42,432 nt of DNA from Burkholderiales bacterium (GTDB lineage Bacteria > Pseudomonadota > Gammaproteobacteria > Burkholderiales > UBA11063). Of the stretch, positions 1 to 42,432 are shown in pieces; the stretch's first letter is position 1; every line of letters starts with the position of its first letter. The stretch lies in the NCBI GenBank assembly GCA_019748155.1, contig JAIEPY010000025.1:1-42432 (forward strand), written 5' to 3'. The position numbers were made by a program, and so were the translations under genes. The notes under the pieces are model-generated. The model was not told where the DNA came from. It worked only from the letters and a program-made list of their open reading frames with translations, and did no database searches.

Positions 1-60
1 TTTGGGTTTAAAAGTCCAAATGAGATGGTAGCTCAAGAGATTGCCTCTTGGTGCACCTGA
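1..60 (+). CDS. C-terminal end of a DDE/integrase-core type transposase (partial)
   Basis: An open frame enters from the left edge and ends at the TGA at 58-60, giving FGFKSPNEMVAQEIASWCT. The G(F/Y)KSPNE segment resembles the end of integrase-core transposases of IS3/IS30-like elements, which finish with a short '(L/F)G(F/Y)xTPxE(V/M)' region after the last catalytic Glu. No catalytic residue is inside the window. The call rests on this short similarity and on the apparent gene interruption just downstream. The family is uncertain and a different protein tail is possible. Confidence 0.4.
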   Translation, partial: FGFKSPNEMVAQEIASWCT

Positions 61-72
61 TTTCTGCGGATG
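1..72 (+). mobile_element. Right end of an insertion sequence (partial)
   Basis: The transposase-like frame stops at 60. Only about a dozen bases later, at roughly 70-73, the minus-strand P-loop gene resumes normal coding. The likely terminal repeat is therefore the GTGCACCTGATTTCTGCGG segment at about 52-69, overlapping the transposase stop as is common in compact ISs. The other end, the partner repeat and the target duplication lie outside the window, so the boundary is an estimate. Confidence 0.35.
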
Positions 73-183
73 CAAAGAGCTTTTGCCACTACCATTGGTT
101 CCCAATAAAAATACCGCCAGCGGAATATTGTCATAATTTAACTGGATTTGATTAATAATTTCCTGATTAATGATATGATTCAT
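70..183 (-). pseudogene. 5' part of a P-loop NTPase/kinase (zeta-toxin-like) gene, apparently IS-interrupted
   Basis: From the ATG at 183 the minus strand encodes a short helical lead followed by PLAVFLLGTNGSGKSSL (residues 21-37), a Walker A motif of the kind seen in zeta-toxin-like kinases and YjjK/AAA-type NTPases. Such proteins usually continue with a helix after the SSL. Here the frame runs on without a stop to the window edge, but from about residue 38 it only reads the antisense of the putative IS end (HPQKSGAP...). No other domain is visible. The gene starts 20 bp after the aroA stop on the same strand and has only a weak ribosome-binding site, so it was probably co-transcribed with aroA. 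The interruption is an inference from the sudden loss of protein-like sequence and the opposing transposase tail. Confidence 0.4.
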
Positions 184-203
184 AACAATACTCTATTTAA
201 AAT

Positions 204-1511
204 TTAATATACTAAACCATTAAACACATCAAAATAATTAGCAAAAGTTTTGCCGACACACTCATAATTATTAATCACCACTGGAATACCGCCTACTGCC
301 AATAGGGAGAAGCACATTGCCATCCGATGATCATTATAGGTATCAATTGCGATATTTGGCAAAATTTTCGCAGGTGGGATAATAGTAATTGAATCATCAG
401 TATAACTAACCGTGGCACCAACTTTACACAACTCAGTATAAATTGCCAGCAAACGATCGGTTTCTTTGACTTTCCAGCTGGATATTCCATTAATCGTAGT
501 AGTTCCTTGAGCAAATAAAGCTAATACCGCAATCGTCATTGCTACATCCGGCATATCTTCCATATTAACCGTTATCGCGTTTAACTCCTTATGCTGCACT
601 AAAATATACCCATGATGGTACTCAACTTGTGCGCCCATCTGCGCTAATACCTTGGCAAAGTTTTTATCACCCTGCAAGCTATTTTCATCAAGATTATTGA
701 TTCTGGCACTTCCATTCATTGCGCCCATCGCCAAAAAATAGCTGGCAGAGCTGGCATCAGGTTCAACGGTATATTCAATTGCCTGTAAAACTTCGATTGG
801 ATAAATGGTAAAACAATTTTCAGCACTTTCCGCTACTTTAGCACTAAACATTCTGAGTAATGCCAAGGTAATTTCGACATAGGGTTTTGAAATTAATTCA
901 TCATAAATTTTAACCGTAATTTCTCGTTTGAGCTGTGGTAATGCGATTAATAAACCAGTTAAATACTGGCTGGAAATTTTACCACTCAGACTAATTTCAG
1001 CAACTCCATTATCTAAAAATGGACTGGTTTGTAATGGTGGGTAGCCTTCATTCTCTAGACACTCAATTTGACAGCCTAGTTGACGCAATGCATGTACCAA
1101 ATCTTTAATCGGGCGCTCTTTCATCCGCTGGATTCCGGTTAAAACATAACTTCCATCTAGCACCGCTAATAATGCAGTTAAAAAACGGATTGAAGTTCCA
1201 GAGTTGCCCAAAAATAATTCAGCACTGCTAACTGATAATTTACCACCACAACCATGAATTTTATAGCTGGAACAACCATTCGCATCCTGACGAATCTTTT
1301 CGCATTTAATACCCAGTCTATCCAATGCTGCCAACATAAGCTGAACATCCTCGCCGACATCCGGCACATTATGAATGGTACTGACAGCTTGCGCCATTGC
1401 AGCTAGTGGCAAAACACGATTGGCAATACTTTTTGAGCCTGGTAAATCTAAAATTGCATTGATTGATTTAGTACTGGCGGTTAATGGTAAATTTATTTGT
1501 TTATTATTCAT
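204..1511 (-). CDS. aroA: 3-phosphoshikimate 1-carboxyvinyltransferase (EPSP synthase)
   Basis: Sixth step of the shikimate pathway: joins shikimate-3-phosphate and PEP to give EPSP, in the cytoplasm. At 435 aa it is the normal size. Family signatures are LPGSKSIANR (residues 23-32, S3P/PEP-binding Lys), LGNSGTSIRFL (101-111), RMKERPI, KETDRL near 350 and NDHRMAM near 395. The residue matching E. coli Pro101 is Phe110, and the neighbouring residues are Ser107 and Ile108; substitutions at this Pro are known to lower glyphosate sensitivity. ATG start at 1511 with poor Shine-Dalgarno complementarity. The start lies only about 25 nt beyond the T-run of the gyrA terminator, with no clear promoter between, so aroA may depend on read-through. 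Function is confident; inhibitor behaviour is inference. Confidence 0.97.
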   Translation of the reverse strand: MNNKQINLPLTASTKSINAILDLPGSKSIANRVLPLAAMAQAVSTIHNVPDVGEDVQLMLAALDRLGIKCEKIRQDANGCSSYKIHGCGGKLSVSSAELFLGNSGTSIRFLTALLAVLDGSYVLTGIQRMKERPIKDLVHALRQLGCQIECLENEGYPPLQTSPFLDNGVAEISLSGKISSQYLTGLLIALPQLKREITVKIYDELISKPYVEITLALLRMFSAKVAESAENCFTIYPIEVLQAIEYTVEPDASSASYFLAMGAMNGSARINNLDENSLQGDKNFAKVLAQMGAQVEYHHGYILVQHKELNAITVNMEDMPDVAMTIAVLALFAQGTTTINGISSWKVKETDRLLAIYTELCKVGATVSYTDDSITIIPPAKILPNIAIDTYNDHRMAMCFSLLAVGGIPVVINNYECVGKTFANYFDVFNGLVY

Positions 1512-1535
1512 ATTCTTGATTCTTAAAAATTTGAT

Positions 1536-1579
1536 AAAAAAAGGTTGGCTTGAATTAACTTAACTCAAAAAACCAACCT
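1536..1579 (-). terminator. Rho-independent terminator of gyrA
   Basis: On the minus strand AGGTTGG (1579-1573) pairs with CCAACCT (1548-1542), followed by a run of T (1542-1536). The long loop contains a second near-palindrome, TTGAGTTAA/TTAATTCAA. It lies 26 bp after the gyrA stop and immediately before aroA. Confidence 0.8.
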
Positions 1580-1605
1580 CACAATTTATAGATTAATAAA
1601 TGTGG

Positions 1606-4197
1606 CTAGACTTCCGCCTCTCCACTGTCAGAATCGTCGTCAACTTCAGTTTCAATTACTTTTTCGAGATCAACCAATTTTTCATCTTTACCAAGATCAA
1701 TTAGTTTAACCCCTTGTGCTGAACGACCTGTTTCACGGATACTATCTACTTTGGTACGAATTAACACACCACCAGTAGTAATCAGCATGATTTCATCATC
1801 ATCAGAGACAAGCTTAGCTGCAACTAATTTACCATTACGTACTGACTCACCAATTGCTTTAACGCCTTGGGTACCACGTGATGCTAGACGATACTCTTCA
1901 ACTGTAGTACGTTTACCGTAGCCATTTTCAGTCGCGGTTAGTACATTGGCTTTAATATCATCAGTCGTGAGTAATGCAACTACTTTACAACCATTACCTA
2001 GTTTAATTCCTTTAACTCCACGTGCCTGACGACCCATGCCACGGACTTCTTCTTCATTAAAACGCACCGCTTTACCACCATCCGAGAAGATCATAATTTC
2101 ACGTTTACCATCAGTTAAATCAACTCCGGCTAAACGATCGCCCTCATCAAGATTAATCGCAATAATTCCACGACTATTTGGACGAGCAAATGCCGCCAAA
2201 TCAGTTTTTTTCACGATACCTTGCTCAGTTACCATAAAGATAAATTGATCTTCGCTAAATTCTTTTACCGGCAGAATATTAGTGATTTTCTCATCAACTT
2301 GTAATGGCAATAGATTAACAATCGGACGACCGCGAGTAGTACGGCTACCTTCTGGTAAATTATATACTTTAAGCCAATACATCCGACCAAGAGTAGAGAA
2401 GCACAGTACATAATCATGGGTATGCGCAACAAATAGATTTTGAATAAAATCATCTTCACGGGTTGAGGCTGCAGTTTTACCACGTCCGCCACGTTTTTGC
2501 GTGCGATATTCTTCTACTGCCTGAGTTTTAACATAACCTTCTTTGGATAAAGTTACAACCATATCACGAGGCTTAATTAAATCTTCCATATCAATATCAG
2601 CAGAATCATACTGAATCTCAGAACGGCGTTTATCACCAAACTGCTGTTTGATTGCTGCTAGCTCATCCGCGATAATTAAATTCACTCGTTTTGGTGTATT
2701 TAGGATATCCAACAAATCAACAATCGTATCCATTACATCTTGATATTCTTTGGTAATTTTCTCTTGTTCTAAACCAGTCAAGCGTTGCAATTGCATCTCT
2801 AAAATTGCTTGTGACTGAGCATCGGATAAGAAGTAATCTTTACCATGCAGACCAAATTGAGGCTCAAGATTATCTGGACGAACCTGTACTATATCTACAC
2901 GTTCCATCATTGCCAATACCAAACTTGATTCCCAGCTGCGTTCCATTAAGCGGGTTTTAGCTTCCGGACGCGTCATCGAAGTTTTGATAATTGCAATCAT
3001 CTCATCAACATTGGCTAAAGCAACTGCCAAGCCTTCTAAAGTATGTCCACGTTCTTTGGCTTTACGTAATTCAAATACAGTACGCCGCGTAACGACTTCA
3101 CGCCGATGATAGATAAACTCTTCTAAGATTGATTTAAGATTTAGTAAGCGAGGTTGATTATTAACCAACGCCACCATATTAATCCCAAAACTATCCTGCA
3201 TTTGAGTCATTTTGTAGAGATTATTTAAAATTACGCTGGCATTTTCACCACGCCGCAATTCAATCGCCACCCGCATCCCTGATTTATCTGATTCATCACG
3301 GATTTCGCTGATACCTTCGACGATTTTTTCTTTTACTAACTCACCGATACGTTCACATAATTTAGCTTTATTCACTTGGTACGGTAATTCATCAATAATA
3401 ATTGCCTGACGATCTTTACCGATATCTTCAAAATGGGTTCGCGCGCGCATCACTACCCGACCACGTCCGGTTTTATAACCCTGATGAATATCTTTAATTC
3501 CAAAGATAATCCCAGCCGTCGGAAAATCCGGAGCAGGAATAATTTCAATTAATTCATCTAAAGTAATTTCTGGATTATCTAAGATTGCCGAACAAGCATC
3601 AACTACTTCACTCAGATTATGTGGTGGCATATTAGTTGCCATACCCACCGCAATCCCGGTAGTTCCATTAATTAATAAATTGGGAATTCGCGTAGGCATT
3701 ACCAATGGCTCATGCTCAGAACCATCATAGTTAGGACCAAAATTAACCGTTTCTTTATCCAGATCGGCAATCATTTCATGCGCAATTTTAGACATCCGGA
3801 TCTCGGTATAACGCATCGCTGCTGGTGAATCACCATCAACTGAACCGAAATTCCCTTGTCCATCCACTAGCATATAGCGAAGTGAGAAATCCTGAGCCAT
3901 CCGGACTATCGTATCATAAACGGCAGTATCACCATGTGGATGATACTTACCGATTACATCCCCGACAATACGCGCTGATTTTTTATAAGGTTTATTCCAG
4001 TCGTTGGATAATTCATGCATCGCAAATAATACCCGGCGATGCACCGGTTTCAATCCGTCGCGGACATCAGGCAGCGCCCGTCCGACAATTACACTCATAG
4101 CATATTCGATATACGATTGCTTCATTTCCTCTTCAATGTTGATATTTACAACTTCACGGGCAAATGAAGGAATCAAAGTCGTCAGATCATTGTTCAT
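1606..4197 (-). CDS. gyrA: DNA gyrase subunit A
   Basis: Breakage-reunion subunit of DNA gyrase (GyrA2GyrB2), introducing negative supercoils. 863 aa from the ATG at 4197, chosen because AAAAGG lies just upstream at normal spacing; a TTG five codons earlier lacks such a site. Motifs: the winged-helix/tower start ([20 protein letters not shown]), the quinolone-pocket helix [12 protein letters not shown] with Thr91 and Asp95, catalytic Tyr130 in AAMRYTEIR, and the gyrase-specific GyrA box KRGGRGK that separates it from ParC. Six C-terminal beta-pinwheel blades follow, then an acidic tail. Thr91 stands where E. coli has Ser83 and Neisseria has Ser91. The gene is monocistronic by structure: a terminator on each side and its own extended -10 promoter. 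Confidence 0.98.
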
Positions 4198-4233
4198 GTG
4201 TAACCTTTTCAATTTAGTCGAAATTAATCGTGT

Positions 4234-4242
4234 ATTTTACCA
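4234..4242 (-). promoter_or_regulatory. Extended -10 promoter of gyrA
   Basis: The minus strand reads TATGGTAAAAT, i.e. TG-N-TAAAAT, about 37 bp upstream of the gyrA ATG and just after the upstream terminator. The -35 region is weak, as expected for an extended -10 promoter. Confidence 0.5.
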
Positions 4243-4254
4243 TATTTAGCGCAT

Positions 4255-4299
4255 AAAATGAGAATAAGCATAGGATATCCCTATGCTTATTCTCATTTT
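4255..4299 (-). terminator. Terminator hairpin between deaD-like gene and gyrA
   Basis: A perfect 20-bp inverted repeat: AAAATGAGAATAAGCATAGG (4255-4274), a 5-nt loop, and its complement (4280-4299). On the minus strand the stem ends in TTTT. It starts 13 bp after the helicase stop, so it terminates the helicase transcript. The symmetric A/T ends could also work in the other direction. Confidence 0.85.
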
Positions 4300-4312
4300 G
4301 AATCAATCAAGC

Positions 4313-5869
4313 TTAACTTTTGGCAACTTCAACCATTTTTTTATTCTTTTGGTTTAATTTACGCATAATAATTTCTGCTTCATCCAAAGGCACCGTGATA
4401 AAAGAGAATTTCTCTAAAATCCGGATATCACGCACTTTACGCCCTGGAATTTTGCAACTTTGGTGCAATACATCCAATAAGGCACGTGGATTCATGCCAT
4501 CAACTTTACCTAAAGTCACGAATAATTTCACATTATCACCGGATACTGCACTGCGATTTTGTTCGATTTTAGCATAGCTCTCTTCTAAGAACTCATCTTG
4601 GTACTGATGACGCAACAATGCAGCAATAACCGCCTGTGGATCATTATCACCCAAAATTCGTTTAGCCAGTGCATTATAGCTATTGAAATCGCTCTCAGCA
4701 ATAATCTCACCCAAGCAAGCTTGTAAATACTCTTCTTTGGCTTTAATAATATCTTTAATTTGTGGAACATCTTGCTTTTTAATATCGGCTTTAGCAACTT
4801 TTTTGATGATCCCTAAACGCGACATTTCTCTTGGTGTAACAAAAGTAATTGCAATACCTTTTTGACCAGCACGACCAGTACGACCAATCCGATGCACATA
4901 TGATTCAGCTTCTTGAGGCATTGAGTAATTAATCACGTGAGTTAGATTATTAACATCAATTCCGCGTGCCGCAACATCGGTGGCAACCAAAATATTTACA
5001 ATTTTTTCTTTAAATTCAGCCAAAGTTTTGGTACGTTGCGATTGAGTAATATCACCATGCAAACAATCTACCGCATAGCTACGATTTTTTAAATGCTTGG
5101 TAACTTCATCAACCTCAACCTTAGTACGGCAGAAAATAATTCCATAAAAATCTTGTTCAAAATCTAAAACCCGGCATAGTGCTTCAAATTTATCACCTTC
5201 ACGAACTTCAAAATAAATTTGTTCGGTAAGTTTGGTGGTTAATTCTTTATTTTCAACTTTCAAAGTTTTGAATTTACCCATGTATTTTTTGGCAATTTGC
5301 AAAATTGAACTAGGCATAGTAGCCGAGAAAAACAACATATTTTTCTCTTGATTAGTTGTTTGTAAGATGTGTTCGATATCTTCAACAAAACCCATATTCA
5401 ACATTTCATCAGCTTCATCTAAAACGAAAAATTCTAAATTACTAAAATTCAAAACTTTACGCTCCATCAAATCCATAATCCGTCCAGGAGTACCAACGAT
5501 AATATCGCTACCCTTACGCACATTACGTACTTGTTGTTCAATTGAAGCACCACCATAAACCGCAGAAACTCGCAAATCACGTTTACCGATCAAAGAATAC
5601 ATTTCTTCACATACCTGAATAGCTAACTCACGGGTTGGTGTTAACACTACCGCCTTGATTGAACCATCTTTAGTAATACTCTCGATAATAGGAATCGAAA
5701 ACGCGGCGGTTTTACCAGTTCCGGTTTGCGCTTGTCCAATAATATTGGCTTTTTCACGTAAAAATTCAGGGATAACTAATGCTTGAATGGGACTAGGACT
5801 GGTAAAACCTTTTTCTGCCAAGGCGGCAACCATTTCTTCACTTAAATTAAAATCATTAAAACTACTCAT
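4313..5869 (-). CDS. deaD: DEAD-box ATP-dependent RNA helicase, DeaD/CsdA type
   Basis: RNA-dependent ATPase that unwinds short RNA duplexes in ribosome assembly, mRNA decay and cold adaptation. 518 aa with all helicase blocks in order: Q motif (F6, Q29), AQTGTGKT (47-54), PTRELA, GTPGR, DEAD (about 151-154), SAT, the HGDITQ block, ATDVAARGID and HRIGRTGRAG. After the two RecA lobes comes a linker and a DbpA/CsdA-type RNA-binding domain (VKLFVTLGKVDGMNPRALL... FSFITVP). This separates it from RhlE/SrmB, which have basic tails. It is shorter than E. coli DeaD (629 aa) because the low-complexity C-terminus is missing. ATG start with GAAAGGA upstream. Flanked by terminators on both sides, so probably a single-gene unit. 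Confidence 0.9.
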   Translation of the reverse strand: MSSFNDFNLSEEMVAALAEKGFTSPSPIQALVIPEFLREKANIIGQAQTGTGKTAAFSIPIIESITKDGSIKAVVLTPTRELAIQVCEEMYSLIGKRDLRVSAVYGGASIEQQVRNVRKGSDIIVGTPGRIMDLMERKVLNFSNLEFFVLDEADEMLNMGFVEDIEHILQTTNQEKNMLFFSATMPSSILQIAKKYMGKFKTLKVENKELTTKLTEQIYFEVREGDKFEALCRVLDFEQDFYGIIFCRTKVEVDEVTKHLKNRSYAVDCLHGDITQSQRTKTLAEFKEKIVNILVATDVAARGIDVNNLTHVINYSMPQEAESYVHRIGRTGRAGQKGIAITFVTPREMSRLGIIKKVAKADIKKQDVPQIKDIIKAKEEYLQACLGEIIAESDFNSYNALAKRILGDNDPQAVIAALLRHQYQDEFLEESYAKIEQNRSAVSGDNVKLFVTLGKVDGMNPRALLDVLHQSCKIPGRKVRDIRILEKFSFITVPLDEAEIIMRKLNQKNKKMVEVAKS

Positions 5870-5995
5870 TTATACTTTCCTTTCTGAGCGTGCACTATTT
5901 TGTTCACAATTAAACAAAATAACGCGGATTAAGTATCAACAACACTGCAGAAAGAAACTCCAACAGAGCCATATTTACTCATTTCTTAAAAACAC

Positions 5996-6025
5996 AAAAA
6001 ACAGGCTGTATTCAAACCGCCTGTT
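5996..6025 (-). terminator. Rho-independent terminator after the SDR gene
   Basis: On the minus strand AACAGGC (6025-6019), a 12-nt loop, GCCTGTT (6006-6000), then TTTTG. It closes the glmU / OMF / SDR transcription unit 38 bp after the SDR stop. Confidence 0.75.
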
Positions 6026-6063
6026 ACGATAAAAATCTTCTCAAACTAAAAACAACAATATAC

Positions 6064-6837
6064 TTATTGTCTATGGATTTTAGTCGCACGCGACTGCGCT
6101 CCAGCTAAAATTAAACTTTCCGCTAAATTAACATGTTTTGGCAAATTGGCATTATAGACAATCAGTTCCGCAACATCACTCGCCTGCAACGGCTCAAAAC
6201 CCTGATATACCGAATCAGCACGTGATTTATCACCATGAAAACGCACCTGACTAAATTCAGTATTCACCGCACCTGGCAAAATCTCGCTGACTTTAATCCC
6301 ATGCTCAACCATTTCCTCACGCAAGCTTTGACTAATTGCATGCACTGCATGCTTAGTTGCACAATAAACGCCACCCTTAGCATAGGATTCAACACCGGCA
6401 ACCGAGCCAATGGTAATAATATGCCCAAATCCCTGCTTAACCATTTTCTTGGCAATAATGCGTAAGACTGCTAAAAAACCTTTAATATTGGTATCAATCA
6501 TGGTTTCCCAATTATTGACATCATCTTCAACAAACACATCCAAACCTAGCGCCAGACCCGCATTATTCACCAAAATATTAATCTGCTCGATTGCATCAGG
6601 TAAATGCCCAAGTGCGGTTGCAACTTGTTTGGAATTGGTAACATCCATGCCAATTGCAAAGGCTTTGATTGAATACTGAGCAATTAACTCACCTTTAAGC
6701 TCTTCCAAGCGATCAACTCGCCGTGCAGCAAGGATCAGATTAGCACCCATTTTGGCAAATTCAATTGCACAAGCTCTACCTATTCCAGAGCTTGCGCCAG
6801 TAATCAATACCGTTTTACCTGCTATACGATTTTGCAT
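6064..6837 (-). CDS. Short-chain dehydrogenase, YdfG-like (NADP-dependent 3-hydroxy acid dehydrogenase family)
   Basis: Classical SDR of 257 aa with a Rossmann fold. TGASSGIG (residues 14-21) binds the nucleotide, the AARR segment near 38-41 suggests NADP(H), NNAG is near 91-94, and the catalytic Ser-Tyr-Lys set sits in IGSVAG...VYCATKHA (about 142-160). Overall pattern and length match YdfG (248 aa), which oxidises L-allo-threonine, serine and 3-hydroxypropionate and reduces malonic semialdehyde. The exact substrate cannot be read from sequence. ATG at 6837 is preceded by AAGGAAG. It begins 15 bp after the OMF lipoprotein gene, so it is probably the last cistron of the glmU unit; no functional link with glmU is obvious. 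Confidence 0.8.
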   Translation of the reverse strand: MQNRIAGKTVLITGASSGIGRACAIEFAKMGANLILAARRVDRLEELKGELIAQYSIKAFAIGMDVTNSKQVATALGHLPDAIEQINILVNNAGLALGLDVFVEDDVNNWETMIDTNIKGFLAVLRIIAKKMVKQGFGHIITIGSVAGVESYAKGGVYCATKHAVHAISQSLREEMVEHGIKVSEILPGAVNTEFSQVRFHGDKSRADSVYQGFEPLQASDVAELIVYNANLPKHVNLAESLILAGAQSRATKIHRQ

Positions 6838-6852
6838 TTAGTTACTTCCTTA

Positions 6853-8265
6853 TCAATCCCAATCGTGACCATCACCAAACTTAATAGTGCTTTCATAATT
6901 TTTGTAAGCATAACCGCCACCGAGATCCTGATACAATTGAACTATCGTACCTAACTGTTGTAACTTACTTTGCTGTACTACCAAGGCCGCCTGATCCATA
7001 GTTACGGCATTTTGCAACAACTGAGGCTTGCTATATAAACCTTGAGTAAAGCTTGATTCTGCCAAGGTATAACCAAGTTTGGTAGCGCCGTAAGCTTTAA
7101 TTTGCGTATCCATACTTACCGTTAATTGATCATGAGCTGACAAATCATTATCTACTGCCGCAAAAGCAGAACGGACAATTTGTAGATAATTATAATACGC
7201 TGCATAGTATTGACCTTTAGCCGCTTCAATCTGACCATAAATTCCAAAATTCAAGATTGGCATAGTAACCGCCGCATTTTGTACCCAATAATCAGTACCA
7301 ACACCAAATAAACCACTTAAGGAACTTGCTGCCGTACCACCTTGACCAGTCAAGCTAATTGTTGGGAAGAACATCGAGGTTGCAACTCCAATATTCGCAT
7401 TAGCTGCAATTAATTGTTGTTCAGCTTGCTGCACATCCGGACGATTACGTAATACCGTAGATGGTAGATTAGTTGGAATCACTCCATAGCTGTTAATTTG
7501 CATGAATTTAAGACCACGGGTAACATCACCAGGATTTTCATTCAAGAGTACGCGTAGTGCATTACGAGAAGCGACAATATTATTTTTGATAATTGGGACT
7601 TGTGCCAATGCTGAATCATATTGTTGTTCATAGGTTTGTACTTGATACAGGGATAATAGACCTTCTTTGTATTCTATTTTAGAGAACTCTAGTAATGCTT
7701 TTAGATCTCTTACTAATTGTTCCTGAAGTTGTAATTGGTAATCTTGTCCGAGCAAGGTAAAATACCCGGTAGCAACCTGACTAATTACACTCAAACGCAC
7801 GGTGTCTTTAGCTGCGCGAACTGCTTGATAATTAGCTTCAGCGTATTGTTGTGAACGAATTTGCTGGAACACATTTAATGAGTAGCTCGGTAAACCAGCA
7901 AAATTATACCCTTGACCGATAAATGATCTATTGGAGTAAGAACCTGTAGCATTACCAGTTGGAATCCATGCGAATTGAACCTGACGTAACTGACCTTGAG
8001 CTGCCACAATATTACCAATTGCATTTTGGATATTATTATTGTTTTTAAGAGCACTCTCAATTAAACTATCTAAAACTGGATCTTTAAATGATTTCCACCA
8101 TGCCATCGCTGGTAAATTAGCACTCTCAGTTACCGCTAGTGTATCACGGCTTGGAAAACTCTTAGGATTATTTGTATTTGGCTGAGAATAAGTTGGACCA
8201 AATAAGCCACAACCACCCACCGCTGATGCTAATACCACCAAACAAGTTAAATTCTTAATCCGCAT
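6853..8265 (-). CDS. Outer-membrane efflux lipoprotein, TolC/NodT family
   Basis: 470-aa outer-membrane factor of tripartite RND/MFS efflux systems. It has a lipoprotein signal with lipobox VGGC (Cys19), the AWWKSFKDPVLDSLI segment typical of NodT-family factors after the signal, and two internally repeated coiled-coil/beta units (LLALN-like 'NNNNIQNAIGNIVAAQGQLR' and 'RPDVQQAEQQLIAANANIGVA'), as in OprM/CusC. The C-terminus is short. No inner-membrane pump or periplasmic adaptor is adjacent: the gene lies 8 bp after glmU and 15 bp before an SDR gene. It therefore probably serves pumps encoded elsewhere. RBS AGGAG precedes the ATG. The family call is firm; transported compounds are unknown. 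Confidence 0.9.
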   Translation of the reverse strand: MRIKNLTCLVVLASAVGGCGLFGPTYSQPNTNNPKSFPSRDTLAVTESANLPAMAWWKSFKDPVLDSLIESALKNNNNIQNAIGNIVAAQGQLRQVQFAWIPTGNATGSYSNRSFIGQGYNFAGLPSYSLNVFQQIRSQQYAEANYQAVRAAKDTVRLSVISQVATGYFTLLGQDYQLQLQEQLVRDLKALLEFSKIEYKEGLLSLYQVQTYEQQYDSALAQVPIIKNNIVASRNALRVLLNENPGDVTRGLKFMQINSYGVIPTNLPSTVLRNRPDVQQAEQQLIAANANIGVATSMFFPTISLTGQGGTAASSLSGLFGVGTDYWVQNAAVTMPILNFGIYGQIEAAKGQYYAAYYNYLQIVRSAFAAVDNDLSAHDQLTVSMDTQIKAYGATKLGYTLAESSFTQGLYSKPQLLQNAVTMDQAALVVQQSKLQQLGTIVQLYQDLGGGYAYKNYESTIKFGDGHDWD

Positions 8266-8273
8266 AGCTACTC

Positions 8274-9650
8274 CTATTGTTTATTTCTATTAAGCCAACC
8301 ACTAACCGTTATCTGCTCTGCCCGCGCTAAAGTTAATTCATTTGCTGGTGTATCTTGCGTTATCACTGAACCAGCCCCGATCAAACTTCCGTCATTAATC
8401 TGCACAGGCGCGACCATCATTGTGCCAGATCCAACAAAGACATTATTGCCAATTACGGTTTTAAATTTATTGATACCATCATAATTACAGGTAACACTTC
8501 CTGCACCGATATTTACTTTGCTGCCAATCTCTGCATCCCCGATATAGGTCAGGTGATTTACTTTAGAACCAGCGCCAACCAAACTTTTTTTAATTTCAAC
8601 AAAATTACCAATATGGGTATCTTCTGCCAAAACTGTTCCCGGACGAAGTCTCGCATATGGACCAATTTGTGCACCATTGGCAACTACAGCATCTTCCAAA
8701 ATCGAATAAGGCTTGATTCTGACATTATCTGCGATAGTTACATCTTTAAGTAAGCATCCAGCACCAATTGAGACATTATTTCCTAAACTAACTTTACCTT
8801 CAAAGACACAATTTATATCAATTGCACAATCTTTGCCGGCACTCAACGTTCCTCGAAGATCAATGCGATGCTTGTCAACTAAAGTCACCCCTGATTTAAG
8901 TAGTTGATTAGCTTGATTAAGCTGATAAATTCGTTCCAACTGCTCTAATTGAAGCTTATCATTAACACCCATTACTTCATAATGATGTGGCGCAAGTATA
9001 TAATCAATCTCAACTTCTTCATTATATGCTAATGCAATTACATCCGTCAAATAATACTCACATTGATTATTATTATTGGATAATTTATTAAGCCAATCAG
9101 CTAGATATTGATTAGGAAGAACATAAAATCCGGTGTTAATTTCACGAATAGCACGTTCACTCTGGCTAGCGTCTTTTTCTTCAACTATATTACTAATCGC
9201 GAATTCTGGGTTACGTACCACACGACCATAACCAGCTGGATTATCAACTTCATCAGTTAACATTACTACATTATCTTGATATTTAGCCAGCATTTTTTCT
9301 AAAGTTGATAGCTCAATTAACGGCACATCACCGTATAAAACTAAGGTCAACCCATTATTATCTAAATGCGGCAACGCACACTTTAAAGCGTGTCCTGTGC
9401 CAAGTTGCTCAGCCTGCAAAGCCCAGATAATCTCGCTTTGTGGATAACTCTGCTCAACAATTGAACGCACTTGATCGCCACCATGACCATAAACCACAAT
9501 TAGTTTGCTCGGATTTAATTTTTTCGCACTATCAATCACATGATGTAACATTGGTTTGCCACTAATTGGCTGAAGAACTTTTGGCAAGCTGGAGTTCATT
9601 CGTTTACCAGCACCGGCTGCTAAAATAACTACATTAATTGTTTGCTGCAT
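8274..9650 (-). CDS. glmU: Bifunctional GlmU: GlcN-1-P acetyltransferase / GlcNAc-1-P uridyltransferase
   Basis: Makes UDP-GlcNAc for peptidoglycan and LPS. 458 aa (E. coli 456). The N-terminal pyrophosphorylase domain has the signature LAAGAGKRMNSSLPKVL (about 10-26), YGDVPLI near 104 and the YGR/NTGFY segments. The C-terminal half is a left-handed beta-helix of hexapeptide repeats with the acetyltransferase motifs RPGT, EIKKS, NHLTYIGDAEIG and NIGAGSVTCNYDG. ATG at 9650 with AGG upstream. First gene of a probable glmU / OMF / SDR unit driven by the extended -10 promoter at about 9730. Confidence 0.97.
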   Translation of the reverse strand: MQQTINVVILAAGAGKRMNSSLPKVLQPISGKPMLHHVIDSAKKLNPSKLIVVYGHGGDQVRSIVEQSYPQSEIIWALQAEQLGTGHALKCALPHLDNNGLTLVLYGDVPLIELSTLEKMLAKYQDNVVMLTDEVDNPAGYGRVVRNPEFAISNIVEEKDASQSERAIREINTGFYVLPNQYLADWLNKLSNNNNQCEYYLTDVIALAYNEEVEIDYILAPHHYEVMGVNDKLQLEQLERIYQLNQANQLLKSGVTLVDKHRIDLRGTLSAGKDCAIDINCVFEGKVSLGNNVSIGAGCLLKDVTIADNVRIKPYSILEDAVVANGAQIGPYARLRPGTVLAEDTHIGNFVEIKKSLVGAGSKVNHLTYIGDAEIGSKVNIGAGSVTCNYDGINKFKTVIGNNVFVGSGTMMVAPVQINDGSLIGAGSVITQDTPANELTLARAEQITVSGWLNRNKQ

Positions 9651-9699
9651 GCAATATAACCTAAATCAATAATATAACTTTAAACGCTCACAAACTGAG

Positions 9700-9744
9700 C
9701 TTTGCTATATACTCTAAGTGATCGCTATTATAGCAAAGAGTATA
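9700..9744 (-). other. Overlapping alternative hairpins in the dnaE-glmU gap
   Basis: CTTTGCTATA (9700-9709) is complementary to TATAGCAAAG (9729-9738), and TATACTCT (9708-9715) is complementary to AGAGTATA (9737-9744). The two stems share bases, so they are mutually exclusive or form a pseudoknot-like order. No T-run follows on the minus strand, so this is not a standard terminator for dnaE. The glmU -10 element lies within one arm. Confidence 0.5.
9727..9735 (-). promoter_or_regulatory. Extended -10 promoter of glmU
   Basis: The minus strand reads TGCTATAAT, a consensus -10 with an upstream TG dinucleotide, giving a start about 70 nt before the glmU ATG. No good -35 is seen. Confidence 0.5.
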
Positions 9745-9756
9745 ATAAAGCTGTTA

Positions 9757-12700
9757 TTATACCTTATTTAGCCCCAACCTCCAGTGGGTTTTTCCAACTA
9801 TCGCAGATAATTGCTCCAGGGCTTCAAAAGTTGGGCTGAATTTCGCACTCTCGCCTAGTCGCAAAATGCAACGAGCTTGTAAACTCGCGTAGTTAATCCT
9901 AACAGACGCATTAGCATCACTATTTAGATTCAGAATTGGTTTTAACTTTTCCCAATCTGGTTCAGATTTTAAATCTAAATCAAGCTGGCTAATTTTCTCA
10001 TTCAAAACTTCATCAAGCAGCAAAATTTTATTTGCATTGACTTTAACTTCATTCCTGAAAGAGTCGTAAATCACTTCACCCTCAACAAAAATCAGCTCAT
10101 CTATTTTGAATAAGTGCTTAAAGCGCTCATAGTCATCATTAAATACGACAAATTCGAGTTCACCACTAGCATCTTCAATCCGAATAAAAGCAATTTTGCC
10201 ACCTTTTTTAGTCGGACGTGAGCCCATATAATTAATGATTCCACCGATTAACACTTTGGGCTTGAGCTTGGCATATTTGGCATTAATAATTTCCTGAATA
10301 TCCTCATCTTCGGTGTTAAATTTAGCTAAAGGATAAACTTCTAACTTTTTAACCACATCCTGATATTCATCAAATAAACTTCCTGTTAGATAATAACCAA
10401 TTGCTTGCTTTTCTAGCGTTAGCTGTTCTTTGAGAGTAAAGGCAGGGTAATCATCTAGCTCAACCTCATGGAGTGCTTGCTGATCTTCTTCACCGGCAAA
10501 GATATCAAATAATGACCCTTGATTTTCATTCATGCGCTCTTGATCAATGAAGTCAACTATTTTACCTAAATTATTAAATAATTTGGCGCGATTGGCTTCC
10601 AATGAATCAAAACAGCCAGCTTTAATTAAGTTTTCTAATGTCCGTTTATTGATAACTTTTTTATCAACCCGACGGCAAAAATCAATAATATTCAGGAAAT
10701 GACCATTTTGCTCACGTTCAGCGACGATGATATCAACTACGTTTTGCCCTAAACCTTTAACCGCGCCCAGCGCATAGCGAATAGCATAGGTAGTAGCGCC
10801 ATTATGTTGAATCGCAACCGGTGTAAAACGATAGAAAGAGTGATTAATATCTGGCGGTAAAATTTGCAGATTATTATCTTTACAATCTTGATAGAACTCA
10901 TATAATTTATCGGTTTTATCCAACTCTGATGACAGCGTGGCTGCCATAAAACAGGCTGGATAGTAGGCTTTGAGCAGCGCGGTATGATAGGAGACAACTG
11001 CGTAAGCTGCGGTGTGCGATTTGTTAAAACCGTACTCGGCAAACATCGCCATCAAATCAAAGAGTTTTTCGGCTAAGGCTTGCTCATAACCTTTTTTAGC
11101 TGCACCAGAGGTAAAGATAGCACGATGCTCATCCATCTCTTCTTTTTTCTTTTTCCCCATTGCCCGGCGCAGTAAATCGGCACCACCAAGAGTGTAGCCA
11201 CCAATGATCTGCGAAATCTGCATCACCTGCTCTTGGTAAACAATTACCCCATAGGTTGGATCTAAGCTTTCGCGCAAATCGGGGTGAAAATAATCAATTT
11301 CAGCTTCACCTTTTTTACGTTTAACAAAGTCATCCACCATTCCCGAGCCAAGTGGACCCGGACGATAGAGCGCTAATACCGCAATAATATCTTCAAAACG
11401 ACTAGGCTCTAGTTTAACCAACAGTCGTTTCATTCCCTGTGACTCTAGCTGGAACACTGCAGTAGTATTTCCGGCTTGTAATAACTCATAAACCTTAGGG
11501 TCATCAAATTCAGAATTGGATAAATGTAAATTAACGTGATGTAATTTGGCAATATTTTCAACAGCTTCTTGGATGATGGTTAAATTGCGCAGACCCAAAA
11601 AGTCAAACTTGACTAAACCGATTGCCTCAACATCATCCTTGTCTAGCTGAGAAGTTTGCATGCCATCCGCTAAATAAAGTGGGCAAAAATCAGACAGCTT
11701 ACTTGGTGCGATCAGTACACCAGCGGCATGTTTACCAACGTTACGGGTTAAATCTTCCAGTTGCAAGGACATTTCCCACAAGCGACGTACTTCATCATCG
11801 GCATTATCAATTCTTTGTTTTAATTCTGGAAATTGAGTCAAGGCATCAATTAAACCATAGCTTTTAGCCGGAGTATTTTCGATAAGTTTTGAGATTGAAT
11901 CGCAAAGGCCATAAGGTAAGCCTAAAACACGTCCAACATCTTTAATCACCGCTTTGGATGACATGGTACCAAAAGTAGCAATCTGTGCGACCGCATCCGC
12001 ACCATACTTATCCTGCACATAATGAATTACTTTTTCGCGTTTTTCTTGGCAAAAATCAATATCAAAATCGGGCATTGATACCCGTTCAGGATTTAAGAAA
12101 CGCTCAAAGAGTAAGCTATAACGCAGTGGGTCAATATCAGTAATTCCGAGCGAAAAAGCAACCAGCGAGCCAGCACCAGAACCACGCCCCGGTCCAACTG
12201 GGACACCGTTTTGTTTCGCCCAGATAATGAAATCCGAGACAATCAAGAAGTAACCCGCAAACCCCATTTGAATAATGGTTTCAATTTCTAGCTCTAGGCG
12301 TGCCTGATAAGTAGGATAATTTTCCGCTCTAATACTCTCATCCGGGAATAGCTCCTTCATCCGTTGCTCAAGGCCTTGATTAGACAACAAAGAGAGGTAT
12401 TCTTCTAGTGGTTGATTGTCCGGAGTTGCAAAATCCGGGAGGAAATATTTACCCAATGTAATTTCTAAATTACATTTTTTGGCAATCTCCACACTATTAT
12501 GTAACGCTGTTGGTAAATCACTAAATAACTCGCTCATTTCCTGCATTGATTTGAGGTATTGATCCTGTCCATATTTAGTTACACGGCTACCATCATCAAG
12601 CATTGCTCCATCAGCAACACACACCCGCACTTCATGCGCCAAATAATCTTCAGCTGCAGCAAATTGAACTGGATGGGTAGCAACTACCGCGACTGAACAC

Positions 12701-13260
12701 TCTGTTGCTAATTCTAAACAGGCATTAAAAAAATCATCAGTATAATGTTTTTCGGTTCGTTGCAATTCAATGAAATAATCATCAGCAAAAATTTCTTTCC
12801 AACGTAAAACCTGTGCTTTAGCAGCAGCATAATTGCGTTGTTTGATAAATTCGGCTAAATCACCAAATGTACCACCCGAGAGCAGAACTACATCATTCTG
12901 CACTAATTCTTGCAGCCATTCTTCTTTGATATAAGGAACATCCAAAATCTTATTTTGCACATACGAGCGACTAATCCAGTCACAGATTTGCCGATATCCG
13001 GCTAAATTTTTCGCCAGCAAGATTAATTGATAATTAAAATCTTTACCCTGAACATTAACCTCACTACCAATGATCGGCTTAATACCTTTTTCACGGCAAA
13101 ACTTATAAAATTTTACCAGCCCAAACATATTGTGATGATCAGTTAACGCCAAAGCTGGCATCTGATTAGCATCAGCCAGTTTGATTAAATTTTTAATTCT
13201 CAGGATACCTTCGGTAACTGAAAATTCACTATGAATCCGTAAATGAACAAAGTCATGCAT
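9757..13260 (-). CDS. dnaE: DNA polymerase III subunit alpha
   Basis: Replicative polymerase of the chromosome. 1167 aa, close to E. coli DnaE (1160). Domains in order: N-terminal PHP domain (LRIHSEFSVTEG, LTDHHNMFG), palm/C-family polymerase core with GPGRGSGAGSLVAF and the catalytic PDFDIDFC near 394-401, fingers, tandem HhH region (INKRTLENLIKAGCFDSL), and a C-terminal OB fold (IGGIINYMGSRPTKKGG...). The ATG at 13260 follows the HIT gene by 5 bp and has little Shine-Dalgarno match; it may be translated by coupling to the HIT cistron. No exonuclease insertion, so this is DnaE1-type rather than PolC. Confidence 0.98.
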   Translation of the reverse strand: MHDFVHLRIHSEFSVTEGILRIKNLIKLADANQMPALALTDHHNMFGLVKFYKFCREKGIKPIIGSEVNVQGKDFNYQLILLAKNLAGYRQICDWISRSYVQNKILDVPYIKEEWLQELVQNDVVLLSGGTFGDLAEFIKQRNYAAAKAQVLRWKEIFADDYFIELQRTEKHYTDDFFNACLELATECSVAVVATHPVQFAAAEDYLAHEVRVCVADGAMLDDGSRVTKYGQDQYLKSMQEMSELFSDLPTALHNSVEIAKKCNLEITLGKYFLPDFATPDNQPLEEYLSLLSNQGLEQRMKELFPDESIRAENYPTYQARLELEIETIIQMGFAGYFLIVSDFIIWAKQNGVPVGPGRGSGAGSLVAFSLGITDIDPLRYSLLFERFLNPERVSMPDFDIDFCQEKREKVIHYVQDKYGADAVAQIATFGTMSSKAVIKDVGRVLGLPYGLCDSISKLIENTPAKSYGLIDALTQFPELKQRIDNADDEVRRLWEMSLQLEDLTRNVGKHAAGVLIAPSKLSDFCPLYLADGMQTSQLDKDDVEAIGLVKFDFLGLRNLTIIQEAVENIAKLHHVNLHLSNSEFDDPKVYELLQAGNTTAVFQLESQGMKRLLVKLEPSRFEDIIAVLALYRPGPLGSGMVDDFVKRKKGEAEIDYFHPDLRESLDPTYGVIVYQEQVMQISQIIGGYTLGGADLLRRAMGKKKKEEMDEHRAIFTSGAAKKGYEQALAEKLFDLMAMFAEYGFNKSHTAAYAVVSYHTALLKAYYPACFMAATLSSELDKTDKLYEFYQDCKDNNLQILPPDINHSFYRFTPVAIQHNGATTYAIRYALGAVKGLGQNVVDIIVAEREQNGHFLNIIDFCRRVDKKVINKRTLENLIKAGCFDSLEANRAKLFNNLGKIVDFIDQERMNENQGSLFDIFAGEEDQQALHEVELDDYPAFTLKEQLTLEKQAIGYYLTGSLFDEYQDVVKKLEVYPLAKFNTEDEDIQEIINAKYAKLKPKVLIGGIINYMGSRPTKKGGKIAFIRIEDASGELEFVVFNDDYERFKHLFKIDELIFVEGEVIYDSFRNEVKVNANKILLLDEVLNEKISQLDLDLKSEPDWEKLKPILNLNSDANASVRINYASLQARCILRLGESAKFSPTFEALEQLSAIVGKTHWRLGLNKV

Positions 13261-13265
13261 ATAGT

Positions 13266-13688
13266 TTACAACGCCAAAAATAAGGTCTTAAAATTATTGC
13301 GTAAATTCGCCGCCGCGCTGATTAATTCAGAAGAAGGTTGATAGTCTGGGTGGATAATTTCACCCCAAGTAGGATTAGGAAAATGTTTATCGTTACTAAA
13401 GCGCGGAATGATATGCCAATGAATATGCGGAGTAACATTACCAAAACTAGCGATATTAATCTTTTCTGGGTTCAGAGTTTGACGCAGAATTTGCTCGCAC
13501 TTAATTACTGCTTGGTATAAATTTATATTCTCGTCAAAGCTTAAATCAGTAAGTTCCCTGAGGTGAGGATTTAACACTACTCGTAAATATCCGGGATAAT
13601 CATCATCCGCAACTAGAATAATCCGATATGCATCACAGTTATACAAGACTTTACCGCCGCTATTTTGGCAAAAGAAACATTCACTCAT
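13266..13688 (-). CDS. HIT-family nucleotide hydrolase/transferase
   Basis: 140-aa histidine-triad protein. The motif HIHWHIIPR near residues 92-100 gives the H-x-H-x-H nucleotide-phosphate-binding triad, and the N-terminal CFFC pair resembles the zinc-type start of many HIT proteins. The PHLRELTDLS segment is a common HIT-domain feature. Family members hydrolyse adenosine 5'-phosphoramidate or dinucleoside polyphosphates; the substrate here is unknown. It is translated just ahead of dnaE with a 5-bp gap. The first cistron sits downstream of a 188-bp gap (13689-13876) in which no convincing terminator or promoter was found. Confidence 0.85.
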   Translation of the reverse strand: MSECFFCQNSGGKVLYNCDAYRIILVADDDYPGYLRVVLNPHLRELTDLSFDENINLYQAVIKCEQILRQTLNPEKINIASFGNVTPHIHWHIIPRFSNDKHFPNPTWGEIIHPDYQPSSELISAAANLRNNFKTLFLAL

Positions 13689-13876
13689 TATAGTTCCTTA
13701 TTATCATTAAGTCAAAATTTTAACAGACTCTGAGTTATAGCGTAGGTAAAAACTGCAGCATATCACAAAACTTCTTCGCTCAAGACATTGCTGCCACAAG
13801 TTTTGTTAACTCAAGCAATAGTTAAGATTACCTCCTCGGTCTATATACGTATCTTTTAGCTGGAGTTTTTTGACGC

Positions 13877-14407
13877 TTAATTCGCTAAAATACATTCCTC
13901 TATCTGATTATTTTCTGCCACATAGCGTGCTAATGTAAATAACCAATCTGATAAACGATTTAAGTAGTGTAACGAGCTTGGATGAAATTTAAACTCTAAG
14001 CCAGCTGCAACTAATTTACGTTCTGCGCGCCGACAGATCGTCCGCGCAATATGGATAGTGGCGATAGTTTGACTACCTAGCGGATAAATAAAATTAACTA
14101 AAGGTGGCAGTGACAAGACCATCTCATCAATAGATGATTCAAGATTAACCACCTCTGCACTCAAATCAAGACTAGCGTATTTAACTGCACCAGCCAAATG
14201 AGCATTGAGATGAAATAAATTATGGATAATCTTTACAATAAACTCATTAGTTTTGGCATCATCTAATAAACTGTGCACTAAGCCTAGATGTGCGCTAAGT
14301 TCATCAATGTCTCCAATCAACTCGATGCGTAAATCATCTTTACTAGTGCGACTACCATCGAAAAGGCAAGTTTCGCCTTGATCACCAGTTTTAGTGTAAA
14401 TCTTCAT
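13877..14407 (-). CDS. Cob(I)alamin adenosyltransferase, PduO/MMAB type
   Basis: Transfers the adenosyl group of ATP to cob(I)alamin to make adenosylcobalamin. 176 aa. The N-terminal KIYTKTGDQGETCLFDGSR (residues 2-20) is the ATP-binding signature of PduO-type enzymes; a helical bundle follows with ELIGDIDELSAHLG and RAERKLVAAG, the conserved Arg/Glu segment. It overlaps the permease gene by 17 bp and is the last cistron of the ethanolamine cluster, so its likely job is to supply the EutBC cofactor. RBS AAGGA at slightly long spacing. It is distinct from CobA/BtuR and EutT types. Confidence 0.93.
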   Translation of the reverse strand: MKIYTKTGDQGETCLFDGSRTSKDDLRIELIGDIDELSAHLGLVHSLLDDAKTNEFIVKIIHNLFHLNAHLAGAVKYASLDLSAEVVNLESSIDEMVLSLPPLVNFIYPLGSQTIATIHIARTICRRAERKLVAAGLEFKFHPSSLHYLNRLSDWLFTLARYVAENNQIEECILAN

Positions 14408-15719
14408 GTATAGTCTTATCCTTATGCAAAAAATACATTATTGCTGCGAAAACACAAATTATAATCAGCGCAGCTAAAAAAATTAAACTAGTCATTACAT
14501 CCGCAAGTAACATTAAGCCACAAATAAGCACGGCTAATAATAGCGTAACAATAGGCAATAGTGGAAAAAATGGCGTTTTGAAGGAGTGCTCATGTGCATC
14601 TTTTTTAGCTAATTTAAGCTTAATAAAAGCAGCTAATGACAAGGCATAAACAAACACTGCGCCTAAACCTGAAATACTTACCAACACTGCAGTTTGATTA
14701 CTTAATGCACAAATAATCCCAATCGCACAGCACAGAATAATTGAATTTACCGGAGTTAACAACTTAGGTGCTATATAACTTAAACCGTGGGGTAATAATC
14801 TCGCTCGCGATAACGCAAACACCTGACGCGATGCACCAAAGATAATGCCGTGAAAGGATGCAATCAGTCCGAATATTCCCAGATAAATCATCATTAACGT
14901 CAGCCAACTATCGCTAGAACTAATTACAGCTAATACTTTGGGTAATGCATCATTCCCACTAACTAAAACCGAGCTGGGTAGTATACCAGTTGAACAAATA
15001 ATCACAGTCAGCGCAAACACTAACAAAGTAATAATAGCGGTTATTAAACCCCGTGGAATCGCTTTCTCTGGATTTTTTACTTCTTCAACACACATTGCCA
15101 CGCCCTCAATTCCCAAAAAAAACCAAATCGCAAAAGGTAATGCTGAGTAGATTTGACTAAAGACACTGCTTTCGAGCGCTGGACTAGACAAAATATTAGC
15201 GATATTAACATGTGGCAAAGTCGCGCCAAAGAAAATCACTAAAACCAAACTCGCAATCAACGTCACGATTAGCTCCAATGTCGCAGCGAAAGCAACTCCG
15301 GTACAATTCAAAATCCCGAAGATAATAAAAAATGCTACCGTGACATGTACCGCATTAAAAACCGGAAATACATAGTGAACAAAAGAACCAATCGCCAAAC
15401 CAATCGCCGGTGGAGCAAATAAAAATTCAATTAAGGTAACTGCCCCAGCAACAACACCTAATTTATGCCCAAACGCCGCTGAGACAAATGAAAATGGTCC
15501 ACCGCTATTTGGTACCATTGCGACTAATTCAGTATAGCAAAAAATAAAGCTCAAATAAAACAATCCCACCGCAGCGACAACTAGCAGCATAATTACTGGA
15601 GAAGCCGTTATCAAACCATAGTTCCAGCCAAAATAATCACCGCTGATTACCAGTCCAACTCCCATTGCCCAAATATGCAAGGCCGTCAATGTCTTTTTTA
15701 AATGTGTTTTATGAGACAT
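14391..15719 (-). CDS. Ethanolamine permease, APC superfamily (Eat family)
   Basis: 442-aa inner-membrane transporter with about 12 hydrophobic segments. The start (KKTLTALHIWAMGVGLVISGDYFGWNYGL) and NSGGPFSFVSAAFG in TM3 are characteristic of ethanolamine/amino-acid APC carriers of the Eat type. I place the start at ATG 15719 because AGGTGGAG precedes it; a GTG four codons earlier would lie inside that site. The start overlaps the eutC stop by 11 bp and the end overlaps the adenosyltransferase by 17 bp, so translation is coupled. The genomic setting makes ethanolamine the likely substrate. Confidence 0.9.
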   Translation of the reverse strand: MSHKTHLKKTLTALHIWAMGVGLVISGDYFGWNYGLITASPVIMLLVVAAVGLFYLSFIFCYTELVAMVPNSGGPFSFVSAAFGHKLGVVAGAVTLIEFLFAPPAIGLAIGSFVHYVFPVFNAVHVTVAFFIIFGILNCTGVAFAATLELIVTLIASLVLVIFFGATLPHVNIANILSSPALESSVFSQIYSALPFAIWFFLGIEGVAMCVEEVKNPEKAIPRGLITAIITLLVFALTVIICSTGILPSSVLVSGNDALPKVLAVISSSDSWLTLMMIYLGIFGLIASFHGIIFGASRQVFALSRARLLPHGLSYIAPKLLTPVNSIILCCAIGIICALSNQTAVLVSISGLGAVFVYALSLAAFIKLKLAKKDAHEHSFKTPFFPLLPIVTLLLAVLICGLMLLADVMTSLIFLAALIIICVFAAIMYFLHKDKTIHEDLH

Positions 15720-16539
15720 AATTAGCTCCACCTAGAATCTGTTGTAATGCCGCGGGTGAAAAATCATCTTTTAGTTGGACACCAGAATATCCCAATTCGA
15801 AAGCGCGATGAAGCAGATAAGTTAGTTTCTCAGCAGCCTGAATATAACTAAGACCATTGCAATGAATATTAGAAATACAATTACGTTGTTCATCGGTACT
15901 ATTTATTTTAGAGTTATAGGTAAAATAGATACTCATGCTATCATTGGAACTAAGTCCCGGACGCTCACCAATTAAATTAAGCACTACTTTTGCTTTAAAA
16001 ATATCATTAACTTTATCCGCAAAAGCTACCCTCGTCTGTTTAGAGATTATGATTGGTGCAACTGACCAACCCATCTTAGCAAATAGCGGCAATAATTGAT
16101 TAAGCAGTGCCACAGCATGATTTTCAATTGCTAGCGATGACAAACCCGATGAAATCACAACTAATATATCCTGTGCAATGTATTCTGGGTGCGCTGTACA
16201 TAATTGCATTAGTTGCTCGTGAGATTCTGAATTAATTGAACGCCCCAAATCCGGACGAGTTAAAAACTGATCCAATGAGGTGACTAATGAATTTGCCAGA
16301 TAAATTTCGCGATCGGTAATTTGCTGGATATTATCCGCTAGTTTCGTTAAATCAAGCTCATTATAAACGGCATCTTTAGCTGCAGCAAAATCCAGTTGAA
16401 AATCCAGCCAATTTTTGGTACGGGTATGGCCACCACTATGACCGATGGCAATCCGTGCATTGGTAAACTTAGTCAAATCAGGTGCAACACGGTCATTTTG
16501 CTGGGCAATAAGCTGTTCTTTAACTGATAGGTTTTTCAT
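15709..16539 (-). CDS. eutC: Ethanolamine ammonia-lyase small subunit
   Basis: Light chain of the adenosylcobalamin-dependent lyase that converts ethanolamine to acetaldehyde and ammonia. 276 aa; family members are about 260-300. Recognised by TNARIAIGHSGGHTRTKNWLDFQLDFAAAKDAV (about 26-59; cut here for description: AIGHSGGHTRT), the LTRPDLGR segment and LIGERPGLSSNDSMSIY, all family hallmarks that help bind B12. It follows eutB by 11 bp with RBS GAGGT, and its stop overlaps the permease start. Encoded next to its obligatory partner, so assignment is secure. Confidence 0.97.
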   Translation of the reverse strand: MKNLSVKEQLIAQQNDRVAPDLTKFTNARIAIGHSGGHTRTKNWLDFQLDFAAAKDAVYNELDLTKLADNIQQITDREIYLANSLVTSLDQFLTRPDLGRSINSESHEQLMQLCTAHPEYIAQDILVVISSGLSSLAIENHAVALLNQLLPLFAKMGWSVAPIIISKQTRVAFADKVNDIFKAKVVLNLIGERPGLSSNDSMSIYFTYNSKINSTDEQRNCISNIHCNGLSYIQAAEKLTYLLHRAFELGYSGVQLKDDFSPAALQQILGGANYVS

Positions 16540-16550
16540 CTTATACCTCG

Positions 16551-17912
16551 TTACGCTTGGAGTAAGTAATTTAACTGCGCAAATTGAGTTTTATTAATCA
16601 ATTTACCATCCCAAATCTGCTGCTGTTTAAGCCAGCTTTCAAATTCAGGCGCTGGGCGAAGTCCCAATAAATTACGCAAATAGATCGCATCGTGAAATGA
16701 TGTACTTTGATAATTGAGCATAATATCATCCGAACCAGGAATTCCCATTATGAAGCTACATCCGGCAACGCCTAATAAAGTCAGTAGATTATCCATATCA
16801 TTTTGATCTGCATCAGCATGATTGGTATAGCAGACATCACACCCCATCGGTAAACCAAGTAATTTGCCACAAAATTGATCTTCCAGCCCGGCACGAATAA
16901 TCTGTTTACCATTATACAGATATTCAGGTCCGATAAAGCCGACTACCGTATTTACCAGTAAAGGGTTATACTCGCGCGCAACTGCATAGGCACGAGTTTC
17001 AATCGTCTGTTGATCTACCCCATGATTAGCATTAGCCGATAATGCACTGCCCTGCCCAGTTTCAAAATACATATAGTTTTGCCCGCGATTGAGTTCTTTG
17101 CCTAGCTCAAATGCCTCCTGCAAAACCTCAAGGGAAACGCCAAAGCTAGTATTTACGCCCTCTGTACCGCCAATCGACTGAAAAAATAAATCAACAGGTA
17201 GCTTCCGTTTGGCAAGGAGAATACTATTACTAATGTGAGTTAGCACACAGCTTTGAATCGGTGCACCAATCGATTGACGAATCCCATCAAGCATGCTCAC
17301 TAGTGAACCAAGTTGATTAATATCATCGGTTGCCGGGTTTACCCCGATCACCGCATCACCGCTGGCATACAATAAGCCCTCAATAATACTTGCCGCTATC
17401 CCCGCTTTATCATCCGTCGCATGATTAGGTTGTAGTCTGGTTGATAAACGACCTTTGAGACCAATTGTAGTTCTAAATTTAGTTATCACTTCACATTTCG
17501 CCGCTACCGCGATTAAATCCTGATTGCGCATAATTTTGCTCACTGCAGCAACCATTTCCGGAGTTAGTGCATAACGTAAATCTGCCAAAACCTGAGGAGT
17601 ACATTCATAAGAGAGTAGGTACTCGCGCAATTCACCAATACACATACTGCTAATTTGCGCAAATTTAGCCAGATTATGCTGCTTAATAATCAGTCGTGAA
17701 ATTTCATCAATTTCAGGATCAATTACAAATTGTTGGGTAAATACACTTAATGGTAAATCAGCTAAAATCATTTGTGCCGCCACCATCTGAGTTAGAGATT
17801 CAGCCGCCACACCAGCCAGAATATCACCGGAGCGTAATGGAGTAGCTTTTGCCATAAGGTCTTTCAAATCGTTAAATCTATATACTTGATTTTTTAGTGT
17901 AATTTTGTACAT
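16551..17912 (-). CDS. eutB: Ethanolamine ammonia-lyase large subunit
   Basis: Catalytic TIM-barrel chain of the EutBC lyase. 453 aa, the same length as E. coli EutB. Conserved segments include LRSGDILAGVAA near residue 27, the GLKGRLSTRLQPNHATDDKA stretch, VIGVNPATDD, YFETGQGSALSANANHG and PMGCDVCYTNHADADQND. RBS GGGAGAAG precedes the ATG. It lies 23 bp after the DUF779 gene and 11 bp before eutC, inside a six-gene unit. No reactivase gene (eutA) is present in the window. Confidence 0.98.
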   Translation of the reverse strand: MYKITLKNQVYRFNDLKDLMAKATPLRSGDILAGVAAESLTQMVAAQMILADLPLSVFTQQFVIDPEIDEISRLIIKQHNLAKFAQISSMCIGELREYLLSYECTPQVLADLRYALTPEMVAAVSKIMRNQDLIAVAAKCEVITKFRTTIGLKGRLSTRLQPNHATDDKAGIAASIIEGLLYASGDAVIGVNPATDDINQLGSLVSMLDGIRQSIGAPIQSCVLTHISNSILLAKRKLPVDLFFQSIGGTEGVNTSFGVSLEVLQEAFELGKELNRGQNYMYFETGQGSALSANANHGVDQQTIETRAYAVAREYNPLLVNTVVGFIGPEYLYNGKQIIRAGLEDQFCGKLLGLPMGCDVCYTNHADADQNDMDNLLTLLGVAGCSFIMGIPGSDDIMLNYQSTSFHDAIYLRNLLGLRPAPEFESWLKQQQIWDGKLINKTQFAQLNYLLQA

Positions 17913-17935
17913 TACTTCTCCCGACTATCAAAAAA

Positions 17936-18298
17936 TTAGCCCTTCAAAAGATCTGATAACTCCTCATCACTAAATAAGCGTGAGCGAGTTATAAAACGTA
18001 GCCCGCTCGGTCGCTCCAAAGAAAACATTCCGCCATTACCGGGTATTGCATCTATAATTAACTGGGTATGTTTCCAATATTCATATTGTGATTTACTCAT
18101 ATAAAACGGCACGCCACCAATCTCACCGAGCAGGATATCTGCATCACCTAACATAAACTCACCAGCGGCAAAACACATCGGAGCACTACCGTCACAACAC
18201 CCTCCGGATTGGTGGAAAATTAATTCGCCATGTTCCGCACGTAAATTACTGATTAGTTTCAGTGCTGCATCACTTGCAATTACTCGTTGTATTGCCAT
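17936..18298 (-). CDS. DUF779 protein associated with aldehyde dehydrogenase
   Basis: 120-aa soluble protein of the DUF779 family, usually encoded beside NAD-dependent aldehyde dehydrogenases of the AldB/ExaC type. Hallmarks seen here are LIFHQSGGCCDGSAPMC (26-42), with three Cys, and the YMSKSQYEYWKHTQLIID segment. The Cys cluster could bind a metal, but its biochemical role is not established. It sits between the dehydrogenase and eutB on the same strand, which fits a role tied to acetaldehyde oxidation. The RBS is weak. Confidence 0.85.
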   Translation of the reverse strand: MAIQRVIASDAALKLISNLRAEHGELIFHQSGGCCDGSAPMCFAAGEFMLGDADILLGEIGGVPFYMSKSQYEYWKHTQLIIDAIPGNGGMFSLERPSGLRFITRSRLFSDEELSDLLKG

Positions 18299-18339
18299 AA
18301 TTGTTTAACTCATTTATAAATTTATTAAGCTAATAAAGC

Positions 18340-18374
18340 ACAAAGCTGACTATATATTAATAAGCCAGCTTTGT
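18340..18374 (-). terminator. Hairpin between aldehyde dehydrogenase and DUF779 genes (possible attenuator)
   Basis: ACAAAGCTG (18340-18348) and CAGCTTTGT (18366-18374) form a perfect 9-bp stem with a 17-nt AT-rich loop. Following bases on the minus strand (GCTTTATTAG) lack a clean T-run, so it may only partly terminate or may stabilise the upstream mRNA, giving different levels of dehydrogenase and eut genes. Confidence 0.4.
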
Positions 18375-18397
18375 TTCACATTAATTAATTGACTCAG

Positions 18398-19918
18398 TTA
18401 AAAAAAGCCTAGCGCATTAGGACTATAACTTACCAATAGATTTTTAGTTTGTTGGTAGTGATCCAGCATCATTTTATGTGTCTCACGTCCAATTCCAGAT
18501 TGTTTATAGCCACCAAAAGCAGCATGTGCCGGATAAGCATGATAACAATTAGTCCAGACACGACCAGCCTGAATAGCCTTACCAGCTCTAAATGCACGAC
18601 TACCGTCACGTGTCCAAACCCCAGCACCCAAACCATAAAGTGTATCGTTGGCAATAGCTAATGCCTCTTCTTCATCTTTAAACGTAGTTACTGATAATAC
18701 TGGCCCAAAAATTTCTTCTTGGAAAATACGCATCTTATTATGCCCTTTGAATACCGTCGGACGAACGTAATAACCACCAGCCAAATCTCCCTCCAGCAAG
18801 TTGCGTTCACCACCGATTAAACATTGAGCACCTTCTTGTTTACCCAAATCAATATAGGATAAAATTTTCTCCAATTGTTCCTGAGATGCCTGCGCACCAA
18901 TCATGGTTGAACTATCTAGCGGATTACCTTGCTTAATTGCAGCAACCCGTTTTAAAGCGCGCTCCATGAAGCGCTCGTAGATTGATTCCTGAATCAAAGC
19001 ACGCGATGGACAAGTACAAACTTCACCCTGATTTAAGGCAAACATGGCAAAACCTTCGAGTGCTTTGTCAAAATAAGCATCATCCGCACTCATCACATCT
19101 TCAAAGAAGATATTAGGTGATTTGCCACCAAGTTCCAAAGTAACTGGAATTATATTTTGTGAGGCATATTGCATAATTAGACGTCCGGTGGTAGTTTCAC
19201 CTGTAAACGCAATTTTTGCAATTCGGCTGCTAGAAGCTAACGGTTTACCAGCTTCTAGTCCAAAACCATTGACTATATTTAAAACTCCGGCTGGCAATAA
19301 ATCACCGATAATTTCAAGTAAAACTAAAATAGATGCAGGTGTCTGTTCAGCTGGTTTTAGCACCACGCAGTTTCCGGCAGCTAAAGCCGGAGCTAGTTTC
19401 CATACCGCCATTAAAATCGGAAAATTCCACGGAATAATTTGCCCAACCACGCCTAATGGCTCGTGGAAATGATAGGCCATTGTTTCATGATCAATCTCAG
19501 CGATACTACCCTCTTGAGCACGGATACAACCCGCAAAATAACGAAAATGATCAATAGCCAAAGGAATATCTGCCGCCATAGCTTCGCGTAGTGGCTTACC
19601 ATTATCAATAGTTTCGGCAACGGCAATTAATTTAAGGTTACTCTCCATCCGATCGGCAATTTTATTTAAGATATTGGCACGTTCGGTAGCTGACGTTTTA
19701 CCCCAGGCAACTTTCGCACCATGTGCCGCGTCTAGTGCCGCATCAATATCCTTAGAGTTTGAACGTGGAATTTGGCAAAATATTTGTCCAGTCAACGGCG
19801 TCACATTATCGAAATATTGCCCGTCAATTGGTTCTATCCATTTACCGCCAATATAATTAGCATACTTAGTTTTGTATGGGTTTTGTAGACCTAAACTTGA
19901 TAGATTAGCAAATGTCAT
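18398..19918 (-). CDS. NAD-dependent (acet)aldehyde dehydrogenase, AldB/ExaC type
   Basis: Non-acylating aldehyde dehydrogenase of 506 aa, the usual AldB/ExaC length. Motifs: [19 protein letters not shown] (about 160-178), the NAD-site FTGETTTGR near 240, general base Glu in LELGGKSPN near 265, and catalytic Cys301 in GEVCTCPSR. Expected reaction: acetaldehyde to acetate with NAD+. First gene of the ethanolamine unit and next to the DUF779 gene, so it removes the acetaldehyde made by EutBC. Strong RBS (CAGGAG) before ATG. It lacks the CoA-binding features of EutE, so the product should be acetate, not acetyl-CoA. Confidence 0.93.
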
Positions 19919-20075
19919 TATTTCTCTCCTGAAATTATTATAATCCTTATTTCATCCCGAAAGATTAGGCTCTGATGTTAGCATAAAATAATACTAATTT
20001 ACTCAACTATACATGCTGCATTGCAACACTTTGCTTTTCTTTGTTTAATTCACTACGCATGTGTTTTATGCGGGC

Positions 20076-20110
20076 AAAAAATTACCAGCTAAATAATTAG
20101 CTGGTAATTT
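20076..20110 (-). terminator. Rho-independent terminator of the small lipoprotein gene
   Basis: A perfect 14-bp stem (AAATTACCAGCTAA, 20079-20092, with its complement at 20097-20110) and a 4-nt loop. On the minus strand it is followed by more T residues. It is 22 bp beyond the lipoprotein stop and separates it from the ethanolamine unit. Confidence 0.85.
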
Positions 20111-20131
20111 AATGCTAGTATTTACAACCTT

Positions 20132-20572
20132 CTAAGGGCAGGTTTTAGCAGAAATAGATGATCCAAGCGCCGCAGCACCAGCAGAACCATTAAACTGCAA
20201 TGGAATTACTGGAGTAGTTATCAAAGAAGTTGAACTTTCTGAAAAATTAAACGTACAACTTGGATTAGCACTAATCGTGCCAGCCGTACAATTTCCACTA
20301 GTAGTCCATTTGGCCGGAAGTGTACCAGCTGCCTCAATATAAGCTATTGGCGAAACATTAGTATAGCTTATTGTATAAGAATAAGTCATATAATAAACTA
20401 CAGGGCTCTCAGATTTACCACAAGAATATCCTCCACCGACAACAGATACAGAACCATAAGAATATCCACCCACAGTATTTACAGGAGGTAAGTAGCTACT
20501 ACTTGATGTACCACTAGTACAAGCAGATAAAAATAAAGCACTACTCAAAACTACAAATAGCAATTTTTTCAT
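20132..20572 (-). CDS. Small Ser/Gly/Tyr-rich lipoprotein of unknown function
   Basis: 146 aa from the ATG at 20572 (MKKLLF...), chosen because it begins a textbook lipoprotein signal; an ATG three codons earlier is also possible. The signal runs MKKLLFVVLSSALFLSAC with lipobox LSAC (Cys18), so the mature protein should be membrane anchored. The rest is low in charge and rich in Ser, Thr, Gly and Tyr, with paired cysteines (Cys in GGYSCGK, GNCTAG, NPSCTF, KTCP) that could form disulfides. I do not recognise a domain. It has its own terminator and is divergent from yggS. Confidence 0.7.
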   Translation of the reverse strand: MKKLLFVVLSSALFLSACTSGTSSSSYLPPVNTVGGYSYGSVSVVGGGYSCGKSESPVVYYMTYSYTISYTNVSPIAYIEAAGTLPAKWTTSGNCTAGTISANPSCTFNFSESSTSLITTPVIPLQFNGSAGAAALGSSISAKTCP

Positions 20573-20699
20573 AATTAACACTTCTAAAAACTATATTAAT
20601 CAAAATCTTATACACATACGCGTGTGCATAAATGGCAAGAAAGTAGCATAAATGGGCCTAACATCATCAATAAAATACAAAATATCACCCAGTAAGCTA

Positions 20700-20708
20700 T
20701 GCTATAAT
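20700..20708 (+). promoter_or_regulatory. Extended -10 promoter of yggS-proC
   Basis: TATGCTATAAT ends at 20708, giving TG-N-TATAAT, about 40 bp upstream of the yggS ATG. The -35 region is poor. Confidence 0.55.
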
Positions 20709-20747
20709 CAAAGTCCTTTATTATAACATTACAATACAAAACTGCCA

Positions 20748-21431
20748 ATGACTAATATTACTCAACAAATTATTAAAATCAGACAAGAATTAGTCCAATA
20801 TACAAAGAGCAGTGCAGTAAACTTAATCGCAGTAAGCAAAACTATAGCCATTGAAGCAATTCAAGAAGCATATCACGCTGCACAGCAAATTGCATTTGGC
20901 GAAAACTACCCCCAAGAACTGGCAAGCAAAGTAGAACAGCTACAAAACTTACCTTTAGAATGGCACTTTATTGGTAATATCCAAAGTAATAAAACAAAAT
21001 TAATCGCCGAAAATGCAGCATGGGCTCATACCTTGGCAAACACAAATCACGCCAAACGCTTAAATAATCAGCGCCCAGCCCATCTGGCACCACTTCAAGT
21101 GCTGATTGAAGTAAATATCAGTGATGAAGTATCCAAACATGGTTTAAGTAATTTTGCAGAAATCGCAATTCTCGCCAAAGAGATAAACTCATTACCCAAT
21201 TTAAAATTACGTGGATTAATGGGGATGGCAAGCGCTACAGACAATATTGAATTAATCAAAGCACAATTTAATCAGCTAAAAAATTACCAGCAACAACTGA
21301 ACGAACAGGGATTTAATCTGGATCAATTATCAATGGGAATGTCAGGAGACTATACTCACGCCCTAGAATGTGGAGCAACCATGATTCGCATCGGCAGTTT
21401 AATTTTTGGAGAACGCAATTATGACAACTAA
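20748..21431 (+). CDS. yggS: YggS/PLPBP-family pyridoxal-phosphate homeostasis protein
   Basis: 227-aa PLP-binding protein with an alanine-racemase-like barrel fold but no known enzyme activity; it buffers PLP and affects amino-acid and keto-acid balance. Motifs: LIAVSKT with the PLP Lys near residue 28-30, FGENYPQELASK, WHFIGNIQSNK, GLMGMA, and MSGDYTHALECGATMIRIGSLIFGER at the C-terminus. ATG at 20748 has no clear Shine-Dalgarno site. It overlaps proC by 11 bp; a yggS-proC pairing is widespread in bacteria. Confidence 0.95.
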   Translation: MTNITQQIIKIRQELVQYTKSSAVNLIAVSKTIAIEAIQEAYHAAQQIAFGENYPQELASKVEQLQNLPLEWHFIGNIQSNKTKLIAENAAWAHTLANTNHAKRLNNQRPAHLAPLQVLIEVNISDEVSKHGLSNFAEIAILAKEINSLPNLKLRGLMGMASATDNIELIKAQFNQLKNYQQQLNEQGFNLDQLSMGMSGDYTHALECGATMIRIGSLIFGERNYDN

Positions 21432-22233
21432 ATTAGTATTTCTAGGTGGCGGTAATATGGCTGAAGCTATTTTTGCTGGCTTGGTTAATAATTCACAGTT
21501 TGCGATTGAAGTAATCCAGCGCAATCCAGAAAAAGCGGCACGACTCCAAAACGACTATCCAAGCATAAAAGTTAACCCGACTCTTGATTACAAATTAAAT
21601 CAAGATGATATTTTGCTACTCGCAATCAAACCGCAACAAGCCAAAGAAGCATGCTTGGCAATTAAAAATAAAATTCATGACTGTCTGGTGGTATCGGTAA
21701 TGGCGGGCCTGTCAATTGCTAGTATCTCATCATGGATTGATAATCCGCGAATTATTCGTACCATGCCGAATACACCATCGAGTGTTGCACAAGGAATTAC
21801 GGCCATTTTTGCACCAAGCATAATAAGTGCCCAAGAGCAGCAACTAATTAACCTAATCTTCAGTACAATTGGGATAGTTTATACGGCGCAAACCGAGGGT
21901 GAAATTGACAAAATAGTTCCGCTAAGCAGTAGTGCAATTGGATTTGTTTATTACTTTATGGAAGGATTTATTAGTGCTGCAGTGAATGAGTTTGGTTTTA
22001 GCCAGCAGCAAGCTGATGTACTAATCCGCCAAGTGGTAAGTGGCAGCAGCGCATTACTCAGCGCCAACCCCGATATAAGCATTAGCGAACAACGAGCTCG
22101 CGTAACTTCAAAAAAAGGCGCGACGGAACAAGGAGTATTGACTTTTGAACGTGAAAAACTCCATGAAATAACTAAGCAAGCAATGCAAAATTGCTACTTA
22201 CGCATCTTAGAGATGGCAAAAGAGTTTAATTAG
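21421..22233 (+). CDS. proC: Pyrroline-5-carboxylate reductase
   Basis: Last step of proline synthesis: NAD(P)H-dependent reduction of P5C. 270 aa from the ATG at 21421, chosen because GGAG lies 9 nt upstream and the Rossmann motif FLGGGNMAEAI follows at once. Other hallmarks: LAIKPQQ, VSVMAGLS, RTMPNTPSSV, and the C-terminal VTSKKGATEQGVLTFE region that binds the substrate. It overlaps the end of yggS (ATG inside the last codons), so translation is coupled. The usual family length is 265-280 aa. Confidence 0.97.
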   Translation: MTTKLVFLGGGNMAEAIFAGLVNNSQFAIEVIQRNPEKAARLQNDYPSIKVNPTLDYKLNQDDILLLAIKPQQAKEACLAIKNKIHDCLVVSVMAGLSIASISSWIDNPRIIRTMPNTPSSVAQGITAIFAPSIISAQEQQLINLIFSTIGIVYTAQTEGEIDKIVPLSSSAIGFVYYFMEGFISAAVNEFGFSQQQADVLIRQVVSGSSALLSANPDISISEQRARVTSKKGATEQGVLTFEREKLHEITKQAMQNCYLRILEMAKEFN

Positions 22234-22252
22234 AGAGAATATTTACATCTCT

Positions 22253-22359
22253 TATACTCAAACTGATTCGAAATACTGGTAGGCTCCATGCGACGAAGCT
22301 TACAGCTAGTAAGTGAGGAGCTTGGCAACGACTAAGTCAGATGAATCTGATTGAGTATA
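22253..22359 (+). repeat. 107-bp inverted-repeat element (MITE-like or structured RNA)
   Basis: TATACTCAAACTGATTC (22253-22269) is complementary at 15 of 17 positions to GAATCTGATTGAGTATA (22343-22359). Inside, GCTCC (22283-22287) pairs with GGAGC (22317-22321), and CTTAC (22299-22303) with GTAAG (22309-22313) around a 5-nt loop, so the whole can fold as one long interrupted hairpin. It has no ORF and is less AT-rich than its surroundings. It sits between proC and the PHP gene. No second copy was seen in the window. It may be a non-autonomous transposable element, a REP-like element or a leader RNA. Confidence 0.5.
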
Positions 22360-22374
22360 GAAAGGTGATTTAAC

Positions 22375-22403
22375 TTGAAATATCTTACATAATGATGTAT
22401 CAT
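22375..22403 (+). promoter_or_regulatory. Sigma-70 promoter of the PHP/permease operon with overlapping palindrome
   Basis: TTGAAA (22375-22380), a 17-bp spacer and TATCAT (22398-22403). The palindrome TAATGATGTATCATTA (22390-22405, 7-bp arms around GT) covers the -10 and looks like a repressor operator. The expected start is near 22410. Confidence 0.55.
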
Positions 22404-22417
22404 TACTAGCTAATAAA

Positions 22418-22454
22418 TAACTACCCTACCCATTTACTGGGTGGTTATTTTTTT
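22418..22454 (+). terminator. Terminator/attenuator hairpin just upstream of the PHP gene
   Basis: TAACTACCC (22418-22426) pairs with GGGTGGTTA (22439-22447, one G-U pair), followed by seven T (22448-22454). It can terminate yggS-proC transcripts, but it lies downstream of the promoter at 22375-22403 and 17 nt before the PHP ATG, so it would also act as an attenuator in that operon's leader. Confidence 0.7.
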
Positions 22455-22471
22455 ATTTTAAAGAAAATCCC

Positions 22472-23359
22472 ATGGAAAAAAAATTTATTCCGATTGACCT
22501 GCATTGTCACAGCACTCACTCAGATGGTTCGTTGAGTGTTGCTGGGGTAATGAGCCTTGCGAAAAACAATGGTGTTATCTATCAAGCACTTACCGATCAC
22601 GATACAGTAGAGGGAATTTCCGAAGCCCGCGAAATTTGTCAGCAACTAGCGATAAACTTTATTTCCGGTGTTGAAATTTCGGTAACCTGGCATCACAATA
22701 CGCTGATTCATATCATTGGCTTAGGAGTTGATGAAAACAATTCGCAATTAGTTGAGGAATTAGCTAAATTACGCGCATCAAGAATTGAGCGCGCTAAACG
22801 TATTGCGCACAATCTAACTAAAGTAGGTATCCACGGTGCATTTGAAGGTGCAATGGCGTTGTGTGAACATCCTGAAGCAATCAGTCGTACCCATTTTGGT
22901 AAATGGTTAGTCGATGCGGGACATGCAAAAGCTGGTAAAGCGTTTGAAAAATTTCTTGCACCCGGCAAAGTCGGTTATACCCAGCAATCTTGGGCAAGTC
23001 TGGAAAATGCAGTTAAGTGGATTGTCGAGAGTGGCGGTATTGCTGTCATTGCTCACCCTAGTCGCTATAAATTTACACGAACTAAGCTATTAAAATTAAT
23101 TGATGAATTTAAAAGCTATGGCGGAACTGGAATTGAGGTAATTAGTAGCTCACATTCATTACAAGATGAAGAAAATATTGCCTCTATCTGCCGAGTTAGT
23201 GGACTCAAGGCAAGTGTCGGCAGTGACTTTCACCAAGAAGAAAGTTATCGAACAATCCGCCCCGGCAAAAATAAAGCACTACCCTATGGATTAGATACAG
23301 TATTTCCGCATATTGGTATCGCTCCAGAAATTTATAACACTCACGGTGAACAATGTTAA
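22472..23359 (+). CDS. PHP-domain phosphatase, RNase AM / YciV (TrpH) family
   Basis: 295-aa metal-dependent phosphoesterase, close to E. coli YciV (293 aa), which removes 3'-phosphate from 3',5'-nucleoside bisphosphates and acts as a 5'-3' exoribonuclease on 5S rRNA and other RNAs. Metal ligands visible: DLHCHSTHSDGS (9-20), LTDHDTVEG, SGVEIS, IAHPSRY and the final GSDFHQE. ATG at 22472 with a weak purine-rich leader (AAAGAAAA). The stop overlaps the first permease start (ATGTTAA), so it heads a four-gene unit with three permeases, an unusual partnership. Confidence 0.88.
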   Translation: MEKKFIPIDLHCHSTHSDGSLSVAGVMSLAKNNGVIYQALTDHDTVEGISEAREICQQLAINFISGVEISVTWHHNTLIHIIGLGVDENNSQLVEELAKLRASRIERAKRIAHNLTKVGIHGAFEGAMALCEHPEAISRTHFGKWLVDAGHAKAGKAFEKFLAPGKVGYTQQSWASLENAVKWIVESGGIAVIAHPSRYKFTRTKLLKLIDEFKSYGGTGIEVISSSHSLQDEENIASICRVSGLKASVGSDFHQEESYRTIRPGKNKALPYGLDTVFPHIGIAPEIYNTHGEQC

Positions 23360-24684
23360 AAAATAAACTTAAACACGGTCTTACTTCGCGACATATCTTA
23401 ATGATTGCTCTTGGTAGCGCAATCGGCACAGGATTCTTCTTTGGCAGCGGTGGCTCAATAAAGCTTGCCGGACCAGCGATTCTCTTATCTTATAGTATCG
23501 GTGGAATAATGATGTATATCATTGTCCGTGCCCTTGGCGAAATGGCAGTTGCCGAACCAAGCTCTGGCTCATTTAGTTACTACGCTTATAAATACATTGG
23601 TAATTATGCCGGATTTGTTTCAGGCTGGAATTATTGGTTTAATTATATTATAGTCTGTATGCTAGAACTCACAGCAACCGGAATCTTCATGGACTATTGG
23701 TTTCCACAGTCTGTTCATTGGATTATCACCCTGGTGGTTATTGTACTCTTTACGGGAATCAATCTACTCAATGTTCGCATGTTTGGCGAATTCGAGTTTT
23801 GGTTTGCTGGAATCAAGGTTGTGACGGTAATCTGTCTGGTATTGTTTGGCATATATATTCTCGGCTTTGGCAACAACCATCAGCAAAGCGTATCCAATGT
23901 AAGTAATTTATGGCAAAATGGCGGATTCTTTGCCAATGGGCTGCAAGGATTTCTCTTTTCATTCGTAGTGGTAGTATTTTCCTTTGGTGGCACAGAATTA
24001 GTTGGAATCACCGCTGCCGAAGCAGAAAATCCACGCAAAACCATTCCAATGGCGATTAATGGAATTATCGTCCGAATCTTGTTATTCTATATTGCGACGC
24101 TTGCAATAATCATGTGTCTTTATCCGTGGAATAAGATTGATTCACAGATTAGTCCATTTGTCGATGTCTTTCAACAAATCGGAATTGCTAAAGCTGCCAG
24201 TTTAATGAATTTGGTTGCAATAACTGCCGCACTCTCTTCTTTAAACAGTGGGATCTATGGTACTGCGCGGATGGCTTACAATCTGGGATTACAAGGCAAT
24301 GCACCGCAAGCCATGACCAAAGTTTCAGCTAAAGGAAGTCCAGTTAACGCTATTATATTCTCCATTATCTGCATTGGATTAACAGTCTTTTTAAACTATC
24401 TCTACCCTAAACAAATTTTTAATGTCTTACTATCAATTGCAACTATTGCTGCGATAATTAACTGGATTACCATTTTGGTGACTCATATCAATTTTAAACG
24501 CAAATTTACTGGCATCAGCCACTATCCAATTTTCCTCTACCCTTTAAGTTCGATAATAGCCATAATATTTCTGCTTATGGTCGCAGGGGTTATGTATTTT
24601 ATGCCTGATTTCAAATTCGCAATTATAATTGCACCAATTTGGCTGTGTTTGCTAAGCATTGGCTACTTCATCAAAACTAAATAA
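23353..24684 (+). CDS. Amino-acid permease, APC superfamily AAT family (paralog 1 of 3)
   Basis: 443-aa inner-membrane transporter with 12 predicted segments. Family marks: RHILMIALGSAIGTGFFFG (TM1, substrate-carboxylate site), IMMYIIVRALGEMAV, PSSGSFSYYA, FEFWFAGIKV (TM5), and FSFGGTELVGITAAEAENP with PFVDVF after TM7. These belong to the proton-coupled ProY/AroP/LysP/GabP group; the amino acid cannot be assigned. It is the most divergent of the three paralogs (GSGGSIKLAGPA where the others have GAAKSIQxTGPS). ATG overlaps the PHP gene stop by 7 bp. Confidence 0.9.
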   Translation: MLKNKLKHGLTSRHILMIALGSAIGTGFFFGSGGSIKLAGPAILLSYSIGGIMMYIIVRALGEMAVAEPSSGSFSYYAYKYIGNYAGFVSGWNYWFNYIIVCMLELTATGIFMDYWFPQSVHWIITLVVIVLFTGINLLNVRMFGEFEFWFAGIKVVTVICLVLFGIYILGFGNNHQQSVSNVSNLWQNGGFFANGLQGFLFSFVVVVFSFGGTELVGITAAEAENPRKTIPMAINGIIVRILLFYIATLAIIMCLYPWNKIDSQISPFVDVFQQIGIAKAASLMNLVAITAALSSLNSGIYGTARMAYNLGLQGNAPQAMTKVSAKGSPVNAIIFSIICIGLTVFLNYLYPKQIFNVLLSIATIAAIINWITILVTHINFKRKFTGISHYPIFLYPLSSIIAIIFLLMVAGVMYFMPDFKFAIIIAPIWLCLLSIGYFIKTK

Positions 24685-24700
24685 TTAGTAGGTAAATAAT

Positions 24701-26062
24701 ATGACAGAACAAAAGAAATTACAACACCCTCTCAAAAACCGTCACATTCAAATGATCGCCTTAGGTGGCGTTATCGGTACTGGCTTATTTTTCGGCGCAG
24801 CCAAATCCATCCAATCCACCGGACCATCAATCATCCTGTCCTATATTTTAGGCGGACTGGTTATTTACATAATTATGCGTGCACTTGGCGAAATGACAGT
24901 CCATCACCCCTCATCAGGTTCATTTAGTGATTATGCTAATCGTTATATCAATAACTACACCGGATTTATTGCCGGCTGGACGGCATGGTTTGAATATACC
25001 GTCGTATGCATGGTCGAACTGACTGCCGTTACTTTCTTTTTAGATTATTGGATTCCGGGATTGCCACATTGGCTGGTTTGTCTTGGTCTGTTATTAATGT
25101 TTACGATGGTGCAGTTAATCAGCGTCCGTTTATTTGGTGAATTTGAATTTTGGTTTGCAGGGATAAAAATTGCGGCAATTATATTGATGCTCTTATTTAG
25201 CGCATATTTAGTTACATTCAATCCGCAAGTTCATGCTGGGACTATTAATAACTTACATAGCTACGCTAGTCTGGATGTATTCTTTGCTAGTGGCGCTAAA
25301 GGGTTCCTTTTCTCACTTGCAATCGTCATCTTTTCGTTCGGTGGTACTGAATTTGTGAGTATCGCAGCAGGTGAAGCTGAAAATCCGCGTAAATCAATCC
25401 CTCAGGCAATCAGCGGTGTAATTATTCGTATTATTCTCTTCTATATCTTAACAATTCTGGCGATTATTTGCTTATATCCCTTTAATAAATTAAATGCTAA
25501 TGTCAGTCCATTTGTCGATGTATTCAAAGAAATTGGGATTAATCAAGCAGCCACGGTAATGAATGCAGTAGCAATTACTGCTGCGCTCTCGGCGTTTAAT
25601 AGCTGCATGTACGCAGCCTCACGGATATTATTTAGTTTAGCCAAACAAGGCTCTGCACCAGCTAAATTAGCAATACTTAATAATATTAATATCCCGAGCA
25701 AAGCACTGCTTTTTACTAGTTTCTGCATCTTAATCAGCGTAATTGTAAATTATATTTTTCCCGAAAAAGCAATTATGTATTTGCTAACCATTGCCACTTG
25801 TGCGATCTTGACTTGCTGGTTTTTAATTTTATTAACTCAGATTTACTTCCGTAAAAAAATTGCACTTGATAAAATCAGTTATCGTCTTATTTTATACCCA
25901 GCTAGCAATATTTTTGCGATGTGTTTTCTAATTATGGTGATGTTTATTATGTTGTGGATTGATGATATGCGTGCTAGCGTAATTGTTACACCAATCTGGA
26001 TTTTTGCTTTATCAATCTTCTATGCCTTTAATAAAAAAATTAAAAGTAAAACCAATGGCTAA
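24701..26062 (+). CDS. Amino-acid permease, AAT family (paralog 2 of 3)
   Basis: 453 aa, 12 hydrophobic segments. NRHIQMIALGGVIGTGLFF in TM1, IMRALGEMTVHHPSSGSF, GEFEFWFAGIKIA, and FSFGGTEFVSIAAGEAENP give the AAT-family pattern. Much closer to paralog 3 than to paralog 1, also at DNA level in several stretches, so the pair likely arose by a later duplication. AGTAGGT precedes the ATG, 16 bp after paralog 1. The stop overlaps the start of paralog 3 (ATGGCTAA). Substrate unknown. Confidence 0.9.
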   Translation: MTEQKKLQHPLKNRHIQMIALGGVIGTGLFFGAAKSIQSTGPSIILSYILGGLVIYIIMRALGEMTVHHPSSGSFSDYANRYINNYTGFIAGWTAWFEYTVVCMVELTAVTFFLDYWIPGLPHWLVCLGLLLMFTMVQLISVRLFGEFEFWFAGIKIAAIILMLLFSAYLVTFNPQVHAGTINNLHSYASLDVFFASGAKGFLFSLAIVIFSFGGTEFVSIAAGEAENPRKSIPQAISGVIIRIILFYILTILAIICLYPFNKLNANVSPFVDVFKEIGINQAATVMNAVAITAALSAFNSCMYAASRILFSLAKQGSAPAKLAILNNINIPSKALLFTSFCILISVIVNYIFPEKAIMYLLTIATCAILTCWFLILLTQIYFRKKIALDKISYRLILYPASNIFAMCFLIMVMFIMLWIDDMRASVIVTPIWIFALSIFYAFNKKIKSKTNG

Positions 26063-27392
26063 ACTTAAAAACCGTCATATTCAAATGATTGCACTGGGTG
26101 GCGCAATCGGAACTGGCTTGTTCTTTGGTGCTGCGAAATCAATTCAACTCACCGGCCCCTCAATCGTCCTTGCTTATATTATTGGCGGTTTAGTGATGTA
26201 TATCATCATGCGTGCACTTGGCGAAATGGTAGTGCATGAACCAAATTCCGGAGCATTCAGCCACTATGCACATAAGTATGTCGGTGCTTATCTTGGCTTC
26301 TTATCTGGCTGGTATGCTTGGTTGGAATACACTATTGTGTGTATGCTAGAAATAACCGCGGTTACCTATTTCTTAGATCTATGGTTTCCAGGAATTCCAC
26401 ACTGGATTACGATTGCTGCAATTTTAGTCATATTCTTTGCAATTAATATAATCAACGTTAATTTATTTGGCGAGTTTGAATTTTGGTTTGCCGGAATCAA
26501 AGTCGTGACAATTATTGCTATGATCATCTTTGCACTTTATCTAATGACTTTTGACAATAGCGTTCACTCGGGAATAGCGACTAATTTCCAGACTAATATT
26601 GCCCATAATTTCTTTGCCAAAGGCAGTAGTGGCTTCTTATTCTCCATGGTACTGGTTATATTCTCATTTGGTGGTACTCAGTTTGTTGGGATTGCGGCTG
26701 CAGACGCTGAAAACCCGCAAAAAAGCGTGCCACGAGCAATTAATGGCGTGATTTTTCGAATTGTGATTTTCTATATTGGAACATTGTCGGTAATAATCTG
26801 CCTCTACCCATGGAATAAACTATCGGCAGATGTCAGCCCATTTGTCGATGTATTTCGAAAAATAGGTATTCCTGCCGCTGCCGGAGTCATGAATCTAATT
26901 GCGATTACCGCAGCCCTATCGGCATTTAATAGCTGCTTATATGCCGCGGCACGAATGTTGGCTAATTTAGCACGCCAAAACAGCGCACCGCGTGGATTAG
27001 CTAAAATAAATAATAAGCAAATTCCACATAATGCGGTAATCTTTACTTGTATCATAATTGCTCTTACGGTCTTAATTAATTATTGGTTTCCAGATAAGGC
27101 CATTATTTATTTAATTGCAATTGCAACTACATCAATTATCGTGACTTGGACAACGATCTTAATCTGTCATATCTATTTCCGCAAGCAAAACCCTGATTTA
27201 AAATATCGCTTACCCTTATATCCAGCAAGTAATTACCTTGCAATTGGTATACTCTTGCTAGTTGTCATTATTATGACGCAAATGGCAGATATGCGAATGG
27301 CAGTTTATTTAATGCCATTATGGATTGGATTATTGAGTATTGCCTATCGCATGAAAAAAACGATGCAAATTCGGACAATTACTAAGAATTAA
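26055..27392 (+). CDS. Amino-acid permease, AAT family (paralog 3 of 3)
   Basis: 445 aa from the ATG at 26055 (MAKLKNRHIQM...). An upstream in-frame start at 25983 would add 24 residues that lie in the coding region of paralog 2 and have no counterpart in it. The 8-bp ATGGCTAA overlap favours coupled translation. Motifs: GGAIGTGLFFGAAKSIQ, VMYIIMRALGEMVVHEPNSGAF, GEFEFWFAGIKVV, FGGTQFVGIAAADAENP, SPFVDVFRKIG. The Gln/Ala changes (TQ, ADAENP) relative to paralog 2 may alter specificity. No terminator is seen before the rpsT promoter 25 bp downstream. Confidence 0.88.
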   Translation: MAKLKNRHIQMIALGGAIGTGLFFGAAKSIQLTGPSIVLAYIIGGLVMYIIMRALGEMVVHEPNSGAFSHYAHKYVGAYLGFLSGWYAWLEYTIVCMLEITAVTYFLDLWFPGIPHWITIAAILVIFFAINIINVNLFGEFEFWFAGIKVVTIIAMIIFALYLMTFDNSVHSGIATNFQTNIAHNFFAKGSSGFLFSMVLVIFSFGGTQFVGIAAADAENPQKSVPRAINGVIFRIVIFYIGTLSVIICLYPWNKLSADVSPFVDVFRKIGIPAAAGVMNLIAITAALSAFNSCLYAAARMLANLARQNSAPRGLAKINNKQIPHNAVIFTCIIIALTVLINYWFPDKAIIYLIAIATTSIIVTWTTILICHIYFRKQNPDLKYRLPLYPASNYLAIGILLLVVIIMTQMADMRMAVYLMPLWIGLLSIAYRMKKTMQIRTITKN

Positions 27393-27414
27393 ATAAGTGA
27401 TATAAATTCGCTTA

Positions 27415-27423
27415 TGTTATAAT
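27415..27423 (+). promoter_or_regulatory. Extended -10 promoter of rpsT
   Basis: TATGTTATAAT ending at 27423 gives TG-N-TATAAT, about 80 bp upstream of the rpsT ATG. Transcription would begin near 27430, just ahead of the leader hairpin. Confidence 0.55.
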
Positions 27424-27440
27424 AACGGGAAGTGTCTCGT

Positions 27441-27476
27441 AAATTTTTAGTTGCGGCTCCTCACCGTGAAAAATTT
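27441..27476 (+). promoter_or_regulatory. Leader hairpin of rpsT mRNA
   Basis: AAATTTTT (27441-27448) pairs with AAAAATTT (27469-27476); inside, CGG and CCG form a small GC cap. The stem lies in the 5' UTR upstream of the AAAGG ribosome-binding site. S20 synthesis is autoregulated in E. coli, so a control role is possible but unproven. Confidence 0.4.
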
Positions 27477-27502
27477 TACATTAATTAAAGGAAAAAAATT
27501 AC

Positions 27503-27769
27503 ATGGCTAATACAGCTCAAGCTCGCAAACGCGCTCGTCAATCGATTACTCGTCGTGAACATAACTTTGCATTACGTACTCAATTCCGTACTGCAATTAA
27601 AAAAGTATTAAAAGCAGTTCAGGCTGGTGACAAAGAAGTCGCTAAAACTGAATTTGTTAGCGCTCAATCAACTATTGATAAAATTGCTCGTAAAGGCATT
27701 TTCCATAAGAATAAAGCGGCTCGTCATAAAAGCAAATTATCTGCTAAAATTAAAGCAATGGCCGCTTAA
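27503..27769 (+). CDS. rpsT: 30S ribosomal protein S20
   Basis: 88-aa primary 16S rRNA-binding protein of the 30S subunit, the usual size (87 in E. coli). Starts [21 protein letters not shown] and ends with a basic helix ([22 protein letters not shown]). RBS AAAGGAAAA before ATG. Flanked by its own promoter and terminator and convergent with recQ. Well-expressed genes like this have a compact, Lys/Ala-rich codon make-up here. Confidence 0.98.
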
Positions 27770-27786
27770 TCAAGCGCACATTCAAG

Positions 27787-27813
27787 AGCTCGGATTACCA
27801 TCCGGGCTTTTTT
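27787..27813 (+). terminator. Rho-independent terminator of rpsT
   Basis: AGCTCGG (27787-27793) pairs with CCGGGCT (27802-27808, one G-U pair) around an 8-nt loop, followed by six T. The recQ stop lies immediately beyond on the other strand. Confidence 0.85.
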
Positions 27814-27814
27814 A

Positions 27815-29596
27815 TTAATATTGTAGTAAGTTTAAAATATCATTTCCCATTCGCTCCAATTTTACTTGTCCTATTCCATAGACTTGATTTAAATCCGCCA
27901 AAGTCTGCGGTCTATTATTAAGTATCTCACGTAAACTTCGATCAGATAGGATAGCATGATGCGAAACTTTATGCCGAATGGCCATCCCATGCCGCCAGTT
28001 AAGCAAGTTTTGATATATCCGCTCTTCAAGCTCAGTTTTCAACCATTGTTGAGAATTAGCACTTTCAGTAACTTTAGTTGGATTCTTTTTAAACCAAACC
28101 GATTGAATCCCGCGCAAAACTGGCAATGAATTAGCATTAAGCTTTAATGCCCCATTGCTGAAATCTATATCAATCAAATTTTGGCTATAGAGCTGGCGAA
28201 TGCTACGCCGTAAATCCTTTTCGCTGTGCTCACTGGCGATACCAAAGGTTGAAAGTCGATGATGTTCCCAAACTTGCACTGCAATGCTTGCCTTGCCTCT
28301 TAAAACGTCAATTACTTGGGTAATCGCAAATTTCTGTTGCATTCGATAAATAGCTGATAATATTTTTTGTGCTAATACTGAACCATCAATTAAATTTTGC
28401 TGATTTAAGCAAACATCACAATGTCCACAGCTCTCACTTTGCTCACCAAGCGCATGAAGCAAACTCTGCCGCCGACATTGTAAGCTATCACAATAAGCAA
28501 TCATTTTTTTTAATTTATCCAGCTCATAGCGTTTTTTTAAATCACTAACTTCGCTTTCGTGTATCATCTGTGATAACTCATAGATTTCTTTAAATCCATA
28601 ATTTACAATACTATTAGCAGCCATTCCATCACGCCCGGCACGACCTGATTCTTGATAAAAACTATCTATCGAGCGCGGCATATCAAAATGATAGACATAA
28701 CGCACATCTGGCTTATCAATCCCCAAGCCAAATGCCACTGTTGCCACCATAAGAGCGCTAGAGCTTTGTAAAAATTGGTTTTGATGATCTGCTCTGACTA
28801 CATTGTCTAAACCAGCATGATAGTTAATCGCATTGACTCCGCTGCTTTGTAAAAACGCAGCAACATCATCAACTTTCTTACGTGAGTTGCAATAAATAAT
28901 ACCGGAGTCAGATTTATGCTTATGGACATAATCCAAAAGCTGCTTTTTGCCATTATTTTTTTCTTGGGCTGCATAATAAAGATTTGCGCGATTAAATGAA
29001 GTACTAAATATTGTTGCATCTTTTAACTGCAAAAAGTGCAAGATATCAATTTTAGTATAATAATCAGCAGTAGCAGTTAATGCAAGACGTGGGACTTTAG
29101 GAAATAGTTTAGCAAGAGAGCTTAAACGTTGATACTCTGGGCGAAAATCATGCCCCCAATGTGAGACACAGTGTGCTTCATCAATTGCAAATAAAGAAAT
29201 TTTAAGATTTTGGAGAAAACTGATAAACCAGTCGTTAGTTAATCGCTCAGGTGTGAGATAAATTAGCTTTACCTGACCGGCTCGGATTTTAGAGAGTGAG
29301 TGCTGATTTTCTTCATGAGACAGGGCAGATGACAAATATACTGCACTTACGCCATATTCAAGTAAAGTCGCAACCTGATCTTGCATCAAAGCAATTAACG
29401 GCGACACAACAACTGCCACGCCATCAAGCAACAGCGCAGGTATTTGATAACATAATGACTTGCCGCCACCAGTTGGCATTAAAGCCAGTGCGCTATTACC
29501 CGCAAGGACGTGGTTAATTACTGCCTCTTGCTGCCCAACAAAGCATGAATAACCATAAACATGATTTAAGATATCGAGAGGGGTTAGTTTAGACAC
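27815..29596 (-). CDS. recQ: ATP-dependent DNA helicase RecQ
   Basis: 3'-5' DNA helicase in recombination and fork repair. 593 aa (E. coli 609). Helicase blocks: MPTGGGKSLCYQ (Walker A), DEAHCVSHWGHDFRPEY, ALTATA, NFNRANL-like SFNRANLYY, VATVAFGLGIDKPDVRY and QESGRAGRDG. A zinc-binding region follows (YCDSLQCRRQ...CGHCDVC), then the winged-helix RQC domain and a C-terminal HRDC domain. The start is a GTG at 29596 with little upstream Shine-Dalgarno match. 34 bp after dolP on the same strand. Confidence 0.97.
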   Translation of the reverse strand: MSKLTPLDILNHVYGYSCFVGQQEAVINHVLAGNSALALMPTGGGKSLCYQIPALLLDGVAVVVSPLIALMQDQVATLLEYGVSAVYLSSALSHEENQHSLSKIRAGQVKLIYLTPERLTNDWFISFLQNLKISLFAIDEAHCVSHWGHDFRPEYQRLSSLAKLFPKVPRLALTATADYYTKIDILHFLQLKDATIFSTSFNRANLYYAAQEKNNGKKQLLDYVHKHKSDSGIIYCNSRKKVDDVAAFLQSSGVNAINYHAGLDNVVRADHQNQFLQSSSALMVATVAFGLGIDKPDVRYVYHFDMPRSIDSFYQESGRAGRDGMAANSIVNYGFKEIYELSQMIHESEVSDLKKRYELDKLKKMIAYCDSLQCRRQSLLHALGEQSESCGHCDVCLNQQNLIDGSVLAQKILSAIYRMQQKFAITQVIDVLRGKASIAVQVWEHHRLSTFGIASEHSEKDLRRSIRQLYSQNLIDIDFSNGALKLNANSLPVLRGIQSVWFKKNPTKVTESANSQQWLKTELEERIYQNLLNWRHGMAIRHKVSHHAILSDRSLREILNNRPQTLADLNQVYGIGQVKLERMGNDILNLLQY

Positions 29597-29630
29597 CGTT
29601 AGTTATTAATTTAGAATCTATGCAAATATA

Positions 29631-30218
29631 CTAATCAAATAAATTAAGTTTACTATCAGAGCTTTTATAGTGTACCAAAGGTACAACTTTTTTTACACCA
29701 TCAACGCTTTTAGTTATATTAATCATATTTTCTAGCTGAGATTTAGAGATGAGACCCAAAATATAAACAACACCTTTTTCGGTAACAATTTTCACATCAT
29801 TGCTGTTAACATCACCGCTGCTAAATAAACTTGTTTTTACCTTACTGGTTATATAAGTATCTTCGCTTGAAGTTGAAACATATTTGGAAGAAGTATTTAC
29901 GTAATCATAAACCTTTTGTACGCTATCAAAATTTTTTGCAGTTCGAACTATTTTAAAGCGCTGAATTAAACTAGTCGCTTGTCCGGTTAAAAGAACTTCA
30001 TGGTTATAAACCGTAGCTGAAACATGGTCACTCTCAAACTCACTACTCATGTATTTAACAGTTAAATCACGGGTAATATATTGATCACTTGTAACCGTAG
30101 CAAGACTCCGAGGATCAGTAACTGCCAATGCCGCGTTGGCACAGCCTGTCAAACTAAGCAAAATTTGCCCACACAAAACAGTTAACCCTAATTTGATAAT
30201 AACTTTGCTAAATTTCAC
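29631..30218 (-). CDS. dolP: BON-domain outer-membrane lipoprotein, DolP (YraP) like
   Basis: Dual-BON lipoprotein family that supports outer-membrane integrity at the division site and the BAM machinery. I place the start at GTG 30218: GGGGAAG lies 8 nt upstream, and the protein then begins with a clean lipoprotein signal whose lipobox is LTGC (Cys26). 195 aa (E. coli DolP 191). Two BON domains follow, at roughly 45-115 and 120-190, with hydrophobic segments such as VLLTGQATSL and GVVYILGLISK. An in-frame GTG at 30236 would add six residues. It is separated from rpoD by a terminator. Confidence 0.85.
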   Translation of the reverse strand: MKFSKVIIKLGLTVLCGQILLSLTGCANAALAVTDPRSLATVTSDQYITRDLTVKYMSSEFESDHVSATVYNHEVLLTGQATSLIQRFKIVRTAKNFDSVQKVYDYVNTSSKYVSTSSEDTYITSKVKTSLFSSGDVNSNDVKIVTEKGVVYILGLISKSQLENMINITKSVDGVKKVVPLVHYKSSDSKLNLFD

Positions 30219-30258
30219 CGCAGCACTTCCCCACACTCAATTTTTAGTTATAGTAATT

Positions 30259-30290
30259 AAAAAACATGAACGCCTTATCCAGGCGTTCAT
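30259..30290 (-). terminator. Rho-independent terminator of rpoD
   Basis: On the minus strand ATGAACGCCT (30290-30281), loop, AGGCGTTCAT (30275-30266), then a run of T (30264-30259). It starts 6 bp after the rpoD stop. Confidence 0.88.
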
Positions 30291-30296
30291 CATAGT

Positions 30297-32432
30297 TTAC
30301 TCTTCATCCATCATATCGTCAAACTCTTCATCACCCAGATCGAGCTCCAACCCCTCTACCTCATTAAAACTATCTAAGAAGCTTTTAAGTTTATCTGAGC
30401 GATTTGGCTGACGAAGTTTACGAATTGCCTTAGATTCAATCTGACGAATCCGCTCACGGGTAACATCAAATTGACGCCCAACCTCTTCCAATGTATGATC
30501 GGTTAAAGTATCAATACCAAAGCGCATGCATAATACTTTTGCCTCACGAGGAGATAAGGTATCCAACACTTCTCGTACAGTTTTTTTCAAACTATAATCA
30601 ACGCCATGTTCAGCAGGTATTACCGTTGACTTATCTTCAATAAAATCACCATAACTTGCATCATCTTCATCGCCAATCGGAGCATCCATTGAAATCGAAT
30701 CATAAGCTACCTGATAAATCTTACGAACTTTTTCTTCACTAATATCCATCCGTTCAGCTAATTCTTTGGTAAGAGGTTCACCAGATTTCTCCTGCAAGAG
30801 TTTCCGATGCTCTTTACTCATTTTATTGATCGTTTCAATCATATGTACCGGAATCCGAATTGTACGCCCCTGATCGGCAATCGCACGGGTAATCGCCTGA
30901 CGAATCCACCACGTTGCATAAGTTGAAAATTTAAATCCTTTGCGATATTGGAATTTATCAATTGCTTTAATTAAACCAATATTACCTTCCTGAATTAAAT
31001 CTAAGAAGTGCAAGCCTCGGTTGGTATATTTTTTAGCAATTGAAATAACCAGACGCAAGTTTGATTCAACCATATCAGTACGCGCTTTTTTCTGTTCTTT
31101 TTCAGCAATCATCAATTGTTTATAAAGATTTTTGATTACTGAAACCGAAATTTGTAAATCATCAGCTACGACTTTAATTTTTTCTTGATGCTCAACAATA
31201 TCAAACTTCATACTTTCAAACAAATCAGCATATTTTTTCGCAGCAACATGCGTTTCTACCCATGAGGTTTCATTGCCAATAAACTCCTTGCGGAAACGAT
31301 CTTCAGGAACTTTAATTAACTCACAAGCGATATGAAAAATTTCATTTTCATGTTGTTTAATAACTTTATGAGCTTCTCGCAATACATCACAGAAAACTTC
31401 AATCTGTTTATTGGTAAAACGTATTGTGCTTAGCTGCTCAGTAAGCTCTTGTAAAACTTCATTATACTCTGGAGAACTAGAAGTATATTTTTTAATTACT
31501 TTATTTTGTTTTTCAACAAGCTTATCAAATTCAACAAAGAACTCCGCAGTTCCCTCTCTAAGTTTCTCTAGTGCTATTCCAGATAACTCCTCCTCATCAT
31601 CGTCAGAAAAGCTCGCAGGCGCAGCATTCTCTATACTAATCACGGGATCATTTTCATTGCCTATTAACTCATCAACAAAATTTTCAAGCTTGGTTTTACC
31701 ATTTAAAACATCCTGGTAAGCACAGGAAATCAAATTTACAATTTTGGGGCAATCTGCAATTGCTGAAATCATCGACTGAATACTGGTTTCTAATTTGCGG
31801 GCGATTTCCGCCTCATCAGTTTTATCTAATAAATCATAGGTACCAATCTCACGCATATACATCCGCACCGGATCTGTTGTACGACCAAACTCATTGGATG
31901 CAGTAGTGCTGGTTAGAATTTTCTCAGCCTCTTCTACCGCAAACTCATCATCATTAACGGTTGCAGAGGATGTACCAGAAATTAAAAGCTCTTCCTGACT
32001 AGGCTCATACTCAAAAACTTTAATCCCAATAGTTTCAATCATCATTACGATTTGCTCGATAATTTCAGGATCAATGATGTGATCCGGTAAATGATCATTA
32101 ATTTCAGCATTGGTTACATAACCGCGCTCTTTACCCTTGCCAAGCAAATAATGTAATTTAGTTTTTTGTTCATCAAGCTTACGTAATTCTTCTGCACTCA
32201 GATTTTCAATTCCAAAATCAACCAAGCGCATCAAATTCTTTACATCAGCGACTTCTTCTTTGCCATTTTTGCGCGGTCCACGGCTTTTACGACTTTTCCC
32301 ACGTTCTAGTGCATCACGGCTAATAACACTGCTACCGTCAAATTCGTCTAAACCATTTTTCTTTCGCGCTAAAATAACTCGTGAAGGATTAACTACGGTT
32401 TCGCTTAATATTTGTTTACTGTCTTTTGTCAT
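30297..32432 (-). CDS. rpoD: RNA polymerase primary sigma factor (sigma-70)
   Basis: Housekeeping sigma factor. 711 aa, longer than E. coli RpoD (613) because of a basic N-terminal extension of about 80 residues before region 1.1 ([18 protein letters not shown]) and an acidic tail of about 25 residues after region 4.2. Region 1.2 ([15 protein letters not shown]) is followed by a non-conserved insert, region 2 ([37 protein letters not shown]), region 3.0 ([12 protein letters not shown], with the His and Glu that contact extended -10 DNA), and region 4.2 ([20 protein letters not shown]). It follows pgsA by 13 bp, and no dnaG or rpsU is adjacent, unlike the classical rpsU-dnaG-rpoD arrangement. 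Confidence 0.98.
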
Positions 32433-32445
32433 TATATAATTTCTT

Positions 32446-33009
32446 TCAGCTTGATTTTTTAATTAAAATATTTTTAGCTTGCTCTAAGTAATAAAACATT
32501 GAGATTAAAGTCAAAATTACCGCAGCTAACATCAATAAATTCCCTATTAGATTAGTATAAAAATCTAAGAGCAAAAACCCGATTGCCAACATCTGACAAG
32601 CGGTCTTCAATTTTCCAATGTAAGCAACTGCTACACTTTTAACTTCGCCAACCTGAGCCATCCATTCACGTAAAGCAGAAATTGCAATCTCTCGGACAAT
32701 AATAATTATTGCAGCAAAAACAAACGTTCGATGCAAATTTACTAGTACTACCAAGCTCGCAGCAACTAATGCCTTATCGGCTACCGGATCTAAAAATGCA
32801 CCAAAACTTGACTCGAGCTTCATTTTGCGTGCCAAGTAGCCATCGAGATAATCCGTGATTGCTGCAAACGCAAAAATACTTGTTGCAACAATGTTTTTAT
32901 ATGGCATACTTAGTAAAGAGTCTGGAAGATAATAGACCCCAACAAAAAATGGAACCAGAACTATTCTAAGCCAAGTCAAAATCGTTGGTAGGGGCATTTT
33001 ATTTAGCAT
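32446..33009 (-). CDS. pgsA: CDP-diacylglycerol--glycerol-3-phosphate 3-phosphatidyltransferase
   Basis: Inner-membrane enzyme of phosphatidylglycerol synthesis. 187 aa with about four to six hydrophobic segments. The CDP-alcohol phosphotransferase motif D-x2-DG-x2-AR-x8-G-x3-D-x3-D is complete: [12 protein letters not shown], then [13 protein letters not shown] (about 53-80). The start LPTILTWLR resembles E. coli PgsA (NIPTLLTLFR). ATG 33009 is used; ATG at 32997 (MPLPTIL) is equally good, and neither has a clear RBS. Follows uvrC by 46 bp, the common uvrC-pgsA order, and precedes rpoD by 13 bp. Confidence 0.95.
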
Positions 33010-33055
33010 GTGAGTTAAGCTTTATTAATATCATGTATTCGATAAATCTGACTTT

Positions 33056-34843
33056 TCAATGAAAAAACTTGTAAATTTGACTAGCTAGCTCAAATCCAAT
33101 TCCTTCAACTTGTTGCAGTTGTGAAATTTCCGCATCGGCAACACCCTGAGCACTGCCAAACGAGGCTATTAACGCTCTGCGTTTAGTTGCACCAATTCCG
33201 GGAACATCTTCAAGTCGTGAGGTACTCATCCGCTCTATTTGTTTTTTTCGATGACCTGTTATTGCGAAACGATGTGCCTCATCACGTAAGGACTGCAATA
33301 ATCTAAATATTTGTGGCTCTTGTCGAAAACTTAATTGAGTATCCTCGTCGATAATTATTTTATCGTACTCTGCCTTGCGGTGTTCGCCCTTAAAAATGGC
33401 AATAACTTTGATTTTATCATAAAAGCCCAACTCAGCAAGCAGGTTTTTAGTGATCTTTAGCTGGATTTTACCGCCATCGACTAAAATCACTTCTGGTAAT
33501 ACAACTTCAGAATTTGCCAGACGACGACGCAAGACTGTATCCAATGCCAACAAATCATCACCACCAATGCTATCTGGTAAGTTATATTTGCGATAAAGAA
33601 GATGATCAATTTTGCCACCAGAATAGACAACCATCGAAGCTAATGCTTGAGAACCTTGATTATGACTGGTATCATAACACTCAATCCGGCTAATTGAATC
33701 AACTCTCAAAAAACTGCACAACTTAACCACTGCTTCATGATATATATTGTTTAATTGCTGATTTTCAATAACCTTAGTCAAATTATTTAATCCCATCTGG
33801 GCTAATTCACTAATCCGGGCTTTTAATTTCAAATTAATTGTAATACGATAGATTTGATAAAAATTTGTTACAAATTCAGGATTAAGTCCAAAATCAAGAT
33901 AAACCGTTTGTATAGGATGCTCATCAGCATAGTAACGCTCTAAAAATGCTTCCAGTAAAACCTCTTCGGAATCTACCAGTGCTTGCATAAAATGTTTATC
34001 ACCAACGTAGAGACCACCACGCAACATAATCATGTATAGATAAAAACGCTGCCGCTCAACTTTTACAACTAAAATATCGGCATTTATGGGTAATTGGCTA
34101 TCACTAATAATTTGCTTACTTTGCAATTGCTGGATTAAACTAATTTTATCGCGTAATACTCCTGCCTGCTCAAAATCCAGACTATCTGCGCTTTCATACA
34201 TTTCCTTACTTAAGCGAGCTACCAAATCACCATAATTACCGGATAAAAACTCCCGCGCATAATTTACATACTGACGATATTCTTCTGCTTTGACCTTATT
34301 TACGCAGGGCGCGCAACACAAATTAACTTGATGAAGCATACACGGGCGTGAGCGATTAGCAAAAACGCTATCACTGCAAGTTCTCAGCTTAAATAAGCGC
34401 TGTAAAGTATCAAGTGTTTCCTTGACTGCAGCTGGGTTGGGATATGGACCAAATACTGATTCACGCGGCTTTGTCTTACCTCGAAAATACTCAATTAATG
34501 GAAATTCATGCTGCGTAATTCGGATATAAGGATAACTCTTATCATCACGAAAAATGATATTATACTTAGGCTTGAGATTTTTAATCAAATTACTTTCAAG
34601 CAGTAAAGCCGAAGATTCATTAGCCGTCACGGTTAATTCCAGCGTTGTAACTTTACTTAGCATGAGGCTAATTCGCGGGGATAAATCAGTTTGTTTTTGA
34701 AAGTATGACTTAACTCGTTTGATTAGGCTCAACGCTTTACCAACATAAAGTAATTCACCATCGCTGGCATAATAGCGATAGACGCCGGGAGAATCTGGAA
34801 TCTGCGCTAAAAAGGAATTATCAGCAGTAACATTTATTTTCAT
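33056..34843 (-). CDS. uvrC: UvrABC system protein C
   Basis: Dual-incision endonuclease of nucleotide excision repair. 595 aa (E. coli 610). N-terminal GIY-YIG domain (PGVYRYYASDGELLYVGKA, 19-37), a Cys-rich segment (CSDSVF...RSRPCMLHQ...CCAPC) of the kind that holds an Fe-S cluster in UvrC, a UVR motif (DFEQAGVLRDKI), RNase H-like nuclease domain, and C-terminal tandem HhH (VPGIGATKRRALIASFG, VEGIGFELA). The ATG follows directly after the ubiA stop codon with no Shine-Dalgarno, so reinitiation after ubiA is likely. Confidence 0.97.
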   Translation of the reverse strand: MKINVTADNSFLAQIPDSPGVYRYYASDGELLYVGKALSLIKRVKSYFQKQTDLSPRISLMLSKVTTLELTVTANESSALLLESNLIKNLKPKYNIIFRDDKSYPYIRITQHEFPLIEYFRGKTKPRESVFGPYPNPAAVKETLDTLQRLFKLRTCSDSVFANRSRPCMLHQVNLCCAPCVNKVKAEEYRQYVNYAREFLSGNYGDLVARLSKEMYESADSLDFEQAGVLRDKISLIQQLQSKQIISDSQLPINADILVVKVERQRFYLYMIMLRGGLYVGDKHFMQALVDSEEVLLEAFLERYYADEHPIQTVYLDFGLNPEFVTNFYQIYRITINLKLKARISELAQMGLNNLTKVIENQQLNNIYHEAVVKLCSFLRVDSISRIECYDTSHNQGSQALASMVVYSGGKIDHLLYRKYNLPDSIGGDDLLALDTVLRRRLANSEVVLPEVILVDGGKIQLKITKNLLAELGFYDKIKVIAIFKGEHRKAEYDKIIIDEDTQLSFRQEPQIFRLLQSLRDEAHRFAITGHRKKQIERMSTSRLEDVPGIGATKRRALIASFGSAQGVADAEISQLQQVEGIGFELASQIYKFFH

Positions 34844-35695
34844 CTATTTAAACCAAAAATCAACAATAACCCCAGCAGTTAATAAAATTCCAATCTGATT
34901 ATTAAATAAAAAAGCTTTGAAACATTGCTGGCGATTTTGGTTTTTAATCTGCTGATAAACATAATAAATCAGGTATAGTTCGCATAACAAGGCAACAAAG
35001 TAAGTAATACCCATATTTTGCTCGACACCAACCATACACATAATAAACAAAAACATGCTATAACAAAGCATAATTATTGGAATAACTGATTTACCAAAAG
35101 TAATTGCCGAAGTTTTAATCCCAATTTCTAGATCATCAGGTAAATCAACTAATGCATAAATCGTATCGTAAGCCAGCACCCAAAAGATATTCGCAACAAA
35201 AATTAGCCAGCCAACAGCTGGAATATGTCCTGAGCTTTGAATGAAAGCCATCAAAATTCCAAAACTAAACGCGACACCGAGATACAGTTGAGGAACAGCA
35301 AAAAAACGTTTAAAAAATGGATAGCTAACAAAAATCAGTAATGCTGGTATCGACCACAATAATGTCAAAGGGTGCAAGGTAAAAGCAGCCAAAAGAAATG
35401 CAGCTAAACTTAATCCGGCACTCACTAATAGCGCATTTTTTTTAGAAATGGCGCCAGTTACCAATGGGCGATTAGCGGTACGCTCGACTGCCCCATCAAA
35501 TTTACTATCAGCATAGTCGTTTATGGCACAACCTGCAGCACGGGTTAAAAACACTCCCAAGCTAAAGACTAGTAATATTTTAAGCGGTGGGATAGCAGCA
35601 TAAGCAAACCACAGTCCCCACCAGGTTGGCCATAATAACAATAACGTACCAATTGGTTTATCAAAGCGAATCAGACGTAAATAATCTTGTAACAT
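34844..35695 (-). CDS. ubiA: 4-hydroxybenzoate polyprenyltransferase
   Basis: Integral membrane prenyltransferase of ubiquinone synthesis. 283 aa with about nine hydrophobic segments. First Asp-rich motif NDYADSKFD (about 68-76) and the second DLPDDLEIG-type site near 182-190; KPIGTLLLLWPTWWGLW (14-30) is a bacterial UbiA signature. It heads the ubiA-uvrC-pgsA-rpoD run and has a promoter at 35733-35762. Its stop touches the uvrC ATG. ATG at 35695, RBS weak. Confidence 0.96.
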   Translation of the reverse strand: MLQDYLRLIRFDKPIGTLLLLWPTWWGLWFAYAAIPPLKILLVFSLGVFLTRAAGCAINDYADSKFDGAVERTANRPLVTGAISKKNALLVSAGLSLAAFLLAAFTLHPLTLLWSIPALLIFVSYPFFKRFFAVPQLYLGVAFSFGILMAFIQSSGHIPAVGWLIFVANIFWVLAYDTIYALVDLPDDLEIGIKTSAITFGKSVIPIIMLCYSMFLFIMCMVGVEQNMGITYFVALLCELYLIYYVYQQIKNQNRQQCFKAFLFNNQIGILLTAGVIVDFWFK

Positions 35696-35732
35696 AGTTG
35701 CGACTTAATAAAATTAGTTATTTTGCAGCGAG

Positions 35733-35762
35733 ATTTTACACCACCTATAAGATTGATTACAA
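35733..35762 (-). promoter_or_regulatory. Sigma-70 promoter of ubiA
   Basis: On the minus strand TTGTAA (35762-35757), an 18-bp spacer, TAAAAT (35738-35733). The expected start is about 30 bp upstream of the ubiA ATG. Confidence 0.5.
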
Positions 35763-35816
35763 TATATCCGCTTTCCATTATTAGTGGATTGCAGCTCCAG
35801 ATAAATTAATTTGGTA

Positions 35817-35822
35817 TATAAT
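35817..35822 (+). promoter_or_regulatory. -10 element of bcp
   Basis: TATAAT at 35817-35822, 38 bp before the bcp ATG. No matching -35 at normal spacing was found. Confidence 0.4.
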
Positions 35823-35859
35823 AACGCAATAGTTTAGTTTTTTAGTAAAGGATTTAATC

Positions 35860-36294
35860 ATGGATTTCACATTACCAATCACCACGGGTGGAGAATTTAC
35901 ACTGAGTAGTTTAGATCGTCCACTGGTATTATTTTTTTACCCTCGCGATAATACGCCTGGTTGCACGATTGAAAATCAAGATTTCAGCAAGCTGTATCCA
36001 GAATTTTTAGCTGCTGGTTATGAGGTGTTAGGTATTTCACGCGATAAAAATACTACCCACTGCAATTTCCAGAAAAAACATGGGTTACAACATCAGTTAC
36101 TGGCTGATCCAGAAGAGACAGTATGTAATCTCTTTGGCGTTATGAAAAATAAAACCATGTATGGTAAAGCTGTTCGCGGAATTGAACGCAGTACTTTTAT
36201 TTTAAACAAAGACCACGAAATCATTAAAGAGTGGCGTAAGGTTAATGTAGACAACCATGCGCAAGAGGTATTAGATTTTATCAAGAGCTTATAA
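35860..36294 (+). CDS. bcp: Thiol peroxidase Bcp/PrxQ
   Basis: Peroxiredoxin of 144 aa that reduces peroxides using thioredoxin. The peroxidatic Cys35 is in PRDNTPGCT (family PRDxTPGCT). The resolving Cys normally five residues later is replaced by Gln40; the other cysteines are Cys68 and Cys89. Cys68 could be the alternative resolving residue seen in some PrxQ proteins, where the partner lies in helix 3. AAAGGA precedes ATG. Stands alone between ubiA (divergent) and ggt (convergent). Confidence 0.93.
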   Translation: MDFTLPITTGGEFTLSSLDRPLVLFFYPRDNTPGCTIENQDFSKLYPEFLAAGYEVLGISRDKNTTHCNFQKKHGLQHQLLADPEETVCNLFGVMKNKTMYGKAVRGIERSTFILNKDHEIIKEWRKVNVDNHAQEVLDFIKSL

Positions 36295-36347
36295 TACAAA
36301 TAGCTTATCAGGTAATATTTGCTAAGTTACTTTTGAAACTATTTTTT

Positions 36348-36374
36348 CATTGTGCGGAATTTAACCGCACAATG
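36348..36374. terminator. Convergent hairpin between bcp and ggt
   Basis: CATTGTGCGG (36348-36357) and CCGCACAATG (36365-36374), a perfect 10-bp GC-capped stem with a 7-nt loop. The T-run lies before the stem on the plus strand and becomes A on the minus strand, so neither direction has a normal U-tail. Probably a weak or factor-assisted terminator shared by the convergent genes. Confidence 0.5.
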
Positions 36375-36403
36375 ATTATCCTCTCTTTAAGGGCTCGTTT
36401 AAT

Positions 36404-38206
36404 CTATTGACCAGCTACAGGCGTCCAGCTAACTGAAGTGTGAAGCTTATCGTTTTCACCCAAAGCGATGCCTTCACGACGAGGATCTGCACCACCTGCC
36501 CAACCGCTACCATCACGAATAATATTAGCCTCACCACTGAAAACGTCCTTACGTTGAATAAGCTCACCATAGGATTCCAATTGTGGCACCATAACACTGA
36601 CTGCTGAATCACCAGATTCAACTATTGGATCATTATTTATTGCACAAAAATTAGGGTATGCTGCAGCTTCATATGGATTTAATTTGAAATCCAACATTAA
36701 AATTAGGTTGCGCGCAACCGTACAAATAATGAAGCTACCACCTGGTGAACCAGCAACTGCATATAATTGCTTATCTTTATCCAAAACGATTGTTGGTGAA
36801 ATTGAAGAACGTGGACGCTTACCTGCTTCAACCCGATTAGCAATTGGTTTACCACTTGCTGTAACTGACTCAAATGAAAAATCAGTAAGCTCATTATTTA
36901 AGAAGAACCCATCAACAAATAAATGACTACCGAAGGTATTTTCAACAGTAACCGTCATTGAAACCGCATTACCATTTTTATCAACCACCGAGATAGAAGT
37001 AGTCCCATGCGGCTTAGGGCTAACATCTGGAGCATAACGAGTGTCGATGCCAGCTGGCACACCTGCTGCAACTGGCGTCGCTAATGCTGATTCGGTAATT
37101 AACTCACTGCGTTGACTTAAATAACCAGTATCAAGCAATCCATCAACAGGCTGTTTGACAAACTTAGGATCGGCAAGATATTGATTACGATCAGCATATG
37201 CTAATTTACTGGCTTCTAAAAAGGTATAAACCCATTTGCTATCTGTAACATCTGTCGATTTATATTTATTCGCAAATAACTTAACCAGCTCTTGTGAAGT
37301 AACACCGCCAGCCGAGGATGGTGGTACCGAGCAAAGCTGATATCCACCACGATAATCACTACATAGTGCATTGCTGCTTAATGCACGATAATTACTTAAA
37401 TCTTTTAGAGCAAAAAGTTTTTGCTGGGCATGATCATTAACTACTTTTACAATATCCTTGGCAATTTTGCCAGAGTAAAAATTATCTGGAGTTTTAGCAA
37501 CTTGAGCTAATGTTTCAGCATATGCCGGATTTTTTATCATTTGCCCAATAGGTTTAATCGTTTTATCCGCATTAAAGTAAACTTTTACAACCGCCGGATT
37601 ATTTACCAATACATCTTGTTCCTCGAGTAGCTCTTTATGAAGAATTTTACTCATTGGAAAACCATTTTTAGCTAATTTAATTGCTGGCTGAAGTAGCTCA
37701 GCCCATTTAAGCTTACCTGATTGCTGGTGCATTTTATAAAACATCGCAATTTCACCTGGAACACCAACTGAGCGAGAACTTAACCATGCAGTTCGGAAAT
37801 CAAGCGGCTGACCACTTTCAGTTAAAAACCAAGCAGGCGTTGCAGAATGTGGCGCAACTTCACGTCCATCATATGCAATCAGTTTTTTATCATGATAACT
37901 TACAGCATAACCACCGCCACCAATCCCTGAAGATTGTGGTTCAGTAAGTCCCAACACAAAAGCAGCAGCAATTGCAGCATCTGTTGCTGAACCACCTTTG
38001 GCTAAAATATCTTGCGCAGCCTGACTTGACCATGGGTTATTGGTAACTACCATTGATTTTTTACCAAAACCCAATCTTTGCTCAGCTAGCGCCGCCTTAC
38101 TTTCTGCATTCAAGCTATTCGAATCAACTGCAGAAGCAGTTGTGAAGACCGAAGAAAATAAGCAAACAGCCAATACCGATAAACTAAATGTAGGCTTCTT
38201 ACTCAT
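36404..38206 (-). CDS. ggt: Gamma-glutamyltranspeptidase, periplasmic
   Basis: Cleaves glutathione and other gamma-glutamyl compounds. 600 aa with a Sec signal peptide (about 1-26, ending TTASA). The precursor self-cleaves before Thr402 in PHGTTSISVV to give large and small subunits. Other marks: NNPWSSQAAQDILAKGGSATDAAIA near the start, EPQSSGIGGGGY, YDGRE, SMTVTVE and PGGS (oxyanion region). Strong RBS AAGGAG before the ATG. Stands alone; no glutathione transport gene is adjacent. Confidence 0.96.
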   Translation of the reverse strand: MSKKPTFSLSVLAVCLFSSVFTTASAVDSNSLNAESKAALAEQRLGFGKKSMVVTNNPWSSQAAQDILAKGGSATDAAIAAAFVLGLTEPQSSGIGGGGYAVSYHDKKLIAYDGREVAPHSATPAWFLTESGQPLDFRTAWLSSRSVGVPGEIAMFYKMHQQSGKLKWAELLQPAIKLAKNGFPMSKILHKELLEEQDVLVNNPAVVKVYFNADKTIKPIGQMIKNPAYAETLAQVAKTPDNFYSGKIAKDIVKVVNDHAQQKLFALKDLSNYRALSSNALCSDYRGGYQLCSVPPSSAGGVTSQELVKLFANKYKSTDVTDSKWVYTFLEASKLAYADRNQYLADPKFVKQPVDGLLDTGYLSQRSELITESALATPVAAGVPAGIDTRYAPDVSPKPHGTTSISVVDKNGNAVSMTVTVENTFGSHLFVDGFFLNNELTDFSFESVTASGKPIANRVEAGKRPRSSISPTIVLDKDKQLYAVAGSPGGSFIICTVARNLILMLDFKLNPYEAAAYPNFCAINNDPIVESGDSAVSVMVPQLESYGELIQRKDVFSGEANIIRDGSGWAGGADPRREGIALGENDKLHTSVSWTPVAGQ

Positions 38207-38473
38207 ATGACTAACTCCTTAAAATATAGTTACTGATTATAATAATTCGCTGTTCAAATGAGGATGACTCAAATTTAGCATAAAAGGGTGACAATCGCAT
38301 TAGCAAAGCTATTGATTACATAAAACAAACATAAATCCAATGCCACACATCTCCGAGAACTAAACTTTACTAAAACGCTAACTATAACATCTCAGTTTAA
38401 TTTTAGAAACCCTGAAAATATTAAGCCCAGCTTTTTTTGGGTGGTAGATTATTATTGTATCCAATCATATTTA

Positions 38474-40213
38474 CTATCTTGATCTAGCTATATAATTTTT
38501 CTCAACTATAATCTTTTCGCGTAATAATTTACTGACATCTGTCAATAATTCATGGCTGCATAGCAGATACATATCCTCTGGTTGTGCTTGAGCCAAAATA
38601 TACTCAGTAGCCTCTAGCTCATTAGGGATAACTTTTAGCTGCACTTGCGGATAACCTTGTCTGAGTAATTCAAGCCTAAATAATTCTGGCATCTCACCCA
38701 ATACACTGCCACGAAGCGACTCTTGAAACTCTTTAATCACAAGCAAATCAACTTTATGCTCAAGAATAATTTTGACCACTTCAGGAATTGTCTCACGCCT
38801 ATCCGCAGTATTACCATACATCAACCCCAAACGCCCATTTAGGCCATGTAATTTACGAAACTCTTGTGCTAAATCAAGAATATTACGCACTCCAGCCAGA
38901 TTATGTGCAATATCTACCACTAAATGCCCAGCTACTTTAGAGTGGTAATAATTCCAGCGCCCAAAATTAGATCTGGCATCCGCACCAAATTTAGCCAGTC
39001 CAAACATAATTTGTGCCGGAGTTAAGCCCAGTGCAAAAGTAAGTGCTGTAGCATGAAGCACATTTTCATAATTATATTGAGCCAAACCATGGACAGTAAT
39101 CGGAATCTGTGTAATATTATTTAAACGATGCACTTCATTGCAAGTTTGAATCACAATTTGCTGATTATCTAAATAAACCACGAAATTATTCATGGTTATA
39201 AACGGTTGAATTTCTTCTGCGTTTAATTTAGTAGATAAATATGCTTTGCGTGAGTTGTTCAAAGGAAACGCGCGAATATGCTCATCATCCAGATTAATAA
39301 TCGCAATACCGTCCGTTTTTAAACCATTGTAAACAATTGCTTTAGCCGCCGCTAAATCTGCTAAATTTTCAATTCCATTTTGTCCGATGTGATCATGAAA
39401 AATATTGGTGACTGTCGCAGCTGTTGCATAATTAGGTAACAAACCGCGTTTGATAATCCCGCCACGAGCCACCTCTAAAATTGCAAGCTCTACCTTAGGA
39501 TGCATAAGGACAAACTGATGTCCGCTTGGTCCGGATAAGTCACCCTCAGCCACTAATTTATTATTCACCATCACCCAGTCAGTTGAACAATAGCCTGATA
39601 CCAATTTAGCTTTACGACAAATAAACTCAGTCAGCCGTGTTGTAGTAGTTTTACCATTAGTCCCTGTAATCAGTACGCTTGGGATATCGGCAATTTTCCC
39701 CCATGGGATATCTGCTAACTTGGTAATATTATTTAACTTACTTCTAAATTGATGGATTCCACTACCTAAGATTAACAAGTCTTTATGGACAAAAAAATTC
39801 ACTTGCTTTTGCCGTGCTGTAGTGTATACTTTGCGTAGTAATAACTGCTGATTTTCGCGAATCATGGTTTTAAAACGTCGTTTAGAACGCTCGAATTTAA
39901 TTGGAATATCATCGTCAATTAAATCCACGATGTCATACCACACCCAATCCAAAATCTCACAAGCTACCATTAATAGGTCGTAAGGATAACGTATCGCAAC
40001 ATTAAACCCATTGGAAAAAGTAATCATTTTTACTGCGTAATCTTTGATTGAAAGCACTGCTAGCAAACGACTTAGCTCATTTACATAACGCTCAGATACT
40101 TCTTCAATATTTCCATGCAATACAACATCAATTACGGCTCCTGCATCACTAAAAAATCTATTTTGACCAAGCAAACGAGAAGAAAAATATTTAGCATCAT
40201 ATAAACGCTTCAA
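38474..40213 (-). CDS. Cyanophycin-synthetase-like Mur ligase lacking the ATP-grasp domain
   Basis: 579 aa from a TTG at 40213 (MKRLYDAKYFSSRLLG...). This start is chosen because GGGG lies 8 nt upstream, an extended -10 is about 35 nt upstream, and related proteins begin with an 'R-x-L-x-GxN' stretch here; a longer frame to 40369 would run into the IS607 relic. Residues 1-150 resemble the CphA N-terminal domain (FSDAGAVIDVVL, LILGSGIHQFRS). The roughly 230-residue ATP-grasp domain is absent: the chain goes straight to the Mur-ligase module with P-loop GTNGKTTTT (184-192), EVARGGIIKRGL, TNIFHDHIG and a C-terminal domain (DIAHNLAGVRN, YGNTADRR). The likely reaction is ATP-dependent peptide-type bond formation; substrate unknown. 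Confidence 0.8.
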   Translation of the reverse strand: MKRLYDAKYFSSRLLGQNRFFSDAGAVIDVVLHGNIEEVSERYVNELSRLLAVLSIKDYAVKMITFSNGFNVAIRYPYDLLMVACEILDWVWYDIVDLIDDDIPIKFERSKRRFKTMIRENQQLLLRKVYTTARQKQVNFFVHKDLLILGSGIHQFRSKLNNITKLADIPWGKIADIPSVLITGTNGKTTTTRLTEFICRKAKLVSGYCSTDWVMVNNKLVAEGDLSGPSGHQFVLMHPKVELAILEVARGGIIKRGLLPNYATAATVTNIFHDHIGQNGIENLADLAAAKAIVYNGLKTDGIAIINLDDEHIRAFPLNNSRKAYLSTKLNAEEIQPFITMNNFVVYLDNQQIVIQTCNEVHRLNNITQIPITVHGLAQYNYENVLHATALTFALGLTPAQIMFGLAKFGADARSNFGRWNYYHSKVAGHLVVDIAHNLAGVRNILDLAQEFRKLHGLNGRLGLMYGNTADRRETIPEVVKIILEHKVDLLVIKEFQESLRGSVLGEMPELFRLELLRQGYPQVQLKVIPNELEATEYILAQAQPEDMYLLCSHELLTDVSKLLREKIIVEKNYIARSR

Positions 40214-40244
40214 AATGACCACCCCATCATTAAACACTTCAAAG

Positions 40245-40253
40245 ATTATAGCA
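40245..40253 (-). promoter_or_regulatory. Extended -10 promoter of the Mur-ligase gene
   Basis: The minus strand reads TATGCTATAAT (TG-N-TATAAT), with a weak TTAGAA 16 bp upstream. It overlaps the end of the IS607 tnpA relic and gives a leader of about 25 nt to the TTG start. Confidence 0.55.
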
Positions 40254-40268
40254 TAAACAATATGAATT

Positions 40269-40910
40269 CTAAGTGTGCTCTGCAGCATTATCCAGCAAAT
40301 TTTCGACCTGATCAATAATCTGTAATATTTGCTCTTTATGCTGATTAAGTTCAGTAACTTTACCACCAAACATATTCACGATAAGCTTCAACTCATTTAT
40401 TAGTTCCCGCTTATCAGGAGTCCATTCACTATGGCTAACTAATTTAATTTCCGTACCATGCCGATTAAAAAAATTAGCAAACCACTCATTGCCAAATCTA
40501 AGCAAACGATCTTTATGAGCCATAAACAAAACTCTAACTTCACCTATTTCAATTTGCTCCAACAGTGGGTTAAATTGTTCACGTTGATAATTTAAGCTGC
40601 TATTATGATAAATACACCAATCTGTAATTTCCAAACTACAAGTTTTGGCATAGTTATTAATCAATTGTTGTTGTAACTGAATATCATCAACTTGCAACGC
40701 ACATTAAGCACGACAATGAGCAACAATGGATGAGTTCACAAGTGCATGCACACCTTTATATTCAAGATATTGCTGCTTCGTATAATAGCGTCGATTGCTA
40801 CCCGAACGTTGGGCAACCAATCTCCCCTGACTGTCCCAGCGTTGCAAAATTAAAACCGATTTACCGATTAAAGTCACAAACTCATGTGGCTTATAGATAG
40901 TTTTTGACAT
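40269..40910 (-). pseudogene. tnpA: IS607-family serine recombinase TnpA with stop at the catalytic serine codon
   Basis: The frame has a MerR-like helix-turn-helix (YKPHEFVTLIGKSVLILQRW...GSNRRYYTKQQY, residues 6-48) joined to a serine-recombinase core (LLEQIEIGEVRVLFMAHKDRLLRFGNEWF... GTEIKLV), the exact IS607 TnpA layout. Full length would be 213 aa, normal for the family, from ATG 40910 with RBS GAGG. The two halves are in one frame, broken only by TAA at 40704-40706 (codon 69). Aligning HCRA-stop-CALQVDDIQLQ to the family's Y-x-R-V-S-S-x-x-Q-x-D-D-L puts the stop at the nucleophilic Ser. A TCA to TAA change explains it. No tnpB is adjacent. Confidence 0.85.
40269..40910 (-). mobile_element. 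Relic of an IS607-like element (tnpA only)
   Basis: Only the recombinase half of the element remains. No TnpB reading frame or IS607-type right end is present: the Mur-ligase gene starts 56 bp after the tnpA stop. IS607 elements lack terminal inverted repeats, so exact ends cannot be set. Confidence 0.6.
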
Positions 40911-41002
40911 AATCCGCCTCGACAAAATATATTCAACATGCATATATTTTAGCATTGATTGAGTTAATTACCCAGCTATAAATGACAACTTTAGCTTCAT
41001 TA

Positions 41003-41011
41003 TGTTAGAAT
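41003..41011 (+). promoter_or_regulatory. Extended -10 promoter of the flavoprotein-pirin unit
   Basis: TATGTTAGAAT ending at 41011 gives TG-N-TAGAAT, 37 bp before the ATG, divergent from the IS607 relic. Confidence 0.45.
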
Positions 41012-41048
41012 CTCAAGGTTCAAATTTTTAACTTAATCAGGAGTAATC

Positions 41049-41609
41049 ATGAAATCAATAGCAATAATTTATCATAGTGGCTATGGGCATACTGCAAAAC
41101 AAGCACAAGCCGTCTTAGATGGGGCTAAAAGTGTAAATGGGATCAACACACACTTGATTAGCGTCGCAGATGTAGCACAACATTGGGAAGTTTTAAATTC
41201 TGCCGATGCTATCATCTTTGGTTCAGCAGTGTATATGGGAAGTATTTCTGCTGAATTTAAAAAGTTTATGGAAGAGAGCTCTAAACTTTGGTTTACCCAA
41301 GCGTGGAAAGATAAATTAGCGGCAGGTTTTGTTAATTCAGCTAGTTTTAACGGCGATAAGCAAACCGCAATTATCCAACTGGCAACTTTTGCAGCACAAC
41401 ATGGAATGTTATGGGTTTCTTTAGGATTATTACCCGCAAACAGCTCAAAATCAGAGCGCAATGATCTCAACCGGATGGGGGCATCATTAGGTGCATTTGC
41501 TCAATCCGACTCAGATCTTGGTGCCGATGTAGTACCTCCTCTTGGTGATTTAGCAACCGCACGTTACTTAGGACAAAGAGTTGCCGAATTAACTCTACGT
41601 CAAAAGTAG
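41049..41609 (+). CDS. Flavodoxin-fold NAD(P)H:quinone oxidoreductase, WrbA-like
   Basis: 186-aa FMN-binding protein. The N-terminal beta-strand and phosphate loop, IAIIYHSGYGHTAKQA (4-19), and FGSAVYMGSISAEFKKFMEESS near 59-80 match the WrbA group, which reduces quinones by two electrons. It is a little shorter than WrbA (198 aa). RBS AGGAG before ATG. The pirin gene starts 6 bp after its stop, so the two form an operon, a sensible pairing because pirins and WrbA both deal with quinone or flavonoid-type redox compounds. Confidence 0.85.
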   Translation: MKSIAIIYHSGYGHTAKQAQAVLDGAKSVNGINTHLISVADVAQHWEVLNSADAIIFGSAVYMGSISAEFKKFMEESSKLWFTQAWKDKLAAGFVNSASFNGDKQTAIIQLATFAAQHGMLWVSLGLLPANSSKSERNDLNRMGASLGAFAQSDSDLGADVVPPLGDLATARYLGQRVAELTLRQK

Positions 41610-41615
41610 TATAAA

Positions 41616-42342
41616 ATGAAAAAAAACAATTATTCGCGCAGAAAGCCGTGGACATTTTAACTTTGGTTGGCTGGATACCTGGCATACGTTTAGTTTTGGC
41701 GAATATCACAACCGTGAGCGCATGCATTTTGGGGCACTCAGAGTCATCAATGATGATTTTATTGTCGCGGGAGGAAAGTTTCCTTCTCATCCGCATAATA
41801 ATATGGAAATTATAACCATTGTTTTATCTGGTAGGGTCGAACATCAGGACAGTTTGGGTAATAAAGAATATATCAAAGCGGGAGAAATTCAGGCCATGAG
41901 TGCGGGTAGTGGAATTATCCATAGCGAAGCAAATCCGTCTTCAGAAGAAGCATTAAGTCTTTTTCAAATTTGGATTTACCCTCGTGAGCAAAACCTTACA
42001 CCTCGTTATGCAACACGTAATTTTATTTCACAACTTGAGGTACTAAAAAATCAATGGCAGTTATTAGTTTCTCCGGTACAAAACAGAGAGCAACTAATGA
42101 TTAATCAGGATGCTTATTTGTCGCTGGGTGAGTTCGATGACAACACTATTTCACACTCATATCAACTAAACTCAACTACGAATGGCTTGTTTATCATGGT
42201 AGTTGAAGGCAGCCTAGACGTCGAAAATGAGTTGCTAGAATCACGTGATGCCATTATGCTTAGTGATATAGAGCAGCTAATATTTAAAACCACCACGCGT
42301 ACACGAATTTTAGCGATTGAAGTTCCAATGCTATTTCGTTAA
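41616..42342 (+). CDS. Pirin-family protein, start out of frame at an A8 tract
   Basis: The pirin fold is a bicupin with a metal in the N-terminal half; relatives act as quercetinases or redox-sensing cofactors. The sequence RGHFNFGWLDTWHTFSFGEYHN, GKFPSHPHNNMEI and GSGIIHSEAN (metal-binding His and Glu) is a complete pirin of about 241 aa. But the ATG at 41616 is followed by eight A (41619-41626), so it reads only MKKNNYSRRKPWTF and stops. With seven A it would read MKKTIIRAESRGHF and stay in frame. The next in-frame ATG, 41722, would lose the conserved N-terminus. Either a frameshift, a slippery phase-variable tract, or a base-calling error. Confidence 0.85.
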
Positions 42343-42391
42343 TGATTGAAGTAATAGCAGGGCAACCGCATATTAAACTTGCATAAATTCG

Positions 42392-42421
42392 TTGACTTAT
42401 AGTACCTTATCGTCATCTAAA
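42392..42421 (+). promoter_or_regulatory. Possible promoter pointing off the right edge
   Basis: TTGACT (42392-42397), 18-bp spacer, TCTAAA (42416-42421). Nothing downstream can be seen. No gene was found from 42343 to the end. Confidence 0.3.
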
Positions 42422-42432
42422 TAAAAAGGGTG

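Follow-up and report, generated by a model that had tools for sequence, protein, structure and literature searches.

A free-standing CphA-type Mur ligase without an ATP-grasp domain in a Burkholderiales genome

The window, the whole 42,432-nucleotide stretch of DNA analysed here, carries on its minus strand a gene for a protein of 579 aa that combines the N domain of cyanophycin synthetase (CphA1) with a Mur-ligase (M) domain; proteins of this architecture are called NM proteins below. Its 580 codons, stop included, run uninterrupted between a TTG at 40213 and the stop at 38474, and the TTG start is supported because the orthologue at L009 starts with an ATG at the aligned position and a GGGGTGG box lies 5 nt 5' of the TTG. 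The features of the gene are as follows.

38474..40213, minus strand: NM ligase gene, CphA-type N domain and Mur-ligase domain with no ATP-grasp domain, 579 aa, TTG start
39719..40213, minus strand: N domain, aa 1-165, folded as in cyanophycin synthetase, with a roughly neutral to basic net charge (profile, fold, motif, charge)
39689..39739, minus strand: short linker, aa 159-175, where CphA1 has an ATP-grasp (G) domain of ~280 aa (alignment, profile-profile)
38981..39688, minus strand: M core, aa 176-411, Mur_ligase_M (Pfam, alignment, model)
39644..39667, minus strand: P-loop TGTNGKTT, aa 183-190, with K188 equivalent to CphA1 K499 (alignment; role in TeCphA1 from PMC9427784)
39341..39343, minus strand: K291, invariant in the NM alignment and aligned with the MurE lysine (alignment)
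38534..38980, minus strand: M lid, aa 412-560, Mur_ligase_C, with R419 and H437 equivalent to CphA1 R731 and H748 (Pfam, alignment)
38705..38734, minus strand: lid motif KEFQESLRGS, aa 494-503, against DNPR in MurE and KEDDDKRGR in CphA1; Arg kept, acidic pair lost (alignment)

Directly upstream, a MerR-resolvase recombinase resembling IS607-type TnpA occupies 40278-40910 (minus strand) as two ORFs with an internal stop. An intact 213-aa copy sits at the same place in L043 (7007-7648), and no TnpB-like ORF was noticed beside the window recombinase.

The domain assignment was supported by profiles and by structure. Pfam found Mur_ligase_M (residues 182-391) and Mur_ligase_C (418-553) in the window protein and nothing else, with no match to PF18921 in the N-terminal 165 residues. 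The cyanophycin synthetase profile TIGR02068 aligned over positions 474-858 of 862 with 295 bits, about a third of its cut-off of 850 bits, and the best PDB sequence matches, beginning at residue 170, were to CphA1 M domains (E 1e-44). Profile-profile comparison of 31 NM N regions with 21 CphA1 N domains aligned 162 columns (P 1.3e-5), ending exactly at the N/G boundary; the controls, five column-shuffled profiles and the G domain, all had probabilities of 0.5% or less. Modelled alone, the N region reached a pLDDT of 91, and its ten best structural matches in the PDB were all CphA1 or CphA2 chains (Z 8.3-11.8), followed in the next row by the best unrelated match at Z 7.9. The first 165 residues of the window protein are a cyanophycin-synthetase N domain, and the preliminary description of a CphA-like N-terminus joined to a Mur-ligase module is shown to be right by profile-profile comparison, fold and Pfam. 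The structure prediction it had called for agrees: the full-length model (pLDDT 76) could be aligned through 518-520 of its residues, between positions 7 and 556, with CphA1 structures (Z about 24-25), covering the CphA1 chains from the first residue to about 857, that is N and M, and skipping G. The overall rmsd to the CphA1 chains was large (about 16 Å), so the placement of N against M is not fixed by this model, and several loops of the M core and lid have pLDDT <50, so that the substrate pockets cannot be read from it.

That the ATP-grasp domain is missing, also claimed earlier, was confirmed by Pfam, by TIGR02068 coverage, by the profile-profile comparison and by a scan of the window, which held no G-domain remnant (best E 2.7). 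The accompanying statement that the segment LGSGIHQFRS runs directly into the P-loop was right in that no G domain lies between the two, but about 25 residues separate them. Such a protein could arise by artefact or decay from a cphA1 that lost its ATP-grasp segment through frameshift, misassembly or recent deletion, and the frameshifted orthologue of genome G016 shows that loss does occur. However, orthologues with the same N/M junction are present in ten other genomes of the genus, from separate assemblies, and eight of them are intact, full length and 50-86% identical to the window protein over the whole length, the remaining two being one cut by a contig end and the frameshifted one (L040:5464-7103), whose close relative G019 has an intact copy. 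The window gene is under purifying selection (dN/dS 0.063 against its nearest orthologue, L009), NM proteins form a clade separate from CphA1, and a full CphA1 is encoded elsewhere in the same genome. On the orthologues and the selection we rejected an artefact, a frameshift or a decayed cphA1, an explanation with a vanishingly small probability; the hidden frameshifted ATP-grasp segment considered in the preliminary description was not borne out, given the shared junction and the lack of a remnant in the window. The intact orthologues share the same architecture, in keeping with the earlier view that the protein is full length for its type.

The search for distribution and gene neighbours that had been proposed was carried out across Pseudomonadota with an NM-protein profile (A1); the genomes searched numbered 369 for the class, 398 for the phylum, 23 for the genus and 30 for one family. 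Outside the genus, a long NM protein was found in 32 genomes. Every one of these 32 has it immediately after a CphA1-type domain and in the same orientation, and the spacing in the five loci measured was -3 to 40 bp. All eight NM-bearing genomes of the class sample were among the 18 with a CphA1 match, and the family richest in NM proteins, probably Francisellaceae, had them in 24 of 30 genomes. The pairing of NM with cphA1 is conserved in several families of Pseudomonadota, and for this reason the type belongs to cyanophycin biology, only the second copy being detached from it. Among the Pseudomonadota searched, this free-standing second copy was found only in the present genus, where it occurs in 10 of the 15 genomes with cphA1 and in one of the eight in which cphA1 was not found (Fisher p 0.03, kinship ignored); that lone genome is 68% complete.

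Phylogenetic analysis of the M domain (maximum likelihood, LG+C20 PMSF) placed all NM proteins, including the window protein, in one clade (support 100/99), within which the free copies form a clade of their own (100/100) on a long stem branch of 1.08 changes per site. The deeper joins involve long branches and give limited confidence on the direction of change, either a loss of G on the way from CphA1 to NM or a gain of G by CphA1. We take NM to have probably originated when a copy of cphA1 lost G, the simpler reading because CphA2 and CphA1 share N and G.

The source genome also encodes a complete CphA1 (C45:159-2966, L035:159-2966), which scores 1125 bits against the 850-bit TIGR02068 cut-off and has a best PDB match at E 4e-292. 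Behind it, at a distance of 111 bp, lies an NM paralogue of 572 aa (G000:C45:3077-4795, L035:3077-4792), and the order continues with a cyanophycinase (TIGR02069, 249 bits) and iaaA, encoding an Asparaginase_2/IaaA-type protein; the same order of cphA1, NM, cyanophycinase and IaaA-type gene is found in L039, L041, L042 and L102 of the genus. The window copy is free-standing, not directly behind cphA1 as its operon paralogue is, and the neighbours of the free copies vary by species (rpoD; gyrA/trpS; a phosphoglycolate-phosphatase-like gene; mraZ/nth; a recombinase). The preliminary statement that the gene is not beside cphA or cphB is therefore true of the window locus, where the copy is indeed detached, but a paralogue of the same type sits between cphA1 and cyanophycinase elsewhere in the genome. 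The genome search it had recommended recovered the cyanophycinase, namely the one behind the operon paralogue. No ATP-grasp partner gene adjoins the window copy at its locus, and the search for a separate partner in the genome returned no dedicated one: its G-domain matches were CphA1 itself and, best after it, a GshAB-like protein (C89).

Two further variations were seen at the operon loci. First, some genomes of the genus carry in the operon slot a Mur-N-Mur fusion, a double Mur ligase without any ATP-grasp domain, flanked by an NAD(P)HX-epimerase-like gene and cyanophycinase (L037:5196-8129 in G012, 977 aa; L046:4639-7563 in G010, 974 aa). Judged from its matches, G001 has such a fusion as well. 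The first Mur domain of the fusion groups with CphA1, as sister of L038, and the second with NM. Second, CphA1 proteins from NM-bearing genomes are 928-945 aa long and end in a C-terminal tail of about 35-47 residues with an acidic end (consensus RGVR.....ED), and those without an NM partner are 855-889 aa long and have no tail. The tail was present in 14 of 14 NM-paired and 0 of 11 unpaired CphA1 proteins, counting L032 as paired by kinship since its NM itself was not found; the tailed proteins group together, and kinship is ignored in the count.

The window protein fits none of the characterised families with which it shares parts. With CphA1 (PDB 7lg5, 7lgq, 7wae) the window protein has in common the N-domain fold, the MurE-like M domain, the ATP and Mg residues and the lid Arg and His, but it has no G domain, no HxxEH motif and no acidic lid pair, and it carries the NM-specific residues W171, G231 and R256, which every NM row has and CphA1 seldom or never shows. 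CphA2 (PDB 8fxh, 8fxi), likewise a CphA1 relative with one synthetic site and an N domain of the same fold, shows the opposite loss, retaining G without the M P-loop and lid (PMC9427784), whereas the window protein has no G domain and keeps P-loop and lid. MurE (UDP-MurNAc-tripeptide synthetase) shares the Mur core and lid, the P-loop, the lysine and the arginine of a DNPR-like motif, but the N domain of the window protein is of CphA type and not the UDP-binding one, and DNPR and GKGHE are replaced; near the C-terminus the free copies read SHE, which does not align as GKGHE. A MurE-like role was ruled out, the score against TIGR01085 (68 bits) being far under the cut-off of 257, and the source genome has its own MurE. 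The operon NM proteins (e.g. L035:3077-4792, L094:7192-8874) share architecture, clade and NM-specific residues with the window protein; they differ in lying directly behind cphA1 and in having acidic N and M domains, the window copy being free-standing and neutral to basic. Because the window protein does not pass the tests that define CphA1 (which turn on the G domain), CphA2 and MurE, we place it as a variant of CphA-type Mur ligases, and the assignment to a characterised ligase family that the preliminary description had kept in view did not materialise. Its description of the type as functionally undescribed also holds for the open literature searched, in which no description of an N+M CphA type was found.

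The catalytic M-domain residues are retained. Of those for which roles in ATP or Mg binding are reported in TeCphA1 (PMC9427784), all that were checked are present in the window protein (K188, T189, T211, E247, R419 and H437). Across 34 NM sequences the P-loop, the Mg ligands, the lysine and the lid residues are kept, with Ser in place of T189 and T211 in a few. By sequence, the window protein is catalytically complete and apparently active; K291 occupies the position of the lysine that becomes carbamylated in Mur ligases. The lid differs. At the position of DNPR in MurE, most CphA1 carry an acidic pair and then xRG(R), and the aspartate at SuCphA1 801 occurs in 23 of 26 CphA1 but 0 of 34 NM rows. 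The R-G after it persists in the NM proteins, and KEFQxSLRGS is the usual reading in the free copies. Because the acidic pair is absent, the donor of the window protein may not be arginine, where the tie between the pair and arginine recognition is drawn by likeness to MurE rather than from a CphA1-arginine structure.

The N domain has changed as well. The HxxEH motif of the CphA1 N-domain hydrolase (endo-cyanophycinase), described in PMC9262961, is present with its upstream Cys in the CphA1 of the source genome and absent from the N domain of every NM protein examined, which rules out a hydrolase role of the CphA1 type for NM. The N core is acidic in operon NM copies (charge -19 to -1), as it is in most CphA1, compared with -2 to +8 in free copies. 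In 6 of 6 genomes holding both, the free copy has the more positive charge, the difference from the operon copy being 7 to 15 in the N core and 7 to 13 in the M domain, although these charge and motif changes represent few independent events, the free copies being one clade. An acidic N core suits a cationic polymer, and the free copies have lost such a surface; the shift from acidic to neutral or basic suggests that the acceptor may have changed.

On balance, we lean towards the window protein being a stand-alone Mur-type carboxylate-amine ligase that makes one bond on an aspartyl acceptor without extending a backbone. ATP bound at the P-loop would phosphorylate a free carboxylate, most likely the aspartyl side chain of an acceptor that sits between N domain and M core. 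A donor amino acid would then attack the acyl phosphate through its amino group, making one (iso)peptide bond and releasing ADP and phosphate. Since there is no G domain, Asp would not be added to the backbone, and NM would act on chains produced elsewhere, decorating, capping or repairing them rather than polymerising. The operon copies would most likely act on cyanophycin beside CphA1; the window copy would be a duplicate that has diverged, probably with a donor other than arginine and an acceptor less cationic than cyanophycin. The preliminary description had singled out the protein as a candidate for peptide-bond formation, and a ligase is indeed plausible from the kept catalytic residues, but the type is one that belongs to cyanophycin biology.

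Three other activities were weighed against this single-bond ligase. NM might do the job of the CphA1 M domain, adding arginine to unmodified Asp of cyanophycin as a helper or repair enzyme: fold and catalytic residues are the same, the M domain of CphA1 takes a bare Asp at the C-terminus as its substrate (PMC9427784), and within the genus the free copy is almost confined to genomes with cphA1. We consider this unlikely, as the acidic lid pair is missing from every NM protein listed and NM-specific residues are fixed, the free copy has lost the acidic surface that an N domain binding a cationic polymer should have, and CphA1 itself is already in the genome. The strict pairing of the sister copies with cphA1 would also fit a non-catalytic or regulatory CphA1 subunit that binds the polymer or CphA1, and the acidic-ended tail of NM-paired CphA1 proteins (14/14 against 0/11) is a possible docking piece; conservation of P-loop, Mg ligands, lysine and lid residues across the 34 NM sequences and the location of the window copy away from cphA1 make such a subunit decidedly improbable. 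Lastly, the free copy may have left cyanophycin altogether and ligate an amino acid onto something else, for instance a peptide or a small metabolite of aspartyl or glutamyl type. The free clade's long stem (1.08 changes per site), the neutral to basic N domain and the lack of a constant neighbour across species favour this departure, but within the genus the copy is nearly confined to genomes with cphA1, and we regard it as a rather doubtful minority reading. Co-occurrence with cphA1 and the basic N domain point in opposite directions on cyanophycin as acceptor of the free copy.

Descriptions of cyanophycin synthesis assign it to a single enzyme, CphA1, or to CphA2 in the case of dipeptides. 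A ligase that is related to CphA1 and conserved but has no polymerising domain, and whose gene lies directly behind cphA1 in several families and is duplicated here, suggests an overlooked extra modification step. Tentatively, NM could be an unrecognised third synthetic enzyme of cyanophycin metabolism, one that caps the chain or attaches another type of amino acid to the side chains of Asp; the product would be a heteropolymer different from textbook cyanophycin, with the free copy turned to another acceptor as a new amide-bond-forming activity. NM also isolates the side-chain ligation module together with its N domain, offering a simple system for the choice of donor and acceptor in CphA-type M domains, and would serve the making of altered cyanophycins.

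Elsewhere in the window, genes for EutB and EutC (ethanolamine ammonia-lyase), an amino-acid permease, a cobalamin adenosyltransferase and an aldehyde-dehydrogenase-like protein adjoin at 13877-19918 (minus strand), with no microcompartment shell genes noticed among the ORFs neighbouring this cluster. Three similar amino-acid-permease-like genes stand in tandem at 23353-27392 (plus strand).
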